Shown in pieces: positions 1 through 64,000 of a DNA stretch of 64,000 nucleotides (the first letter of the stretch is position 1; every line of letters starts with the position of its first letter). The DNA lies in contig NZ_LFYT02000005.1 of the NCBI RefSeq assembly GCF_001270065.2, forward strand, positions 124,001-188,000, given 5' to 3'. The notes beneath the pieces are model-generated. The model saw nothing but the letters and a program-made list of their open reading frames with translations. It searched no databases and was not told the DNA's origin. The stretch is from Limnohabitans planktonicus II-D5. GTDB taxonomy: Bacteria > Pseudomonadota > Gammaproteobacteria > Burkholderiales > Burkholderiaceae_C. Made by a program: the position numbers and the translations under genes.

Positions 1-131
1 TCATCGCCTTGACGGCCAATACCGACAAGGATGAACTGGCCCGTTGCCTGGCGTGCGGCATGAACGAGAGCATACTCAAACCCTTCAACCGCAGTTTGCT
101 GGTCAAGCGGGTGCTGTCTTATGTGGCGTGA
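1..131 (+). CDS. C-terminal end of a response-regulator receiver domain (partial)
   Basis: The reading frame is open from the window edge and ends at TGA 129-131. The 42 visible residues begin IALTANTDKDE, continue with a CLACGMNESILKPF segment, and end RVLSYVA. This is the last third of a CheY-like receiver domain: the ALTA strand carries the conserved Thr/Ser-type position and the KPF carries the invariant lysine-proline. Receiver domains take a phosphoryl group on an Asp that would lie upstream of this window. Because the protein stops right after the receiver fold, it is either a single-domain regulator or, more likely, the C-terminus of a hybrid sensor kinase. The next gene starts inside its last codons, so the two may be co-transcribed. 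Confidence 0.85.
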   Translation, partial: IALTANTDKDELARCLACGMNESILKPFNRSLLVKRVLSYVA

Positions 132-573
132 CACCCTGCTCAGACCGGTTTGGGCCACAGGACTCAACAGGGCTGGCCGCCTCTGGTGCCTGTGTGGGCT
201 GCTGCTGGCTCTGACCCAGCCCGCCTGGGCCAATGGCTCCGATTTGCCACACATGTGCAGCCTCGACACCCCACAGGTGCCCGGCAGCCCAGCAGGCAGA
301 CCGACCGAACCCGCAGACTGCTACGAGTTCGGCGCTGCGGTGGGTGAGCTGGGCTGGAGCTGGCGCAAAAAACTGCCCAGCCATGTGCGCTGGGTCATGC
401 GCAAAGACGCGCCCACTTTGTGCGAACAGGCGCAAACAGAGTTCGGCAAGAAAGTGGACAGCCCCGTGCCTGGAGGCTGTGTATTCCTGGCCCCAGCGAC
501 CTGCACCATCGTGTCAACAGGACCCATTTCGTCCGCATCCATTGGCAACGCTGTGCGCGACTGCGTACCCTGA
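121..573 (+). CDS. Small secreted cysteine-rich protein of unknown function
   Basis: A 150-residue protein whose ATG overlaps the end of the receiver-domain gene by 11 bases. Residues 1-38 look like a signal peptide: basic start, LWCLCGLLLALTQPA core and an AWA cleavage site before NGSD. The mature part of about 112 residues has six cysteines (in HMCSLD, ADCYEF, TLCEQ, GGCVF, ATCTI and RDCVP), an even number compatible with three disulfides in the periplasm. I do not recognise the family. The overlap with a signalling gene suggests a linked role, but that is inference. Confidence 0.65.
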   Translation: MWRDTLLRPVWATGLNRAGRLWCLCGLLLALTQPAWANGSDLPHMCSLDTPQVPGSPAGRPTEPADCYEFGAAVGELGWSWRKKLPSHVRWVMRKDAPTLCEQAQTEFGKKVDSPVPGGCVFLAPATCTIVSTGPISSASIGNAVRDCVP

Positions 574-595
574 CCCAGCGCTTGGCCTGCACGAC

Positions 596-1294
596 TCACC
601 AGGGGATGCTTTGGCCCTGGTGGTCCACAAACTGCGCACGGCCTGTGGGCTGCAGGGCGTCCAGCACTGCCAGCAAACGCTGCGCCGCCTCTTCGGGGCG
701 CATGGCGTCATCGCCCACAAAGGGCTGGCTGAGTGCAGACTGCACTGTGCCCGGCTGCAAGGCGACCACCACCGCCAGGGGTCTGCGGCGGGCCAGCTCG
801 ATCGTTGCCGTTTGCAGCAGCATGTTCAGCGCCGCTTTCGCCGCCCGGTAGCCGTACCAACCGCCTTTGCGGTTGTCTTCGATGCTGCCCACACGGGCCG
901 ACAACTTGCCCCAAATGACGCGCTGACCCGATGCCAGCAAGGGCACAAAGTGTTTGAGCAGCAGGCCCGGCCCCACGGCGTTGAGGTGGAGTGCCGCCAG
1001 CAAATGCGCCGCTTCCAGCTCGTCCAGCCGTTTTTCAGGGCCACGGCCGTTCACTGTGAGTGCGCCCGTGGCGTCCAGCACCAGATGGAATGGCCCCTGC
1101 GCGGCCAAGGACTGTGCACAGTTGGCAATACTGGCCTCGTTCAACAAATCCAGCCCCGGCGAGCTTTGCCGCGACACCCCCAGCGCCAAGCCGCAGCGCG
1201 GATCGCTTTGCAGCAGCTGCAGCAAAGCACTGCCGATGGCACCGCTTGCGCCCATCACCAGGGCGCGGTAGCCATCGGGCAGGGAATGCATCAT
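596..1294 (-). CDS. Short-chain dehydrogenase/reductase (C-factor-like SDR)
   Basis: A 232-residue SDR with a Rossmann nucleotide-binding motif GASGAIG near residue 16, the NAVGP structural asparagine region, a serine in GKLSARVGS and the catalytic Y-x-x-x-K as YRAAK. Length and spacing fit the classical SDR fold, in the branch related to C-factor/CsgA-type proteins. Substrate is unknown. It is the last gene of a leftward five-gene operon: its ATG overlaps the stop of the SUMF1-like gene as ATGA, so translation is coupled. Confidence 0.85.
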   Translation of the reverse strand: MMHSLPDGYRALVMGASGAIGSALLQLLQSDPRCGLALGVSRQSSPGLDLLNEASIANCAQSLAAQGPFHLVLDATGALTVNGRGPEKRLDELEAAHLLAALHLNAVGPGLLLKHFVPLLASGQRVIWGKLSARVGSIEDNRKGGWYGYRAAKAALNMLLQTATIELARRRPLAVVVALQPGTVQSALSQPFVGDDAMRPEEAAQRLLAVLDALQPTGRAQFVDHQGQSIPW

Positions 1295-2079
1295 GACGGG
1301 GACTTGCTCGTGCTCAGGCCTTTCGGCGGGAGGTCGTAGGCGCAGCGAAAGCCGAGGTAGACCACATAAACGTCAGCGGGTTTGAAGGCCTGCACATCGG
1401 CCTTCATGTTGTAAGCGCCGTACCACCACGACCCACCCACGGTGCGCCTTTGGCCGCCCTGCTCATCGGTGGTCCACTCCCACACATTGGCACCCATGTC
1501 GTACAGACCGTTCACACCCTGGCGTGTGGCGCCCGCAGGGGCTGCGCGGGGCCAGGGGTCCGGATCGCTGGTGTTGGCACCTTGCGGGCTGTCACCCGTG
1601 CTCCAGGGATAAGTTTTGCCTTTCACCCAAGGCGCTGGGGGCTTGTCCCGCAACTCGGTGAACCCCGCCTTTTGCCATTCCGCGCCAGTGGGCAAGCGGC
1701 CCCCTGCCCAGCGGCAGTAAGCCTGGGCCTCGGCAAAGTCCAGGTGCACAGCGGGCAAATCAGCAGGGGCAGGAACGCCATCCGGTTGACGCCAAGACCA
1801 GCCGGGACGGCGCACCCATCCGCCCACATACTCAAAACCACCGCCCTCTTTTTCGGCGCGGGTCACGGTGCCAGTGGCCCGCACATAGCGCTCAAACTGG
1901 CCGATGGTGACTTCGGTGCGGTCAATGGCCCAGTCGCCCAAAGCCACCATGTCGGCGGCCTTATCGGCAAGCTTTTCGGCCGCAGGCTTGGCCGTTTGGG
2001 CCAGCGCAATGGGCCCACTGAGCAAGGCCACCCAGCTCAGACAAACCGGCACCAAGGCCGAAACATATCGCAGCTTCAT
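1291..2079 (-). CDS. SUMF1/formylglycine-generating-enzyme-like exported protein lacking the catalytic cysteines
   Basis: A 262-residue protein that starts with a signal peptide (MKLRYVSALVPVCLSWVALL ... ALAQ), followed by an FGE-sulfatase domain: GDWAIDRTEVTIGQFERYV, WAGGRLPTGAEWQKA, NGLYDMGANVWEWT and the terminal GFRCAYD are all diagnostic. In true formylglycine-generating enzymes the stretch after GGSW holds the CxxxxC active-site pair. Here it reads GGSWWYGAYNMKADV, with no cysteine, so the copper-dependent oxidase chemistry is unlikely. The fold may serve binding instead, as in other SUMF1 homologues. The start at 2079 is chosen because an AGGAGA ribosome-binding site lies upstream and the ATG overlaps the preceding stop by one base. 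Confidence 0.85.
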   Translation of the reverse strand: MKLRYVSALVPVCLSWVALLSGPIALAQTAKPAAEKLADKAADMVALGDWAIDRTEVTIGQFERYVRATGTVTRAEKEGGGFEYVGGWVRRPGWSWRQPDGVPAPADLPAVHLDFAEAQAYCRWAGGRLPTGAEWQKAGFTELRDKPPAPWVKGKTYPWSTGDSPQGANTSDPDPWPRAAPAGATRQGVNGLYDMGANVWEWTTDEQGGQRRTVGGSWWYGAYNMKADVQAFKPADVYVVYLGFRCAYDLPPKGLSTSKSPS

Positions 2080-2459
2080 CACGCCTTCTCCTCTTGAGCC
2101 CAGCGACGCACCCACTTTTGCAGGCGCGGGCGCAGCGGTAAAAACAAACGGTAAGCGCCCTCAAACACCCAAGACATCGGCGGCCAGGCCGACAACCAAC
2201 CCAGCCAACGCCAGCCCGGAAACAGCCGCCACATCTGCGAAAACGCTGCCGCACCGCTGAACAAGCGCCCCTGGTTGTCGCGCACATGGAAACGCGCCAT
2301 GGCCTGCGCACAGCTGAGCGAGCCCAACTCTGCCCCGGAGCTCACGTCCACCCAGTCCACGCTGGCCGCCTGAGGCAAGCGGCGGTAGATCGCGATTTCG
2401 CGTCGGCACATCGGGCAAGAGCCATCAAAGTAAACCGTCAAGCGGTGCAGTGTGCTCAT
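2079..2459 (-). CDS. DCC-family (DUF393) thiol-disulfide oxidoreductase-like protein
   Basis: A 126-residue protein with the family signature VYFDGSCPMCRREI at its N-terminus: the D-G-x-C-P-x-C motif that names the DCC family, with a possibly redox-active CPMC pair. The remainder (WVDVSSGAELGSL, RLFPGWRWLGWLSAWPP) matches the usual DUF393 helices, which tend to be membrane-associated. The longer upstream frame is rejected because ATG 2459 overlaps the previous gene's stop as ATGA. Together with the DsbA-like protein at the head of the operon this gives two thiol-redox proteins in one transcript. Substrate unknown. Confidence 0.85.
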   Translation of the reverse strand: MSTLHRLTVYFDGSCPMCRREIAIYRRLPQAASVDWVDVSSGAELGSLSCAQAMARFHVRDNQGRLFSGAAAFSQMWRLFPGWRWLGWLSAWPPMSWVFEGAYRLFLPLRPRLQKWVRRWAQEEKA

Positions 2460-3079
2460 GCGGCCAGCTCTCCACGGGCCAACAAACGGCCCTGCCGGTC
2501 CACCACAAAGCCTTCGCCCAGCCCCGGATAGGCCCCGGTCAAGCCGGTCATGATGACTTGGTGGGTGACCCACACCTCGGTGCGGCCAGCAGGCAGCGCC
2601 TGCAAGCGCTCACGCAAAGCCTGCTGCTGAGCGGCCGGATCGCCCTGCCCAGCAAAGGTGCTGTTGAGCGCGGGCCAATCCTCGTAAGCACCAAAAGCCA
2701 GCCGCGCCGTGTCCTGGCAGCGGCACCACTGGCTGCTGCGCACCGCATCGGGTTTGAAGTTCTGCGCTTGCAACCATGCCCCTAAAACCCGTGAAGCGTG
2801 TCGCCCCGCCTCGCTCAGGTTGCGTTGGGTGCGGCACTGGCCGATCACAAAACCCGGTGGATCGCCTAACCCCGATTCGGTGGCGGCGTGGCGGATCAGC
2901 AGCACACCGCCGCTTTGCCGCCAAACGGCCAACAACTGCGCCCGCGTGGCGCTGGGCATGGACTGCGCCCCAACCAAACCGGGCACAGTGGCCAGCCAAG
3001 GCGCAACGAGCGTCGCCCCCAGACGGACCAAGGCCAAGCGGCGTGGCACACCAGCAGTAATGCGGGCGTTCGGTGTCAT
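2456..3079 (-). CDS. Histidine phosphatase family protein, probably exported or membrane-anchored
   Basis: A 207-residue branch-1 histidine phosphatase (phosphoglycerate mutase superfamily). The phospho-acceptor motif is LLIRHAATESG, a second conserved segment is SSQWCRCQDTA, and the second catalytic histidine lies in WVTHQVIMTGL. Residues 10-40 (RRLALVRLGATLVAPWLATVPGLVGAQ) look like a signal peptide or anchor, so it probably acts in the periplasm. ATG 3079 is 10 bases after the stop of the upstream DsbA-like gene. Its substrate cannot be told from sequence. Confidence 0.85.
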   Translation of the reverse strand: MTPNARITAGVPRRLALVRLGATLVAPWLATVPGLVGAQSMPSATRAQLLAVWRQSGGVLLIRHAATESGLGDPPGFVIGQCRTQRNLSEAGRHASRVLGAWLQAQNFKPDAVRSSQWCRCQDTARLAFGAYEDWPALNSTFAGQGDPAAQQQALRERLQALPAGRTEVWVTHQVIMTGLTGAYPGLGEGFVVDRQGRLLARGELAA

Positions 3080-3089
3080 CGCCTGCGCC

Positions 3090-3746
3090 TCAGGACACTT
3101 CGCCCGAGGCGATGCGGCGCAGCGCCTGCTCGAACACCTCAACCGGCTGGCCTCCCGAGATCAAATGCTTGTCGTTGATGATGACCGCAGGCACCGAACG
3201 GATGCCCGCTTGGGTGTAGAACTGCTGGCGCTCGCGCACTTCGGCGGTGCGGGCATCGCTGGCCAGCACCTCGCGAGCGGCTGCCACATCCAGCCCGGCT
3301 GCGGCCACGCCCGCGAGCAAAACATCGGCGTCTTCCACACACTCGGCGCGGCCCTGGTAGGCCTCCAAAAACGCTTTTTTGAGTTGGTGCTGCGCCCCAG
3401 TGCCCTGCTCCTCGGCCCAATGCAGCAAACGGTGCGCGTTGAAGGTGTTGTACACCCGGCCGCGCCCGCCGGGGTGAAACTCAAAACCCACCTCGGCCCC
3501 GCGCGCGGCAATGGTCTGGCGAATTTGGGCCTGCTGCTCAGGCGTGGAGCCATATTTTTCGGTCAGGTGCTCGCCCAGGTCCTGCCCACCGGGGGGCATG
3601 TGCGGGTTCAGCTCAAAGGGCTGAAAGTGCAGCTCGGCCTGCACCACGCCGTCCAGGCGCTCCAGGGCTTGCTCCAAAGCGCCCAGACCCACTGCGCACC
3701 AGGGGCAAGCAATGTCGGAGACGAAATCGATTTTCAAGGGGGTCAT
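3090..3746 (-). CDS. DsbA-family oxidoreductase (FrnE-like)
   Basis: A 218-residue cytoplasmic protein with a thioredoxin fold and a helical insertion. The active site is DIACPWCAVG (CPWC) at residues 12-18 and the cis-proline strand is RSVPAVIINDKHLISGG. No signal peptide is visible, which fits FrnE/2-hydroxychromene-2-carboxylate-isomerase-type DsbA proteins rather than periplasmic DsbA. It is the first gene of a leftward operon. FrnE homologues act as disulfide oxidases or isomerases; the specific partner here is unknown. Confidence 0.88.
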   Translation of the reverse strand: MTPLKIDFVSDIACPWCAVGLGALEQALERLDGVVQAELHFQPFELNPHMPPGGQDLGEHLTEKYGSTPEQQAQIRQTIAARGAEVGFEFHPGGRGRVYNTFNAHRLLHWAEEQGTGAQHQLKKAFLEAYQGRAECVEDADVLLAGVAAAGLDVAAAREVLASDARTAEVRERQQFYTQAGIRSVPAVIINDKHLISGGQPVEVFEQALRRIASGEVS

Positions 3747-3932
3747 GAACAGCTTTCAGGTCGTGTTTCAAAGCGCAAGGGCTAGAACTCAAGCGCGGGC
3801 GTGTTGGCAACTGCAGCTCTGCCACCCAGTCAGGCCGGGGAGAGTTATTCGGACGTGATATTGCCGCAAATCACCGACAATCGCAGGCTTGGCATCCAAT
3901 GCCCATGATCCATCGAGTTATAGAGACACCCC

Positions 3933-4370
3933 ATGAACATCCTTGTCCTGCACGGCATCAACCTCAACATGTTCGGCAAACGTGACCCAGCCCAGTACGG
4001 CACGACCACGCTGGACGAGATCAACGCGCAAGTGACGGCACTGGGCCAGGAACTGGGGGCCCAGGTCGAGTGCTACCAAACCAACTTCGAAGGCGAAATG
4101 GCCGAGCGCATTCACCGCGCCCACGGCGATGGCGTGCAGGCGGTGGTGATCAACGCAGGGGCCTGGACGCATTACAGCTACGGCATCCGCGACGCGCTGG
4201 CCATCCTCAAGTGCCCCATCATCGAAGTGCACATGTCCAATATCCACGCCCGCGAGGCGTTTCGCCACCACTCAGTGATCGCCGACATCGCCAAAGGCCA
4301 GATCGCTGGTTTTGGGGTGGACAGCTACCTGCTGGGCCTGCGGGCAGCCGTTTCAGCCATCAAGGGCTGA
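3933..4370 (+). CDS. aroQ: Type II 3-dehydroquinate dehydratase
   Basis: A 145-residue enzyme of the shikimate pathway that converts 3-dehydroquinate to 3-dehydroshikimate. It carries the flexible lid LNMFGKRDPAQYG with the catalytic arginine and tyrosine, NAGAWTHYSYGIRDAL (usually NPGAYTH...), and the catalytic histidine in IEVHMSNIHAREAFR. The NPGA proline is alanine and several conserved positions differ from textbook AroQ, so it could be a divergent paralogue. The gene stands alone, with no accB/accC downstream, and is divergent from the DsbA operon across a 186-base gap. Confidence 0.9.
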   Translation: MNILVLHGINLNMFGKRDPAQYGTTTLDEINAQVTALGQELGAQVECYQTNFEGEMAERIHRAHGDGVQAVVINAGAWTHYSYGIRDALAILKCPIIEVHMSNIHAREAFRHHSVIADIAKGQIAGFGVDSYLLGLRAAVSAIKG

Positions 4371-4379
4371 GGCTCTGAT

Positions 4380-4495
4380 GCAGGAGCCAGCCCTCGGGGC
4401 GATGGCGTGAAATGCGTGAAACCCGCCCCCTGACAATGGGCCTTGGTCTGCAAGCGTTCTTTCGCGGCGTGGGTGCCGCTCCTACACAAGGCACA
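4380..4495. repeat. REP family 2, decayed inverted pair
   Basis: Two REP-like hairpins in inverted orientation lie between the convergent aroQ and hydrolase genes. The right one, read leftward from 4495, has a GTAG head, then GA, then a GCGGC/GCCGC stem and a GAAAG tail. The left one at 4380 starts GCAGGAGCCAGCC and is decayed. The same family recurs at 22941-23005 and 26544-26612. The heads and stems resemble the GTAG/GTGG-GAGC REPs of pseudomonads. Confidence 0.7.
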
Positions 4496-4499
4496 GCCC

Positions 4500-5393
4500 C
4501 TACACAGCGCGCAAATCCTGTTGAGAAAGTACTTTCAACAGCGCGGCATTGAAGGCCTCGGCTGCTTCATAAATCACCCAATGCCCGGCCTCGGGCACAG
4601 TGTGCCACTGGCCCCAGTGGGTTGACAGCCGCGTGAGCGCCTCACGCAGCGCAGGCAGGCGACCGATGTACAAGGCATCGTGCTCGCCATAAATGGCACT
4701 GACACGGGCCTCAATGCGTGGCAAAGCCTGGGCCACGATGGGGGTCGATGACAGCCTGCGGCGCGGCATGCGGTCACGCTGCACATTGGCGCGGTGCACA
4801 TCCAGCGCCAGCGCGTCCAGACTTTCGGAATGCTGCAACATCAGGGCCATCAGGTTGTGGCGGTGCACGGCGTCCTGCGCCTCGGGCGTGGGCAGGTGGC
4901 GCCAACCCTTGAGCGGGATGCGATCGGGCACCGTCAGGCCCATGCCGGGCGCGCCCACCAGCACCAATTGCGCAGCGTCTTTCGGGTGCGCGGCCAACCA
5001 CAAAGCCCCAGCCATGCCACCAAAAGAAAAACCCGCCACGCTCACCGGCCCGGCGCACAGCCCAGCGGCTTGCAATTGCTGCAGACCCGCATGCAAATGC
5101 GCGGGCAAGTGGTCCACGTCGGTGCAGCCATCAGGCAAGTCGGAATCGCCAAAACCCGGCAAGTCCGGCACCAGCACGCGCCAGCCCGCATCGCGCAGCG
5201 GAGCAATGGAAAGCACCCAATGCGTCCAACTGCCGCTGCCGCCATGCAGCAAGACCAAGGTCGGCGATGCAATCGGACCCCATGCATGCCAGACCATGCG
5301 GGCCGATTGGCAACAGGTCTCATGTCGCTCGGCTCCGGCCAGGGCCATGGCCATTGGGGGGGACAAGTAATCAGGCAAGACGGCGGCAGACAT
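4500..5393 (-). CDS. Alpha/beta-fold hydrolase
   Basis: A 297-residue alpha/beta hydrolase with oxyanion-loop motif LLHGGSGSWTHW, nucleophile elbow GFSFGG (Ser), acid in YGEHDALYIG and catalytic histidine in AGHWVIYE. The complete triad implies an active esterase, lipase or C-C bond hydrolase; the substrate is unknown. The start is set at ATG 5393 rather than further upstream because an earlier start would overlap the MFS gene. It follows aroC and the MFS permease on the same strand after a 106-base gap. Confidence 0.85.
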   Translation of the reverse strand: MSAAVLPDYLSPPMAMALAGAERHETCCQSARMVWHAWGPIASPTLVLLHGGSGSWTHWVLSIAPLRDAGWRVLVPDLPGFGDSDLPDGCTDVDHLPAHLHAGLQQLQAAGLCAGPVSVAGFSFGGMAGALWLAAHPKDAAQLVLVGAPGMGLTVPDRIPLKGWRHLPTPEAQDAVHRHNLMALMLQHSESLDALALDVHRANVQRDRMPRRRLSSTPIVAQALPRIEARVSAIYGEHDALYIGRLPALREALTRLSTHWGQWHTVPEAGHWVIYEAAEAFNAALLKVLSQQDLRAV

Positions 5394-5499
5394 AGACTGA
5401 ATGAGGTGAAGAACGGGAAGATGGGGTCTCGACAATGGGCTGGGGCTGGGGCTGGTGCGGGGCAAAGATTTAGAAAAGCATGAAGGCAGCGATGCCTCT

Positions 5500-6681
5500 T
5501 CAACCGAGCGCCCTGCGCTTGGGGTGCTGCATTCGCCAAACTTTGTAAGCCGCAGCCGAGGCCACGACACTGGTGAGCATGCTGGCCACAAACACGCTTT
5601 GCAGTCCCCAGCGTTCACTGAGCAAACCGCCCAGCAAAGCCCCGATCACCCCCGGAAAACCATAGGCCACCACGGTGTACAACGCCTGCCCGCGTCCGCG
5701 CAAGCGGCCCGGAAAATGGTGCGAAATCAAGGCGATGCACACAGTGTGGTGCGTGGCAAAGGTGATGGCGTGCAGGGTTTGCGCCAACAGCAAGACCCAC
5801 AGCACATCGGCCCAGACGGCCGTCAGGCCCATGCGCAGCAGCATGACAACCGAACAAGCCACCAGCCAGCCCGTCAAGGGCAAGCGGGGCAGCCAGCGCG
5901 ACTGGGTGAAAAACCACACCACCTCCACCGCCACCGACAGGGCCCACAGCACGCCGATCATGGTTTTGCTGTAGCCCAAAGAGTCCAGGTAGAGCGAGAA
6001 GAAAACGTAGATGCCAATGTGCGAAAGCACATGAAAAAAAGTGGATGCAAAAAACCACTGCACCGGTTTTTGTCGCAACACGGGCATGACGGACACATGC
6101 TCGCGCACCGGGTGGGCCGCCTCCTTGATGTCGGGCATCCACCACACGCTCAGCAGCACTGCAGCAAGGCTGAAGACCGTCCAGCCCGGGAAATGCTTCA
6201 TGCCAAAAGCTTCGAACCAGGCCCCGGCCACAAACACCGTGACCAGGAAACCCATGGACCCCCACAGCCGCACCCGGCCATAACGCTTGGTGTCAAACGC
6301 GCCGTTTTGGCTGACCAGGTGCGCCATGGCCGCCTCGCTCATGGGCATCATGGCGCTGGTGTGGGTGAACATGACCAGCAAAACCAGGCCCAGACCGACG
6401 GGGCCCCAGCTCCAAAACAGCAAACAAGCCGTGGCAAACGCCACCCCGGCACCGATGCGCAGCAGCTTGACCCGCTCACCCGTGCGGTCGCTGATGGCCC
6501 CCCAGGCATAAGGTGCAAACAAGCGGGTGGTGGCCTGCACGGCCGTGAGCACGCTGATGGTGAGCAGGCTCAGGCCCATGTCCTGCAGCCACAGCGGCAA
6601 ATAGGGGTTGAAAAAACCAATGTGCGCGAAGTAACTGGCCGACAGCGCGGCAAAGGGCATGAGCTGACGGCGTGGCGTCAT
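5500..6681 (-). CDS. MFS transporter, HcaT/nucleoside-permease-like
   Basis: A 393-residue permease with about twelve hydrophobic segments and the MFS loop WGAISDRTGERVKLLRIG between helices 2 and 3. PYLPLWL in helix 1, the RLWGSMGFLV segment, and RGRGQALYTVVAYGFPGVIGALLGG near the C-terminus match the MFS_1_like group that includes the 3-phenylpropionate transporter HcaT. It begins three bases after the aroC stop, so the two share a transcript. Substrate not determined. Confidence 0.85.
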   Translation of the reverse strand: MTPRRQLMPFAALSASYFAHIGFFNPYLPLWLQDMGLSLLTISVLTAVQATTRLFAPYAWGAISDRTGERVKLLRIGAGVAFATACLLFWSWGPVGLGLVLLVMFTHTSAMMPMSEAAMAHLVSQNGAFDTKRYGRVRLWGSMGFLVTVFVAGAWFEAFGMKHFPGWTVFSLAAVLLSVWWMPDIKEAAHPVREHVSVMPVLRQKPVQWFFASTFFHVLSHIGIYVFFSLYLDSLGYSKTMIGVLWALSVAVEVVWFFTQSRWLPRLPLTGWLVACSVVMLLRMGLTAVWADVLWVLLLAQTLHAITFATHHTVCIALISHHFPGRLRGRGQALYTVVAYGFPGVIGALLGGLLSERWGLQSVFVASMLTSVVASAAAYKVWRMQHPKRRALG

Positions 6682-6684
6682 GCC

Positions 6685-7782
6685 TTAAGGCTTGGCGGCA
6701 GCAATGGGCGGCAAATCGTGCGCCACATCGCCGCATTGGGCGCGGTGTTGCAAGGCGTGTTCCATGACCACCAAGGCCAGCATGGCCTCGGCAATTGGGG
6801 TGGCGCGAATGCCCACACACGGGTCGTGACGGCCTTTGGTGATGACCTCGGTGGGCTGGCCTGCTGAATCAATCGATTCACGGGCGATCAGGATGGAACT
6901 GGTCGGCTTGATGGCGATCGACACCTCAATGTCTTGCCCGGTGCTGATGCCGCCCAGCACGCCGCCCGCGTTGTTGCCCACAAAGCCGCCCGGCGTGAGC
7001 GCGTCACCTGCAGTGCTGCCCTTTTGCGTGACGCAGCCAAAGCCCGCGCCGATCTCCACACCCTTGACGGCATTGATGCCCATCATGGCGTACGCAATGT
7101 CGGCGTCGATCTTGTCAAACAGCGGCTGGCCCAGGCCCACGGGCACGCCACGCGCCACCACGCGCAAGCGCGCACCGCACGAATCGCCCGACTTGCGCAG
7201 CGCGTTCATGTAGTCCTCCAGTGCTGACACATCGGCCACAGGGGCAAAAAATGGGTTGTTCGGCACATGGTCCCAGCTCTCAAAACCAATCGGCACGTCA
7301 CCGATTTGGGTCATGCAGCCCACAAAGGTGGTCCCAAATTGTTCTTTGAGCCACTTTTTGGCCACCGCACCCGCAGCCACCATGGGGGCCGTCAAGCGCG
7401 CCGACGAGCGGCCGCCGCCCCGTGGGTCACGCAGGCCATATTTGCGCCAGTAGGTGTAGTCAGCATGCCCAGGGCGAAAGGTCTGCAAGATGTCGCCGTA
7501 GTCCTTGCTGCGCTGGTCGGTGTTGTTGATCAGCAGGCAAATCGGGGTGCCCGTGGTCTTGCCCTGAAACACGCCCGACATGATCTGCACCGCATCGGGT
7601 TCGTTGCGCTGGGTGACGAATTTGCTGGTGCCGGGGCGGCGGCGGTCCAGGTCGGGCTGGATGTCGGCCTCGCTCAAGGCCATGCCCGGGGGGCAGCCGT
7701 CGATCACGCAGCCAATGGCCGGGCCGTGGGATTCACCAAAGTTGGTGACCGAGAAAAGTGTTCCGAAGGTATTGCCGCTCAT
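6685..7782 (-). CDS. aroC: Chorismate synthase
   Basis: A 365-residue enzyme for the last shikimate step, 5-enolpyruvylshikimate-3-phosphate to chorismate, needing reduced FMN. Signatures are present throughout: [39 protein letters not shown] and [12 protein letters not shown], then the [10 protein letters not shown] loop and a terminal [12 protein letters not shown]. The length is normal. The start at [10 protein letters not shown] (7782) matches the family N-terminus; the ten extra residues upstream are not expected. It is divergent from trmB across about 60 bases. Confidence 0.97.
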
Positions 7783-7827
7783 GCCCGGATTATCCCAGAG
7801 CGCCACAGACACAGGCAGCGCGCGCCC

Positions 7828-7833
7828 TACAAT
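7828..7833 (+). promoter_or_regulatory. Candidate -10 element giving a leaderless trmB mRNA
   Basis: TACAAT lies eight bases before the trmB ATG at 7842, so transcription would begin at or next to the start codon. No ribosome-binding site is visible. No clear -35 box is seen 17 bases upstream. Confidence 0.45.
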
Positions 7834-7841
7834 TCGACCCC

Positions 7842-8579
7842 ATGACCGAAAACACCCCCTCTGAAGGCCACAAGCCGTCAGGCATCCCCGCTGACGTGCC
7901 CTTTTTGCGCACCATCAAAAGTTATGTGCTTCGCGCTGGCCGCACCACCATTGGCCAGGCCAAGGCCTACGAACTGTATGGACCGACCAACTTGCTGAAC
8001 TACGCTCCTGGCGCGTTCAACGCCGAAGCAGCCTTTGGCCGCTCAGCGCCGCTGATACTGGAAATCGGCTTTGGCATGGGCGAGGCCACGGCGCACATCG
8101 CCAAAGTGCGGCCCGATGACAATTTTCTGTGCTGCGAAGTGCACGAGGCGGGTGTCGGCGCCCTGCTCAAGCGCATTGGCGAGCAGGACATCCACAACAT
8201 CCGCATCCTGCGGCACGACGCTGTGGAAGTCATCGACCACATGCTGGCCGAGCAAAGTCTGGACGGTGTGCACATCTACTTTCCTGACCCCTGGCACAAA
8301 ACCAAGCACCACAAACGCCGCCTGATCCAGGCCGATTTGGTCAACAAATTGGCCAAGCGGCTCAAGGTGGGCGGCTACCTGCATTGCGCCACCGACTGGC
8401 ATCCCTATGCCGAGCAGATGATGGACGTCATCAGCGCCGAAAAACTGCTGGCCAATACAGGCGATGCACACCAAGGCGGTTACGCACCTAAGCCCGATTA
8501 CCGGCCTTTGACCAAGTTTGAAAACCGGGGCCTGAAGCTGGGCCATGGCGTGTGGGACCTGGTGTTTCGCCGGGTCTGA
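7842..8579 (+). CDS. trmB: tRNA (guanine-N7-)-methyltransferase
   Basis: A 245-residue SAM-dependent enzyme that makes m7G46 in tRNA variable loops. It has the SAM motif [15 protein letters not shown] at about residue 70, the family signature [14 protein letters not shown], and the C-terminal [14 protein letters not shown] and [17 protein letters not shown] segments. ATG 7842 is preceded by CTACAATTCGACCCC with no Shine-Dalgarno sequence. The downstream pseudouridine synthase follows closely, giving a two-gene RNA-modification unit. Confidence 0.96.
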
Positions 8580-8590
8580 GCTGTGCCGCC

Positions 8591-9502
8591 ATGGCCCGCC
8601 CCGCACGCCATGCCCAACTGCCCACCCGCGACGGCGTGAGCGCCAGTTGCGTGGCCTTGCCTGCCGGTGATTGGCCCACGGTGCTGGATTTTCTGAGTGA
8701 GCGTATGGGCAGCGTGACGCGGGCCCAATGGACCGAACGCATGCGCCAGGGCCTGGTGCTGGCCTCACAAGGCCATGCCCTCCCCCCCGAACAAGCATTT
8801 TTGCCCGGCCAGCGCATCTATTACTACCGCCATCTGTACAACGAGCCGCAGTTGCCGGTGCAAGCGCACATCGTTTTTGAAGACGAACACCTGCTGGTGG
8901 CCGACAAACCTCACTTCATGCCCGTGACCCCGACGGGCCGCTACGTGCAGCAAAGCCTGCTGGTTCAACTCAAGCGCATGAGTGGCTGCACCGAACTGAG
9001 CCCGGTGCACCGCATTGACCGGGAAACCGCCGGTCTGGTGCTGCTGAGCAAACGCCCGCAGGACCGCGACGCCTATCAGGCCCTGTTCAGAAACCGTCAA
9101 GTCCGCAAACACTACCTGGCAGTGGCACCCTGGCGAGCCGATCTGGTGCAGCCGCGCACACACGCCAGCCGCTTGACCGAAGACAACTCATTTTTCAGAA
9201 TGCGCGAGGTGCCAGGCGAGCCCAACAGCGAGACCCACCTGCAGATGCTGCGTACCGAAGGTGAGCGCGCGCTTTATCAACTCGAGCCTGTTACCGGCAA
9301 ACGCCATCAGCTGCGGGTGCACATGCTCTCGCTGGGTGCCCCGATTGAAGGCGATCAGTTCTACCCCCAGGTTTTACGCGGCCCCGATGAGGCCGAGGAC
9401 TGCAGCCACCCCTTGCAACTGCTGGCTGCGCGAATCGCCTTCAAAGACCCCGTCACAGGGCAGGAACGCTCATTCACCAGCGCTTTGACCTTGAACCTGT
9501 GA
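8591..9502 (+). CDS. RluA-family pseudouridine synthase
   Basis: A 303-residue enzyme isomerising uridine to pseudouridine in RNA. The catalytic motif is VHRIDRETAGLVLLSK with the invariant Asp; other family blocks are DEHLLVADKPHFMPVTPTG and LEPVTGKRHQLRVHM. The N-terminal part has no clear S4 domain. The start at ATG 8591 lies 11 bases after trmB stops. Whether the target is rRNA or tRNA cannot be told. A repeat array follows directly. Confidence 0.92.
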   Translation: MARPARHAQLPTRDGVSASCVALPAGDWPTVLDFLSERMGSVTRAQWTERMRQGLVLASQGHALPPEQAFLPGQRIYYYRHLYNEPQLPVQAHIVFEDEHLLVADKPHFMPVTPTGRYVQQSLLVQLKRMSGCTELSPVHRIDRETAGLVLLSKRPQDRDAYQALFRNRQVRKHYLAVAPWRADLVQPRTHASRLTEDNSFFRMREVPGEPNSETHLQMLRTEGERALYQLEPVTGKRHQLRVHMLSLGAPIEGDQFYPQVLRGPDEAEDCSHPLQLLAARIAFKDPVTGQERSFTSALTLNL

Positions 9503-9512
9503 GGAACCCTGC

Positions 9513-10482
9513 CCCCGTTGGCACTCGCAGAGTCCGACACTTCTTCGATAAACCACTGCCCCCGCATAGGCATGACCCCTTCACACGCCAGCGTCGGGGT
9601 CTTCAACCACCGACCGTCAAATTCCCCACCCCGTAGGTCGGCACTCGCAGAGTCCGACACTTCTTCGATAAACCGCTGCGCCTGCATGGGCATGACCCCT
9701 TCAAACGCCAGCGTCGGGGTCTTCGACCACCGACCTACAAATACCGAGCTCCGTAGGTCGGCACTCGCAGAGTCCGACACCTCTTCGATGACCCCCTGCG
9801 TCCGCATGGGCATGACCCCTTCAAACGCCAGCGTCGGGGTCTTCGACCACCGACCTACAAATACCCTGCCCCGTAGGTCGGCACTCGCAGAGTCCGACAC
9901 TTCTTCGATAAACCGCTGCGCCTGCATGGGCATGACCCCTTCACACGTCAACGTCGGGGTCTTCGACCACCGACCTACAAATACCCTGCCCCGTAGGTCG
10001 GCACTCGCAGAGTCCGACACTTCTTCGATAAACCGCTGCGCCTGCATCGGCATTCCCCCTTCACACGCCAGCGTCGGGGTCTTCGACCACCGACCTACAA
10101 ATACCGAGCTCCGTAGGTCGGCACTCGCAGAGTCCGACACCTCTTCGATAAACCGCTGCGTCCGCATGGGCATGACCCCTTCAAACGCCAGCGTCGGGGT
10201 CTTCGACCACCGACCTACAAATACCCTGCCCCGTAGGTCGGCACTCGCAGAGTCCGACACTTCTTCGATAAACCGCTGCGCCTGCATGGGCATGACCCCT
10301 TCACACGTCAACGTCGGGGTCTTCGACCACCGACCTACAAATACCGTGCACCGTAGGTCGGCACTCGCAGAGTCCGACACTTCTTCGATAAACCGCTGCG
10401 CCTGCGTCGGCATGCCCCCTTCACACGCCAGCTTCGGGGTCTTCGACCGCCGACCTACGCAGACCGTAAGCCCGTAGGTCAG
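9513..10482. repeat. REPIN tandem array A: eight 120-bp units
   Basis: Eight consecutive units with an exact 120-bp spacing (starts near 9513, 9633, 9753, 9873, 9993, 10113, 10233, 10353) and a ninth truncated head at 10473. Each unit holds a rightward hairpin of subtype b (GTAG, GTCGG, bulge, ACTC, loop GCA, GAGT, CCGAC), a spacer of about 53 bases, and a leftward hairpin of subtype a (GTCGG, GGTC, GAA, GACC, bulge, CCGAC, CTAC read in reverse). The array fills the gap between the convergent rluA-like and tetR genes. The first unit is the most diverged. Confidence 0.95.
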
Positions 10483-10488
10483 CAGTTG

Positions 10489-11091
10489 TCATGCAGGTGG
10501 TGTGGCAAGTCGCTGCAAATGCGCCAGCGCTGCTTGCGCCGACGAGCGCACCACCGCCGGGTCCACCTTGGCACGCAGCAGCACAAAAAAACCCAGCAGC
10601 AGCGTGGCCAGAAACTGGCCCTCTTGCACCGTATCCACCTCAGGGCGAATGTCCCCGTCTTCACGTGCGTGGTTCAGGGCGTTGCTCAATGCCGCGCTGA
10701 TGCGCGCCACATGCGCGTGCACAAACACCTGGCTGCCCGGGTCTTCGGCCCCGCGCTCGGTGGCGCAATTGCACATGAAGCAGCCCAGCTCCGAGCCGGG
10801 CTCTCCGGCTGCTGCGGCAAAGCCCGAAAACATCGCCTCGATCTGCGGCAATCCGGCGTCTTCGGACTCCAGCGCCCGGAAATGCTGGTCCACCACCTCC
10901 TGTGCATACAGTTGGAGCGCGGCCTCATACAGATTTTGCTTGTTGCCGAACTCTGCATACAGGCTGAAACGGTTCACCGCCATGGACTCCACCAGAGTCT
11001 GCGTGGAGGTGCCATGGAAACCATCGCGCCAAAAAAGATCCATGGCCTTTCTGACGATGTCCGAGCGTTCATACTTTTTGCTACGTCCCAT
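10489..11091 (-). CDS. TetR/AcrR-family transcriptional regulator
   Basis: A 200-residue one-component regulator. The N-terminal DNA-binding domain (residues 8-55) reads RSDIVRKAMDLFWRDGF, then TSTQTLVESMAVNRFSLYAEFGNKQNLYEAAL, the usual TetR helix-turn-helix. The C-terminal ligand domain has several cysteines (GCFMCNCATERG), as in the TetR_C group typified by YxaF/NemR-like proteins. It is divergent from an SDR gene, with a perfect palindrome between them as probable operator. Its stop codon lies just inside the border of repeat array A. Confidence 0.9.
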   Translation of the reverse strand: MGRSKKYERSDIVRKAMDLFWRDGFHGTSTQTLVESMAVNRFSLYAEFGNKQNLYEAALQLYAQEVVDQHFRALESEDAGLPQIEAMFSGFAAAAGEPGSELGCFMCNCATERGAEDPGSQVFVHAHVARISAALSNALNHAREDGDIRPEVDTVQEGQFLATLLLGFFVLLRAKVDPAVVRSSAQAALAHLQRLATPPA

Positions 11092-11115
11092 CTTTTTCCC
11101 CGAGTTCTTTGTGAT

Positions 11116-11143
11116 TATAATTTCTAACCGATCAGTTAGAAAT
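11116..11143 (+). promoter_or_regulatory. TetR operator and -10 box for the SDR gene
   Basis: A perfect inverted repeat occupies 11120-11143: arms ATTTCTAAC and GTTAGAAAT separated by six bases. It overlaps TATAAT at 11116-11121, a consensus -10 for the rightward SDR gene. Binding of the divergent TetR protein here would block that promoter and probably its own. The regulator-operator assignment is inference from position and symmetry. Confidence 0.75.
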
Positions 11144-11156
11144 AAGGATTTTTCTC

Positions 11157-11954
11157 ATGCGCAACTTCAAACAACGTTATGGCTCCTGGGCCTTGGTCAC
11201 CGGCGGCACCTCGGGAATTGGTGCCGCTTTGGTCCAGCAACTGGCCCAGGAAGGCCTGAACATCGTGATGGTGGCCCGAAACGCCAGCCAGCTCGACACC
11301 CAGGCCGAAAAGCTGCGCCAGCAAACCGGCGTGCAAGTGCGCACCATCTCGGCAGACCTGACAAGGCCCGAAGGCCTGGAACGCGTGCTGGACGCCACAC
11401 AAGACCTGGCCATCGACATGCTGGTGCCCTGCGCTGCCATCGAAACCATTGGTCTGTTTGTGGAATCGACCCAGGACCGCCACCAGGAGATGGTGCACAT
11501 GAACGTGATCGCCCCCATGACACTGGCACGCCACTTTGGTGCAGGCATGGCCCAGCGCGGACGTGGCGCGATCTTGTTTGTCTCCAGCCTCTCGGGCTGG
11601 ATGCCGCAACCCTTCATGGCCCAATACGGTGCCACCAAGTCTTACGTCATGGGCCTGGCCGCCGGTCTGCATTTCGAGATGAAAGGCCTGGGGGTGGATG
11701 TGTCGGTGCTCTCTCCCGGCCCCACGGACACGCCCATGGCAGCGGCCACGGGCATTGACTTTGCGTCCATGGGCATGAGCATCATGCGTCCCGAAGATGT
11801 GGCCGCCTGCGGACTGGCCGCCCTGGGCCGCAAGCTGGACGCCGTGCCCGGCCCGCGCAACAAAATGATGGCCTTCATGATGAGCCGCCTGATGTCACGC
11901 AGCTTGGCTGGCACCATGTTCAAGATGATGATGGGGCGAGCCCTCAAGCGCTGA
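11157..11954 (+). CDS. Short-chain dehydrogenase/reductase
   Basis: A 265-residue SDR with cofactor motif VTGGTSGIGAAL, an atypical CAA in place of the NAG motif (LVPCAAIE), catalytic serine in LFVSSLSGW and Y-x-x-x-K as QYGATKSY. Arg in MVARN suggests NADP(H) preference, as in related fatty-acid or steroid-type SDRs. The methionine-rich C-terminus (SRLMSRSLAGTMFKMMMG) is unusual. The adjacent TetR repressor probably controls it in response to a small molecule. Confidence 0.88.
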   Translation: MRNFKQRYGSWALVTGGTSGIGAALVQQLAQEGLNIVMVARNASQLDTQAEKLRQQTGVQVRTISADLTRPEGLERVLDATQDLAIDMLVPCAAIETIGLFVESTQDRHQEMVHMNVIAPMTLARHFGAGMAQRGRGAILFVSSLSGWMPQPFMAQYGATKSYVMGLAAGLHFEMKGLGVDVSVLSPGPTDTPMAAATGIDFASMGMSIMRPEDVAACGLAALGRKLDAVPGPRNKMMAFMMSRLMSRSLAGTMFKMMMGRALKR

Positions 11955-11979
11955 GATCCTCATTGCTTCTTGGGCATAT

Positions 11980-12041
11980 GTCGAACTCTACGAGTGCCGA
12001 CCTGCGGAAACAGTTATGCGCAGGTCGGTGAAGACCCCGAC
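11980..12041. repeat. REPIN locus B: single decayed pair
   Basis: One inverted hairpin pair between the convergent SDR and TlpA-like genes. The left one is a leftward subtype b (GTCGAACTC, TAC, GAGTGCCGAC, CTGC). The right one is a subtype a with head GCAG and a one-base deletion in the inner stem. Head changes GTAG to GCAG and stem mismatches mark an old copy. Confidence 0.75.
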
Positions 12042-12047
12042 AGGGGT

Positions 12048-12566
12048 TTATGGTTCGAGTTTGAGGCTCTTGATCCAGGCGTGTGCTTCTGGCCCATTCC
12101 AGTCCAGCGCACCCTGGATGCGCCAGCGGGCTTGGCCATCTGCGCCAATCAGCACGGTGGTCGGAAACGCGCGCACACCCCACTGACGGGCGATCTCGCC
12201 TGATTTGTCGAGCACCACAGGCAAACGGATGCGGTTACCCAAGATAAAAGAAGTGACTTTGGACGCAGACTCCTTGACATCGACCGTGATGACCACCGGG
12301 TTGCCAGCGCTGGCATCACTCAAGGCCTGCAAAGATGGTAATTCTTGCTTGCAGGGGCCACACCAGGTGGCCCAGAAGTTCAACACCACCAACTTGCCTT
12401 TGAGCTCCGCCGCATTCCATGGCTGATCGTTCAAATCCGTCATTTGGATCTGCGGTGTCGGCACCGATGCGGGCCAGGCCAGCTTTTGATACTGGGCCTG
12501 GGCAGCAGTGGTGGCCAACGCCATGAGCACATACGCAGATCGAACACACCAAGCACTGAATGTCAT
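12048..12566 (-). CDS. TlpA/ResA-like exported thioredoxin
   Basis: A 172-residue protein with a signal peptide (CVRSAYVLMALATTAAQA) and a thioredoxin fold of the TlpA-like AhpC/TSA group. The active site is NFWATWCGPCKQELPSLQ (WCGPC) and the cis-proline strand is VRAFPTTVLIGADG. It probably works as a periplasmic thiol reductant, for example in cytochrome c or copper-centre assembly. The start at ATG 12566 follows a GAGGTG ribosome-binding site. It lies 41 bases downstream of alaS on the same strand. Confidence 0.9.
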   Translation of the reverse strand: MTFSAWCVRSAYVLMALATTAAQAQYQKLAWPASVPTPQIQMTDLNDQPWNAAELKGKLVVLNFWATWCGPCKQELPSLQALSDASAGNPVVITVDVKESASKVTSFILGNRIRLPVVLDKSGEIARQWGVRAFPTTVLIGADGQARWRIQGALDWNGPEAHAWIKSLKLEP

Positions 12567-12607
12567 GGCACACCTCGCTGAATGATGATTGGGTATGACT
12601 GGACAGC

Positions 12608-15259
12608 TCAAACGCGTTCGCTCACCCACGCCTGCACGCTGGCCATCGCAGCGGGCAAGGCTTCAGGCTTGGTGCCACCGGCCATGGCCATATCGGGCTT
12701 GCCACCGCCTTTGCCACCCACTTGGCCCGCCACAAAGCTGGCCAACTCGCCCGCCTTGACCTTGCCCGTGCTGTCGGCCGTCACACCCGCAGCGATCTGC
12801 ACCTTCTCACCGTCCACAGCGGTGAGCAAGACCACGGCGGTTTTCAGCTTGTCCTTGAGCTTGTCCACCGTGTCGCGCAGCGTCTTGGCATCCGCGCCTT
12901 CCAGCTGGGCCACCAAAAGCTTCACGCCCTTGATGTCCACAGCTTGCGTCATCAGCTCGTCGCCCTGGGCAGAAGCCAGCTTGCCTTTGGCGGCTGCCAG
13001 CTCTTTCTCCAGCGCCTTGACCTGGTCAAGCACTTGCGCAATCCGATTGTTCAACTCAGCGGGCTGGGCCTTGAGCGTGCCAGCAGCTTGCGTCACGGTG
13101 TCTTCGAGGGATTGCAAATAAGCCAAAGCATTGGTGCCGGTCACGGCTTCGATGCGGCGCACACCTGCGGCCACGCCGCCTTCACTGACAATCTTGAACA
13201 GGCCAATGTCACCCGTGGCTTTGACGTGGGTGCCGCCGCACAGCTCGCGGCTGGTGCCTATGTCGAGCACGCGCACGGTCTCGCCGTATTTCTCGCCAAA
13301 CAACATCATCGCGCCAGTCTTTTGGGCGCTTTCGATGTCCATGACACGCGCTTGCGCAGCGGCGTTGGCCAGGATCTCGGCATTCACTTGGGCTTCGATC
13401 TGGCGGATCTCGGCATCGGTCACGGGCGCGTTGTGCGCAAAGTCAAAACGGGTGCGATCGGCGTTGACCAAGCTGCCCTTTTGCTGCACGTGGCCGCCCA
13501 GCACCTCGCGCAGGGCTTTGTGCATCAAATGGGTGGCGGAGTGGTTGCGCACAGTGGCGGCACGCAGGTCCAAGTCCACATGCGCCTGCACCGCGTCGCC
13601 CACTTTGAGACTGCCAGATTTGATTTCGCCATGGTGGCCAAACACATCGGCCTTGATCTTGAGCGTATCCAACACGTTGAACTGGCCGCCCGCGTTGTGG
13701 ATCATGCCTTGGTCGCCCACCTGACCGCCCGACTCGGCGTAGAACGGGGTCGTGTCCAACACCACCACGCCTGCTTGACCTGCCTTCAGCTCAGTCACGG
13801 CATTGCCATCAGCGTACAAGGCCAGCACTTTGGCATTGGCCGTCAGCTCGTCGTAGCCCACAAAGTCGTTGCCCGCGCCTGAATAGTCGAGCGCCTTGTC
13901 CATCTTGAACTTGCCTGCCGCACGGGCCTGGGCTTTTTGCTTTTCCATGGCGGTGGCAAAACCGGCTTCGTCAACAGACAAGCCACGTTCGCGGCACACG
14001 TCGGCCGACAGGTCGAGCGGGAAGCCGTAGGTGTCGTGCAGCTTGAAGGCCACTTCGCCGGGCAACACTTTCACGCCACCGTCGAGGGCCGCGTCCAAAA
14101 TCTGCATGCCGCTTTGCAGCGTCTCGAAGAAGCGCTCTTCTTCCACACGCAAAACGTCGGCAATCCGCTCGGCCTGATCGGCCATATTGGGGTACGCCGC
14201 GCCCATGAGCTTGACCAAGTCGGGCACCAGCTTGTGAAAGAACGGGGTCTTTTGACCCAACAAATAACCGTGACGAATCGCACGGCGCACGATGCGGCGC
14301 TGCACATAGCCTCGGCCTTCGTTGCTGGGCACCACGCCGTCGCTCACCAAAAAAGCAGTGGCGCGGATGTGGTCGGCGATCACGCGCAGCGACTTGTTGT
14401 TCAGGTCGGTGCAGCCGGTTTCGCGCGATGCGGCCTTGATCAACGCATCAAAAATGTCGATTTCGTAGTTGCTGTGAACGTGTTGCAAGATCGCAGCAAG
14501 ACGTTCGAGGCCCATGCCCGTGTCCACGCAAGGCGCGGGCAGTGGCGTGACGGAGCCGTCTTCGTGCATGTTGAACTGCATGAACACGTTGTTCCAAATC
14601 TCAATGAAACGGTCGCCGTCTTCATCGGGGCTGCCGGGCGGGCCGCCGGGAATGTGCGGGCCGTGGTCGTAGAAGATTTCGGAGCAAGGGCCGCAAGGGC
14701 CGGTGTCGGCCATCATCCAGAAGTTGTCAGACTTGTAGCGGCCGCCCTTGTTGTCGCCAATGCGGATGATGCGGGTTTCAGCCTTGATGCGTTCAGGCGT
14801 CCAGCCGGCCTTGACAAAAATGCCTTCCCAAATGCCATAGGCCTCGTCGTCTTCCATGTAGACGGTGGCATACAGTTTGTCGGCGGGCAGTTTGTAGACC
14901 TGCGTCAGCAGCTCCCACGCCCACTCCAGCGATTCGCGCTTGAAGTAGTCGCCAAACGACCAGTTGCCCAGCATTTCAAAAAAGGTGTGGTGGCGGGCGG
15001 TGTAGCCCACGTTTTCCAGATCATTGTGTTTGCCACCGGCCCGCAAACAAGCTTGCACAGAGGCGGCACGCACATAACTGCGCTTGTCCGAGCCCAAAAA
15101 CACGTCCTTGAACTGGACCATGCCCGAGTTGGTGAACATCAGGGTCGGGTCGTTGCCCGGCACCAAGGGGCTGGACGCCACCACGGTGTGCCCCTTGGAC
15201 GCGAAAAAGTCCAAAAAGGTCTTGCGGATGTCGGAGACGGAGAAAGTGGCTTGGCTCAT
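12608..15259 (-). CDS. alaS: Alanyl-tRNA synthetase
   Basis: An 883-residue class II synthetase that charges tRNA-Ala. Motif 1 begins [18 protein letters not shown]; motif 2 is in the [20 protein letters not shown] region; motif 3 is near [12 protein letters not shown]. The editing domain has [17 protein letters not shown] and CGGTHV, which hold the zinc ligands. The C-Ala domain ends the protein ([20 protein letters not shown]). The length is normal for bacteria. The start [10 protein letters not shown] is chosen over 16 extra upstream residues. Confidence 0.98.
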
Positions 15260-15368
15260 GGGGATGTTTTCGCTCAAAGTGCAACCCCGCATTATAAGTT
15301 TGGGCATTCGCCAAAGAGCCGAGCCAAAGCCAACGGACTCAACGCCCTGAAGCTAGTCACAGACCCGC

Positions 15369-16439
15369 TCAAAAAACGGCGTGTTCCCCGCGATCGGGCG
15401 CGCCCTCCCCTTTGACCCAACGGGCATAGGCATCAAAAAGCGTTTGTGACCCGTGTGAAGGTGTGGCCTGCTCATCGTAGCGCTGCGCAGCAGCGTCCCA
15501 CACCAACATGGACTCGGTGGCGTAATACCGCCCAATGCGGGCCAACTCGGCCTTGTTTGCAGCAGCTGGAATGAGCTTACCCAACACGCTCAACACACCC
15601 ACAATGACATCCATCAGGCCCACCGGAACACGCTTGAAGCGCGGCGGCATGCCCAACAAAGCAAACAAATGCTCGCCCTGCTTCAGCGGCGTGATGGCAG
15701 GCCCAGGCCCGCCTATGGGCAAGATCCGGTTATGCCGCGAAACATCGTCCAGGCACCCCACCAGAAAATCGGCCAAATCATCGTCACTGATGGGTTTGCA
15801 GGCGGTCAACTGCCCGTTGCCAAAAATCAAAAACGGCTTGCCTTTTTTGACCCGGTCGAGCTGACCCGACAGGGATTTAAAAAACGCGGTTGGGCGCACG
15901 ATGGAATAAGTCATACCGGATTCGATCAAGGCTTTTTCAAAAGCCAGCTTGGCATGTTGAAAAGCCAACAAGGGCTTTTGAACGCAGATGGCCGACAGTT
16001 GCACAAAATGCCTCACACCCGCAGCTTGTGCCGCATTCAGCGCACACACATGGGCCTGGTGATCGACGCGCCACGCGTCTTGAGGAGAACCGCTGCGCGA
16101 GGCCATGCAAGAGACCACCGCATCAAAACGGGCCTGCGTGAAAGACGGCTGCTTCCACACTTCTGGATCGGCTGCATGGCCCTGCACCACCGTGGCCCCA
16201 GCCAGACGTTCAGACAGTCGTGTGTCGGCTTGCGCTGACCCCTCGTCTTGGCGAGGCCTGACCAGACAAACCACCTCATGTCCACGCTGAATCAGCGCCC
16301 GTGCCGTGGCCCTGCCGATCGTGCCAGTCGCACCGAGTAAAAGCACACGCTTGCAAGCCTTTGGCTCTAACCCAGTCACTGGCAATGGTGTGATGGTCAC
16401 TGGGCAAGGCATTGAGTTGGAAGGCTTGTCGATGGTCAC
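15369..16439 (-). CDS. bciA: Divinyl chlorophyllide a 8-vinyl-reductase, BciA type
   Basis: A 356-residue atypical SDR with a Rossmann motif LLLGATGTIGRATARALIQRG and the BciA-like blocks RFDAVVSCMASRSG, FVQLSAICVQKPLLAFQHAK and YSIVRPTAFFKSLSGQ, ending YATESMLVWDAAAQRYDE. BciA reduces the C8 vinyl group of divinyl (proto)chlorophyllide with NADPH during bacteriochlorophyll synthesis. No other photosynthesis gene is in the window, so it sits apart from any photosynthesis cluster. The start is GTG 16439, eight bases after GGAG. Confidence 0.85.
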   Translation of the reverse strand: MTIDKPSNSMPCPVTITPLPVTGLEPKACKRVLLLGATGTIGRATARALIQRGHEVVCLVRPRQDEGSAQADTRLSERLAGATVVQGHAADPEVWKQPSFTQARFDAVVSCMASRSGSPQDAWRVDHQAHVCALNAAQAAGVRHFVQLSAICVQKPLLAFQHAKLAFEKALIESGMTYSIVRPTAFFKSLSGQLDRVKKGKPFLIFGNGQLTACKPISDDDLADFLVGCLDDVSRHNRILPIGGPGPAITPLKQGEHLFALLGMPPRFKRVPVGLMDVIVGVLSVLGKLIPAAANKAELARIGRYYATESMLVWDAAAQRYDEQATPSHGSQTLFDAYARWVKGEGAPDRGEHAVF

Positions 16440-16673
16440 GCCGCGAACTCCATAAATATTCAGCCAATCAATGTTACTGTTTTTCTGACGGCTGAAGGTT
16501 CACTTCAAGACAAGCGGGCCCGCGGCACAACTCAAGAAAGCCGCATAATTGTTTTTCCATGAAGTGCATCAAACAGGGGCATCTTCACATCCGCCCTGAT
16601 TTTTGCGCGATTTGCCCACATGCCATCCGGCAAGCCCCTATCCGCCGTGTATTCACCCTCAAACTTGAACGCC

Positions 16674-18146
16674 ATGACCACATCCCCCCTCGCCCAACTC
16701 AACGACCCCACCTTGCTCAAAACAGACGCCCTGATCAACGGCCAATGGGTCGCGGGCAGCAGCCGTTTTGCCGTGCATGACCCGGCCACCGGCGCGCACT
16801 TGGCCGATGTGGCCAACCTGGGCCCTGCCGAGACCGAAGCCGCCATTGCCGCCGCCAACGCCGCTTGGCCTGCCTGGAAAGCCAAAACTGCCAAAGAGCG
16901 CAGCATCATCCTGCGCAAGTGGTACGACCTGCTCATGGCCAACCAGGACGATCTGGGCCGCATCATGACCGCCGAGCAAGGCAAGCCCTTGCCCGAGGCC
17001 AAAGGCGAAGTGGCCTATGGCGCCAGCTTCGTCGAGTGGTTTGCCGAAGAAGCCAAGCGCATCAATGGCGAGACCCTGCCGCAGTTCGACAACAACCGCC
17101 GCCTGATGGTGCTCAAGCAGCCCATTGGCGTGTGTGCGGCCATCACGCCCTGGAACTTTCCGCTGGCCATGATCACCCGCAAAGTGGCACCGGCTCTGGC
17201 CGCAGGCTGCCCGGTCATCATCAAGCCCGCCGAGCTGACTCCGCTGACAGCCTTGGCCGCAGCCGAGCTGGCCATCCGCGCCGGCATCCCGGCCGGTGTG
17301 CTGAACATGATCACCGCCGACAGCGACAACTCGATTGCCGTGGGCAAGGTGCTGTGCGCCAGCGACGTGGTGCGCCACATCAGCTTCACCGGCTCTACCG
17401 AAGTGGGCCGCATCCTGATGGCGCAGTCGGCCCCCACTGTGAAAAAAATGTCGCTGGAGTTGGGTGGCAACGCCCCCTTCATCGTGTTTGAAGACGCCGA
17501 CATCGACAGCGCGGTCGAAGGCGCTTTTGCCAGCAAGTACCGTAACGCGGGCCAGACCTGCGTGTGCTCCAACCGCTTTTATGTGCAGGAGTCGGTGTAC
17601 GAAGAATTCGCCGCCAAATTCGCCGCCAAGGTCAAAACGGCCAAGGTGGGCAACGGCTTTGAAGACGGCGTGAACCAGGGCCCCTTGATCGAGCCTGCCG
17701 CGCTCGACAAGGTTGAACGCCACGTGAAAGACGCCATTGCCAAGGGCGGCCGCGTACTCACGGGTGGCAAACGCCTGGACGGCCAGTTCTTCGAGCCCAC
17801 CGTGATCGCCGACGCCAACGCCGACATGGTTTGCGCAAAAGAAGAAACCTTTGGTCCCTTCGCACCCATCTTCAAGTTCAAGACGGAGCAAGAAGCAATT
17901 GACGCGGCCAACAACACCGAATTCGGCCTGGCCAGCTACTTCTACAGCCGCGACGTGGGCCGCATCTTCCGCGTGAGCGAGGCGCTCGAATACGGCATGG
18001 TAGGCATCAACGTGGGCATTTTGGCCACCGAGCATGTGCCTTTTGGCGGCGTCAAGCAGTCGGGCCTGGGCCGGGAAGGCTCGCACCACGGCATGGATGA
18101 CTATGTGGAAATCAAATACCTGTGCGTGGGTGACATCTTGAAATGA
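16674..18146 (+). CDS. gabD: NAD(P)-dependent succinate-semialdehyde dehydrogenase
   Basis: A 490-residue aldehyde dehydrogenase oxidising succinate semialdehyde to succinate in GABA/polyamine breakdown. Diagnostic segments are ITPWNFPLAMITRKVAPALAAG, FTGSTEVGRILM, the catalytic glutamate in LELGGNAPFIVFEDAD and the catalytic cysteine in NAGQTCVCSNRFYV. GabD-like endings VPFGGVKQSGLGREGSHHG and YVEIKYLC support the name over other ALDHs. ATG 16674 is chosen by homology. The 234 bases upstream, shared with divergent bciA, hold the promoters. Confidence 0.93.
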   Translation: MTTSPLAQLNDPTLLKTDALINGQWVAGSSRFAVHDPATGAHLADVANLGPAETEAAIAAANAAWPAWKAKTAKERSIILRKWYDLLMANQDDLGRIMTAEQGKPLPEAKGEVAYGASFVEWFAEEAKRINGETLPQFDNNRRLMVLKQPIGVCAAITPWNFPLAMITRKVAPALAAGCPVIIKPAELTPLTALAAAELAIRAGIPAGVLNMITADSDNSIAVGKVLCASDVVRHISFTGSTEVGRILMAQSAPTVKKMSLELGGNAPFIVFEDADIDSAVEGAFASKYRNAGQTCVCSNRFYVQESVYEEFAAKFAAKVKTAKVGNGFEDGVNQGPLIEPAALDKVERHVKDAIAKGGRVLTGGKRLDGQFFEPTVIADANADMVCAKEETFGPFAPIFKFKTEQEAIDAANNTEFGLASYFYSRDVGRIFRVSEALEYGMVGINVGILATEHVPFGGVKQSGLGREGSHHGMDDYVEIKYLCVGDILK

Positions 18147-18160
18147 TTCAAGCCCAGAGA

Positions 18161-19183
18161 TCACCTCAAGGGCACAGCCACTGGTGAGGTTGGCGTGACA
18201 TCCAGCGCAAGCCAATGGCGAAAGGGCACGCTGAATTCGAAATCTTGCAGCAAAGCCCGGTGGACCCATGTCACCGAATCTGCCCATGCAGGTTCGGCGC
18301 GCACACTCCACTCCACAAAAGGGGCCAAATAAGGTTTATCGGTCCACAGCGCAGGACTGGCCACAAGACGATAGGCTGGCGATGCGGTCCAAACATTGCC
18401 AGGCCACCAACTCAATCCCATGCACACCACGGCCAATGCAGGAAGCAGCCATGGCCTGCACAGCTGCAACAAACGGTCTTGTCCGGTGACCATCAACAAC
18501 CTAGCGAACAAACCCGCAAAAAGTTGACACAGGTTGAGCAATCCAAACAACAAGGAGGCACCCAACACCACCGGCGTCATGACCGTCTTGCGGTAAGCCG
18601 CCACCAATTGCGGCTGACTGATTTGGGGGGCAAACAAGCCGCTCATGAGCTGCGCCGCGCCGGACTCCGAGTCCAGATCCTCAGGGAACAAGCCAGCCAC
18701 AGAAGAGGCCCACAAGGCACTCATCACTGGACGTATGTCTGCAGGTGCCGGGCTGGTCAACAAGGTTTCGCCTCTGAGAAGAATTCGCCCATTGAGTGCC
18801 TCCTGAGTGCTCATCTGCGACCTCCAACTCATCGTCAGGTCTTGCGCATCAGCATGCGCAACGATGTGGTCAACCAAAGCCTTTTGCGCATGCCACATGG
18901 ATGACAAACCCAGCGCGCAGCACAGCAAGAGCAGTAAAAACCTGGACCTCACAAAGCTGTCCAGCCAACGCATCAACAACAAGGCCAAGCCCAAACCAGA
19001 AACGACACGCCCCCAAATCTCAATGTCTTTCAATTGCACAGGGGTGGCACCCAATTGCAAATGCCCCCCCAATTCGAGCAAGCGGTGATTGAAGGACAAC
19101 TCCAGCACGGTGTAGCAGGCCAGCAATGATAAAAACCAAGGCTGTAAGTTCAAGGCTTGATTTTGGAGAGCTGACCGGTGCAT
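18161..19183 (-). CDS. Inner-membrane protein of unknown function
   Basis: A 340-residue protein with about four membrane segments: near residues 15-35 (WFLSLLACYTVLEL), 60-100 (VVSGLGLALLLMRWL and FLLLLLCCALGL), 205-235 (VVLGASLLFGLLNLC, LFAGLFARLLMV) and 245-265 (PWLLPALAVVCMGL). A polar stretch of about 100 residues between segments 3 and 4 probably faces the periplasm. I do not recognise a family. It is convergent with gabD. Confidence 0.65.
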   Translation of the reverse strand: MHRSALQNQALNLQPWFLSLLACYTVLELSFNHRLLELGGHLQLGATPVQLKDIEIWGRVVSGLGLALLLMRWLDSFVRSRFLLLLLCCALGLSSMWHAQKALVDHIVAHADAQDLTMSWRSQMSTQEALNGRILLRGETLLTSPAPADIRPVMSALWASSVAGLFPEDLDSESGAAQLMSGLFAPQISQPQLVAAYRKTVMTPVVLGASLLFGLLNLCQLFAGLFARLLMVTGQDRLLQLCRPWLLPALAVVCMGLSWWPGNVWTASPAYRLVASPALWTDKPYLAPFVEWSVRAEPAWADSVTWVHRALLQDFEFSVPFRHWLALDVTPTSPVAVPLR

Positions 19184-19255
19184 CGAGAGATTTTAACTTT
19201 GTGAACTTATATAGAGGCGCATAAAGCGCAGCTAATGCGATTAGAATTTCCGCAT

Positions 19256-19329
19256 GCGGGTGTCGTTCAATGGTAGGACTCTTGCTTCCCAAGCAAATAA
19301 CGTGGGTTCGATTCCCATCACCCGCTCCA
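19256..19329 (+). tRNA. tRNA-Gly (anticodon CCC)
   Basis: The 74-base gene folds as a cloverleaf: acceptor GCGGGTG/CACCCGC, D arm GTTC/GGAC, anticodon loop TTCCCAA with CCC at positions 34-36, T arm GTGGG-TTCGATT-CCCAT, discriminator T and encoded CCA. The terminal anticodon-stem pair is a C-A mismatch. The sequence closely parallels known bacterial tRNA-Gly(CCC). Confidence 0.97.
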
Positions 19330-19337
19330 AGCATGAA

Positions 19338-19367
19338 AGAAGGCCCCGCAAGGGGCCTTCTGCTTTT
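19338..19367 (+). terminator. Rho-independent terminator after tRNA-Gly
   Basis: A ten-base-pair stem AGAAGGCCCC/GGGGCCTTCT with a GCAA loop, followed by TGCTTTT. It begins eight bases after the tRNA CCA end, so the tRNA is a single-gene transcript. Confidence 0.9.
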
Positions 19368-19435
19368 CGTTTGTGCCTGGCGCAGCACACCGCTCCCCAA
19401 CAATTTGCATTGCACGCCATCCGGCGACTTTCTCC

Positions 19436-20263
19436 ATGAACATCACCGTCCTCGAAGAACTCAAAGCCTATATCGACCCACTGACCCCGGATGAACATGA
19501 GGCGCTCGAGCGCAGCATCCTGGCTGAGGGTTGCCGTGATGCGCTGGTCTTGTGGGGGGAAGTCCTGGTCGATGGGCACAACCGCTATGGCATCTGCCAA
19601 AAGCATGGCCTGCCTTTTCAGACGGTGCAAAACCCGCGCTTCCAATCCATGGAAGACGTGCACCTGTGGATGATCGACCAGCACCTGGGGCGCCGCAGTG
19701 TGTCGGATTTTCAGCGCGGGGTGCTGGCTTTGCGCAAGCGCGAGATACTGACCGAACGCCGTGCCAGTGCCATGGCTGCCACGGCAAAAACAGATGCGAC
19801 TGCGGCCGAAACGTCATCGCAAGAAGGGCCCAAGGACATCGCCGCGAGCGAATCCAACCCGCTCAAAAGCCGCGCCGATATAGCCAAAGCCGCGCGCCTG
19901 AGCAACAGCCAGGTCGTGCAGATCGAAAAAATTCACAAGCAAGCTGCACCCGAATTGGTGGCCGCCATCAAGGCCGGTGAGATTTCGATCAACGCCGCCG
20001 CCGCCGTGGCCTCCTTGCCTGCCGAAGCGCAAAAAACGGCCGCGCTGGGGGGCAAGGATGAACTCAAACAAGCTGCAAAACGCGTGCGTGAGGAGAACCG
20101 CAAAGCACCCAAGGAAGACGCCCACACGGCAAAGGACGATGCACTAGAAGACGCCGCGCCCGAAACGATTCACACTTTGCGACAACAGGTGCAAACACTC
20201 ACCGAAGAAAACCAAGGCCTGCGCCAGCAAGTGGCTGAACTTCAGGCGCGCTTGCAAGCCTGA
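19436..20263 (+). CDS. Orphan ParB N-terminal-domain protein
   Basis: A 275-residue protein. Residues 1-90 form a ParB/sulfiredoxin-like nuclease fold (ITVLEELKAYIDPLTPDEHEALERSILAEG, VDGHNRYGICQKHGLPF). Residues 90-210 are alanine-rich with a possible helix-turn-helix (SRADIAKAARLSNSQVVQIEKI). The C-terminus is a coiled coil (TIHTLRQQVQTLTEENQGLRQQVAELQARL). There is no parA partner and no parS-like site is recognised. Such proteins occur on plasmids and phage islands, and the location just behind a tRNA gene is compatible with an old integration, but no integrase or attachment repeat is seen. Confidence 0.75.
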   Translation: MNITVLEELKAYIDPLTPDEHEALERSILAEGCRDALVLWGEVLVDGHNRYGICQKHGLPFQTVQNPRFQSMEDVHLWMIDQHLGRRSVSDFQRGVLALRKREILTERRASAMAATAKTDATAAETSSQEGPKDIAASESNPLKSRADIAKAARLSNSQVVQIEKIHKQAAPELVAAIKAGEISINAAAAVASLPAEAQKTAALGGKDELKQAAKRVREENRKAPKEDAHTAKDDALEDAAPETIHTLRQQVQTLTEENQGLRQQVAELQARLQA

Positions 20264-20348
20264 ACTCGCCCCCGGCCACCGCAGCCGGACTTGAGCGGAT
20301 GGGCTACTGCAATGGGGTCAGGTGGTGTGCAGGATGACGCCCTGCAAC

Positions 20349-21320
20349 TTATTGAGGCTTGACCTCACGCAGCACGATGGCGCGCGTGGGCAACTCGGGC
20401 CAGCGCAAGCGCTCACCCTGAAAGTACACCTGCGCCTGATCAGCGTGCTCGAAATACAGACGCCATGGCGGTGGTCCGTACACACTTCTGCCCTCTTTGG
20501 CCTGCAAGGTCAACACCGTGCTCTTGCCCGTGCCATCCTTGGCGCACACCGAACCGGCCTTGAGCGGGACGATGTAGACCATGTCACCGGCCTTGCTGGG
20601 AATCTTGGAGGTCAGCAAGGTGCCCTGCTCCGTGCTTTGACACAAGGCTTCGGGTGAGCTGAGCGCCACCTGGGTAGCACTCAGAGGTGAAGTGCTGGCG
20701 GGTGAAGAGCTGGCAGCCATTGCCCCTGCGAGGGATGCAATGGCAAGAGACGCAGAATCTGCAGGCGCTGAAGCTTCGGGTGAAGCGGCAGGCGGGGCAG
20801 AGGCCTCGGCCACCACGGCAGCCGATGCTGGTCCTGCCGTCACCGCAGCAAGTTGAGTCTTGAGCAAGGACAACCAACGTTTAGCCAGATCAGTGTGCTG
20901 AGTCAACCAAAATGCGCCCCAAGCCAAACTCGCCAAGAACGTCAGCCACATCAGCAAGCGAAAAAAATGCCAGCCGTTGGATGAACTTTCTTGCTGCGCC
21001 TTTTTGCGTTGCTCGGACAACTGGATCAAATCGTCCAGCACCTGAAGCGACATCTGCTCTATGGACTGACCACCCTCATCGCCAGCCATGCTTCGGATCA
21101 CGCTGTCGGGGTCGCCGCCCAGAGCCGCAGCCACTTTTCGGGCTGCGTTGTACTTGATGGCTTCAGAATAAAACAACGAGGAACCACCCGACTCCAACTG
21201 CTGAATCTGCGCCGCTGACAAATTCACACGGCGCGCAAGCGCACCGGGCTCCAACTCTTGCGCAAGGCGCCATTGGCGCAAAAGTTCCCCGCGCACGCGA
21301 TCTGAATTGGGTGTTGACAT
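20349..21320 (-). CDS. RodZ-like protein: HTH, single membrane helix, C-terminal extracytoplasmic domain
   Basis: A 323-residue protein with a Cro/CI-type helix-turn-helix at residues 8-65 (ELLRQWRLAQELEPGALARRVNLSAAQIQQLE), a membrane helix near residue 125 (FFRLLMWLTFLASLAWGAFWL), an Ala/Ser/Pro-rich linker, and a C-terminal beta domain (YIVPLKAGSVCAKDGTGKSTVLTLQAKEGRSVYGPPPWRLYF) like DUF4115 of RodZ. RodZ links MreB to the cell wall. This copy is not beside ispG, the usual rodZ neighbour, so it may be a paralogue. The N-terminal GGSSLFYSEAIKYNAARKVA stretch is unusual. Confidence 0.7.
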   Translation of the reverse strand: MSTPNSDRVRGELLRQWRLAQELEPGALARRVNLSAAQIQQLESGGSSLFYSEAIKYNAARKVAAALGGDPDSVIRSMAGDEGGQSIEQMSLQVLDDLIQLSEQRKKAQQESSSNGWHFFRLLMWLTFLASLAWGAFWLTQHTDLAKRWLSLLKTQLAAVTAGPASAAVVAEASAPPAASPEASAPADSASLAIASLAGAMAASSSPASTSPLSATQVALSSPEALCQSTEQGTLLTSKIPSKAGDMVYIVPLKAGSVCAKDGTGKSTVLTLQAKEGRSVYGPPPWRLYFEHADQAQVYFQGERLRWPELPTRAIVLREVKPQ

Positions 21321-21483
21321 TCCAAAAACCGACAAAATTATTATTTTGTACGAAATTTAATCACTTGGGAATACACTGAATGAACAAAAAAATTAAAATA
21401 TTTATAATTTAGAGCAATTTAGTCAAAAAAATATAAAAAAGCCACGAAATTCGTGGCTTTTGAAAACGGCATAAACGTCAAAT
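21321..21483. other. AT-rich intergenic stretch with a terminator
   Basis: The 163 bases between the leftward RodZ-like gene and the leftward scoB 3' end are far richer in A and T than the surroundings, with runs such as TTATTATTTTG and AAAATATTTATAATTTAGAGC. They contain the RodZ-like promoter region and the scoAB terminator. No gene is seen. Confidence 0.7.
21437..21461 (-). terminator. Rho-independent terminator of scoAB
   Basis: A perfect GCCACGAA/TTCGTGGC stem with a one-base centre, flanked by A and T runs on both sides. Read leftward it ends in TTTTTTATAT, so it terminates scoAB. Confidence 0.9.
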
Positions 21484-22125
21484 TCAAAATATCAGCTTGA
21501 CGCCCGTCTTGCTTTGCAGCAGCTCAGGCGTCACGCCCTGCGCCAATTCAACCACCTTCAGGCCCGCATCGGTCACGTCCATCACAGCCAGGTCGGTGAT
21601 GATGCGGTCGACCACACCCTTGCCGGTGAGCGGCAAGGTGCACTCGGGCAGGATCTTCATGTCTTCGGTGCCGTCTTTCTTTTTGGCCACGTGTTCCATC
21701 AAGATGATCACGCGCTTGACACCCGCGACCAAATCCATCGCGCCACCCATGCCCTTGACCATCTTGCCGGGGATCATCCAGTTGGCCAAATCACCCTTGT
21801 CGGTCACTTGCATCGCGCCCAGGATCGACAAGTTGATCTTGCCGCCTCGGATCATGGCAAACGACTGCTCGCTGCCAAAAATGGACGAGCCCTTGATGGT
21901 CGTCACGGTTTGCTTGCCCGCGTTGATCAGGTCGGCGTCGACCTCGTCTTCGGTCGGGAACGGGCCAATGCCCAGCATGCCGTTTTCGCTTTGCAGCCAG
22001 ACTTCCTTGTCTGCAGGCACAAAGTTGGCCACCAGCGTCGGGATGCCGATGCCCAGGTTCACATAGAAACCGTCTTCCAGTTCGTGGGCCGCACGGGCGG
22101 CCATTTGGTCTTGACTCCAGCTCAT
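21484..22125 (-). CDS. scoB: 3-oxoacid CoA-transferase subunit B
   Basis: A 213-residue beta subunit. The active-site glutamate that forms the CoA thioester is in [12 protein letters not shown], and [19 protein letters not shown] and [18 protein letters not shown] are family blocks. With subunit A it moves CoA from succinyl-CoA to acetoacetate (or another acid), feeding ketone bodies into central metabolism. The gene follows scoA with one intervening base. Confidence 0.94.
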
Positions 22126-22126
22126 A

Positions 22127-22834
22127 TCAGACTCCCGCCTTTTCAGTGATGGTGCGTTTCTCGATGCGCTTTTCCGGCTTCGTGTTCAGCACGATGCGGT
22201 GCACATAAATGCCGGGCAAGTGAACGCTGTCGGGGTGCATGGCACCGGTTTCAACAATCTCTTCGACCTCGACCACGCAGATCTTCCCGGCCATGGCAAC
22301 AGCCGGGTTGAAGTTGCGCGAGGTGTAACGGAACTGCAGGTTGCCGGACTTGTCGGCGCGGTGTGCCTTGACCAGCGACACATCGGGCACCAAAGAGCGC
22401 TCCATCACAAAGGTTTCGCCATCGAACTCGCGCAGCTCTTTGCCTTCTGCCACCAGGGTGCCCACACCGGTCTTGGTGAAAAAGGCCGGGATGCCCGCGC
22501 CGCCCGCACGCAGCTTCTCGGCCAGCGTACCTTGCGGCGTGAACTCCAAAGCCAGCTCGCCCGCCAGGTACTGGCGCTCGAACTCTTTGTTCTCGCCCAC
22601 ATACGAAGAAATCATCTTCTTGATCTGGCGGGTCTGCAGCAGCAGGCCCAGGCCAAAGTCGTCCACGCCCGCATTGTTGGAAATCGCGGTCAGGTTCTGC
22701 ACACCGCTGTCGCGCAAGGCGGCAATCAGGGCTTCGGGGATGCCGCACAGGCCAAAACCGCCCACGCCAATGAGTTGCCCGTCAGCCACGATGCCCTTGA
22801 GGGCCTCGGCTGCGGAAGGAAAAATCTTGTTCAC
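22127..22834 (-). CDS. scoA: 3-oxoacid CoA-transferase subunit A
   Basis: A 235-residue alpha subunit with the glycine-rich loop [19 protein letters not shown], the [13 protein letters not shown] segment and [16 protein letters not shown]. It pairs with scoB in a two-gene operon. The choice of succinyl-CoA over acetyl-CoA as donor is by overall similarity to ScoAB and is less sure. Its promoter region holds an unusually long dyad that faces a PAS-LuxR regulator gene. Confidence 0.93.
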
Positions 22835-22861
22835 ACCGGTCTCCAGGAAAGGATGGAAGCG

Positions 22862-22899
22862 CTACGATACTACGTAATCAACTACGTAGTTTTTCGTAG
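22862..22899. promoter_or_regulatory. Nested palindromic operator between scoAB and the PAS-LuxR gene
   Basis: Perfect arms ACTACGTA (22869-22876) and TACGTAGT (22883-22890) with a six-base centre. They lie inside outer arms CTACGA (22862) and TCGTAG (22894-22899). The symmetry, and a position 28-35 bases upstream of the scoA start, suggest the binding site of the divergent LuxR-type protein. The assignment is inference. Confidence 0.75.
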
Positions 22900-22940
22900 A
22901 GGGCGGCCCTTAGTGAAACCCAGCCGACATGGGCTTTTCT

Positions 22941-23005
22941 GTGGGAGCTTGCCTGCAAGCGATAACGCGCTCACCCCAATCCATCGCCAGCAGGCTGGCT
23001 CCTAC
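22941..23005. repeat. REP family 2, intact inverted pair
   Basis: Left hairpin: head GTGG, GA, stem GCTTGC/GCAAGC with CT loop, tail GAT. Right hairpin, read leftward: head GTAG, GA, stem GCCAGC/GCTGGC with CT loop, tail GAT. The two stems differ at paired positions yet remain perfect, the mark of a REP family. The pair lies just before the PAS-LuxR start codon. Confidence 0.85.
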
Positions 23006-23018
23006 ACAAAGCGTCCCC

Positions 23019-23579
23019 GTGACACAGGACATCGATTACCGCCTCGCCTTTGATCTCGCCCCCATCGGCATGGTGCTCTCGCGCAACCGGACCATCGTCG
23101 ACTGCAACCAGCGCGTCTGTGAAATGTTTGGCGTGCCCCGCGAACAGCTGATCGGCCAGACCTTTCAGCTGCTCTACCCCAGCGCCGCCGAGTACGAACG
23201 CACCGGTCAGCGCATCGCGCCCATCCTGAATGCCAAAGGCGTATACGCCGATGATCGCGTCATGAAACGGGTCGATGGCCGCTTCAAGGGCGAGACCTTT
23301 TGGTGCCATGTCACGGGCCGTGCGCTCAACCGCGATGCCCCACACGAAGCGGGCATCTGGACCTTTGAAGACCTGTCGGCCCGTAAACCTGTCAAGGCTG
23401 AACTCACAGCCCGCGAACGCGAAGTCGCCGCCCACCTGATGGACGGCCTGACCAGCAAAGAGATTGGCAAAGCTCTGGGTATCAGCCACCGCACGGTGGA
23501 GATTTACCGCGTCAAGCTGATGCGCAAATACCAGGCTTCGGGGGCTGCGGATTTGATTCAGAAGTTGATGCGGGGGTGA
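23019..23579 (+). CDS. PAS domain, LuxR-type HTH transcriptional regulator
   Basis: About 186 residues from GTG 23019. Residues 5-115 are a PAS sensor domain (YRLAFDLAPIGMVLSRNRTIVDCNQRVCEMFG, EQLIGQTFQLLYPS, IWTFEDLSAR). Residues 125-185 are a LuxR/FixJ helix-turn-helix (LTAREREVAAHLMDGLTSKEIGKALGISHRTVEIYRVKLMRKY). There is no receiver domain, so it senses through PAS, perhaps with a small cofactor. An ATG at 22929 is in frame but would place the start codon and 30 residues over a REP pair, so GTG 23019 is preferred. Being divergent from scoAB, it is the likely regulator of CoA-transferase expression. Confidence 0.82.
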   Translation: MTQDIDYRLAFDLAPIGMVLSRNRTIVDCNQRVCEMFGVPREQLIGQTFQLLYPSAAEYERTGQRIAPILNAKGVYADDRVMKRVDGRFKGETFWCHVTGRALNRDAPHEAGIWTFEDLSARKPVKAELTAREREVAAHLMDGLTSKEIGKALGISHRTVEIYRVKLMRKYQASGAADLIQKLMRG

Positions 23580-23600
23580 GAAGACGCCCAACATCATCAT

Positions 23601-24135
23601 GTCGGACTCTTCGAGTGCCGACCTACAGCGAACGCGGTATCCGTAGGTCGGTGGTCGAAGACCCCGACGTTGCTGGGTTAGGCGTTCATGCCGATGCATG
23701 CGATGAGCTTCATCAGGCGAATGTCGGACTCTTCGAGTGCCGACCTACAGCGAACGCGGTATCCGTAGGTCGGTGGTCGAAGACCCCGACGTGGTTGGGT
23801 TAGGCGTTCATGCCGATGCATGCGATGAGCTTCATCAGGCGAATGTCGGACTCTTCGAGTGCCGACCTACAGCGAACGCGGTATCCGTAGGTCGGTGGTC
23901 GAAGACCCCGACGCTGTTGGGTTAGGCGTTCATGCCGATGCATGCGATGAGCTTCATCAGGCGAATGTCGGACTCTTCGAGTGCCGACCTACAGCGAACG
24001 CGGTATCCGTAGGTCGGTGGTCGAAGACCCCGACGCTGTTGGGTTAGGCGTTCATGCCGATTCAAGCGATGAGCTTCATCCGGCCAATGTCGGACTCTGC
24101 GAGTGCCGACCTACGACATGCATGGGTCGGTGACT
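23601..24135. repeat. REPIN tandem array C: four 122-bp units plus a decayed end
   Basis: Copies of the leftward subtype-b hairpin start at 23601, 23723, 23845, 23967 and 24089, exactly 122 bp apart. Each is followed by a rightward subtype-a hairpin (GTAG, GTCGG, T bulge, GGTC, GAA, GACC, CCGAC). The units are almost identical; only one or two bases differ (for example GACGTTGCT, GACGTGGTT, GACGCTGTT). The last unit has a decayed second hairpin. The array separates the convergent LuxR and acyl-CoA dehydrogenase genes. Confidence 0.95.
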
Positions 24136-24159
24136 TCGGCCTCTTGCGGCTTGAGGGCG

Positions 24160-26478
24160 TCAATCCACGCCAAACACCCGCCGCAGATGCAACGTCACTC
24201 CGCCAAACTGCTGCTCAAGGACTGTGAGCCGCTTGAATCCATGGCCTATCGCCAGCTCGTCGGTCATGCCCATGCCGCCGTGCAGCTGCACCGCGCCCTG
24301 CCCCACCAAACGTGCAGCACGCAGCACCGTCACATGGGTCGATGAGACCCGCTCGGCGCGGCGCTCAGGGCTGTCGACCAGCACATTGGCACAAGCGCCC
24401 ACCGCCGCCGCGGCTTGCACGAGCGCCATGTACATGTCGGCCATGCGGTGCTGCAGGGCCTGAAATGCCGCCAAGGGCTGGCCGAACTGCTTGCGCTGGC
24501 TGGTGTAGTTCAGCGTGTCGCGCATCATGGACTGCATCACGCCCACGGCCTCGGCGCCTGCGGCCAGCGTGGCCGCGTCCCACGCTTGCGAGAGCGCGGC
24601 CAGCGCATCGCCTTGGCCGATAAGAGCCTGCACGGGCGTTTGGTCAAAGGCCAACTCAGCCGCCCAGGCGCCGTCGATCAGCCGCACATCGCGCCGCTGA
24701 ACACCGCTGGCTGCAGGATCGATCAGGCAGATGCGCAGCTGGCCCGCCTCGTCTCGCGCACTCACCAGCCAGTGCGTGGCTCCGGTTGCGCCGCGCACCA
24801 GGGCTTTGCGCCCGCTGATGAGGAAGGGGCCGTTCGAGTTGTGCAATCGGGTCTGCACCTGGCTAAAGTCAGTGCGCCCTGCAGGCTCCAGCGCCGCCAC
24901 AGCCAATCGCACTTGGCCATCGGCCAGGCCTTGCAGCAAAGTATCGGCTGCCGGGTCGCCCAGCGCTTGCAGCAAGGTCGCCCCTAAAACGGCAGAGCTG
25001 CTGTAAGGCTCGGCCACCAAGGCCGCGCCCAAGGCTTGGCAGATCAGCATTTGTTCGGACAAACCACCGCCCATGCCACCCAAGTGTTCGGGCAGCGCCG
25101 CACCCAAGAGGCCCAATTCACGGCTCAAGCCTTGCCACAGCGGTGCAATCGCTTCTGGACTTGCAATCATCTGTGCGCGTTTGTCGAAGGGCAGCTTGTC
25201 TTGCAGCCAGCCTTGCAGACTGGCCAGCAACATGGCCTGCGTTTCGTCGGTAGGCACCACAGGCTCCACCACCTCGGCACCCAAAAGGTGGCGGGCAATC
25301 AGATTGCGCTGCACTTCGTTGGTGCCGCCATAAATCGAGGCTGCGCGGTCATTCAAGTAAGCCCGGGTCGCAAACACCGACTCCTCGGGCACAGGCAAAG
25401 CGTGGGCAGATGCCTCCTCGATGGTCAGGCTGCTGGCGCCATAGACGCCTGCAATGTCCAAACCCAGCTCGGTCAGGTGCTGCTTGAGCTCGGTCGCCAG
25501 CACCTTGCCCATGGAGGGTGCAGCGGGCAACCAGCAAGGCTGCGTGCCGCCACCGATGCGCGCGGTCAGCACCTGCTGTTCCCAAGCGTGCAAGGCGTCA
25601 ATGCGACACTGCGCATTGGCCAAGGTCAAGGCGATGTCTTCGTGTTCGGAGCACGGCGCGCCTTGCGCAAAGGCTTCTTGCAAGGACTCGCGCAAGCGGG
25701 CCAAACGGCCCCGCAAGAACGGCGCAGACGAGCCGCCCCGCTCGTGCTCCAGCAAAAATTTGGCTATCGTCCAGCCCTGGTTTTCTTCGCCGATCAGCGC
25801 GTCAGCGGGTACGCGGGCCTCGTCAAAAAAGACCTGGTTGAACTCGTGGTCGCCCGAGATGCTGATGATCGGCCGGATTTGAATGCCCGGCTTGTTCAGC
25901 TCAAACATCAAAAAGCTGATGCCTTGCTGCGGCTTGCCGCTGCTGTCGGTGCGCACCAGGCAAAACATGTGCGTGGCGCGGTGGGCGTGGGTGGTCCAGA
26001 TTTTGGAGCCATTGATCACCCACTCGTTGCCCTCGCGGCGGGCCCGGCATTGCAAAGATGCCAGGTCGGAGCCCGAGCCCGGTTCGCTGTAACCCTGACA
26101 CCAGTAACTCACGCCATTGCGCAAGTCGGGCAGCCAGCGCTCTTTTTGGGCCTGTGTGCCAAACGCCACCAGCACGGGCGCGGCCATCACCAGGCCCAGA
26201 GGTGAGACCTTGGGGGCATCGGCCGCTGCCATCTCGCTGGCAAAGATGTCGTGCTGCCTTGGCGTCCAGGCGCAACCGCCCCACTCGACTGGCCAGTGCG
26301 GCGCCGCCCAGCCGCGCTTGGCCAAAATGCGTTGCCACGGAATGCCTACCTCGTAGTCCGCAAAAATGCCCGAGGTGCGATGCCCGCCCAAGCGGATCTC
26401 ATCGGTCAGCTCAGCGGCCAAAAAGGCGCGCACTTCATCACGAAAAGCCAGTTCGTCGTTCGTCAATGAATCGGTCAT
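24160..26478 (-). CDS. Two-domain (fused) acyl-CoA dehydrogenase
   Basis: A 772-residue protein made of two acyl-CoA dehydrogenase units. Domain 1 (about 1-395) has GYSEPGSGSDLASLQ, the VINGSKIWTTHAHRATHMFCLVRT strand and IYGGTNEVQRNLIARHLLG. Domain 2 (about 420-772) has LPEHLGGMGGGLSEQMLICQALG, NYTSQRKQFGQPLAAFQALQHRMADMYM and HGGMGMTDELAIGHGFKRL. Separate half-subunits of this kind form alpha2beta2 dehydrogenases in steroid and aromatic side-chain degradation; here both are one chain. Desaturation of an acyl-CoA with FAD is expected; the substrate is unknown. Confidence 0.9.
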   Translation of the reverse strand: MTDSLTNDELAFRDEVRAFLAAELTDEIRLGGHRTSGIFADYEVGIPWQRILAKRGWAAPHWPVEWGGCAWTPRQHDIFASEMAAADAPKVSPLGLVMAAPVLVAFGTQAQKERWLPDLRNGVSYWCQGYSEPGSGSDLASLQCRARREGNEWVINGSKIWTTHAHRATHMFCLVRTDSSGKPQQGISFLMFELNKPGIQIRPIISISGDHEFNQVFFDEARVPADALIGEENQGWTIAKFLLEHERGGSSAPFLRGRLARLRESLQEAFAQGAPCSEHEDIALTLANAQCRIDALHAWEQQVLTARIGGGTQPCWLPAAPSMGKVLATELKQHLTELGLDIAGVYGASSLTIEEASAHALPVPEESVFATRAYLNDRAASIYGGTNEVQRNLIARHLLGAEVVEPVVPTDETQAMLLASLQGWLQDKLPFDKRAQMIASPEAIAPLWQGLSRELGLLGAALPEHLGGMGGGLSEQMLICQALGAALVAEPYSSSAVLGATLLQALGDPAADTLLQGLADGQVRLAVAALEPAGRTDFSQVQTRLHNSNGPFLISGRKALVRGATGATHWLVSARDEAGQLRICLIDPAASGVQRRDVRLIDGAWAAELAFDQTPVQALIGQGDALAALSQAWDAATLAAGAEAVGVMQSMMRDTLNYTSQRKQFGQPLAAFQALQHRMADMYMALVQAAAAVGACANVLVDSPERRAERVSSTHVTVLRAARLVGQGAVQLHGGMGMTDELAIGHGFKRLTVLEQQFGGVTLHLRRVFGVD

Positions 26479-26543
26479 GGTGGTCTTAGCTCAAAAAGAA
26501 AAAATAATCACAAGGAAAGGCTTTTCGCGAGGCCATGGTTTTT

Positions 26544-26612
26544 GCAGGAGCCAGCCCTGCTGGCGATGCAGCGCATGTGGACGCTGACTTTTCGCTTGCA
26601 GGGCAAGCGCCT
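26544..26612. repeat. REP family 2, inverted pair upstream of the acyl-CoA dehydrogenase
   Basis: Left hairpin 26544-26568: head GCAG, GA, stem GCCAGC/GCTGGC with CCT loop, tail GAT. The right mate, read leftward, has stem GCTTGC/GCAAGC with a CCT loop and a lost head. It lies between two leftward genes. Confidence 0.7.
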
Positions 26613-26643
26613 TCAGGGAAATGCGCCATGCCGGGACGACCGG

Positions 26644-27315
26644 TCAAAAACCCACATAGCGCACAAAGTTGGCTTCATCCTCGCGCACCGACTTCACGCT
26701 GTTGGCCACAAAGGATTCATCCGGGTAGCCCAAAGCGATGCAGATCATGATGTTCTGGTCATCCGGAATGCCCGCGTGCTCGCGCACCACGGAAGACTGC
26801 ATGATGCCCTGCCCGTTGATCACCGTGCCCAGGCCCCGCTCCCAGGCGGCCAGCACGATGGCGTGCGACAAAGCCCCCAAATCAAACTGGCTGATTGCGG
26901 CAGGTTCAAGGTATTTGTCATAGGTCAGCACCAGCGACACAGGCGCATCGAACTGGCGGAAACCGCGCATCACCCAATCGGTGCGCCGCTCTTTGTCATC
27001 GCGGGCGATGCCCATGGCGTCAAACAACTGAATCGCGATGTCCACCTGGCGCTTGCGGTGGATGCCCTCATAGGCCTCTTTCATCGGGAAGTCGCGCTTA
27101 GGAGGCACGCCCTTGACCATGTTGTCGGTATTGCCCCGGCGAATGCGGTCCAGCGGCTCGCCCGTGACGACATGTACATGCCAAGGCTGTGTGTTCATCG
27201 ACGAGGGCGACCATTTGGCCACCGAGAGGATCTCTTCGATGACCTCGCGGGGGACTGGTTTTTGTTGGTAGCCGCGAATACTTTTACGGGCCTTGATGAG
27301 TTCTGAAAATTCCAT
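26644..27315 (-). CDS. Nitroreductase family protein
   Basis: A 223-residue FMN-dependent nitroreductase. The N-terminal FMN contact motif is KARKSIRGYQQKPVP, followed by AKWSPSSMNTQPWHVHVVTG, and a GLGTVINGQGIMQSSVVREHAGIPDDQNIMICIALGYPDE block. Such enzymes reduce nitroaromatics, quinones or enones with NAD(P)H. Upstream gap of about 150 bases to a divergent flavin-reductase-like gene. Confidence 0.92.
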   Translation of the reverse strand: MEFSELIKARKSIRGYQQKPVPREVIEEILSVAKWSPSSMNTQPWHVHVVTGEPLDRIRRGNTDNMVKGVPPKRDFPMKEAYEGIHRKRQVDIAIQLFDAMGIARDDKERRTDWVMRGFRQFDAPVSLVLTYDKYLEPAAISQFDLGALSHAIVLAAWERGLGTVINGQGIMQSSVVREHAGIPDDQNIMICIALGYPDESFVANSVKSVREDEANFVRYVGF

Positions 27316-27457
27316 GGACTTGTCTCGATACGTTTGAACAGGCGGCTCGCCTGAGGCTTTGATCTGAGCAACGAAGACTCAGACATGGCTGCATTAAAAC
27401 GTTTTCAGCAAGACATGCTTGTCTTGCGCATGACTGTGCCCGCCAGCTGGGGCGCTT

Positions 27458-27463
27458 TACAGT
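27458..27463 (+). promoter_or_regulatory. Candidate -10 element close to the flavin-reductase-like start
   Basis: TACAGT lies six bases before ATG 27470, with no ribosome-binding site between. This is the same arrangement as at trmB and at the transglutaminase-like gene. Confidence 0.4.
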
Positions 27464-27469
27464 GTGGCC

Positions 27470-28105
27470 ATGATGCATTTTTATGAACCTCACCTGGGCC
27501 ACCGCCTCAAGCACGACCCGTTCAATTCGATCGTTGGCCCCCGCCCCATAGGCTGGGTGTCCAGCCAAAGCGCCAGCGGTGTGTTGAATTTGGCCCCCTA
27601 CAGCTTTTTCAACGCCTTCAATTACGTGCCACCCGTGATTGGGTTTTCAAGCATCGGGCGCAAGGATTCGCTGAACAACATCGAGGCGACGGGCGAGTTT
27701 GTCTGGAACCTTGTGACACGCGAGCTGGCCGAGGTGATGAACCAGACCTGTGAGGCGGTGCCGCCCGAGGTGAGCGAGTTTGATCTGGCAGGCCTGACAC
27801 CCGAGGCATCGAAGGTGGTGGGTGTGCCGCGTGTGGCGCAAAGCCCGGTGAGCTTCGAGTGCCGTTGTACGCAAATTTTGCAGTTGCAAGACCTGCAAGG
27901 CCAGAAAGTCGACACCTGGATGGTGTTTGGCCAGGTGGTGGGCATCCACATTGACCAGCGCTTGCTCAAGGACGGGGTGTACGACACCGCCAATGCCGGG
28001 CACATTTTGCGCGGGGGCGGCGCAGCGGATTACTTCACCATCGGGCCGGAGCAGCTGTTCAAAATGCACCGCCCCGAAAGCGGTGGCCGCGACTTGCCCA
28101 AGTGA
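27470..28105 (+). CDS. Flavin reductase-like FMN-binding protein
   Basis: About 211 residues with a split-barrel flavin-binding fold: DPFNSIVGPRPIGWVSSQSASGVLNLAPYSFFNAF is the signature N-terminal block of the flavin reductase-like family, followed by VIGFSSIGRKDSLNNIEATGEFVWNLV. Members bind FMN and reduce flavins or act on flavin-linked substrates. In-frame GTG 27464, ATG 27470 and ATG 27473 are all possible starts; ATG 27470 is listed. Confidence 0.87.
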   Translation: MMHFYEPHLGHRLKHDPFNSIVGPRPIGWVSSQSASGVLNLAPYSFFNAFNYVPPVIGFSSIGRKDSLNNIEATGEFVWNLVTRELAEVMNQTCEAVPPEVSEFDLAGLTPEASKVVGVPRVAQSPVSFECRCTQILQLQDLQGQKVDTWMVFGQVVGIHIDQRLLKDGVYDTANAGHILRGGGAADYFTIGPEQLFKMHRPESGGRDLPK

Positions 28106-28218
28106 GGCCTTGCACCCTCCCGGGGCACGGGCAGCGCCAACGGGTGTCACCTGAGGCGCAGGCCAGGCTTCAGAGGCTGATTAAATTTAGCCATCGGCCA
28201 CACGCCATCGCCCTTATT
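28106..28218. other. Short intergenic stretch, nothing recognised
   Basis: Between the flavin-reductase-like stop and the left terminus of repeat locus D. No gene, hairpin with T tract, or repeat is seen. Confidence 0.5.
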
Positions 28219-28378
28219 GATCCGGCACGCTGAAGTTTGAAATGTGTGAGACATGTCATCTTGTAGGTCGGCACTCGAAGAGTCCGACATGATGGGTTCA
28301 GTACAGGCCCATGTCGGGGTCTTCGACCGCCAACCTACAACATCTTTGAGCATTGAAAACTTCACAGGACTGAATCAA
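28217..28378. mobile_element. REPIN locus D: one hairpin pair inside MITE-like terminal inverted repeats
   Basis: The left terminus TTGATCCGGCACG, then CTGAAGTTTGAAATG, is matched by an inverted right terminus which read leftward is TTGATTCAGTCC, then TGTGAAGTTTTCAATG. Between them lies one rightward subtype-b hairpin and one leftward subtype-a hairpin around a 27-base spacer. This is the minimal form of the element, about 160 bp. It sits between two rightward genes. No target duplication is certain. Confidence 0.8.
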
Positions 28379-28419
28379 CAGTCGACTGTTGGCCCCAACA
28401 CCCAGCTCAGGACAAAAGC

Positions 28420-29187
28420 ATGACCGCACCACTCACAGGACAAGTTGCATGGATCACAGGCGGGGGCAGCGGCATCGGGCTGGCAGGTGCCATGGCCTTG
28501 GCCCAAGCCGGAGCGCATGTGGTGATTTCGGGCCGCAACGCAGCCACCAATGCCAGCGCTTTGGCGGCGCTGCAGGCCCTGGGCAGTGCCGAGGACCTGC
28601 TGCTGGACGTGGCCGACAAGCACGCTGTCAAGGCGGCCGTGCAACAGATTCTGGACAAACATGGGCAGATCGACATCCTGGTGACCAGTGCGGGCACCAA
28701 TGCCACTCAGCGCAATTTCGACGTGGTCACGCCCGAGGCTTGGGACGATGTGGTGGCCATCAACCTGTCGGGCTTGTTTTACTGTGTGCATGCGGTCCTG
28801 CCCGCCATGCGCCAGCAGCAAAGCGGCTTGATCATCAACGTGTCCTCGTGGGCGGGGCTGTATGCGTCCAAGCTTACGGGTCCGGCTTACAACGCCACCA
28901 AACGCGCCGTGTTGGCCTTGACCGAGTCCATCAACATGGAAGAGTGCACGCACGGCATCCGCGCCACCTCGCTCTTGCCCGGCGAAGTGGCCACACCCAT
29001 TTTGGACAAGCGGCCCGTACCGCCGTCAGCCGAGCAGCGCGAATTGATGGTGCAGGCCGAAGACATGGGTCAGGCCATTTTGTTTGTGGCGCAGATGCCC
29101 GCTCGCACCTGCATCAACGAACTGATCATTTCCCCCACCTTCAACCGCTTTTACACAGGCGGGCTAGAGACCCCGCCCAAGCGCTGA
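28420..29187 (+). CDS. Short-chain dehydrogenase/reductase
   Basis: A 255-residue classical SDR: WITGGGSGIGLAGAMALAQAG cofactor loop, SAGTNATQ (NAG variant), NLSGLFYCVH, catalytic serine in INVSSWAGLYASK and Y-x-x-x-K in AYNATKRAV. The C-terminal half (LLPGEVATPILDKRPVPPSAEQRELM) resembles 3-oxoacyl/3-hydroxy acid type SDRs. It lies 24 bases before a DMT permease gene, so the two are probably co-transcribed. Confidence 0.9.
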   Translation: MTAPLTGQVAWITGGGSGIGLAGAMALAQAGAHVVISGRNAATNASALAALQALGSAEDLLLDVADKHAVKAAVQQILDKHGQIDILVTSAGTNATQRNFDVVTPEAWDDVVAINLSGLFYCVHAVLPAMRQQQSGLIINVSSWAGLYASKLTGPAYNATKRAVLALTESINMEECTHGIRATSLLPGEVATPILDKRPVPPSAEQRELMVQAEDMGQAILFVAQMPARTCINELIISPTFNRFYTGGLETPPKR

Positions 29188-29211
29188 GCCCGGCGGCATC
29201 TCACCCAGCCC

Positions 29212-30102
29212 ATGAGCCAGCTTTTCAGCGACAGCGCCCGGCACCGCCGCATCGGCATTGCGCTGGTGACGGTCACCACCTTGATGTTTGCGGTGCTCGA
29301 CGCATCGGCCAAGTGGCTGGTGCTCACCCTGCCCGTGATGCAGGTGGTATGGATGCGCTTTCTCACGCATTCGCTGTTTTCCATCGCGGTGTTTGCACCA
29401 TCGGTCAAAGGCGATTTGCTGCGCTGGCGGCACCCGCGTTTGCAGCTGCTGCGCGGCTTGATGCTGGCGTCCATGACCGCGCTCAATTTCTGGGCCTTGC
29501 AGTATTTGCAGTTGGCCGAGACCGGGGCCATGCAGTTTTCCGTGCCGATTTTGATTGCCTTGCTCTCGGCCTGGTGGCTGGGCGAGCGGCTGGATGCCAA
29601 ACGCTGGCTGGCGATTGCGGTGGGCTTTGCGGGCGTGCTGGTCATCATCCGCCCTGGCAGCCAGGGCTTTCACCCGGCCATCTTGCTCTCGGCCCTCAAT
29701 GCCATTTTGTATGCACTCTTCAACATGATGACGCGCTACCTGGCCAGCAGCGAAAACCCGGCCACCACGCAAATGACCTCGGCGGTGGTGGCCACTTTGG
29801 CGCTGACGCCCGTGGCGCTGTGGCAATGGCAACAACCGGCCACGTTGCTGGAGTGGTTCGTGATGGCCTTGGCCGGTTTGTGCGGCGGCATTGGCCACTA
29901 CTTTGTGGCTGTGGCGCACCGCTATGCCTCGGCTGCGGTGCTGGGGCCGTTTTTGTACCAACAGATCCTTTACATGACCGTGCTGGGCTGGCTGGTCTTT
30001 GGCCAGGTGCCCGACCTGGCCGTGGTGCTGGGCGCCTTGGTGGTGGTGGGCAGCGGCCTGTATTTGCTGTGGCGCGAGTTTCAGGGCACCCACCCCGATT
30101 GA
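29212..30102 (+). CDS. EamA/DMT-family membrane transporter
   Basis: A 296-residue permease with ten hydrophobic segments in two EamA halves. Segment 1 reads IGIALVTVTTLMFAVLDASAKW; the end of half 1 has ETGAMQFSVPILIALLSAWWLGERLDAKRWLAIAVGFAGVLVIIRPG, the usual EamA repeat end; half 2 ends LGPFLYQQILYMTVLGWLVFGQVPD. DMT carriers often export amino acids or metabolites. The upstream SDR and downstream amino-acid enzymes suggest such a substrate, but this is inference. Confidence 0.9.
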   Translation: MSQLFSDSARHRRIGIALVTVTTLMFAVLDASAKWLVLTLPVMQVVWMRFLTHSLFSIAVFAPSVKGDLLRWRHPRLQLLRGLMLASMTALNFWALQYLQLAETGAMQFSVPILIALLSAWWLGERLDAKRWLAIAVGFAGVLVIIRPGSQGFHPAILLSALNAILYALFNMMTRYLASSENPATTQMTSAVVATLALTPVALWQWQQPATLLEWFVMALAGLCGGIGHYFVAVAHRYASAAVLGPFLYQQILYMTVLGWLVFGQVPDLAVVLGALVVVGSGLYLLWREFQGTHPD

Positions 30103-30169
30103 CACACTCAGCGTCGGATTCACCCGGGTGATGGATTCGCATCGCCATACTTTTTTGCGCTGTACCCTT

Positions 30170-30434
30170 ATAGGTCGGCGGTCGAAGACCCCGACGGATG
30201 TGCGCACACCGGCAAGGCCTGAATGAGGTGTATGGATGAGCATGCCAGCGTCGGACTCTTCGAGTACCGACCTACGAGGGCATGTCTGTTGTCGGCGGTC
30301 GAAGATGACCGATGAGGGAATGTGTGTTGTAGGTCGGCGGTCGAAGACCCCGACGGATGTGCGCGCACCGGCAAGGCCTGAATGAGGTGTATGGGTGAGC
30401 ATGCCAGCGTCGGACTCTTCGAGTACCGACCTGC
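30170..30434. repeat. REPIN locus E: two pairs with a decayed hairpin between
   Basis: Subtype-a hairpin (head ATAG) at 30170, leftward subtype-b near 30249, a decayed subtype-a near 30290, then an intact a/b pair ending with a CTGC head at 30434. The two spacers are nearly the same (GGATGTGCGC, then GCACCGGCAAGGCC), so the unit was duplicated at a period of about 160 bp. Confidence 0.85.
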
Positions 30435-30588
30435 AGCACTCTGGCTTTTCACGGCTTCACCGGACGAGATCGCGATTGCGGACTGGCCTGCGACTCGCAG
30501 TCAGATCGGTGACACAAAGCCCGCCGACCAGCGCACAAGATGCGAGGCACGCATGTTGCGCTTGGTCCGTTCATCACAGGAGTACTGC

Positions 30589-31650
30589 ATGTCTTCATCC
30601 CCCCGCTGGAAACACCGCCCCCCAGGCTCCAACTGGGGCGACTTCGGGCCCGATGACCAGTGCGGTCGCATGAACCTGTTGACGCCCGACAAAGTGCTGC
30701 AAGGCATGCAGGAGGTGCGCACGGGGCAGACCTTCAACCTGAGCCTGCCGCTGGACTTCCCAGGGGGCAACGTGCTCAACCCCCGCAGACAACCGCCGGT
30801 GCTGCGCCCCACCTTGCGCGGCGACAAGCCCAACATGAATTACCAACTGTGGTGCGACGACCCGGCTTGCACCGATGTGGTGTGCGACGACCTGGTCATC
30901 ATGCACTTGCAGTACAGCACCCAGTGGGACAGCCTGGCGCATGTGGGCTCGATGTTCGACGCCAATGGCGACGGCGTGCCCGAGCCGGTGTATTACAACG
31001 GCTTTCGCGCAGGCACCGATGTGGTGGGGCCCAGCAGTGGCGCAGGGGCTGGTATTTTTGGTTTTCCGGAGATCGCCCGCGAATCGACATCGGCCGCCAA
31101 GGCCTTGGGCATCGAGAAGATGTCCGAGCGCTGCGTGCAAGGCCGCGCCGTGATGATCGACCTGCATGCCCATCTGGGCCGTGAGCGGGTGCGGGTGGGT
31201 TACGACCTGCTGATGGACATCATGCGCAAGGACAGCGTGGTGGTGGAGCCCGGCGACATGGTGTGCCTGCACACCGGATTTGCGCAGATGCTGCTGGAGA
31301 TGAACAAACAGCCCGACCCGCATGCGGTGGAAAATTCGTGCGCCGTACTGGAGGGACGCGACGAGCGGCTGCTGCAGTGGATCACCGATTCGGGCCTGGT
31401 GGCGCTGATCGCTGACAACTACGCGGTCGAAGGCTTGCCCGCCTCGCCCCGGCCCGGCAGCTGCGCGGCTTTGCCCTTGCACGAGCATTGCCTGTTCAAA
31501 CTGGGCGTGCACTTGGGCGAGATCTGGCACCTGACCCCCTTGGCCAACTGGCTGCGCGAGCACAGCCGCCACCGCTTTTTGCTGACTGCGCCGCCGCTGC
31601 GCCTGCCCGGGGCCATTGGCTCACCGGCCACACCCATTGCCACCGTGTGA
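30589..31650 (+). CDS. Cyclase-family (PF04199) metal-dependent hydrolase
   Basis: A 353-residue protein of the kynurenine-formamidase-like cyclase family. The metal-site region reads HLQYSTQWDSLAHVGSMFDANGDG, and the C-terminal part has DLHAHLGRERV and the VEPGDMVCLHTGF block. Family members hydrolyse amide or ester bonds in small metabolites with manganese or zinc. An AGGAG ribosome-binding site eight bases upstream fixes ATG 30589; the longer frame would run into repeat E. Confidence 0.87.
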   Translation: MSSSPRWKHRPPGSNWGDFGPDDQCGRMNLLTPDKVLQGMQEVRTGQTFNLSLPLDFPGGNVLNPRRQPPVLRPTLRGDKPNMNYQLWCDDPACTDVVCDDLVIMHLQYSTQWDSLAHVGSMFDANGDGVPEPVYYNGFRAGTDVVGPSSGAGAGIFGFPEIARESTSAAKALGIEKMSERCVQGRAVMIDLHAHLGRERVRVGYDLLMDIMRKDSVVVEPGDMVCLHTGFAQMLLEMNKQPDPHAVENSCAVLEGRDERLLQWITDSGLVALIADNYAVEGLPASPRPGSCAALPLHEHCLFKLGVHLGEIWHLTPLANWLREHSRHRFLLTAPPLRLPGAIGSPATPIATV

Positions 31651-31708
31651 TCACCCCCCCGGCGTGATGGGCCTTGGTCACTGAACGTCATCAATCTGGG
31701 TTTGCGCT

Positions 31709-31873
31709 GTTGATCCGGCACGCTGAAGTTTGAAATGGGCGAGGAATATCATCTCGCAGGTCGCCACTCGCAGAGTCCGACATGATGGGTTTCGCCGCAG
31801 CCCCCCTGTCGGGGCCTTCGACCGCCGAGCTGCAACATCTTTGAGCATTGAAAACTTCACAGGGCCGAATCCA
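31709..31873. mobile_element. REPIN locus F: one decayed hairpin pair inside terminal inverted repeats
   Basis: The left terminus TTGATCCGGCACG, then CTGAAGTTTGAAATG, and the right terminus read leftward as TGGATTCGGCCC, then TGTGAAGTTTTCAATG, enclose one subtype-b and one subtype-a hairpin with heads GCAG. The layout is the same as locus D, about 3.5 kb away, with about 80 per cent identity by eye, so D and F are copies of one element. Confidence 0.8.
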
Positions 31874-31954
31874 TCAGCAATCTTGCAGGTGACTGCCCGG
31901 ATCGGTTGGGCATGCTTGAATTGGCCTTGCATAAGCCATCCCCGGAGACAAGCC

Positions 31955-32878
31955 ATGGTTCACTATTTTGACGAAGCCCGCGTGCAGCAACTGCTGAGCG
32001 TGCCCGAGCTGCTGCAAGGGATGCGCGAAGCCTTGGTGGCCTTGACGCTGGGCCAGGTGGTGCAGCCGCTGCGCATGGTCATGCCCATTGGCGAGGCCTC
32101 TCACGATGGCCTGCTGTTTTTAAAACCCGCTCAGCTGGGCGATGCCTTGAGCACCAAGCTCATCACGCTGGTGCCGGGCAATGCGCAAAAGGGCTTGCCC
32201 ACGCTGCTGAGCACCATCGTGCTGATGGACCCCGCCACGGGCCAGACGCTGGCCGTGATGGAGGGCAACACCATCACCGCCATGCGCACAGCAGCGGCCT
32301 CTGCTGTGGCGGCCGATGCGCTGGTGCCACGCACACCGCAAGTGCTGGCCATGCTGGGCAGCGGCGTGCTGGCCCGCAGCCACGCGCAAATGCTGCGGGC
32401 CGTGCGCGAGGTGTCCGAAATTCGGGTGTGGAGCCCCAACGCCGCCAACGCGCAGCAGTGCGCACACGACATTGGCGGCGTGGCCTGCGCGAGCGCCGAA
32501 GAGGCCGTGCGCGGCGCTGACATCGTGTGCACCGTGACCAACGCCAGCGAGCCGGTGCTGCAAGGCGCTTGGCTCAAGCCCGGTGCCTTTGTGGCGGCAG
32601 TGGGTGCGCCCCGCCCCACTTGGCGCGAGCTGGACGATGCGGCCATGCAACATTGGGTGGTGGCCGACCAGCGCGAAGCGGCCGAAAAAGAATCGGGCGA
32701 TGTGATGCTCTCGGGTGCGCACGTCGCCGCAGAGATTGGCGAAGTGTTGTGCGGTCGCGTGGCTGCGCCACCTTTAGGCACCACCATCATTTTCAAATCG
32801 CTGGGTCAGGCGGTGGAAGACACGGTGGCAGCACGCCTGGTGTACCGCGCTGCTTTGGCCGAAGGCGCTCGCCCATGA
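31955..32878 (+). CDS. Ornithine cyclodeaminase / mu-crystallin family protein
   Basis: A 307-residue NAD(P)-dependent protein. The start MVHYFDEARVQQLLSVPELLQGM and the EGNTITAMRTAAASAVAADAL block are family signatures, and LAMLGSGVLARSHAQML is the dinucleotide-binding loop. Relatives include ornithine cyclodeaminase, ketimine and alanine dehydrogenases. GGAGA precedes ATG 31955. The gene overlaps the next as ATGA, so this enzyme and an FAD amino-acid oxidase are made together, which suggests imine/amine interconversion. Confidence 0.9.
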   Translation: MVHYFDEARVQQLLSVPELLQGMREALVALTLGQVVQPLRMVMPIGEASHDGLLFLKPAQLGDALSTKLITLVPGNAQKGLPTLLSTIVLMDPATGQTLAVMEGNTITAMRTAAASAVAADALVPRTPQVLAMLGSGVLARSHAQMLRAVREVSEIRVWSPNAANAQQCAHDIGGVACASAEEAVRGADIVCTVTNASEPVLQGAWLKPGAFVAAVGAPRPTWRELDDAAMQHWVVADQREAAEKESGDVMLSGAHVAAEIGEVLCGRVAAPPLGTTIIFKSLGQAVEDTVAARLVYRAALAEGARP

Positions 32879-34044
32879 GCCGCGCCGATGTGGTGATCGT
32901 GGGCAGCGGCGTGATGGGCGCGGCCACGGCCTATTGGTTGACCCGCTTGCAGCCTGGCTTAAAAGTCACGCTGGTCGAATCGGACACGCGTTACGAAAAA
33001 GCCTCGTCATCGCTGTCGGCCAGCTCGATCCGCCTGCAGTTCACCTGCCCGGTCAACATACGCCTGAGCCAATACGGCATCGCATTTTTGCGCGAGGCCG
33101 AGCAGCACCTTAGCCTGCCCGATCACCCCGTGGCGCTGGGCTTGCAGGAGCCCGGCTATTTGTACCTGGCCCAGCACGAACAAACGGCCGCGCTGCAAAC
33201 AGCGCACCAGATCCAAAAACACGCCGGGGCCGATGTGGCTTTGCTGGGCCCCGAGGCCCTGCGCCAGCGCTTTCCGTGGCTGAATGTGGACGATGTGGCG
33301 CTGGGCAGCTTGGGCCTGAGCGGCGAGGGATGGTTTGACGGCCCTGCCCTGCACCAAGCGTTTTTGAAAAAAGCCATGGCGCAAGGCGTGCAGCGCCTGC
33401 ACGACCGAGTGGTGGGCCTGGACCACACAGCGACGCAAATCACGGGCGTGCGTTTGGCCAGTGGCAGTACCTTGCCCTGCGGCCAAGTGGTCAATGCGGC
33501 AGGACCTTGGGCCGGTGAGGTGGCAGCCATGGCGGGGGTACAGCTGCCCATCGAGGCGGCGCGGCGCACGGTGTTTGTATTGTCGTGCCCCGAGCCATTG
33601 GCCCAATGCCCTTTGCTGATTGACCCGAGCGGCTGGTGGCTGCGCCCGGAGGGCCGCTTTTTGATCAGCGGCGCAGAGCCCATGCACACCGAACCTGGCC
33701 TGCCGCTGGAGCCCGATTGGGCCGAATGGAACGACGAACAATGGGCGTCTCTGGCGCACCGCATTCCGGCACTGGCGGCTTTGCGGGTGGAGCGGGCCTG
33801 GGCGGGATATTACGAGATGAACACCTTCGATCACAACGCCGTGATCGGACCGCATCCGGAGCTTAAAAACCTGTATTTCATCAACGGGTTTTCAGGGCAC
33901 GGCATGCAGCATGCGGCCGGAGCCGGTTTGGCCTTGGCCGAGTGGATGCTGCAGGGAAAGTCCACCACCATTGCCGTCGATGAACTGGGCTTTGAGCGCC
34001 TGCTGAACAACAGGCCGCTGCTTGAACTGCAAGTGATTGGCTAG
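32875..34044 (+). CDS. FAD-dependent amine/amino-acid oxidoreductase (DAO family)
   Basis: A 389-residue flavoprotein with the FAD motif VVIVGSGVMGAATAYWL at residue 6, VVNAAGPWAGEVAAMAG in the middle and the C-terminal NLYFINGFSGHGMQHAAGAGLALAEWM typical of the DAO fold (sarcosine oxidase, dimethylglycine dehydrogenase, FOXRED1-like). The start ATG 32875 overlaps the cyclodeaminase-like stop. The oxidase would make an imino acid that the partner could reduce or hydrolyse. Exact substrate unknown. Confidence 0.9.
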   Translation: MSRADVVIVGSGVMGAATAYWLTRLQPGLKVTLVESDTRYEKASSSLSASSIRLQFTCPVNIRLSQYGIAFLREAEQHLSLPDHPVALGLQEPGYLYLAQHEQTAALQTAHQIQKHAGADVALLGPEALRQRFPWLNVDDVALGSLGLSGEGWFDGPALHQAFLKKAMAQGVQRLHDRVVGLDHTATQITGVRLASGSTLPCGQVVNAAGPWAGEVAAMAGVQLPIEAARRTVFVLSCPEPLAQCPLLIDPSGWWLRPEGRFLISGAEPMHTEPGLPLEPDWAEWNDEQWASLAHRIPALAALRVERAWAGYYEMNTFDHNAVIGPHPELKNLYFINGFSGHGMQHAAGAGLALAEWMLQGKSTTIAVDELGFERLLNNRPLLELQVIG

Positions 34045-34060
34045 CCTTGCAGGTGATCGC

Positions 34061-34420
34061 TCAGTCCTGCAAGTCTTCACGCGCTTCAATCTGCAAGCGC
34101 TGCACCACCGCACCACGCGTGCCCGCCACAGCGCGGATGCGCAAGGCCGGACCGGCTTCGAGCACCACGCGGCAGTGGTAATCAAGCCCATCGGTCTGAC
34201 CCGGGCAGCTGCTGGCAATGCGCCTGTGCCACTGCTGCTTGCCGTCGATCTCCAACGTCAACGCGTGCCAAGCCTCGGCATGGTCTTCGGGCACGCGCAC
34301 CAAAAGGCTCACATCGATGTCGAACGTGCGTGGCCGCTTCAATGCGCCGGGAATGTTGAGCACGGCCACCGCATCGCCCACCTCGGTGCGCCAGAACTCG
34401 GGTTTTGCGCTGGACGCCAT
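34061..34420 (-). CDS. Hypothetical protein, 119 residues
   Basis: A small soluble protein, MASSAKPEFWRTEVGDAVAVLN, then strands FDIDVSLLVRVP and HALTLEIDGKQQWHRRIASSCPGQTDGLDYHC, ending VVQRLQIEARED. It looks all-beta and lacks a signal peptide. The family is not recognised. It starts five bases after the glutaredoxin-like gene stops, so the two are probably one transcript. Confidence 0.6.
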   Translation of the reverse strand: MASSAKPEFWRTEVGDAVAVLNIPGALKRPRTFDIDVSLLVRVPEDHAEAWHALTLEIDGKQQWHRRIASSCPGQTDGLDYHCRVVLEAGPALRIRAVAGTRGAVVQRLQIEAREDLQD

Positions 34421-34425
34421 GGGCT

Positions 34426-34794
34426 TCAGGCTTTGAGCAAGGTCTGGAGCTCGCCGCTGTCGATCAGGCGGCGCAGGTCATCGGACCCACCGACCAGCGT
34501 GCCGCGCACAAAGACCATCGGGAAAGTGGGCCATCCGGTCCACATCTTCAGGACATTGCGCAAACGCCACTTTGAAAAATAACTGCCGAACTCGATGTAC
34601 TCGTGCGCCACCCCCGCTGCGGCCAGCGCCTTGCGGGCCTTGCCCACAAACGGGTTGCCGGACAAACCGACCACCACCACAGCATGCTGGGCGATGGCGT
34701 TTTGCACCTGTTGGATCACGGGCAAGTGGTGCTCGGCAATGCGTTGGCGAATGGCCGGATGGATGGCCGATTCGGTCAAAAGAGGTCTGGTCAT
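34426..34794 (-). CDS. Glutaredoxin-fold protein without active-site cysteines
   Basis: A 122-residue protein with the grx fold: VVVVGLSGNPFVGKARKALAAAGVAHEYIEFG, then WTGWPTFPMVFVRGTLVGGSDDLRRLIDSGEL, whose WPTFP and GGSDDL parts match the glutathione-binding half of monothiol glutaredoxins. The CPYC/CGFS position reads LSGNPFVGKAR, and the whole protein has no cysteine. It cannot do thiol chemistry and may bind a ligand or partner. ATG 34794 matches the family N-terminus. Confidence 0.82.
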   Translation of the reverse strand: MTRPLLTESAIHPAIRQRIAEHHLPVIQQVQNAIAQHAVVVVGLSGNPFVGKARKALAAAGVAHEYIEFGSYFSKWRLRNVLKMWTGWPTFPMVFVRGTLVGGSDDLRRLIDSGELQTLLKA

Positions 34795-34843
34795 GGGAGT
34801 CCTTGGGGGGCCGAAAAATAGGGGTCGAAAAATTTGCCAGTTT

Positions 34844-35431
34844 TCAGGCTCGGAGGGCATTGGCCCCATCGTGCATGAGTTGCGCGATGTTGGCAGGTCC
34901 CAGCAACTGCATGGGGCTGTCGTTGGCCAAATCAATGGCCGCCTGACTGAAGACGCCCAGGCTCATGCAGGTGCATGAAAAAGCATCCCGGCTTTCACGC
35001 ACGGCCAGCAGTTCGCGCAAATGTTCGGCACCCACGGTGGCCGCTTTCCAGCGTTTGGCACCGACCAAGGTGACGCGGCCATTCTTTTCGATCTGGAAAT
35101 CGGCTGGTCCCTCGTTCAATCGGGTCACCACAAAGCCCTGCTGCCTGAGCGCTTCTTCGACCAACACCGAAAAATCACGCCAACCCATGCCTCGGGCCTG
35201 CTCAACCAGTACTTCGATACGGCTGGCAGATAGGGCGTTTTTTTGTCGCCAAGCCGCTATGACACCAATCACAAAGAACGGAAAGGCACCCAGCATGCCC
35301 GCTATTTTGTAGGCCTCAGGCAGCAAAGCCCCGGCCACCAAGGCCACACCGAACATCACCAAAAAGCTCACCCACCACGGGGCGCGTAACAAAGTCGCAA
35401 ACAGCGACTTTTCGGACATTTTGAATTTCAT
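34844..35431 (-). CDS. Membrane-anchored Mrr-like restriction-endonuclease-fold protein
   Basis: A 195-residue protein with two membrane helices (WWVSFLVMFGVALVAGALL and IAGMLGAFPFFVIGVIAA) followed by a PD-(D/E)xK-type domain: MGWRDFSVLVEEALRQQGFVVTRLNEGPADFQIEKNGRVTLVGAKRWK. The final part resembles the Mrr catalytic D...(Q/E)xK pattern, although the second acidic position is a valine-leucine-valine strand, so activity is uncertain. Related membrane Mrr-like proteins have no assigned role. Confidence 0.7.
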   Translation of the reverse strand: MKFKMSEKSLFATLLRAPWWVSFLVMFGVALVAGALLPEAYKIAGMLGAFPFFVIGVIAAWRQKNALSASRIEVLVEQARGMGWRDFSVLVEEALRQQGFVVTRLNEGPADFQIEKNGRVTLVGAKRWKAATVGAEHLRELLAVRESRDAFSCTCMSLGVFSQAAIDLANDSPMQLLGPANIAQLMHDGANALRA

Positions 35432-35566
35432 GGGCAAACAAAGAAGGTCAACGGGTCAAAGGGCAAGCCGCGGCGATAACCGGCGGGGCTGCCGCCAAGG
35501 CCCGCCAGTGTAGTGGCTCAAACAACCAAACCCAACAAAGCGCTGAAAAGCCCCCTGTTTTTTCAG

Positions 35567-37768
35567 TCATGCAAGCGTTGCGCCCTTACGAGAGGGGCTC
35601 ATCGTCCATTGGTGGATCAGCACAGGCAGCATCAAGGCCACACCCAGCAAACTGATTTTCAGGCCCGGCGCAATCAGGCACAAGGCGCCGATGGTGCACA
35701 GTGTGCGTTCCCAACGGTTCATCACCGTCATCAGGTAACCACTGAGCGCCGCAGCCAGCGCCACGATGCCCAGCACACAACCGGTGAAGGTGATGGCAAA
35801 GTCGGCCCAGGTGAAGCCCTTGGCCACCAGCAGCAAGGAAGGCGAGAACACGAACACAAAGGGCACCAGCACCTTGGCCAACCCCAGGCGGAAGGCCATG
35901 TTGCCGGTCTTGAACGGGTCACCACCGGCCATGCCCGCCGCCGCATAAGCGGCCAGCGCCACCGGCGGCGTGATGTCGGCCAGCACACCGTAATAAAACA
36001 CAAAGAAGTGGGCCACCAAAGGCTCTACGCCCAGCTGCACCAAGGTGGGTGCGGCCACCGTGACCATGATGATGTAGTTGGCCGTGGTCGGGATGCCGCA
36101 GCCCATCAAGATGCAGACGATGCCCGTCATGAACAGCGCCGCCAGCAGGGTCAAGGACTTGCTGTCGGCCATGAAGGCGGGCAACCAGTCCATCAAGAAA
36201 GCCGAGATCATCTGCGCCCAGCCGGTGATGATGAAGCTGATCTTGAAGCCCACGCCCGTGAGCGTGACCACACCAATCACAATGCCCACCGTGGCCGCCG
36301 CAGCGCCCACCGCCAGCGCGTATTTGGCCCCGGTTTCAAAGGCTTCCAGCAGCACGGCATTGTCAATGCGCCCCACCAGGCCCAACCACTTTTGCCCGGC
36401 CCAAATCAGGGCCACGCCCAAGGCCAAAAAGCCCAGCTTGATGGTCTCGCCGTCGCTGCCCCAGTCCACAAACGCCACCAGCGCCAGCAAGACATGCAGC
36501 ACCACCAGCATGAGCCAGTTGGTGCTGCGGTTGCCCCACACCGTGGTGCTCAAGCCCACGATCATGCAAGACGTAATGCCGGTGAACGCCGCCAAATAAG
36601 GCGTGCGGCCCGACACCAAAATGGCGATCAGCAAAGCCAATGGAATCAAGGTGGGCCAGCGCTGACGGAAGGACTCGCGCAGCTTGGGCATTTCTTCTTC
36701 GGTCAGGCCGCGCAAGCCGTAACGCTTGGCCTCGAAGTGCACCTGCATGAACACGCCAAAAAAGTGCATGAAGGCCGGCACAATGGCCGCCGCGATGATG
36801 GTCTGGTAGGACACGTTCAAAAACTCGACCATCAAAAATGCCGCCGCGCCCAACACGGGCGGCGTGATCTGCCCACCGGTCGATGACGCAGCTTCAACCG
36901 CGCCCGCAAACTCGCGCTTGTAACCCACCCGGATCATGGCCGGGATGGTGAGCGAGCCCACCGTGACCGCATTGGCCACCGATGACCCGCTGAGCGTGCC
37001 GAACATGGCCGAGCCAAACACACTGACCTTGGCCGGACCACCGGCGTAACGCCCGGCCACGGTGGAGGCGATGTCCAGAAACAACTGCCCCAAACCAATG
37101 CGCGTGGCCAACACACCAAACAGCACAAAGTGAAAAACATAAGTGGCCACCACGCCCACCGCCACGCCGTAAATGCCCTGACTGGTCAGGTACTGGTGGT
37201 TGATCATTTGGCTCCAGCTCGCACCCGCGTGCTTGAGCAAGCCCGGGAAATACGGCCCGGTCAGGGCATAGGCCGTGAAGCCCAGCGCGATCAAAGGCAA
37301 GGGCCAGCCCATGGAGCGGCGGGTGGCCTCGAGCAAGGTGACAAACAGGACCGAGCCCATGACCACGTCCATCGTGTCCGGGTTGCCTACCCGAAAGGCC
37401 AGGTCGTCAAACACGTAAGGGATGTACATCACGCTGGCCGCACAGGCCAGGCCCAGCAACCAGTCGATCAGTGGCACACCGCCAATGCTCAGGCGGCTTT
37501 TGGACACGGTGCTGCTGGCGTCTGACTTGGTCGCCGCAAACACCAAAAAAATCAGCCCCAACACAAAGGCTAGGTGCACACCCCGGTGGGTGGTCTCGCG
37601 CAGCAGGCCAAAACCGGCTGTGTAGAAATGGAAACCCGACAAGATGATGAGCAGCCATTTCACGATCACCGTGGCGGGCGGCAGCGTGGGCCTAAAGCGC
37701 ATTTCGGGGTCGAACTTTTCTTCGAGTTCCTGCAAATTGCGCACATTGCGCTCGAGGGCTTCGGCCAT
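35567..37768 (-). CDS. TRAP transporter fused permease (4TM/12TM)
   Basis: A 733-residue integral membrane protein. The first 160 residues form the small DctQ-like part, the rest the DctM-like part, with family signatures FGSAMFGTLSGSSVANAVTVGSLTIP, GAVEAASSTGGQITPPVLGAAAFLM and the matching inverted-half motif GCGIPTTANYIIMVTVAAPTL. Fused permeases work with TAXI-type receptors, and one lies directly upstream. Together they import an organic acid or related solute using the sodium gradient. Confidence 0.95.
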   Translation of the reverse strand: MAEALERNVRNLQELEEKFDPEMRFRPTLPPATVIVKWLLIILSGFHFYTAGFGLLRETTHRGVHLAFVLGLIFLVFAATKSDASSTVSKSRLSIGGVPLIDWLLGLACAASVMYIPYVFDDLAFRVGNPDTMDVVMGSVLFVTLLEATRRSMGWPLPLIALGFTAYALTGPYFPGLLKHAGASWSQMINHQYLTSQGIYGVAVGVVATYVFHFVLFGVLATRIGLGQLFLDIASTVAGRYAGGPAKVSVFGSAMFGTLSGSSVANAVTVGSLTIPAMIRVGYKREFAGAVEAASSTGGQITPPVLGAAAFLMVEFLNVSYQTIIAAAIVPAFMHFFGVFMQVHFEAKRYGLRGLTEEEMPKLRESFRQRWPTLIPLALLIAILVSGRTPYLAAFTGITSCMIVGLSTTVWGNRSTNWLMLVVLHVLLALVAFVDWGSDGETIKLGFLALGVALIWAGQKWLGLVGRIDNAVLLEAFETGAKYALAVGAAAATVGIVIGVVTLTGVGFKISFIITGWAQMISAFLMDWLPAFMADSKSLTLLAALFMTGIVCILMGCGIPTTANYIIMVTVAAPTLVQLGVEPLVAHFFVFYYGVLADITPPVALAAYAAAGMAGGDPFKTGNMAFRLGLAKVLVPFVFVFSPSLLLVAKGFTWADFAITFTGCVLGIVALAAALSGYLMTVMNRWERTLCTIGALCLIAPGLKISLLGVALMLPVLIHQWTMSPSRKGATLA

Positions 37769-37814
37769 ACCTGTCCTTCACAACACAAGGCACGTAGGGC
37801 CTTGTTCACAACAC

Positions 37815-37836
37815 ACAGGGCGCCGTGGCGCCCTGT
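37815..37836. other. Intercistronic hairpin between TAXI receptor and TRAP permease genes
   Basis: A perfect inverted repeat ACAGGGCGCC/GGCGCCCTGT with a two-base centre in the 158-base gap between the receptor gene and its permease. There is no T tract on the leftward side, so it is more likely an mRNA-stabilising or attenuating element that lets the receptor be made in excess. That role is inference. Confidence 0.55.
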
Positions 37837-37926
37837 TCAAACATCATCACCCACGACTGGGCGCCTGCAACAATGGCTGGCGATCAGGCCCATGTGAACG
37901 ACACACTGGGCCTGAAGCACCCCGCA

Positions 37927-38880
37927 TCACTTGAGCAGGCCAGCTTCCTTGTAGAAACGCTCGGCACCGGGGTGGAAAGGAATGCCCACACCCTTGACCG
38001 CGTTCTCTTTGGTGATGAACTTGCCTTTGGCGTGGCCTGCAGCCAAGGTGTCCTGAGCGGCTTTGCCATACAGCGCCTTGGTGATCTGGTACACAGTTTC
38101 GGCGTCGGCCTTGGCGCTGGTCACCCACTGGGCGCCCATGGCCATGGTCTGCACGGCGGGCACGTCCTTGTAAGTGCCTGCAGCGATCGTGTCCACAGCC
38201 AGATAAGGGTTGGTCTTGCGCAAAGCATCGGCCTGTGGGCCGGCCAAAGGCACCAACTCGATGCCGGTGCCACTCGATGCCAATTCTGCAATCGCGCCAG
38301 CGGGCGCACCGCCCACAAAGAAGAAGGCATCGAGTGCGCCGTCTTTGAGCTTGTCACCGGCTTGGTTGGGCTTGATGTACTCGGGCTTGATGTCGCTTTC
38401 CTTCACGCCATAAGCGGCCAGCACAATGCGGGCATTGACCAAGGTGCCAGAACCTGGCTCGTCCAGCGCCACGCGCTTGCCCTTGAGGTCAGACACCGAC
38501 TTGATGCCCGAACCCTTTTTGACCACCAAATGGATGCTCTCGGGGTACAGGTTGGCGATCATGCGCAGGTCGGTGACCTTGGGCTTGCCCTCATAAACGC
38601 CGGTGCCGGTGTAAGCCCAGGTGGCCACGTCCGACTGCGAGAAGCCCGACTCCAAAGCGCCTCCGGCCACGCCGTTGACGTTGGCCACGGAACCGTTGGT
38701 GGCCTGCGCTGTGGCCACGATCTTGCCCGGCTGGCTGACGGCGTTGGCGATCATGCCGCCCACCGGGTAATAAGTGCCTGCGGTACCACCGGTGCCGATG
38801 CGGAAGAATTGCTGTGCATGCACGGGGGCAGCCATGGCTGCAGCCAAACTCAAGACCCAAAACAGATGGCGACGCTTCAT
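37927..38880 (-). CDS. TAXI-family TRAP transporter solute-binding protein
   Basis: A 317-residue periplasmic receptor: signal peptide MKRRHLFWVLSLAAAMAAPVHA, then the TAXI hallmark FFRIGTGGTAGTYYPVGGMIANAVS at residues 23-48, followed by ATNGSVANVNGV and LKGKRVALDEPGSGT. GAGGAA precedes ATG 38880. It delivers substrate to the fused permease encoded downstream. Confidence 0.95.
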   Translation of the reverse strand: MKRRHLFWVLSLAAAMAAPVHAQQFFRIGTGGTAGTYYPVGGMIANAVSQPGKIVATAQATNGSVANVNGVAGGALESGFSQSDVATWAYTGTGVYEGKPKVTDLRMIANLYPESIHLVVKKGSGIKSVSDLKGKRVALDEPGSGTLVNARIVLAAYGVKESDIKPEYIKPNQAGDKLKDGALDAFFFVGGAPAGAIAELASSGTGIELVPLAGPQADALRKTNPYLAVDTIAAGTYKDVPAVQTMAMGAQWVTSAKADAETVYQITKALYGKAAQDTLAAGHAKGKFITKENAVKGVGIPFHPGAERFYKEAGLLK

Positions 38881-39052
38881 GTGATTCCTCGTTGAAGAGT
38901 TGATAAAACCAGACACTACTGTGTAGCACAACATGTGCCTGATTGGCCACTCAACGCGGCCAGGCTCAGGGTAGACGCTGATATCGATGCCCCTAATGAC
39001 AAGATGGCATCAATTTGTTCAAAGTGCGCCTTTGACTGCACAAAGGAACGCC

Positions 39053-40261
39053 ATGCATGTTTGCGTATTGGGCGCTGGCATCATCGGCCTGAGCACCGCT
39101 TACGAATTGACCCAACGAGGTCATCAGGTCACCGTGATCGACCGCGCAGCACCGGCCGCTGGCGCCAGCGGCGGCAATGGGGCCCAGCTGAGCTACTCGT
39201 ATGTGCAGCCTTTGGCCGACCCCAGCATCTGGGCACAACTGCCCAAATTGCTGTTTTCACCTTCATCTGCACTCAAGATCAAGCCCCAATGGGACACCCG
39301 GCAATGGGTTTGGGTGTGGCAGTTCTTGCAAGCTTGCAACACCGAACAATCGCCAAAAACCACCGCTGAGCTGTTGACCTTGGCCGCACAAAGCCGACAG
39401 GTGTTTGATGCCATGCGCGAGCGTGAAAACATGCACTGTGACTTCTCCGCCTCCGGCAAGCTGGTGTTGTTTCGCAACGAAGCCACTTTTGCGGCCGCTC
39501 GCCAGCAGATGCTGCTGCAAAAGCAATTGGGAGGGCAAGCGCAGTTGGCTGTGTCGGCATCTGAGGCCTGCGCCATAGAGCCCGCCTTGGCACATCAGCA
39601 AAACGATTTTTCAGGCGCCATTTACACCGACAGCGAATGTGCAGCCGATTGCAAACAAGTCTGCGAGGCATTGGCGCAAATTCTCACAGCAAGAGGTGCG
39701 GCTTTGCGCTGGGGGCAGGCCTTCAGGCAATGGGTCCCAAAGGGCGATCGGCTGGCGGCCGTCCAACTGGACCCAGGCGAAGAGGTATCAGCGGATGCTT
39801 TTGTGCTGTGCACAGGTCACACGGCACCTGCTCTGGCAGCCCCATTGGGTGTGCGTTTGCCGGTTTATCCGCTTAAGGGCTACAGCATCACCGTGGCCAC
39901 CGATGGCACCGGCCTGGCCCCCAAAGTGAACATCACCGACAGCGCCCGCAAGATTGTTTTTGCGCGGCTGGGGCAACGGCTGCGCGCTGCTGGCATGGTC
40001 GAGTTGGTAGGGCAGGACGCCAGCGTCCAGAGCCGTCGAATTCAAACTCTTCAGCAGGCTACTCAAGCCCTATTTCCGGATTGCTCGCGCTACACCGACA
40101 TCCAGCCCTGGGCCGGCATGCGCCCGGCCACACCCACAGGGCTGCCCATCATTGGGCATCAAGGCGGCCCGCGCAATTTGTTCATCAATGCTGGGCAAGG
40201 CGCTTTGGGTTTCACGCTGGCTTTCGGTTCAGCGGTTCAGCTGGCCGATGCCCTTGGCTGA
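39053..40261 (+). CDS. D-amino-acid dehydrogenase-like FAD oxidoreductase (DadA family)
   Basis: A 402-residue flavoprotein: FAD motif VCVLGAGIIGLSTAYELTQRGHQVTVID, DadA-type ASGGNGAQLSYSYVQPLADP, PVYPLKGYSITV and a C-terminal WAGMRPATPTGLPIIG. These match DadA, which deaminates D-amino acids (chiefly D-alanine). Length is slightly below E. coli DadA. It is divergent from the TAXI-TRAP genes. AGGA lies before ATG 39053. Confidence 0.9.
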   Translation: MHVCVLGAGIIGLSTAYELTQRGHQVTVIDRAAPAAGASGGNGAQLSYSYVQPLADPSIWAQLPKLLFSPSSALKIKPQWDTRQWVWVWQFLQACNTEQSPKTTAELLTLAAQSRQVFDAMRERENMHCDFSASGKLVLFRNEATFAAARQQMLLQKQLGGQAQLAVSASEACAIEPALAHQQNDFSGAIYTDSECAADCKQVCEALAQILTARGAALRWGQAFRQWVPKGDRLAAVQLDPGEEVSADAFVLCTGHTAPALAAPLGVRLPVYPLKGYSITVATDGTGLAPKVNITDSARKIVFARLGQRLRAAGMVELVGQDASVQSRRIQTLQQATQALFPDCSRYTDIQPWAGMRPATPTGLPIIGHQGGPRNLFINAGQGALGFTLAFGSAVQLADALG

Positions 40262-40326
40262 ACATTCGGCCCGTCAACAAATGGCCGTGCTACAGTGAAA
40301 TCCACGTTTTGATAAAGGCACTTTTC

Positions 40327-40839
40327 ATGTCACAAGCCCACGATCCACATGCTCAACCATCCTCTGCCGTGCCAAGCCACACCGACTGGAAGCACGACGG
40401 CGTGCGCGTGGTGCCTGGTGACCAACTGGACGGCAATGTGCCTTCCACTCCGGGCATGGACCGCAAAGCCGCCATCAACTTTGCCCGCGTGGGCGCGCAA
40501 AAGCTGTGGGCTGGGACGGTGCACATCCACCCCAATGCGAAAACCGGGGCACACCACCATGGGCCTTTGGAAAGCGTCATCTACGTGGTCAAAGGTCGCG
40601 CCCGCATGCGCTGGGGCAATGCGCTGGAATTCACCGCCGAAGCCGGGCCTGGCGATTTCATTTACGTACCGCCCTATGTGCCGCACCAGGAAATCAATGC
40701 CAGCGCAGACGAAACGCTGGAATGCGTGCTGTGCCGCAGTGACGGCCAGGCAGTGGCGGTCAACATGGACATTGAACCTGCTGAAAAGCCCGAAACCGTG
40801 CTTTGGATTGACCCCACACACCCGCAAGGCGGCGTTTAA
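40327..40839 (+). CDS. Cupin-domain protein
   Basis: A 170-residue single-domain cupin. Motif 1 reads HIHPNAKTGAHHHGPLESVIYVVKGRARMRWG, with three metal-binding histidines and a glutamate; motif 2 is GPGDFIYVPPYVPHQEINAS. The protein is presumably a metal-binding enzyme or sensor of unknown substrate. It lies 65 bases behind the DadA-like gene with a possible own promoter (TACAGT near 40291). Confidence 0.85.
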   Translation: MSQAHDPHAQPSSAVPSHTDWKHDGVRVVPGDQLDGNVPSTPGMDRKAAINFARVGAQKLWAGTVHIHPNAKTGAHHHGPLESVIYVVKGRARMRWGNALEFTAEAGPGDFIYVPPYVPHQEINASADETLECVLCRSDGQAVAVNMDIEPAEKPETVLWIDPTHPQGGV

Positions 40840-41010
40840 AAGCGGCTGCCCCAGCTGAAACACGCCCCCGTCGGGTCTTGTTCACACCCCGAAAGCCTGC
40901 GCCGAGTCCGAATTTTCAAAAAGGGGCCAAACGCATCGCTTTGCAGCGAACCACGCGTCAAGCTCTCGATCATGGTTTTTGGATGGCATCCACTGTGGCG
41001 TCAAAAAATT
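40840..41010. other. Intergenic stretch between convergent genes
   Basis: 171 bases between the cupin gene and the leftward BKACE gene. AAAAAATTTCATGCG and AAAAAAAGCTTCACGCG near 41010 are a short direct repeat. No clear terminator or gene is seen. Confidence 0.5.
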
Positions 41011-41838
41011 TCATGCGTCAAAAAAAGCTTCACGCGCCCGCTGCGCGGTGTAAAGGCTGCGCCCCAGCATGCGGGCCGAGTCGGCCACCTGGCACACCAG
41101 CGCGGCGTTGTCTGGGGCCACTTGCCCGTTGTTGAGCAAGAGGTTGTTTTCAAAACCCACGCGCACATGCCCGCCCAGTGCAGCGGCCGTGGTGGCGCAG
41201 GCGTGTTCGCCCGCGCCAAAAGCGCACATGGACCACGGCTCGTTGCCGGTGTGGGCCCTGACAAAGGGCAGCAGATCTTGGGGAACGGAGGTTTGACCCA
41301 CCGAATAACGGCCCAGCACAAACAAGAGCGACCAGGGCGCATCGGGGATCACGCCCTGTGCACGCAAGGCTTGCCAGCGCTGCAAGTCGGCCACGTCGTA
41401 CAGGATGATCTGGGTCATCACGCGCTCTTGGGCCAGCCAGCCAAAGAACTGCGCCAAACCGGCTTCACCGATCTCGGGCTGGTCCACTTCGCGCAGGCCC
41501 ACCGACACGGCCTCAGGCTTGAGCGCCGTGACCATGGCGATTTGCTCGGGCGCTTTGTACACACGCGCCGCTTCGCTGGTGACCTGGATGATCATTTCAT
41601 CACCCACGGCTGCCTTGACCGCTTGCTGTGCGTCCCGGTAGCCCTGCACATCCAGGCTGTGACGCCCCTCAGCATCGCGGATGTGCATGTGCATCATGGC
41701 TGCGCCCGCATCGAGGCACAGCTTGGCGGTCTGGCCCAGCTCAGACGACGTGATGGGCAAAGACGGGTGGTCAGGCCGCTGCTTGTAGGCGCCGTTGGGC
41801 GCGACGGTGATCAACAAGGGATGGGGAAAAACAGCCAT
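41011..41838 (-). CDS. BKACE (DUF849) beta-keto acid cleavage enzyme
   Basis: A 275-residue TIM-barrel enzyme: LLITVAPNGAYKQRPDHPSLPIT, the zinc-binding MHMHIRDAEGRHS, QVTSEAARVY, and GHVRVGFENNLLLNNGQVAPDNA match the 3-keto-5-aminohexanoate cleavage family. These enzymes condense a beta-keto acid with acetyl-CoA to give acetoacetyl-CoA-type products. The upstream dehydrogenase on the same transcript could provide the beta-keto acid, as in carnitine degradation. The start MAVFPHPLL (41838) is preceded by AAGG. Confidence 0.9.
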   Translation of the reverse strand: MAVFPHPLLITVAPNGAYKQRPDHPSLPITSSELGQTAKLCLDAGAAMMHMHIRDAEGRHSLDVQGYRDAQQAVKAAVGDEMIIQVTSEAARVYKAPEQIAMVTALKPEAVSVGLREVDQPEIGEAGLAQFFGWLAQERVMTQIILYDVADLQRWQALRAQGVIPDAPWSLLFVLGRYSVGQTSVPQDLLPFVRAHTGNEPWSMCAFGAGEHACATTAAALGGHVRVGFENNLLLNNGQVAPDNAALVCQVADSARMLGRSLYTAQRAREAFFDA

Positions 41839-41870
41839 GGGGTGCCTTTTGAAAATCAGTCGAGAAGGAA

Positions 41871-42824
41871 TCAATCGAGAGGATTGAGGGGCGGCAATTC
41901 AGACGCCAGCAAATCCAGCCCTTGGCGCAGCAAGCGGTCGTAGCGCTCGCGCTCGGCCTTTTGCGTTTCGGGTGTCCATCTGAAAAAGCCCTGCCCGGTC
42001 TTCATGCCCAAATCACCCCGGGCCACGCGCTCTTGCAGCACGCGGGCAGGCTCTGCGTTCACGGCCAGGCTGGGGTACATGCTGGCAGCGGCGGCGGTGT
42101 GCACCTCCAGGCCCGCATGGTCACGCTGCATGACCGGGCCTGCAGCCAGAAAACGGAAGCCAAAACCAAAGCGCACCGCTGCGTCCACGTCTTCGGGCGT
42201 GGCCACGCCTTCGTCGATCAGGGCAAAGGCCTCACGCGCCAAGGCATGCTGCATGCGGTTGGCCAAAAAGCCGGGCTTGTCTTTGCGCACCAACACCGGC
42301 ACGCTGGCGCACCCGCGCATGAAGTCACACAGTTGCTCAGCTTCTTGAACATTGGATTGGGGGCCAAGCACCACCTCCACCAGCGGCACCAGATGCGCGG
42401 GCATGAAAAAGTGCAGACCCAACATGCGCTCTGCCGTGGGCAGGCCTTGGGCAATGGCGCTGATCGGGAAGCTGGAGCTGTTGCTGCACAGCAAGGTACC
42501 GGGGTCGGCCAGCTGCGCCAGTTGCGCAAACAAGGCCTGCTTGAGGGGCAATTTTTCCGGAATGCACTCGATCAACACGCTCACGTTCGGCCAGGCCACA
42601 TCGGCCAGGTCGGCCACGGCCTGCACGCGCTCGGTGCGGTGGGCCATGCCCAGCGGCTCCAGGTTGTGGCGCACATGCGCAGCCAGGGCCTGGCGCTTGG
42701 CGGCGTCGGGCTCGACCACAGTGACCTGGCTGCCGCCACGGGCCAGCACGATGGCCACGTCCATGCCCATGGTGCCGCCGCCCACCACCACGGTGCGCGC
42801 TTGAGAGGGATGTGAAGCAATCAT
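41871..42824 (-). CDS. 3-hydroxyacyl-CoA dehydrogenase family protein
   Basis: A 317-residue NAD-dependent dehydrogenase: VVVGGGTMGMDVAIVLARGG cofactor loop, LIECIPEKLPLKQALFAQLAQ, SNSSSFPISAIAQGLPTAERMLGLHFFMPAHLVPLVEVV and KDKPGFLANRMQHALAREA. It acts on a beta-hydroxy acid or its CoA ester. The next gene is a BKACE, a pairing known from L-carnitine breakdown, where a relative of this family oxidises carnitine. ATG 42824 is chosen; a much longer frame upstream runs through the repeats and is not coding. Confidence 0.9.
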   Translation of the reverse strand: MIASHPSQARTVVVGGGTMGMDVAIVLARGGSQVTVVEPDAAKRQALAAHVRHNLEPLGMAHRTERVQAVADLADVAWPNVSVLIECIPEKLPLKQALFAQLAQLADPGTLLCSNSSSFPISAIAQGLPTAERMLGLHFFMPAHLVPLVEVVLGPQSNVQEAEQLCDFMRGCASVPVLVRKDKPGFLANRMQHALAREAFALIDEGVATPEDVDAAVRFGFGFRFLAAGPVMQRDHAGLEVHTAAAASMYPSLAVNAEPARVLQERVARGDLGMKTGQGFFRWTPETQKAERERYDRLLRQGLDLLASELPPLNPLD

Positions 42825-42904
42825 GAATCGGGGTCGCTGTGAGTCAAGGTGCGCTGAGTCTAGAAAGCGCCAGGGCTTTCGTCCAGCCGTTTCTTTCACC
42901 TGCT

Positions 42905-43390
42905 GAACCAGCACGCTGAAGCTTGAATTATTTGCACCTTCACCCCGCAGGTCGGTACTCGCAGAGCCCGACAACTGCCCAAAGCACCACCATCGCCTGT
43001 CATGTGCACTGGAGCTTTGCGCGCAAACGTCGGGGTCTTCGACCACCGACCTACAAAACAGCTGCCCTCGTAGGTCGGTACTCGCAGAGTCCGACAACTG
43101 CCCGAAACACCACCATCGCCCGTCATCTGCGCTGGAGCTTTGCGCGCAAACGTCGGGGTCTTTGACCACCGACCTACAAAACAGCTGCACTCGTAGGTCG
43201 GCACTCGAAGAGTCCGACAACTGCCCGAAACACCACCATCGCCCGTCATCTGCCTTTAAGCTTTGCACGCAAACGTCGGGGTCTTCGACCACCGACCTAC
43301 AAAACAGCTGCCCGCCCCGTAGGTCGGTACTCGCAGAGTCCGACAACTGCCCGAAACACCACCATCGCCCGTCATCTGCACAAGTCCATC
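42905..43390. mobile_element. REPIN tandem array G: 3.5 units of about 123 bp with one terminal repeat
   Basis: The left terminus GAACCAGCACG, then CTGAAGCTTGAATT, is a diverged form of the terminal repeat seen at loci D, F, H and I. Rightward subtype-b hairpins start at 42947, 43070, 43193 and 43319 (spacings 123, 123, 126), each but the last followed by a leftward subtype-a hairpin. The right terminus is absent. The array lies between divergent genes. Confidence 0.9.
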
Positions 43391-43494
43391 CATGACCCGC
43401 ATGCGCCACAAGGTACAAAAGCACCTCAAGTGCAGGTTCTTTCACGGGCTCTGGCATGATCCAACGCATCTGCCACTGCACAAGAAAGCACACC

Positions 43495-43858
43495 GTGAAC
43501 TGGCTCCAGAGATTGCCGGGCTTTACCCGGTCTGCACCCGGCCTGGAATGGGCGCTGTGGAAAAAACTGCCCTGGATCGCGCTGGCGGGCACCGCCTTGC
43601 CCTTGGCCTTGGTGAGCCTGGCTTATCTGGCCGCGCCGGACTCCCCCACGCCCGCATCCGAGCGGGCACTGACCCAATGGTTTTACATCGCCATCGGTGT
43701 GGTGGTGCTGCACTGGACGCTGGTGCTGACAGCGGCCATCGGCTGCGTGATCGTGATGCTGATGAAAGGCCCGGCCTTTGTGGGCATATGGCTTTGAGGT
43801 GCAGCACACCGACAAACCCGGCAGCCCGACACTGGACGACATGCGTGACAAAAACTGA
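43495..43858 (+). pseudogene. Small two-helix membrane protein, probably frameshifted near its C-terminus
   Basis: From GTG 43495 the frame reads MNWLQRLPGFTRSAPGLEWALWKKLPWIALAG and has two membrane helices (WIALAGTALPLALVSLAYLAA and WFYIAIGVVVLHWTLVLTAAIGCVIVMLM). It ends at TGA 43795-43797 after KGPAFVGIWL. In the +1 frame the same DNA continues YGFEVQHTDKPGSPTLDDMRDKN to TGA 43856-43858, a polar, protein-like tail whose end overlaps the next gene's GTG. One missing base near 43780 (GTGGGCA) would join them. It may be a real frameshift or a sequence error. The family is not recognised. Confidence 0.55.
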
Positions 43859-44195
43859 CCCGCACTCCGGCTCGGCCGCTTCTTTGTCAGAAGCTGACGT
43901 GTCGGGCATCATCGCCATGGCCTGGCAGGACGACACCCCATTTGAAGCGATTGCCTTGCAGTTTGGCTTGACCGAGCCCGACGTGATCGCCTTGATGCGG
44001 GGGCAGCTGAAAGCCCGCCCGTTCAAGGTCTGGCGCATGAGGGTGCGGGGCCGAACGGGCAAGCACCTGGCCTTGCAGCAAGGCCGGCAGCCGCGTCAAA
44101 GCAGCGCTGACGGCCCCGCAGGATCGTCTGCCACGCAGACGCCCGAAGACTTGCCTCTGCCACCCTCACCCATCACGCGCGATTCCTTGCGCTGA
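43845..44195 (+). CDS. DUF2805 / TIGR03643 family protein
   Basis: A 116-residue protein whose core ADVSGIIAMAWQDDTPFEAIALQFGLTEPDVIALMR, then RPFKVWRMRVRGR, matches the DUF2805 family, a small helix-turn-helix-like fold of unknown function. The last 50 residues are low-complexity and variable. The GTG at 43845 is favoured because it overlaps the restored stop of the preceding membrane gene; an ATG at 43788 is an alternative. Confidence 0.75.
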   Translation: MTKTDPHSGSAASLSEADVSGIIAMAWQDDTPFEAIALQFGLTEPDVIALMRGQLKARPFKVWRMRVRGRTGKHLALQQGRQPRQSSADGPAGSSATQTPEDLPLPPSPITRDSLR

Positions 44196-44201
44196 AGGCC
44201 T

Positions 44202-45320
44202 TCAGGCTCTTTGTTGAAGCCCTGCAGCGTTGGGGGGCTGCTGTGCGTCGTCCCGGCTGGCGTGCGCCTGAAAGGCCGAGGGCTCGGAGGCTGAAGGCGA
44301 AGCTGAATGCGCCCCAGCAGCCGGGTTTTCAAAACCCGAGGGCGTGGGCAGGATCGACTGCAACACCGTCAGCACGTTCTGCAAACGCGGGTCGTTGGTT
44401 TGCGCGTCGTCAGTGGTGTCGTTGATGCAAAAAAATTCGAGGGAACCGAACTCAGCCACCAGAGCTTCCAGCTGCTCGTTTTGATCCGCCTCCCCTGTAG
44501 ACACATATCGATGGCGATAAGTCCGGATGCTGGCCATGCCATGCGCCAAGGCCCAACGCAGCACGAAGTCCGACACGATGGTGGGCTTGTCCCAGCTGCG
44601 AAACACGGTGGACCGGACGGCGGCAAACAGCTCGGGGGCCGTGTCTTCAAGCTCCAGCAAGATGGACTTGAGCATGGGCCGGGGCGAATGCGCAAATGTG
44701 CGGAAGGTGCTTTGGTACAAAGGGTCTTGCTCGCGCAGCGCGGGGGTGCCCGATTGGGCTTTGTCGCGCAGCCACTGGATGGACAGGCGGCAGGCATTTT
44801 CCAGCGAGGTCGCATCCATGCGCATGGCTTCGTCGCTGACCTCGGGGTCATCCGACCAGGTCACATGAAAGCCATCAGGGTGAAACCAGTCGTCAAGCCG
44901 CACCGGGGCGCCAAAGAACACGTCGTCGTTGAAATAAAAGTAGCGCTCGGACAGACCGGGAATGCGGTGAATCCAGGACTCGATGTGCCCTGAGTCAAAG
45001 GTGGGCAATGAGGCTTCAGGCATCAAATCACGATGGTCCACCAAGGTCAGGCGGTCCGATGGGCAAAGCCAGTCGGGGGCCTGGGCATCGGTGACGATGT
45101 AAACGTGGCCATGGTCAGGGAAAAATTTCTCCAGCGCACGCAGGCTGTAACGCAACTCGTGGTTGTCCCGAAAACGCCCTTCCACATTGCTATAGCGGGC
45201 CATGGCAGCACTGGAATCGGTGGGAAGTTGCTGCAAGGCCGCCTGGCGCTTGGCCCGCCAGTTCGAATCGTTCCCGTCTACCCACAAATAGACAATGTCG
45301 ATGGGCGAATCTCTGGTCAT
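44202..45320 (-). CDS. Stealth-family phosphosugar transferase
   Basis: A 372-residue protein with Stealth domains in order: CR1 DIVYLWVDGNDSNW, CR2 EGRFRDNHELRYSLRALEKFFPDHGHVYIVTDAQAPDWL and LPTFDSGHIESWIHRIPGLSERYFYFNDDVFFG, CR3 around SDFVLRWALAHGMAS. Stealth proteins transfer hexose-1-phosphates from UDP-sugars in capsule synthesis and include the GlcNAc-1-phosphotransferase relatives. No capsule cluster is nearby, so the acceptor is unknown. The last 50 residues are Ala/Ser/Pro-rich. Confidence 0.9.
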   Translation of the reverse strand: MTRDSPIDIVYLWVDGNDSNWRAKRQAALQQLPTDSSAAMARYSNVEGRFRDNHELRYSLRALEKFFPDHGHVYIVTDAQAPDWLCPSDRLTLVDHRDLMPEASLPTFDSGHIESWIHRIPGLSERYFYFNDDVFFGAPVRLDDWFHPDGFHVTWSDDPEVSDEAMRMDATSLENACRLSIQWLRDKAQSGTPALREQDPLYQSTFRTFAHSPRPMLKSILLELEDTAPELFAAVRSTVFRSWDKPTIVSDFVLRWALAHGMASIRTYRHRYVSTGEADQNEQLEALVAEFGSLEFFCINDTTDDAQTNDPRLQNVLTVLQSILPTPSGFENPAAGAHSASPSASEPSAFQAHASRDDAQQPPNAAGLQQRA

Positions 45321-45485
45321 TTTGGCGTTGGATTTTTAAAAAAAGTGGCAGAGTCTAGCAGTGGCTTTGAAAAACTTGTCAAAACCCACCCAGTCCTGTG
45401 GGCCACTGCACAGACGATTCAGGGATTGTATGAATGCCCGTCCGCCTTGCCTTTGTGCGGCGGGTGCCTGCGGCCTGCAGGAGCG

Positions 45486-45840
45486 TTAAGCATCCAGATG
45501 CACCGAGAGCAGGCCTGTCCAGTCGGTGGTGAAAGCGCCCGTCTTGTTCTCTTGCTGCATCGCCCACAATTTGATCGCCCCCGGGCCCCCACACTGGCCA
45601 GTTTCAGGGTGCCGCGCCCATAACCCGAACCGCCGAGATTTTGAGATTCAAACACGCGGCGCAACAGATGCCTTGATGGGCAAACCCGGTGCGGTCGCTC
45701 ATGTCGCCTTTCACCGAAATGTTCACTGACAACGCGACCCAGTCAGCGTCTTGCCCTGGACGCGGGCGAGGTCACGCGAATGGTCGGGGACTGAGTGGGT
45801 GCAAGGCCACCGCTGCGAACATCCAGCGGAACGGGGTGAA
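45486..45840 (-). pseudogene. Candidate fragmented gene between the Stealth and SOUL genes
   Basis: Read leftward, three protein-like pieces follow each other in different frames: LDVRSGGLAPTQSPTIRVTSP, then DADWVALSVNISVKGDMSD with RTGFAHQG, then ESQNLGGSGYGRGTLKLASVGA, and finally AIKLWAMQQENKTGAF with TTDWTGLLSVHLDA and a TAA at 45486-45488. None is long enough alone and the joins need three frame changes. The pieces look like a decayed beta-rich protein. No family is recognised. The remaining bases of this 560-base gap hold nothing recognisable. Confidence 0.35.
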
Positions 45841-45887
45841 TCTCTGAATTTGCTTTAATGGTGCAACACGTCACATGAAAGACCCCG

Positions 45888-46472
45888 ATGCGCTGGCTTA
45901 TTTCCATCTTGTCTCCCCTCTTGTTCCTTTTTTGCGAGGCTGCCATGGCCGTTGAAGAACCGCGTTACACCGTGCTCGTCTCAGACCCGCCATTTGAGGT
46001 GCGCCGCTACGCCGCCTTCACGGTGGCCCAAACGCAAATCAGTGGCGACTTTGATGCCGCCAGCCGCAGCGGGTTTCGGCGCATTGCGTCCTACATTTTT
46101 GGTGACAACATGCAAGCCGGGCTGGGCGCACAACGCAAAATTTCCATGACCGCTCCCGTCACCTTGGTGCCAGAGACCGAAGGCTGGCGCATGCATTTTG
46201 TGATGCCGTCTGCCGAAAGCCTGCAGACCCTGCCCCAGCCGCTCAACCCGCAAATCCAGCTGCGCCCCGTGCCCGAGCACGAAACGGTGGCGGTGCGATT
46301 CAGCGGCATCACCACGCAAGCGAGCATCCAGGAGCAAACCGAGCGCCTGCGGGCTTGGGCGCAGGCTCGCCAACTCAAGCTCAGCCCCACCGCCCAAATC
46401 GCCCGCTACGACGACCCCTTCACCCTGCCGTGGAACCGGCGCAACGAGATCTTGATCGACTTGCTGCCTTGA
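45888..46472 (+). CDS. SOUL-family haem-binding-like exported protein
   Basis: A 194-residue protein with a signal peptide (RWLISILSPLLFLFCEAAMA) and a SOUL domain: YTVLVSDPPFEVRRYAAFTVAQTQI, FRRIASYIFGDN, KISMTAPVTLVPE and WRMHFVMPSAESLQTLPQPLNPQIQLRPVP. SOUL/HBP proteins bind tetrapyrroles. In a phototrophic host this could involve bacteriochlorophyll precursors, but that is speculation. Confidence 0.92.
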   Translation: MRWLISILSPLLFLFCEAAMAVEEPRYTVLVSDPPFEVRRYAAFTVAQTQISGDFDAASRSGFRRIASYIFGDNMQAGLGAQRKISMTAPVTLVPETEGWRMHFVMPSAESLQTLPQPLNPQIQLRPVPEHETVAVRFSGITTQASIQEQTERLRAWAQARQLKLSPTAQIARYDDPFTLPWNRRNEILIDLLP

Positions 46473-46659
46473 TGCGCGAGGTGCAGGCCGCCCCGTCGAC
46501 AGCATCAAGCCAGACCGCAAAGTGCCCGCCACCATCCGTTTGTCGCCCGAGGTCTCGTCGGCTTTTCGTGCCACCGGTCATGGTTGGCAGACCCGCATCG
46601 ATGCTGCGCTCAAAGATTGGCTGCGCACGCATTTCCCCTCGGCTGAAGCTGGGCATTGA
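46456..46659 (+). pseudogene. 5'-truncated BrnA-type antitoxin remnant
   Basis: The frame opens after an in-frame TGA at 46453 and reads LDARGAGRPVDSIKPDRK, VPATIRLSPEVSSAFRATG, then HGWQTRIDAALKDWLRTH to TGA 46657-46659. The core RLSPEV...AFRATGxGWQTRIDAALKDWL is the BrnA/DUF4415 antitoxin C-terminal ribbon-helix-helix. The N-terminal half is missing and the only possible start is GTG 46522 without a ribosome-binding site. No brnT toxin is adjacent. The first bases overlap the SOUL gene. Confidence 0.7.
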
Positions 46660-46709
46660 GCCAACCCAAGCCCTGAGACTGGCACCCCATCAGACGCTGG
46701 CACAGCGCC

Positions 46710-47579
46710 CTACAGCGCCAAAATCTCTACGCTCCGCGTGAGCACCGGGCGGCACAAAATCTTGTAGCCATCGGCATCAAAATGAGCGGCCACTTGGCTG
46801 GCTGTTTGGCTCAGTTGGCGGGCCGTTTCGACGCTGGGGGCGCTGCCCAGATAGCACCAGTGCTGGACAACATGGATTTGCGTGAATTCCCCATCGCGCT
46901 CGACCAGGCCCACCGCCCCCGGGTACGGCCAGCACTCCACACGCAGCGCCAGCAGGCTGCTGAACAAGCGCTCGCGATGAGCGGTCGGGCTTTCGTCGCC
47001 CCGACACACGCCCGCGCATTGGCGGATCGCGGCCCTGAAACAGGCTTTGCCGGGGTGCAGTTTTTCCAGGCCCAGAGGGCCATAGCACAGCTTGTTTTGG
47101 TCAGCGATGGCCCGCAGCGCATCCAGTGCGGCGTGGCGGCTGGCATACAGGCCATACAGCTCAGGCTGGCTGGCAAAGTCGATGTCGCGGGCGTAGACGA
47201 CTTGCGGCACATCGCCCGTCAGTTGCAGGCTGCACAGCTGTTGGTTGCGGCGCAGTTTCTGGTTGAACAGCGGGTGCTGGGCCTTGATCATTTGCGCCTC
47301 CAGCAGCAACGCCCCGATCTCGCCCGCCGTGCGGATGTGGCTGATGCGCTGGGTCTGGCGCAGCATGCGCGCTTCATCGGGCGTGCGCAGGTGCGACAGC
47401 AATCGGGCGCGGATGTTGATGCTTTTGCCGATGTACAGCGGCAAGTCACCTTCCTGACCGTGGAAGATGTAGACGCCTGCCCCGGTGGGCGCGTCTTCAA
47501 TGGCGCCCCGCAGGTGCTGCGGGTATTCGTAGAGCCGGCTGTCTTCAAAGTCGTCGCGGCGGCGGCGTGGCAAGGGCAT
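46710..47579 (-). CDS. cho: Cho-like excinuclease (UvrC homologue, GIY-YIG)
   Basis: A 289-residue nuclease with a GIY-YIG domain: GVYIFHGQEGDLPLYIGKSINIRARLLSHLRTPDEARML, then QRISHIRTAGEIGALLLEAQMIKAQHPLFNQKLRR. It lacks the UvrC C-terminal endonuclease domain, as Cho does. Cho makes the 3' incision in nucleotide excision repair when UvrC cannot. A perfect LexA box about 185 bases upstream matches the SOS control of E. coli cho. ATG 47579 is listed; a TTG at 47618 is possible. Confidence 0.9.
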   Translation of the reverse strand: MPLPRRRRDDFEDSRLYEYPQHLRGAIEDAPTGAGVYIFHGQEGDLPLYIGKSINIRARLLSHLRTPDEARMLRQTQRISHIRTAGEIGALLLEAQMIKAQHPLFNQKLRRNQQLCSLQLTGDVPQVVYARDIDFASQPELYGLYASRHAALDALRAIADQNKLCYGPLGLEKLHPGKACFRAAIRQCAGVCRGDESPTAHRERLFSSLLALRVECWPYPGAVGLVERDGEFTQIHVVQHWCYLGSAPSVETARQLSQTASQVAAHFDADGYKILCRPVLTRSVEILAL

Positions 47580-47764
47580 GGCGTCAGTGTTCGGTGAGGG
47601 GGTGTTGCAGGGCGGCAAGGAGGGTGCAAGGAGACGGCAAAGAAGCTCTGACGAGGCGGTTTTTTATGGGCTTGGGATGACTTGAGGGCAGTGCGGTCGC
47701 GGGTGATGTGTGGGCTGCGCGATGGCCACAAATTTTCGTGGCTAAGGTTCAACACGCCTTTGGA

Positions 47765-47780
47765 CTGTTTTTATTTACAG
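47765..47780. promoter_or_regulatory. LexA (SOS) box
   Basis: CTGT, eight bases TTTTATTT, ACAG: a perfect match to the canonical CTGT-N8-ACAG operator. It overlaps a palindromic CAGTATACTG that could serve as a -10 in either direction. The leftward target is cho; rightward there is no gene, only a terminator. Confidence 0.85.
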
Positions 47781-47832
47781 TATACTGAGCAGGTCTCGCT
47801 TCTAGCAGTTGCCTGACATTTTTGCTGATTTT

Positions 47833-47865
47833 CGCCCCTTGCCTTGCGGCTTGGGGCGTTTTTTT
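47833..47865 (+). terminator. Rho-independent terminator without an upstream gene
   Basis: Stem CGCCCC/GGGGCG with an inner GCC/GGC and T-T mismatches, followed by seven T (47859-47865). The orientation is rightward, yet no rightward coding gene precedes it. It lies about 70 bases after the LexA-box promoter region, so it may end a small RNA. It is not well shaped for the leftward metallohydrolase gene. Confidence 0.7.
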
Positions 47866-47885
47866 GGCCTGTCTCCGCCCATGGG

Positions 47886-48779
47886 CTATGCCACCACATA
47901 GCGTCCATCGCCTTGCAAGGCAATTTGCCCCTGCGCCAGCAGTTCATCCAGGTGCATGGCGATGGTGTTGCGCTCGGCGCAGGCCACAAAAGGCACGTCG
48001 TAGCCTGCGGGGTAGAGCAGGCGGCGGCTCACCAGTTCGCCCAGGCTGTGCGGGGCTTGCAAATAAGCCAGCAGCTGCGCGCTGCGCTCGTCGATCTTGC
48101 TGGCAAAGCGGGCCAAATCGGCCACAAATTGGGCCCGGTCGGTCACCACCGTTTTGTGGTGCGAGGTGGCCCAGATGCGGGCGTCCAGCTCGGCCACTTT
48201 TTTGAGTGTCTGCCGAAAATCGCTCAGGTTGGAGGTGGCATCGCCGTAGTAAGGGCCAAAGCCGCTCAGGTCGATGTCGCCAATGAAGGCCAGGCCTTCG
48301 CTCTCGACCACCAGAGCGCAGTGGCCTGCGGTGTGGCCCGGCAGGTGGTGCGCCCGCACCCGCACGCCGCCGCCCAAGTCCCACACCGCGCCGTCGCTGT
48401 AGCCGGTGGCGTCGGGCCGGGGCTGGTAATGAAAATCCTTTTGCACGATGGCCAGCATCGCGTCCAGCACGTCTTGCGGGTAGCCGTAGTGGCGGCACAG
48501 GCCGTCCCACGACTGGGCAGCAGCCAGGTCGGCCTCGTGTACCTGCACACGGGCGTGCGGCAGGCGGTGCAGCCCGGCCATGTGGTCTTCGTGCACATGG
48601 CCCAGGATGACCAGGTCCACCGTGTCCAGCTCGGGGCCAATGCGGTTGGCCACCTCAGGCGTGTCAAAGGCTACGCGCATGTCGGCACCCTGCACGATGA
48701 GCTGGTTGCCGTCGGGGTATTTGCCCGATTTTTCTCCCAAGTGCACACGCACCGCTCCAAAATCCAACACCGACGCCAT
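47886..48779 (-). CDS. MBL-fold metallohydrolase
   Basis: A 297-residue metallo-beta-lactamase-fold enzyme: LVILGHVHEDHMAGL (the HxHxDH motif), HLPGHTAGHCALVVES, then GDIDLSGFGPYYGD giving the bridging aspartate. The C-terminal helical region resembles MBL hydrolases acting on lactones or thioesters. AGGA precedes ATG 48779. Substrate unknown. Confidence 0.9.
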   Translation of the reverse strand: MASVLDFGAVRVHLGEKSGKYPDGNQLIVQGADMRVAFDTPEVANRIGPELDTVDLVILGHVHEDHMAGLHRLPHARVQVHEADLAAAQSWDGLCRHYGYPQDVLDAMLAIVQKDFHYQPRPDATGYSDGAVWDLGGGVRVRAHHLPGHTAGHCALVVESEGLAFIGDIDLSGFGPYYGDATSNLSDFRQTLKKVAELDARIWATSHHKTVVTDRAQFVADLARFASKIDERSAQLLAYLQAPHSLGELVSRRLLYPAGYDVPFVACAERNTIAMHLDELLAQGQIALQGDGRYVVA

Positions 48780-48862
48780 GAGGGCCCTTCCTGAACAGCG
48801 CCCCACCCAGAGCGCGACAGGCCACTATAGCCAGCGTGACAGCCCGGCGCTGGCACACGCGC

Positions 48863-48868
48863 TACAGT
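48863..48868 (+). promoter_or_regulatory. Candidate -10 element close to the transglutaminase-like start
   Basis: TACAGT lies seven bases before ATG 48876, with no ribosome-binding site between, again suggesting a leaderless or very short leader. Confidence 0.4.
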
Positions 48869-48875
48869 GACCTGC

Positions 48876-49553
48876 ATGACCGACCTGCCCTCCCCCGCCA
48901 CGCTGGCCGCCACGGCCTTGATCGACAGCGACCACCCGGACGTGATTGCCTTGGCGCGCCAGCACGCGCAAGGCGCTACCGACCGCGAACGCGCTGTGTC
49001 GCTGTACTTGGCGGTACGCGACCAATTTCGCTATGACCCCTACCGCATCGAGCTGTCCACCGAAGGCATGCGCGCCAGCTCGGTTATTGCCCAGGGCTCG
49101 GGCTGGTGTGTGCCCAAGGCGGCGCTGATGGCCGCCGCCTGCCGGGCAGCGGGCTTGCACGCCCGGCTGGGTTATGCCGATGTGCGCAACCACCTGAGCA
49201 CCGAGCGCTTGCGCCAGACCATGCAGACCGATGTGTTCATCTGGCACGGCTATGCCGACATTTGGCTGGACGGTCAATGGGTCAAGGCCACGCCCGCCTT
49301 CAACATCGAGTTGTGCGACAAATTCGGCCTGCTGCCGCTGGAGTTTGATGGGCGAAACGACTCGATTTACCACCCCTTTGACAAAGCGGGCAACCGGCAC
49401 ATGGAGTACGTGAACCAGCGCGGCACCTTTGACGACATGCCGCTGGCGCAGATCGTGGCCGACTTCAAAACCGTTTACCGAGGCTGGATGGCCGAGAACG
49501 ACCCGCTGCAAAACGCGAGTTTTGCGCAAGACGTGGAGAAGGAAACGCGTTGA
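48876..49553 (+). CDS. Transglutaminase-like family protein
   Basis: A 225-residue papain-fold protein. The catalytic cysteine is in QGSGWCVPKAALMAAACRAAGLHARLGYADV, and the histidine in FIWHGYADIWLDGQWVKATPAFN, which also supplies a D after the strand. Members act as cysteine proteases or amidases. The stop TGA overlaps the next ATG, so both proteins are made together. Confidence 0.9.
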   Translation: MTDLPSPATLAATALIDSDHPDVIALARQHAQGATDRERAVSLYLAVRDQFRYDPYRIELSTEGMRASSVIAQGSGWCVPKAALMAAACRAAGLHARLGYADVRNHLSTERLRQTMQTDVFIWHGYADIWLDGQWVKATPAFNIELCDKFGLLPLEFDGRNDSIYHPFDKAGNRHMEYVNQRGTFDDMPLAQIVADFKTVYRGWMAENDPLQNASFAQDVEKETR

Positions 49554-49924
49554 TGCAACGCACACTGGTTTTGTTGGACTCGATTGCGCTGGTCAACACC
49601 AGCCATGCAGGCACAGTGATCGTGTCCGGCTCGCACGGGGGCTTGTCGGCCTCGCATTTCGTGACGGCGCAAACCCACAAAGCTTTTGCGGTGGCTTTCA
49701 ACGATGCAGGTGGTGGCAAAGACGATGCCGGCCGCGTGGCGCTGCGCGAGTTACAGGCCGTGGGTGTGCTGGCCATGTTGTACGCCCACACTTCGGCCCG
49801 CATCGGCGAGGCACAAGACGGGCTGGACAACGGCGTGGTCAATGGGCTGAACGAGCTGGCCCTGGCGCACGGCCTGCAGCTGGGCATGCGGGTGTCAGAC
49901 GCCGTGCGGCAATTGGGGGCCTGA
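49553..49924 (+). CDS. Hypothetical protein coupled to the transglutaminase-like gene
   Basis: A 123-residue soluble protein: LVLLDSIALVNTSHAGTVIVSGSHGGLSASHFV, then AVAFNDAGGGKDDAGRVALRELQAVGVLAMLYAHTSARIGEAQD. The glycine-rich SGSHGG and NDAGGGKDDAG loops with the SARIG turn suggest a small alpha/beta fold. I do not recognise the family. Coupling through TGATG suggests a substrate or partner of the upstream enzyme. Confidence 0.7.
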   Translation: MQRTLVLLDSIALVNTSHAGTVIVSGSHGGLSASHFVTAQTHKAFAVAFNDAGGGKDDAGRVALRELQAVGVLAMLYAHTSARIGEAQDGLDNGVVNGLNELALAHGLQLGMRVSDAVRQLGA

Positions 49925-49959
49925 GACCGCAATCCATCGACCGCAGGGTGTGGCTCCTA

Positions 49960-50772
49960 TTGATTGGGCCTGCGAAGTTTTCAATGCGCAAAGATGTTGT
50001 AGGTCGGCGGTCGAAGACCCCGACATGGGCCTGTGCCGAAACCAATAACGTCGGACTCTGCGAGTGCCGACCTACGGGAAGCCCTGTTATGGACCCGGCC
50101 CCGTGAAGTTTTCAATGCGCAAAGATGTTGTAGGTCGGCGGTCGAAGACCCCGACATGGGCCTGTGCCTAACCTCATGTCGGACTCTGCGAGTGCCGACC
50201 TACGGGGAGCCCTGTTATTGATCCGGCCCTTTGAAGTTTTCAATGCGCAAAGATGTTGTAGGTCGGCGGTCGAAGACCCCGACAGGGGGCTGTGCCGAAA
50301 CCAATAACGTCGGACTCTGCGAGTGCCGACCTACGGGGAGCCCTGTTATTGATCCGGGCCTGCGAAGTTTTCAATGCGCAAAGATGTTGTAGGTCGGCGG
50401 TCGAAGACCCCGACATGGGCCTGTGCCGAAACCAATAACGTAGGACTCTGCGAGTGCCGACCTACGGGGAGCCCTGTTATGGACCCGGCCCTGTGAAGTT
50501 TTCAATGCGCCAAGATGTTGTAGGTCGGCGGTCGAAGACCCCGACATGGGGCTGTGCCGAAACCAACAACGTCGGACTCTGCGAGTGCCGACCTACGGGG
50601 AGCCCTGTTATTGATCCGGCCTTTTGAACTTTTCAATGCGCCAAGATGTTGCAGGTCGACTGTCGAAGACCCCGACATGGGCCTGTGCCGAAATCAATAA
50701 CGTCGGACTCTGCGAGTGCCGACCTTCGAGATGACATGTCTCACACATTTCAAACTTCAGCGTGCAGGATCC
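49960..50772. mobile_element. REPIN tandem array H: six units of about 131 bp, terminal repeat included in each
   Basis: Units start at terminal-repeat copies near 49962, 50092, 50220, 50351, 50482 and 50613 (spacings 130, 128, 131, 131, 131). Each carries a terminus such as GATCCGGCCCT, then TTGAAGTTTTCAATG, an AAAGATGTTG stretch, a rightward subtype-a hairpin, a spacer like GTGCCGAAACCAATAAC, and a leftward subtype-b hairpin. The whole array ends at 50733-50772 with the opposite terminus (CATTTCAAACTTCAG, CGTGCAGGATCC). So five extra copies of one terminus plus its hairpin pair were added inside a MITE-like element. It separates convergent genes. Confidence 0.92.
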
Positions 50773-50801
50773 CTAGAGAACGACTTTTCGCCTTGCCTGT
50801 T

Positions 50802-52004
50802 TCAAAGCTGCGCTGGCTTGGCCAAAGGCACGGCCTCAAACGCCACGCGGCTGGGCACGTCGCAGGCCACCCACATGGCGGGCGGCTGGGTGTGCATGAT
50901 GATGCCGGCCACGCTTTCAACGCGGCTTTCGGGTGGCACGCTGGGGTCGGGGCTGCGGCAGATGGACAAAAAACCGTCCGATTCGTCGCGCAAAAAGTGC
51001 TCCAACTCAGCTTGCCCGATGGGCGTTTGCAGCGCGTGTTGATAGGCGGTGCCCAAGCGGCTTTGACTTGACAAGCCTGGGCCCATGGGGGCTTGCTCGG
51101 CCAGCAGCGATTCACATACGAAATGGTTGGTGTGCACCACCACGCCATCGGTGGGCGCAACATCGGCCCAGCCAACGGGGGAGACCTCAAAGCAGGCGGC
51201 CTGGCCCTGGGCGTCGGCGCAAGGCACGTTGGAGGCCGCCCCAAAGCCCAAGCCCAGATCAGTCTGCAAAGCCTGCAAACGCTCGCGGGCGTGCGCCACC
51301 GAACGGCAGTCCAGCAAATGGCGCAGCAGCACATGCACCGGCACACCCAGGCGACTGCCGTCGCGCACCGAGCGCAAGATGTTCAGACCCAGCGCAAAGC
51401 CCGATTGGTTGATGCCGATCTTGGCCAGCATGCCCGCCTCGGTCAGGGTGGTGATGCTTTGGCCGCTGGGGCCTTGGGTATGCAGCAGCACCAGCGCTTC
51501 GCGCTGGCGGCCCATCCAGTCCCAGTTTTGCGCGAGCCAGGCTTGGCCTGTGCGGCTGGCGGCGGCGGTCACGCCCATGGCGGTGCATTCGCCGTCGCGC
51601 AAGGCGCTGTCCCAAGCGGCTTGCTCCAGCCAGTCGGGCAGGCCTGCGGCGCGGTTGGCGGCCAAGGCCACTTGGGCGGCGTGTTTCAAGTCTGGGGCAT
51701 CCGCCAAAAACGTAGGCGGCAAAATTTCGGTGCGGCAGTTCAGCGCCATCAGGCTGCCCAGGCTCTGGCCGCTGCCTTCGGCCATGCCGCGCAGCTCGGC
51801 CATGAGGTCGGCGTCAACCTGTTCGATCACCGGCTCAAAGCGCATGGCCCGATCGCAAGCGCTGGACCAGTCGATGCCACAGGCGGCAAACAATCGGGCA
51901 TAAGTGACCACGCTGTGCTGGATGCGGCCCTTGGCCTCGCGGCCATAAATCTGGCCGCGTTCATGGGCCGAGGCGGCACCCAAGATGTTGATGCAAGTGA
52001 ACAT
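50802..52004 (-). CDS. C45-family peptidase / acyl-CoA:6-APA acyltransferase-like
   Basis: A 400-residue Ntn-hydrolase: REAKGRIQHSVVTYARLF near the N-terminus, ALRDGECTAMGVTAAA with the nucleophile cysteine exposed after autocleavage, AQNWDWMGRQREALVLLHT and EAGMLAKIGINQSGFALGLNIL. Homologues hydrolyse or transfer N-acyl amides. AGGAG precedes ATG 52004. It is convergent with the transglutaminase pair across array H. Confidence 0.88.
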   Translation of the reverse strand: MFTCINILGAASAHERGQIYGREAKGRIQHSVVTYARLFAACGIDWSSACDRAMRFEPVIEQVDADLMAELRGMAEGSGQSLGSLMALNCRTEILPPTFLADAPDLKHAAQVALAANRAAGLPDWLEQAAWDSALRDGECTAMGVTAAASRTGQAWLAQNWDWMGRQREALVLLHTQGPSGQSITTLTEAGMLAKIGINQSGFALGLNILRSVRDGSRLGVPVHVLLRHLLDCRSVAHARERLQALQTDLGLGFGAASNVPCADAQGQAACFEVSPVGWADVAPTDGVVVHTNHFVCESLLAEQAPMGPGLSSQSRLGTAYQHALQTPIGQAELEHFLRDESDGFLSICRSPDPSVPPESRVESVAGIIMHTQPPAMWVACDVPSRVAFEAVPLAKPAQL

Positions 52005-52054
52005 GAGAAATTCTCCTGAAATTTTGAGAAAGTGCCTGAGGGTGTTCTCAGTGG

Positions 52055-52180
52055 TTACCCGGCATCGGAACCCGAAGCAATGGCCGGAAACTGCCTGGCC
52101 ACATGCACCACCGCACGCACGGTGGCGATACAAGGAACAGGGTCTTGGTCAAAGTACACAATGTAGTTTTCATGGGCCAT
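52055..52180 (-). pseudogene. ParE/RelE-type toxin remnant
   Basis: Leftward from ATG 52180, 41 residues MAHENYIVYFDQDPVPC, IATVRAVVHVARQFPAI end at TAA 52055-52057. The HENYIVYF ... VRAVVHVARQFPAI pattern is the last third of a ParE/RelE toxin fold (strand 3, strand 4, final helix). The first 50-60 residues are lost. Its beginning overlaps the end of the antitoxin-like gene, so a deletion has fused the antitoxin tail to the toxin tail. Confidence 0.65.
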
Positions 52181-52604
52181 CAATTCGTGCGGCGAGCTTG
52201 GCTGCACGAAGGGCTTGCCATTCTTCGTGGCTCACGTCAGGGCGCGGGTCATCTCGGCTGGCCTCGACTTTGGCTGCCACCCAGCGGTCGTATTCGGCAG
52301 CGCGGGTCAAGGCCTGCGCCCTGTCGGGCCGCGAGCGCTTTTGCAAAGCCACTTGCTCGGGCTGCCATTCATCCAAATGGTCCAGCACGATGCGTTGTAC
52401 ACCCATCTTGTGCAGCAACTTCAAAGCACTGTCGGTCGTGCCAAACAGACGCGGCACCGCGCTGCGCGCCTGCACCAACAAGGCCTCGCCTGTGCGGGTC
52501 ACCAACTTCACACAAAAACGGGGGCCTTGGGGCACCAGCTCTACAGACTTGATGGCACCGTGGGCCAATGCGGCTTGAAATTGGGTTTGGGTCAGGGTCA
52601 GCAT
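52170..52604 (-). CDS. Antitoxin-like protein (partner toxin truncated)
   Basis: A 144-residue protein: MLTLTQTQFQAALAHGAIKSVELV, LLHKMGVQRIVLDHLDEWQPEQ and the C-terminal EYDRWVAAKVEASRDDPRPDVSHEEWQALRA. The last segment (KVEASxDDPRPxVxHEE) is typical of ParD-like antitoxin tails that wrap a ParE toxin. The N-terminal half is a small domain seen in betaproteobacterial stability proteins. The following toxin frame keeps only its last 41 residues, so this antitoxin is probably an orphan. Confidence 0.65.
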   Translation of the reverse strand: MLTLTQTQFQAALAHGAIKSVELVPQGPRFCVKLVTRTGEALLVQARSAVPRLFGTTDSALKLLHKMGVQRIVLDHLDEWQPEQVALQKRSRPDRAQALTRAAEYDRWVAAKVEASRDDPRPDVSHEEWQALRAAKLAARIDGP

Positions 52605-52834
52605 GATGGAACGGTTAACGTTAATCCTGCGCATTCTATATATTAAGAACACACCACATCGTCACACCCCCTGCCCCCACACGCGGCCGAACTGGGCGTG
52701 TCTGCCTGAGTTGATGGACCGCTGCGGCGCACAGGGCAAATGCTGATAGGCCACGCGCCTTGCACTGGCACTTCGGTGACTGTGCGCGGCTGGGTCTCGG
52801 GGCCATCATGGCCTGAAATTGAACTGGAGGCCCT
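52605..52834. other. Promoter region between antitoxin-like and M81 genes
   Basis: The 230 bases hold the divergent promoters. AACGTTAACGTTAAT near 52609-52624 is a short tandem/palindromic motif directly upstream of the antitoxin gene that could be its operator. No gene is recognised. Confidence 0.45.
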
Positions 52835-54337
52835 ATGCGCTTGCTGATCGCGATGATGATGCACGAGACCAACACCTTCTCGCCGGTGCCCACCGACTTG
52901 CAGCGCTTTGCGCTCGGTCCGGGCGAAGCGCCGCCGCGTGGCGAGGCGGCCATTGCTGCGTTTCGTGGCACAGGCACGGCCACCGGGGCTTTCATTGACC
53001 TGGCCGAGCAAATAGGGGCCGAGTTCGAGCTGGCCCTGGGTGCGCACGCTGCGCCCAGCGGGCTGGTGCTGGATGCGGCCTACGAGGCCATGAGCGAGGC
53101 CATTTTGCAGGCCGTGACCCGCGGCGGTTTTGACGGCATATTGCTCGACCTGCACGGCGCCATGGTGAGCCAAAGCCACGAAGACGGTGAAGGCGAGTTG
53201 CTGCGCCGTATCCGCGCCATCGACCCCAAAACGCCCATCGGCGTGGCCTATGACATGCACGCCAACGTGTACGCCGACATGGTCGAGCTGGCGCAAACCG
53301 TGGCGGGCTACCAAACCTACCCGCATGTGGACATGTACGACACCGGGGTGCGGGCGGGATCGGCCTTGCTCCAGATGATTCAGGGCCAGGCCCAACCCAC
53401 CACGGCTTGGGGGCGCTTGCCCATGATTCCGCACATCATGCGGCAAAGCTCGTTGGACGAGCCCAACCGGTCCATTCAGGCCCGAGCCAGGCAAATGGAA
53501 AAAGAAGGCGCTTTGTGTGCCAGCGTCTTCACCGGTTTTCCGCATGCCGACATCGAAAACGCGGGTCTGTCGGTGGTGGTGGTGACCGACAAGGACCCGG
53601 CGCTGGCTCAGCGCCTGCGCGACGAGCTGATGCAAATGGCCTGGGACAGCCGCGCCCAATGGGTGTACGAGCTGGAGCCACTGGCCGCATCGGTGGCCCG
53701 GGCCAAGACCCTCACCGATTTCCCGGTCATGTTGCTCGACCATTACGACAACGCCGCTTCGGGCGGCACCATGGACACCACCGCCGTGCTGGCTGAGGTG
53801 CTGCGCCAGGGCTTGCGCAACGTGGCGGTGTTTGCGATTTTTGACCCACAGGCGGTGCAGGACGCCATCGCCGCAGGCATCGGGGCCCAGGTGCGATTGC
53901 AAGTGGGCGGCAAGATGGCCATGCCGCTCATGCCGCACCGCAGCGAACCTGTTGAATTGAACGGCGTGGTCAAACTGATCTCGAACGGCAAGTACCGCAA
54001 CAAAGGCCCCATGAGCCAAGGTGCCCGGCAGAACATGGGCCAGGCGGTGGTGATCGACACGGGCGATGTGGAGGTGGCGCTGATCTCGCGCCATGTGGAG
54101 CCCTTTGACGTGAACGCCCTGCTGTGCCTGGGCATGGACCCGACGCAAAAGGATTTTGTGGTGCTCAAAAGCCGCGTGCACTGGCGTGCTGGCCTGGGCC
54201 ACCTGGCCCGCGCCACCGTAGAGTGCGCAGGCGCGGGGGCCTGCACATCGGACTACAGCGAGTTGCAGTTCAAAAACCTGCGCCGCCCCATTTACCCGCT
54301 CGACGAGGGCGTGAACTGGTCAGCGGCCAATTTGTAA
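52835..54337 (+). CDS. M81-family metallopeptidase (MlrC-like)
   Basis: A 500-residue zinc peptidase: MRLLIAMMMHETNTFSPVPTDLQRF, FDGILLDLHGAMVSQSHEDGEGELL, VAYDMHANVYADMVELAQTVAGYQTYPHVDMYDTG hold the conserved Asp/His residues of MlrC N-domain; the C-domain has AVFAIFDPQAVQ and FVVLKSRVHWRAG. MlrC (microcystinase C) cleaves linear microcystin products; most family members have unknown peptide or amide substrates. AACTGGAGG provides the ribosome-binding site. Confidence 0.92.
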   Translation: MRLLIAMMMHETNTFSPVPTDLQRFALGPGEAPPRGEAAIAAFRGTGTATGAFIDLAEQIGAEFELALGAHAAPSGLVLDAAYEAMSEAILQAVTRGGFDGILLDLHGAMVSQSHEDGEGELLRRIRAIDPKTPIGVAYDMHANVYADMVELAQTVAGYQTYPHVDMYDTGVRAGSALLQMIQGQAQPTTAWGRLPMIPHIMRQSSLDEPNRSIQARARQMEKEGALCASVFTGFPHADIENAGLSVVVVTDKDPALAQRLRDELMQMAWDSRAQWVYELEPLAASVARAKTLTDFPVMLLDHYDNAASGGTMDTTAVLAEVLRQGLRNVAVFAIFDPQAVQDAIAAGIGAQVRLQVGGKMAMPLMPHRSEPVELNGVVKLISNGKYRNKGPMSQGARQNMGQAVVIDTGDVEVALISRHVEPFDVNALLCLGMDPTQKDFVVLKSRVHWRAGLGHLARATVECAGAGACTSDYSELQFKNLRRPIYPLDEGVNWSAANL

Positions 54338-54404
54338 GCGCCACGCTGATACCCCCTGTCCGTTGGAGGGTCTGCGGGGCCATAGCGCCCAGGGTGCACG
54401 ATTA

Positions 54405-55183
54405 TGGATTCGGCCCTGTGAAGTTTTCAATGCTCAAATATGTTGCAGGTCGGCGGTCGAAGACTCCGACAGGGTCCTGTGCCAAAACCAAAAACGTCGG
54501 ACTCTGCGAGTACCGACCTACCAGATGGCAGGTCTCACACATGTATGTTGTAGGTCGGCGGTCGAAGACTCCGACACGGGCCTGTGCAGAAACAAAAAAT
54601 GTCGGACTCTGCGAGTGCCGACCTACCAGATGGCACTTCTGACACATGGATGTTGTAGGTCGGGGATCGAAGACTCCGACAAGGGCCTGTGCAGAAACAA
54701 AAAACGTCGGACTCTGCGAGTACCGACCTACCAGATGGCATGACCCTCACCTTGATGTTGTAGGTCGGCGGTCGAAGACCCCGACACGGGCCTGTGCAGA
54801 AACAAAAAATGTCGGACTCTGCGAGTACCGACCTACCAGATGGCATGTCTCACACATGGATGTTGTAGGTCGGCGGTCGAAGACTCCGACACGGGCCTGT
54901 GCAGAAAAAATAAATGTCGGACTCTGCGAGTGCCGACCTACCAGATGGCACTTCTGACACATGGATGTTGTAGGTCGGGGATCGAAGACTCCGACAAGGG
55001 CCTGTGCAGAAACAAAAAACGTCGGACTCTGCGAGTGCCGACCTACCAGATGGCAGGTCTCACACATGGATGTTGTAGGTCGGCGGTCGAAGACTCCGAC
55101 ACGGGCCTGTGCAGAAACAAAAAATGTCGGACTCTGCGAGATGACATGTTTCACGCCTTTCAAACTTCAGCGTGCCGGATCAA
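54405..55183. mobile_element. REPIN tandem array I: seven units of exactly 105 bp inside terminal inverted repeats
   Basis: Rightward subtype-a hairpins start at 54445, 54550, 54655, 54760, 54865, 54970 and 55075, exactly 105 bp apart, each followed by AACAAAAAA-type spacers and a leftward subtype-b hairpin. The inner stem of the a copies has a G-T wobble (GGTC/GACT) in most units. The outer ends are TGGATTCGGCCC, then TGTGAAGTTTTCAATG, on the left and the inverted TTGATCCGGCACG, then CTGAAGTTTGAAA, on the right. The repeated unit contains part of the right-hand flank (CAGATGGCA, TCTCACACATGGATGTTG) but no terminus. The sequence is unusually uniform. It lies between two rightward genes. Confidence 0.95.
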
Positions 55184-55386
55184 TCGGTTCAATGCATGCG
55201 CGTCAATGCGCTCGGCCGAGCAGTGACATGCAGCAAGGAAGGGGCGATGAAGACACGCTGCGGATGACCAAGGAAGCGTGTTACTCGACGATGTGCAATA
55301 GGATGAGTGAGGCCGAGTGCAAGCTGCGCTGAAATCCACCCCGGTCGGTTTTGGTAAATTGCTGGCGAACTTCCATACCCTATCCC

Positions 55387-55800
55387 ATGCACAAGCCCAT
55401 GCCCAAGCTCATCCGACTCTTCGCCGCCCTGCTGCTTTTGGCCTTGGGCCTGGGCAGCGCCTGGGCCCAACGCATGTACGACAGCAGCGGCAGACAGTTG
55501 GGCCGAATCGATGCGCAGCGGTATTTCAACGCTTCGGGCCAGCAGATCGGGCGTGTGGACGGTGAGCGCATCTACGACGCTTCAGGGCGGCAGCTGGGGC
55601 GCATCGACGGCGAGCGGGTTTACGACGCATCGGGCAGGCAGATGGGCCGCATCGATGGCGAGCGGTTGTACAGCGCTTCGGGCTCGCTGATGGGGCGGCT
55701 CGATGGTGAGCGCATTTATGACGCGTCGGGTCGGCAGGTGGGGCGGGCCGATGGTTTGCGGCGCATGCAGATGATCGTGTACTTTTATTTTTTCATGTGA
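55387..55800 (+). CDS. Exported protein with six 16-residue repeats
   Basis: A 137-residue protein: signal peptide (PKLIRLFAALLLLALGLGSAWA) followed by six tandem copies of a 16-residue unit close to IYDASGRQLGRIDGER (copy-to-copy changes at the first residue and at RQ/QQ/SL). It ends with a hydrophobic MQMIVYFYFFM. A repeated Y-x-x-x-G ... G-R-x-D pattern predicts short beta hairpins forming a closed or solenoid beta structure, similar in style to beta-flower proteins. The role is unknown. Confidence 0.8.
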   Translation: MHKPMPKLIRLFAALLLLALGLGSAWAQRMYDSSGRQLGRIDAQRYFNASGQQIGRVDGERIYDASGRQLGRIDGERVYDASGRQMGRIDGERLYSASGSLMGRLDGERIYDASGRQVGRADGLRRMQMIVYFYFFM

Positions 55801-56079
55801 GCACAGGGCTTGCTCAGGCCACCCGCCAATGATCTCGCCGTGCCAGACCCGGCAACAGCCGCAGCCACAAACAGGCCACCAGCAAAGCGGGTACACATTG
55901 AAAAAGGCCAAGCAGCCCCACATCACAGGCGCTGGGGCGGAGGTTGTACAAGTGTCAGGACAGGGCCACCCTCAGCATTTGCTTGGCCCTCAAACCGCTG
56001 AGCCGGGCCTGCAAAAAGCGCACAGAGGCCCGCTGGCTCAGCAGCTCAGCCAAGGGGGCTGAGCGGGCAGTGGACGAGG
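55801..56079 (-). other. Gap with hydrophobic reading-frame debris
   Basis: Leftward frames give LAELLSQRASVRFLQARLSG, ending in a stop, then CDVGLLGLFQCVPALLVACL, WLRLLPGLARRDHWRVA and a stop. The second looks like the last membrane helix of a permease. Neither has a start. They may be remains of a lost membrane protein gene, but the evidence is weak. Confidence 0.3.
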
Positions 56080-56976
56080 TCACTCTTCGGTGTCTGGCGG
56101 CAAGCCGTCACCGGCCAATGCGGGTGCCACTGCAGGCCCGGTGACGACGATGCGCAAGGTTTCGCGCAGCATTTTTTTCTCGGGCAGGCTCAGTGCACGG
56201 GCCAGGCGTTGGCGCATGCGCAAAAGCAACTGGCGGTCCACTTCTTGCGGGATGCCTCGACTGATTTGCAAGGCATCGCGCAAGTCTTCCCGCAGGTCTT
56301 CGGGTTCCTCGTCCCACCAGGCGCTGACGACTTCTTGCATGGATTTGCGCAGTTCTTCCACGTCTTCAACGGCCAGGCCCATGCCGGTGGGCGTTTTGCC
56401 CTGGAGCATTTCGGCCAATGCTTGCGAGTTGACCACCACGCGGCGGTCAGCCTGTGACAGCAACCTGGCCCAACCCGGATCGGTACGCACCATCTGGGGC
56501 ATGTTGCGGGCCGATTCGTCGGCCAGCAGGTGCACGCTCAGACCACTGAGTTGGGCTTCGTCAATGGTGGCCAGGAAACGCTCGTCATCACTGGCCACCA
56601 GCACATGGTCGCAGGCGTGGTGTTCGGCCAGTTGCTTGAGGTCGTGACCCAAAGAGCGCAGCAATGAGGCACCACCGTCCGCGTCGTGGGCCTGCACCAG
56701 ACGCACGATCTGGTCGTCGATGACCAAGCCATCCGAGCGGTCGCTGTACCAGTAAATGCGGCGCAAATCGACATCGAGTGCGGCTTGGGACAGGGCCTGG
56801 GCCAGCAAACCCAGCAATCCCTGGCGGTTGACGGACTCGCCTGTTGCGCCCATCGCGCCTTGCTGGGCCATCCAGATCAGGAATCGCCCATCAATGAGGG
56901 CCATGCAGGTGCCGCTGCGTTGTTCGCCAAAACGGCGGTCAGAACGTGAACCTTGGGAAAAATAATCGCGCTTCAT
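56080..56976 (-). CDS. NYN-domain (PIN-like) protein
   Basis: A 298-residue protein. Residues 20-190 form a NYN domain: CMALIDGRFLIWMAQQG with the first acidic residue, RIYWYSDRSDGLVIDDQIVRLV, and ACDHVLVASDDERFLATIDEAQLSGLSVHLLA, which contains the SDDERF acidic cluster. NYN proteins are PIN-like RNases or ribonucleoprotein factors. The C-terminal 110 residues are helical and charged. No partner gene is adjacent. Confidence 0.88.
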   Translation of the reverse strand: MKRDYFSQGSRSDRRFGEQRSGTCMALIDGRFLIWMAQQGAMGATGESVNRQGLLGLLAQALSQAALDVDLRRIYWYSDRSDGLVIDDQIVRLVQAHDADGGASLLRSLGHDLKQLAEHHACDHVLVASDDERFLATIDEAQLSGLSVHLLADESARNMPQMVRTDPGWARLLSQADRRVVVNSQALAEMLQGKTPTGMGLAVEDVEELRKSMQEVVSAWWDEEPEDLREDLRDALQISRGIPQEVDRQLLLRMRQRLARALSLPEKKMLRETLRIVVTGPAVAPALAGDGLPPDTEE

Positions 56977-57082
56977 GAATAAACCTAAATCAATAAATGG
57001 GAACCTACCGCTGCCAGGAAACGCAGCGGGGCTATTTTAAAGCTTCAAGCACATGTTCAGGGCGCTTCACGGCCTGTAGCCA

Positions 57083-57838
57083 TCAATTCCAGGTATGGGT
57101 CAGGGCCACATAACCGGACAGCTGGCTGCTTCTTTCGACCAGAGGGCTTTGGCGCACGGCGTCATCCCAGCGGCGATAACGCATTTGCAGCTGCAAGGCC
57201 CAGGGGCCTTTGAGGGGCACGGCCGCATTGAGCGAGACCACCGGCACTGTGGATGCGCCCGCCTGGTAGGCAGACAAACCGCTGGCTGCTGCCTGCGCGG
57301 CCGAAACCCCATACAGGTGCTGCACATAAGCGGCCGAGCGGTGCTCAAGCCCCAGCTGCGGGTACAAGGTGGCCGTGCCCAGCGGCACGCGGCCGGCCCA
57401 GGTCAACTCCAGCAACTGCCCGCCCGACTGCGGGTCGTGCAGCGCATAGGCAAAGAGACCGCCCACCGAGGTGCGCTGAAAAGTACCCAAGCCCAATGGC
57501 ACTGGCGCAGACCTGTCACCGACTGACGGAAAAGCCGTGTCACGGGCCTTGAAGCCTTCGGTGCTGATGCGAGCAGCCAGCTCCAGATGGCCCTGCCCCA
57601 AAGTCAGGGTTTTGATGCCCAGGGTGTCGACCCGGGCATAAAACCGCCCCCAGTCGCCATACACATAGGGCAAAGCGGTGACCGTGCCCGTGCGACCGCG
57701 CACCAGGGGCTGCGCGCCCACCAACATGCCACCGGCTTCACCGATAAATCGGTCAGGGAAGGCCTCTTGGGCCATGGCCCCATGCACCAGGCCGCTCAGC
57801 AAAGTCCCGCACACCCACGAATGCAAATTGAGTTTCAT
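57083..57838 (-). CDS. MipA/OmpV-family outer-membrane protein
   Basis: A 251-residue outer-membrane protein: signal peptide (MKLNLHSWVCGTLLSGLVHGAMA), then MipA blocks GEAGGMLVGAQPLVRGRTGTVTALPYVYGDWGRFYARVDTLGIKTL, and a C-terminal series of beta strands ending with an aromatic-rich LSGYVALTHTWN. MipA interacts with murein synthases; OmpV-like members act in adhesion. AGGAG precedes ATG 57838. Confidence 0.88.
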   Translation of the reverse strand: MKLNLHSWVCGTLLSGLVHGAMAQEAFPDRFIGEAGGMLVGAQPLVRGRTGTVTALPYVYGDWGRFYARVDTLGIKTLTLGQGHLELAARISTEGFKARDTAFPSVGDRSAPVPLGLGTFQRTSVGGLFAYALHDPQSGGQLLELTWAGRVPLGTATLYPQLGLEHRSAAYVQHLYGVSAAQAAASGLSAYQAGASTVPVVSLNAAVPLKGPWALQLQMRYRRWDDAVRQSPLVERSSQLSGYVALTHTWN

Positions 57839-57920
57839 GTCATTTCTCCTGAAGATATTGTGCAGCAAGCCCCCGTCTTGGCGGCCCTGAGGGCAGGATG
57901 AGGCCCCGGGTCGGTTATAA

Positions 57921-58655
57921 ATGCCCATTGTGTCTACTACCCTGTCTTTTGATCCCCGCCAAGTCCCGGTGGCACGCATCGACCACGATCTGCCCGCCGT
58001 GCCCTTGGCCCAGCTGCAACCCGACGCCCTCAAGGCCCGGTTTGCACAGCCGCCCCTGTGGCAACCCGAGATTCAACGCGAACCGCAGTTCACGCAGCGG
58101 CCACCGGCCCATGCTGCGGTGCTGATTCCCATCGTCATGCGCGGACCGCAAGCTTCTGAACCCACGGTGTTGCTGACCCAGCGCACGGCTCACTTGTCCA
58201 CACATTCGGGGCAGATTGCGTTTCCGGGCGGCAAAGTCGATCCCGAAGACACCGACCGCCAGCGCACCGCTTTGCGCGAGGCACAAGAAGAAGTGGGGCT
58301 GGACCCGCGCCATGTGCAAGTCCTGGGCGAGTTGCCGGTCTATGTCACCGGCACTTCGTTTCTGATCACCCCGGTGATTGGACTGGTCTCGCCCGATCTG
58401 GTGATCACGCCCAATGCCGACGAAGTCGCCGATGTGTTCGAGGTCCCACTGGCGTTTTTGATGAACCCTGCTCACCACCGGCTGCATGCATTCGACTGGC
58501 AAGGCGCGCAGCGGCAATGGTTTTCCATGCCGTACCAAGAATCGCGTGTGGAACTTGATGGCCAAGTGGCGCTGGTCGAGCGCTTCATCTGGGGCGCAAC
58601 GGCCGCGATGCTGCGCAATTTTTACCGGTTTTTAGCAGTCAATGCTGAAGGTTGA
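57921..58655 (+). CDS. Nudix hydrolase, CoA pyrophosphatase type (NudL-like)
   Basis: A 244-residue Nudix protein. The Nudix box is intact (GGKVDPEDTDRQRTALREAQEEVGL: G-x5-E-x7-R-E-x-x-E-E-x-G). The preceding LLTQRTAHLSTHSGQIAFPGG strand is characteristic of NudL/YeaB, which hydrolyses CoA and its derivatives to phosphopantetheine forms. It overlaps the next frame only if the latter starts early; ATG 58663 lies eight bases downstream, consistent with a two-gene operon. Confidence 0.92.
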   Translation: MPIVSTTLSFDPRQVPVARIDHDLPAVPLAQLQPDALKARFAQPPLWQPEIQREPQFTQRPPAHAAVLIPIVMRGPQASEPTVLLTQRTAHLSTHSGQIAFPGGKVDPEDTDRQRTALREAQEEVGLDPRHVQVLGELPVYVTGTSFLITPVIGLVSPDLVITPNADEVADVFEVPLAFLMNPAHHRLHAFDWQGAQRQWFSMPYQESRVELDGQVALVERFIWGATAAMLRNFYRFLAVNAEG

Positions 58656-58662
58656 GGACGAC

Positions 58663-59628
58663 ATGAGTTTTTTTGCAATTCTTCTGGCTTTGGTTCTTGA
58701 ACAAGCTCGCCCGCTGCACCCGGGCAATGTGGTCTACACCACCGTCGAACGCTGGGTCGCCTGGGTGGCGCGCACCTTTGATGCTGGGGTGCGCCATCAG
58801 GCCTGGATCACTTGGGGCATCACCGTGCTGGGCCCGGCACTGGTGGTCATGCTTGTGCATTGGCTGCTGGAGTTTGGTCTGGGCTGGATTTTTGCGGTGG
58901 TCTGGAATGTGGCCCTGCTTTACATCACGCTGGGGTTTCGCCAATTCAGCCACCATTTCACGGCCATCCGGGAAGCACTGGCAGACGGCGATGAAACCAA
59001 AGCCCGCGAGCTGCTGGCCGCGTGGCAACAAGTGCAGGTGGGTCAATTGCCCCGCAGCGAAATCGTGCGCCATGTCATTGAGTACTCCATGATCGCGGCC
59101 CATCGCCATGTCTTTGGCGTGCTCTTCTGGTATGCAGCACTGTCCATGGTGGGCCTCGGGCCTGTCGGCGCCGTGGTCTATCGCCTGACCGAATTTGCGC
59201 AGCGCCGCTGGCATGTCCCCGAGACTGATGGCACGCAGCTCAGTGAAATCCTGCAATCGGTGTCTTCTCGGGCCTGGCGGGCCATGGATTGGCTGCCCTC
59301 TCGCATGACGGCGCTGGGTTTTGCCATTGTGGGCAGTTTTGAAGACGCCATGGACGGCTGGCGCAACCATGCGCAAAACTTCCCGGAAGACAACGACGGC
59401 GTGATCCTTGCGGCCACGGCGGGTGCCATCAACATCCGTTTGGGTGGCGCGGCACTGCAAGCGAGCAACACCGAAGCCGAAGATGCCGAAAATGCAGGCG
59501 GCAGCAGCACCCCGGGGCGCGCGCCCGAAGTGGCGCATTTTGCGCAAGTGGTCGGCCTGGTCTGGCGCTCGGTCATCATGTGGCTGGTCCTGGTCGCCCT
59601 GCTGACCATGGCCAAATTGATGGGCTGA
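58663..59628 (+). CDS. CobD/CbiB-family membrane protein
   Basis: A 321-residue membrane protein with about four to five helices: MSFFAILLALVLEQARPL, WGITVLGPALVVMLVHWLLE, IFAVVWNVALLYITLGF, and the CobD-like block LPRSEIVRHVIEYSMIAAHRHVFGVLFWYAALSMVGLGPVGAVVYRLTE. CobD makes adenosylcobinamide phosphate; betaproteobacterial members beside Nudix genes are more like AmpE/CobD relatives of unknown role. GAGGA precedes ATG 58663. Confidence 0.85.
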   Translation: MSFFAILLALVLEQARPLHPGNVVYTTVERWVAWVARTFDAGVRHQAWITWGITVLGPALVVMLVHWLLEFGLGWIFAVVWNVALLYITLGFRQFSHHFTAIREALADGDETKARELLAAWQQVQVGQLPRSEIVRHVIEYSMIAAHRHVFGVLFWYAALSMVGLGPVGAVVYRLTEFAQRRWHVPETDGTQLSEILQSVSSRAWRAMDWLPSRMTALGFAIVGSFEDAMDGWRNHAQNFPEDNDGVILAATAGAINIRLGGAALQASNTEAEDAENAGGSSTPGRAPEVAHFAQVVGLVWRSVIMWLVLVALLTMAKLMG

Positions 59629-59636
59629 ACCACCAT

Positions 59637-59936
59637 GTCGGGGCTGAAGCCGCCGACCTACAAACAGCGTGCCCCGCAAGTCGGCAGCTTCAGCTACGAC
59701 AATGTTGGCTCCGGCACTGGCCCATGTCGGGGCTGAAGCCGCCGACCTAAAAATACCGCGGCCCGTAGGTCGGCAGCTTCAGCTCCGACATTTGCCCGCT
59801 CCGGCAAAAGCCTCATGTCTAGGCGGAAGCCCCCGACCACCCAAACACACCGCCCCCGTAGGTCAGTAGCTTCAGCTCCGACACTTGTCCGCATCGGCGC
59901 AAGCCGCATGTCGGGGCTAAAGCCGCCGACCTACAA
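59637..59936. repeat. REPIN locus J: seven hairpins of two further subtypes
   Basis: Leftward hairpins of subtype c (read leftward GTAG, GTCGG, bulge, GGCT, TC, AGCC, CCGAC) alternate with rightward hairpins of subtype d (GTAG, GTCGG, bulge, AGCT, TC, AGCT, CCGAC). They have the same GTAG head, outer stem and bulge as subtypes a and b but a different inner stem, with its complementary arm changed to match. One member (GTCTAGGCGGAAGCC) is decayed. The cluster lies between two rightward genes. Confidence 0.9.
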
Positions 59937-59989
59937 GATCCAGTCTGACGCCATTGCATGACACCGCAACCATTCGCGCAAACAAAGCC

Positions 59990-61201
59990 ATGAAAATCAC
60001 CGCCGCCCGCGTCATCGTCTGCAGCCCCGGCCGCAACTTCGTCACCCTCAAAATCGAAACCGACCAAGGCGTGTATGGCGTGGGCGACGCCACGCTCAAC
60101 GGCCGCGAACTGGCCGTGGTCAGCTACCTCGAAGACCATGTCATCCCATGCCTGATCGGGCGCGACCCGCAGCAGATCGAAGACATCTGGCAATACCTCT
60201 ACAAAGGCGCTTACTGGCGGCGCGGCCCGGTGACCATGAGCGCCATTGCCGCCGTGGACACCGCGCTGTGGGACATCAAGGCCAAGATGGCCAACATGCC
60301 GCTGTACCAACTGCTGGGCGGTCGCAGCCGCACCGGGGTCATGGTCTACGGCCACGCCAACGGCCGCGACACCGCCGAGACTGTGGACGAAGTTTTGCGC
60401 CACAAGGAAGAAGGCTACTTGGCCATCCGCGCCCAAAGCGGCGTGCCGGGCCTGAACAAGGTCTATGGTGTGAGTGGCACAAACCGCCTGTACGAACCCG
60501 CTGACGGCAACTTGCCGAGCGAACACGACTGGAGCACCGAAAAGTATTTGCGCCACACCCCCGGCCTGTTTGAAGCCGTGCGCGAAGCCGTGGGCCCCGA
60601 CATCCATTTGCTGCACGACGTGCACCACCGCTTGACGCCCATCGAAGCCGGGCAACTGGGCAAGGCGCTGGAGCCCATGCGCCTGTTCTGGATGGAAGAC
60701 CCAACGCCCGCTGAAAACCAGGACGCCTTCCAGTGGATCCGCCACCACACCACCACGCCGATAGCGGTGGGCGAGATTTTCAACAGCATCTGGGACTGCA
60801 AGGCGCTGATCGAAAAACAGCTGATCGACTACATCCGCACCACCGTGGTCCACGCAGGCGGCATCACACACCTGCGGCGAATTGCCGACCTGGCGAGCAT
60901 CTACCAAGTGCGCACCGGTTGCCACGGCGCGACCGACCTGTCACCCGTGTGCATGGGCGCGGCGCTGCACTTCGACACTTGGGTGCCCAACTTCGGCGTG
61001 CAAGAGTTCATGCCGCACAGCGAAGAAATGCTGTCGGTCTTCCCGCACGATTACCGCTTTGAGCGCGGCATGATGCACTGCGGCGAATCACCCGGCCACG
61101 GGGTGGACATTGATGAAAAGCTGGCTGCGAAGTACCCGTATCAGAGGGCTTATTTGCCCGTGAACCGGTTGCAGCATGATGGGACTTTGTGGAATTGGTG
61201 A
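59990..61201 (+). CDS. Mannonate dehydratase-like enolase-superfamily enzyme (ManD/RspA)
   Basis: A 403-residue enzyme: [96 protein letters not shown] and [42 protein letters not shown] are ManD signatures; the metal ligands lie in HDVHHR, MEDP and GEIF. ManD-type enzymes dehydrate D-mannonate or D-gluconate; several homologues have very low activity. The first 12 residues of the longer frame are not used. Confidence 0.93.
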
Positions 61202-61284
61202 TGCGCGCTGAACGTGTATGGGCTGCTTTGCAGCGTGAGGAGTCCATGGAATACAGGGTTGGTATGCCCATGATGGGCTGATAG
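61202..61284. other. Short convergent gap
   Basis: The 83 bases between ManD-like and the leftward LysE gene contain no recognised terminator. A sharp drop in GC begins at about 61260, at the LysE gene 3' end. Confidence 0.4.
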
Positions 61285-61923
61285 CTATGCGGTTCGCCTT
61301 TGTTCGAGAGCAAGGCGAACAGCAAGTGTCGCCAGTACAAAGCCCATGAAATAGCGTTGAACTGCGAGCCAGGTCGGATTGCGGGCAAACCAAGATGCGA
61401 TACCAGCAGCTGTTAGCGCAATGACTAAGTTCACAGTAAAGCTGATGGCAATTTGCGTCAGTCCAAGTTCAATGCTTTGAAGTAAAACCGAGCCATGCTC
61501 TGATGAAATGAATTGGGGCAGGATCGCGAGATAGAAAACCGCAACTTTAGGGTTCAGCACATTAGTGAGAAATCCCATGGTAAATAGCTTTGATTTCGAA
61601 TCAATTGGGAGATTTTTAGTCTCAAAAGGAGATCGAGCCCCAGGTCGAACCGCCTGCCATGCAAGCCAAAGAAGGTACAGCGCGCCTGCCCATTTGAGTG
61701 TTTCGTATGCCAACGGTATGGCCAGGAATAACGCAGTCAATCCGATCGCAGCTGCAAACATATGCACTAGAAAACCAGTAACAACGCCAAGTAGAGAAAT
61801 GACGCCCGCAATTCGTCCTTGGCTGATGGACCGTGAAATCAAATAAATCATATTTGGACCCGGCGTCAGTACCATTAGCAAAGCGGCGCTTGCAAATAAA
61901 AAAAGTTCATTTACTGGAATCAC
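61285..61923 (-). CDS. LysE/RhtB-family exporter
   Basis: A 212-residue six-helix exporter: ELFLFASAALLMVLTPGPNMIYLISRSISQGRIAGVISLLGVVTGFLVH is the family's N-terminal signature, followed by WAGALYLLWLAWQAVRPGAR and FLTNVLNPKVAVFYLAILPQF. It exports amino acids or homoserine lactone-like compounds. Codon use is clearly richer in A and T than all neighbours (for example AAATAAATCATATTTGG in its antisense), which suggests recent transfer. Confidence 0.93.
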   Translation of the reverse strand: MIPVNELFLFASAALLMVLTPGPNMIYLISRSISQGRIAGVISLLGVVTGFLVHMFAAAIGLTALFLAIPLAYETLKWAGALYLLWLAWQAVRPGARSPFETKNLPIDSKSKLFTMGFLTNVLNPKVAVFYLAILPQFISSEHGSVLLQSIELGLTQIAISFTVNLVIALTAAGIASWFARNPTWLAVQRYFMGFVLATLAVRLALEQRRTA

Positions 61924-62302
61924 AAGGGCTCCTTGGGCGTGTGTGATTGAAGGACCTAATGACTATAGTTTACCGATGAATAGGTGGCAGCAAAGCTCGG
62001 TTAAGCAGCATACTTGACTTCATACAGAACCGAGTAAAAGACCGCTTCCAGCCTGCGGCAGTCATTGCATCACAAAGGCAGAAAGCCCAGTAACTTCCAC
62101 CTATCTCGCATAGCCGTACCCCGACTCCCAAGCCTACGCCATCTGCGCCCGCAGCGCTTTGGGCACACGCGGGTCGCTTTTTTTGTTTTTTTCCATGCTG
62201 CGGTGCGCGGCTTGGTGGATGCGCTACAGGGTGCAAGCGGGTTGGCTGACGCCATACTTCCTCTAATCCTTTTCACGGGACGACCATGTCGCGATAAAAG
62301 TA
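61924..62302. other. Low-information gap between LysE and the Fic fragment
   Basis: A 379-base stretch. Leftward at about 62140-62200 it could encode MEKNKKSDPRVPKALRAQMA, a short charged tail with a stop, as if the end of a lost gene. TTTTTTTGTTTTTTT at 62178-62192 is a homopolymer-like run. No intact gene, tRNA or repeat is seen. Confidence 0.4.
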
Positions 62303-62710
62303 TTGCGACACTTTGTCGGTCTCCATGTCACCATTCCACCTTTCGCGACAAGAGCGCATTTGCCCAATGCCCTTTTGATGCAGGCTCACCAAGCTGAGGA
62401 GGATGTCATCACCCCATATCCCGACGAACAAAGCCTGCCATCTGCGCCAAATCGGCGAACTTTGCAGCGTTGGCTCCATGCGCTCATGGCCCAGCATCGG
62501 ATTCGCCGCGAAGGCCATGCCCGTGCCGTGAAGTATTGGTGCATCAAGCCAGTTGACTCGGCCGCGCAGGCCATGCGTCAACCTGTTGGGTACAAGCGTG
62601 ATTTTCTGGACAGTTATTGGCCCAACGAAACTGCCTACCTGAGCCAGGACATTCGTGATGAACTGCTCTTGCAAGGGCAGGTCTTGGGTGGACATGAGCC
62701 CTTGCACACG
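62303..62710 (+). pseudogene. Fic-family protein N-terminal fragment
   Basis: The frame contains RRTLQRWLHALMAQHRIRREGHARAVKYW (a winged-helix domain) followed by PVGYKRDFLDSYWPNETAYLSQDIRDELLLQG, which is the linker and helix typical just before the Fic domain. No HPFxxGNGR motif follows; the homology ends near 62700, where the oppositely directed VapC gene begins. The frame stays open into the antisense of VapC but is no longer Fic-like. It is a broken gene. Confidence 0.6.
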
Positions 62711-62713
62711 CCT

Positions 62714-63109
62714 TCAGCGGATCAACACCATCCTCGCGTGTTTCGCGGCACCCACGTCAAAAGTCATGGTCTGCAAACATCCTGCCGAAGCGGCTGTGCG
62801 CTCAATCAAGCAATCTGTAAAATCTGCCTTGCCTTCATCAAAAACTCGCAGTGCACGCAGCACCTGATCGGCACGATCCACGACGATCTGCTTGGTTCGA
62901 AGCAGGACTTCCAACGCCTGTTTGACCTGCTGTGCACTCAGGTCATAACAAGAGGTCAGTACACAATACAACTCCACCACAGAAACCACGGTGATGAAGC
63001 CCGGATGGTCTGAATCCAATGACTCGATCAGTGCCGTGGCCTTGGGTGATTGCTTGGCATCGTCTTGCATGATGTAGCGCACGAGGACATTGGTGTCCAG
63101 TCCAATCAT
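62714..63109 (-). CDS. vapC: VapC PIN-domain toxin
   Basis: A 131-residue PIN-domain RNase: MIGLDTNVLVRYIMQDD with the first catalytic Asp, VSVVELYCVLTSCYDLS with the conserved Glu, and DFTDCLIERTAASAGCLQTMTFD with the remaining acidic residues. VapC toxins cleave tRNA or rRNA. Its ATG overlaps the VapB stop as ATGA. Confidence 0.92.
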   Translation of the reverse strand: MIGLDTNVLVRYIMQDDAKQSPKATALIESLDSDHPGFITVVSVVELYCVLTSCYDLSAQQVKQALEVLLRTKQIVVDRADQVLRALRVFDEGKADFTDCLIERTAASAGCLQTMTFDVGAAKHARMVLIR

Positions 63110-63348
63110 CGTGCAGCCGCCCCACGCTGAGCAACGGCTTTGTTCATGTCATCGATGGAAACTTTTTTTGCCGGTTTTCCGAACATCCCTTTGAGTTGAG
63201 TGACGCTCTGTGTGGCAGCCACAAATTCGTACCGACCCGGTGCGATTTGGATGAATTCAACGCGGTCACCCGTGTCAACTTTCAAGTCGCGACGAACATC
63301 GGCGGGAATGGTGATTTGTCCTTTGCTGGTGAGCATAGCCATGGTCAC
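63106..63348 (-). CDS. vapB: VapB antitoxin, AbrB/SpoVT family
   Basis: An 80-residue swapped-hairpin AbrB protein: MLTSKGQITIPADVRRDLKVDTGDRVEFIQIAPGRYEF, then a toxin-binding tail LKGMFGKPAKKVSIDDMNKAVAQRGA. The start is GTG 63348, nine bases after AGGAG. It neutralises VapC and represses the operon. Confidence 0.92.
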   Translation of the reverse strand: MTMAMLTSKGQITIPADVRRDLKVDTGDRVEFIQIAPGRYEFVAATQSVTQLKGMFGKPAKKVSIDDMNKAVAQRGAAAR

Positions 63349-63479
63349 ATTACATATCTCCTGATTTTCCTTACATTGATGTAAGGCAGTTCCAAAGTCA
63401 ACACAATTGACAGACCCATTTCACGCATTTTTCCGCATTGTCTGCGTCACCCATCGCGACGTTCAGTCAACGAATTTTT

Positions 63480-63752
63480 TCAGGCAGCATCGTCGTCCTC
63501 GTCCATGAGTCTAGCGGCGACTTCGCTGGCTGTTGGCAAGCCTGCGCGTTCCATGCGCATCACCAGCCCCATGGCCCCCATGACGGCCAGGAGCGACAAA
63601 ACCGTGGACTCTTCTCCCGCCTCCAGCCGATAAATGACTTCGCGGACCTTGCCCGCCTTTTCGGCCAGAGCAGACTTGCTCAAGCGCAGCGCTTCTCGGT
63701 GGGTTTTCAGTTGGCGGCCCAGTTCATCAGGAAGGCGGATATTGTCAGTCAT
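63480..63752 (-). CDS. XRE-type HTH regulator (HipB-like, no partner)
   Basis: A 90-residue protein with a helix-turn-helix LPDELGRQLKTHREALRLSKSALAEKAGKVREVIYRLEAGEES, followed by a short helical tail ending in DEDDDAA. It resembles antitoxin-type XRE proteins. No toxin is next to it in the window. ATG 63752 lies inside the left arm of a long inverted repeat, so strong autorepression is likely; ATG 63761 is an alternative start. Confidence 0.8.
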   Translation of the reverse strand: MTDNIRLPDELGRQLKTHREALRLSKSALAEKAGKVREVIYRLEAGEESTVLSLLAVMGAMGLVMRMERAGLPTASEVAARLMDEDDDAA

Positions 63753-63801
63753 GGCTTGCATTTTTCAGCGACCATTCCAAGTTGCAAGCCATGACTTGCA
63801 A
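63748..63801. promoter_or_regulatory. Double operator upstream of the XRE gene
   Basis: GTCATGGCTTGCA (63748-63760) and TGCAAGCCATGAC (63783-63795) are a perfect 13-base inverted repeat with a 22-base centre. The right arm also forms a shorter palindrome TTGCAAG-CCATGA-CTTGCAA at 63782-63801. The left arm contains the start codon. Confidence 0.8.
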
Positions 63802-63918
63802 TTTATGCATACACATTGACAACTTCATCTGCTGGCAATCCAGTACCTATTGCCACTATTCATGGCGTCTGCAAGCTCTAAACGCTCTTGCAGGGTGTGT
63901 CTGGCATCAACCCTCAAC

Positions 63919-63983
63919 GTCGGACTCTTCGAGTGCCGACCTACAAGACTGCCCAGCGTAGGTCGGTGGTCGAAGACCCCGAC
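63919..63983. repeat. REPIN locus K: single intact pair
   Basis: A leftward subtype-b hairpin (GTCGGACTC, TTC, GAGTGCCGAC, CTAC) and a rightward subtype-a hairpin (GTAG, GTCGG, T, GGTC, GAA, GACC, CCGAC), 13 bases apart. Nothing else is recognised to the window end. Confidence 0.9.
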
Positions 63984-64000
63984 ACAGGCGGGCTCACGGG

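Follow-up and report, generated by a model that had tools for sequence, protein, structure and literature searches.

A MITE with IS1471-like, IS630-family ends that very probably carries a REPIN as cargo in Limnohabitans planktonicus

MITEs derived from IS630-family elements are already known, in the form of RUP and the Correia elements (PMC2817692, PMC3049150), and so are REPINs (Bertels and Rainey 2011, PMC3116915). Transposition of the IS630 family into TA, with duplication of this dinucleotide, is established for ISY100 (PMC2170065), and a reference cited in the same paper names the preference of IS630 for CTAG in its title. Our literature search returned no report of REPINs inside IS630 MITEs, which is weak evidence of novelty, subscription journals and preprints lying outside its scope. 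The whole words "REPIN" and "IS630" are absent from a review of MITEs (PMC10969869).

The window analysed here is a stretch of 64,000 nucleotides of the freshwater bacterium L. planktonicus II-D5 (NZ_LFYT02000005.1, positions 124,001 to 188,000). Four of its REP loci, D, F, H and I, lie between inward-facing termini of two kinds, R-type and L-type, with the consensus sequences TTGATCCGGCACGCTGAAGTTTGAAATG and TTGATTCGGCCCTGTGAAGTTTTCAATG. The short, non-coding element found at these loci is, with high probability, an IS630-derived, IS1471-like MITE with a REPIN as its cargo.

Termini, target sites and empty sites

D (28217-28378), like F and I, carries an R-type and an L-type terminus that point towards its interior. 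Its R-type terminal repeat TTGATCCGGCACGCTGAAGTTTGAAATG (28217..28244, plus strand) is preceded by TA at 28215-28216 and followed by REPb (28263..28288, plus strand), by REPa, inverted relative to REPb (28313..28338, minus strand), and by the L-type terminal repeat (28351..28378, minus strand), where the flank is CA instead of TA. F (31710..31873, plus strand) is a complete MITE of 164 bp with one diverged REP pair and the flanks TG and TC. I (54405..55183, plus strand) is a single MITE with L and R termini and the flanks TA and TC. Its interior REPIN is repeated 6.7 times in tandem with a period of 105 bp, and the element contains 13 T1 REPs. An ORF with 48-bp repeats encoding DASGRQLGRIDGERIY-like units lies directly downstream of I (55351-55800).

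Locus H (49960-50773) contains six L-type termini (TGAAGTTTTCAATG, at most one mismatch). Since it has one R-type terminus only, the sole complete element in H is a 163-bp MITE at 50611..50773 (plus strand), with the L terminus on the left, the R terminus on the right and TA on both sides. The remainder (49960..50610, plus strand) is a tandem array of 131-bp units, in each of which an arm and a REP pair accompany an L-type terminus while an R terminus is lacking; a unit reaches from one REP to the next and takes in a piece of flank and the L terminus on the way. At G a lone diverged R-type terminus (42903..42930, plus strand; 6 of 28 positions mismatched) is followed by a 123-bp REPIN array. 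The original prediction, in which paired termini enclose D, F, H and I and G keeps one, was borne out for D, F and I and, with the diverged copy, for G; in H the enclosure applies to 50611-50773 and fails for the tandem array. No terminus was found at the REP loci A, B, C, E, J and K, where the best match within 80 bp has at least 11 mismatches in 28. Of the 65 T1 REPs of the window, 28 lie inside D, F, H and I.

The genome of the window (G000; 4.87 Mb, a draft of 152 contigs) contains 161 copies of the 28-mer of the first terminus kind at up to three mismatches, against none for its reversed control; in other genomes the full 28-mer was found in one copy each in four of the 59 of that search. 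The shorter query CTGAAGTTTGAAATG, at up to two mismatches, matches 215 sites in G000 versus nine for the reversed control. We collected 78 islands (281,555 bases), picked from nearly all of 100 of these 215 sites and from some 28-mer sites. They contain 232 ends forming 95 inward pairs, 93 of which have one end of each kind; because copies were picked by a near-exact terminus, intact (R) ends are over-represented. Among the 62 non-tandem pairs 31 measure exactly 163 bp and five 164 bp, and longer copies contain more REPs. The modal 163-bp unit is short, as expected of a MITE (below about 300 bp in the ground state), and lacks a transposase gene. In type T1a its R terminus is followed by an 18-bp arm, REPb, a 25-bp spacer, REPa, a 12-bp arm and the L terminus. 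The genome-wide copies, the collection of which had been proposed as a check, thus have a fixed boundary and a constant size; they are not termini lying beside REPs without a defined border.

Outside their ends the 62 non-tandem pairs show the flank pattern Y-TA...TA-R. Each side has TA in 41 of the 62, and 30 have it on both (the other 32 lack a perfect TA on at least one side), with C or T at -3 in 93% and G or A at +3 in 93%. Nothing in these pairs points to a target duplication of more than 2 bp. The agreement with the consensus of 41 distinct T1a copies is 0.94 in the TIRs, 0.94 in the REPs and 0.87 in the arms and spacer (p about 5e-6 for TIRs and REPs each against arms and spacer, computed over columns). 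This pattern would be expected if both TIRs and REPs are constrained; alternatively, the numerous free REPs could have kept those of the MITE uniform through gene conversion, in place of selection. The median distance of T1a copies from their consensus is 8.4%, which indicates that the family is not young and gives no sign of present activity.

End-to-end tandem arrays of whole 194-bp MITEs were also seen in G000 (C21:1450-1837 and 3602-6511, C27:62255-63030 and C2:316790-317177), and C11:37497-38254 consists mostly of 163-bp copies with TA between them. At two further loci (L007 and L008; C1:320.7k and 325.9k) the REPINs that come after an R terminus differ in having a longer spacer, and this terminus could be paired with no second end.

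To look for empty sites, we joined the two flanks of an insertion with a single TA between them and compared the result with the collected DNA. Under a loose rule 73 of 193 joined flanks were matched, many of them trivially, either within tandem arrays, through the terminus of a neighbour or of the element itself, or at low identity; the clean cases were chosen by eye among the matches listed. A T1a element at C1:183875-184042 of G000 sits in a T2 copy at GAGC-TA-GCCC; uninterrupted T2 copies align with its joined flanks over 119 columns at 89.9% with one TA and no gap. A T1b insertion common to G068 and G070 is empty in G071, with one TA and gap-free alignments of 122 columns (99.2% and 96.7%). 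A T3 insertion of G007 is empty in G023 (88.5%, 122 columns, gap-free, with TG where TA is expected), and a T2 insertion of G071 is empty in G068 (90.9%, with one gap distant from the join). The T1a copy L269 of Limnohabitans sp. T6-5 corresponds to unfilled AATTTAGAC in G000, at 77% with three gaps elsewhere. D is missing in G060, G032 and G025, where intergenic divergence hides a base-exact join. For F the G060 counterpart aligns to unrelated DNA, and five further relatives have no alignable left flank in the comparison of D and F. Element-sized insertion with TA duplication is therefore seen for the family, and for D the element-sized insertion alone. Of the checks for which the original prediction had asked, the target-site duplication was found as TA flanking inserted copies, and empty sites were found, in relatives or in uninterrupted copies of another type, as element-sized gaps, several of them with a single TA.

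A probable IS1471-like source of the ends

DDE_3 matches are present in seven of the 90 genomes of the genus, six of them above the cut-off. The sister species G082 has three intact 1117-bp IS630 copies with TA at both ends, and their ends (TATTGCTCCGGCCCTTTGAAGT and TATAGATTCGGCCCATTGAAGT) resemble the MITE termini; like termini thus do surround a transposase gene, another of the proposed checks. The protein is an IS630 transposase by NF033545 (248 bits, cut-off 100) and is 88.4% identical to that of IS1471 of pIJB1, one end of which is TATTGATCCGGCCCTGTGAAGT; the second, TATAGATGAGGCCCAATAAAGT, is less like the MITE termini. Intact IS1471-like copies are present in G082 and G110. In G103 an IS end, TATTGATCCGGCCCTGTGAAGTTTT, equals the T1a L end at 24 of 25 bases, next to a broken transposase gene.

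The search of G000 for DDE_3 gave no match, and a protein search found no intact transposase but only a relic at C1:308580-308828 (42% identical, two stops), surrounded by two diverged termini and no intact IS. An autonomous partner in the same genome, a usual but not defining trait of MITEs, is thus represented in G000 by a degraded relic, which makes an old burst probable. Eight of the 16 genomes searched (G066, G068, G070, G089, G007, G094, G073 and G075) gave no transposase match, which speaks against a simple link of MITE number to a resident IS; six of these eight have at least 17 termini. G062 and G095 contain many short IS pieces, several at contig ends, indicating that drafts can hide this IS. 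A collapsed multi-copy IS is possible in the 152-contig draft of G000.

The ends of the MITE are of IS630 origin: they have termini in common with an intact IS, TA is duplicated, and empty sites exist. We propose that the element would be a non-autonomous derivative of an IS1471-like IS of the IS630 family (the bacterial Tc1/mariner family), with its 28-bp ends being those of that IS. An IS1471-like transposase, now lost or hidden, would have mobilised it in trans, cutting and pasting it into YTAR with duplication of TA.

The probable REP cargo and its alternatives

The MITE interior consists of two inverted REPs with a GTAG head, the structure that characterises a REPIN, and in D, F, H and I it belongs to the GTAGGTCGG class. 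Stronger folding than in 241 control windows from the vicinity was found for the interiors of 41 MITE-sized elements, whose loci had been selected only by their terminus (medians of -0.431 for the interiors and -0.333 kcal/mol per base for the windows; p 2e-9, with non-independent elements). A strict count of at least two hairpins (17 of 41 elements versus 28 of 598 control windows) is a weak measure that misses imperfect T1 stems.

The terminus pattern is found in 32 of the 90 genus genomes, with 238 sites in G000, 161 in G066, 50 in G071, 41 in G070 and 27 in G068. Classing 191 distinct terminus-bounded elements from the fetched loci (98 from G000) gave 101 T1a, 22 T2, 18 T4, nine T1b, seven T5 and six T3; the remainder comprises five elements longer than 850 bp without such REPs, 11 composites and 12 unclassed elements. 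Within Limnohabitans at least five other kinds of palindrome pair are found between the same termini: GTGGGAGC-TAGCCCTGCTGGCGAT in T2, GTAGGAGCCCACCC in T3, GTGGGAGCGGCGCCCTCGCCGCGAT in T4, GTCATCCCGG in T5 and GTAGGTCGGTGGCTTTAGCCCC, a relative of T1a, in T1b. The arms between end and REP differ among most types, so capture probably took place several times. T2 MITEs are found at the TA of GTAGGTCGG feet in seven of the 22 T2 insertions (G000 C30:15397-15571, L182, L212, L216, L221, L222 and L227).

Across the order Burkholderiales the pattern is present in 20 of 399 genomes, G000 included. G122 and G167 have IS-sized elements with these ends, known by size and ends alone. Short elements with other palindromes, judged by eye, are L286 and L300 (both of the CTTCGACAAGCTCAGG type), L287 and L303, as well as L308 and L284, two elements with one poor terminus each. 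Of 20 loci for the CTTCGACAAGCTCAGG palindrome five lie near an IS630-like terminus under a loose rule, three of them convincingly by eye (L319, with one end, L323 and L327). A second, different MITE family of 123-133 bp with the ends AGGGAAGCGCTGATTTATT has the same CTTCGACAAGCTCAGG palindrome pair in other Burkholderiales genera; eight of the 20 loci, some overlapping, have these ends (L314, L318, L320, L322, L324, L326, L328 and L332).

An alternative to a single travelling unit, also raised in the original prediction, is that empty IS630 MITEs came first and served as landing sites into which RAYT or recombination inserted REPs repeatedly. Between types the evidence favours it in part, the same carrier arms being found with different REPs. 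T3 and T5 have, by eye, the common arm GATGAAGTTTGAATGGCC...TTTGTCTTTGT around different REPs, in both G000 C16 and L159 the T1a arms enclose T1b REPs, and L245 resembles by eye a T2/T5 mosaic; the cargo can therefore change on one carrier. Within T1a the evidence is contrary. Its REPs occupy one constant place in G000, G017, G022 (with a degenerate foot), G066, G068 and Limnohabitans sp. T6-5, which argues that the REPIN travelled with the MITE rather than landing many times; named T1a carriers are T6-5, DM1 and two MAGs. Termini without REP hairpins, which had also been proposed for checking, exist as a few short elements only (L294, L298 seemingly so, and a 95-bp copy at C3:251756), though 12 of the 191 are unclassed. 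As a general account, repeated landing is rather unlikely.

Less likely again is an origin by trapping, in which IS630 elements insert at the TA of REP feet and two of them around a REPIN make a composite. Nine of the 191 distinct insertions, seven of them T2, do have the TA of a GTAGGTCGG foot as their site. In all nine the base beside TA fits YTAR and differs from that of the REP itself, so that ordinary target choice suffices, and in the T1-T5 copies shown the IS-like end mostly lies further out than the REP foot, from which 12-40 bp of type-specific arm separate it. We also considered that the base next to TA might be changed on insertion at a REP foot, but preferred YTAR choice as the simpler explanation.

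A further possibility is an extended REPIN, moved as a whole by RAYT; its outer inverted repeats would then be no more than conserved sequence next to the hairpin pair. This reading agrees with the folding of the D strand into one long hairpin (DNA z-score -4.2), with the failure to find an intact IS630 transposase in G000, and with RAYTs of the matching REP class. Four Y1 transposase genes are present in G000. The gene at C16:72360-72680 is a REP-associated tyrosine transposase (NF047646, 180 bits) amid T1 REPs; of the others, that on C1 is near GGCTTCAGC-type REPs, that on C25 near GTAGGAGCCAGCC-type REPs, and that on C22 near none of the heads tried. However, the termini are IS630 ends with TA duplication at YTAR sites, and unrelated palindrome pairs lie within the same ends. 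The MITE terminus, at up to three mismatches, is absent from the four RAYT loci of G000 within about 1.5 kb on each side. The mobile unit is not bounded by REPs but ends at the TIRs, with the 18- and 12-bp arms between. T1 REPs number about 2,460 in G000 (one per 2 kb), 1,048 in G071, 287 in G066, 23 in G068 and G070 together and one in G017, and none in eight of the 14 genomes searched. Only 273 of the about 2,460 lie inside the 95 examined pairs (pairs beyond the fetched islands being uncounted), so that most REPs are outside and the MITE accounts for a minority. Movement of the whole unit by RAYT is thus largely refuted, and we give it very little credence. REPs of the MITE type occur free as well as around a RAYT gene. 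In the window a free GGCTTCAGC-type REP array (59634-59933) has no terminus at all.

Accidental neighbourhood and drift of IS termini and REPs, both abundant between genes (REPs very much so in G000), is refuted by the constant size and order, the identical junctions in several species and the stronger folding of the interiors, and has practically no probability left.

Proposed carrier and cargo, and known systems

The reading we prefer, an IS630-derived carrier with a REPIN as cargo, agrees with the chimera of a MITE and a REPIN first suggested. The fixed boundary, constant size, TA duplication and empty sites support that suggestion, as do the same termini around an IS630 transposase and the other REPs within the same termini. 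The interior REPIN would be a substrate of RAYT, which presumably acts on the MITE-borne REPs too. In T1a the REPIN would have been captured once, before its spread to several species, and carriers of the same kind may have captured other REP pairs several times. Later recombination of internal REPs with other REPs would have produced the tandem arrays of H and I, grown by unequal recombination or by slippage between REPs, and the anatomy of other copies points to REP exchange by recombination with free REPs.

More tentatively, REPs may disperse in two modes, as single strands through RAYT and as cargo of a DDE-MITE by double-strand cut-and-paste. Burkholderiales IS630 MITEs might repeatedly take up the REP pairs abundant in their host, exchange them by REP-REP recombination, carry them into new genomes and so spread REP families devoid of RAYT. 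If true, this would explain the spread of REP families between genomes without their RAYT, and the annotation of intergenic repeats in Burkholderiales would have to split carrier from cargo. Hairpins seem able to ride as cargo, with the same ends around quite different hairpins in relatives.

RUP of Streptococcus pneumoniae, an IS630-Spn1-derived MITE, is like the present element in being short, in exceeding 100 copies and in having TIRs similar to those of an IS630, there a resident one (PMC3049150). It is described as a simple 107-bp repeat (PMC3049150), whereas the present element contains a RAYT-type REPIN and is one of a set of elements with numerous different cargos. The Correia elements of Neisseria, named as IS630-derived MITEs (PMC2817692), likewise have inverted repeats, of 26 bp, around an interior (PMC3049150); the descriptions used for this comparison report no REP pair. 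The Porphyromonas gingivalis MITE has an internal repeat too, but according to its description (PMC4596501) the cargo is a minisatellite and not a mobile REPIN. TIRYTs, RAYT-like tyrosine transposases flanked by long TIRs (PMC3733652), resemble our case in the presence of TIRs in a genome with RAYT-like genes. By their description they differ in that the present TIRs flank a DDE transposase and the four resident RAYT loci have no MITE terminus. IS1471 is close to the Limnohabitans IS in its transposase and in one end, and differs from the MITE in being autonomous, in its length of about 1.1 kb and in its less similar other end. With REPINs and their RAYT as described (PMC3116915), the element has in common the two inverted GTAG-headed REPs and a RAYT gene amid the same REPs; unlike a REPIN, the mobile unit at D, F, H and I extends beyond the REPs as far as the IS630 TIRs.
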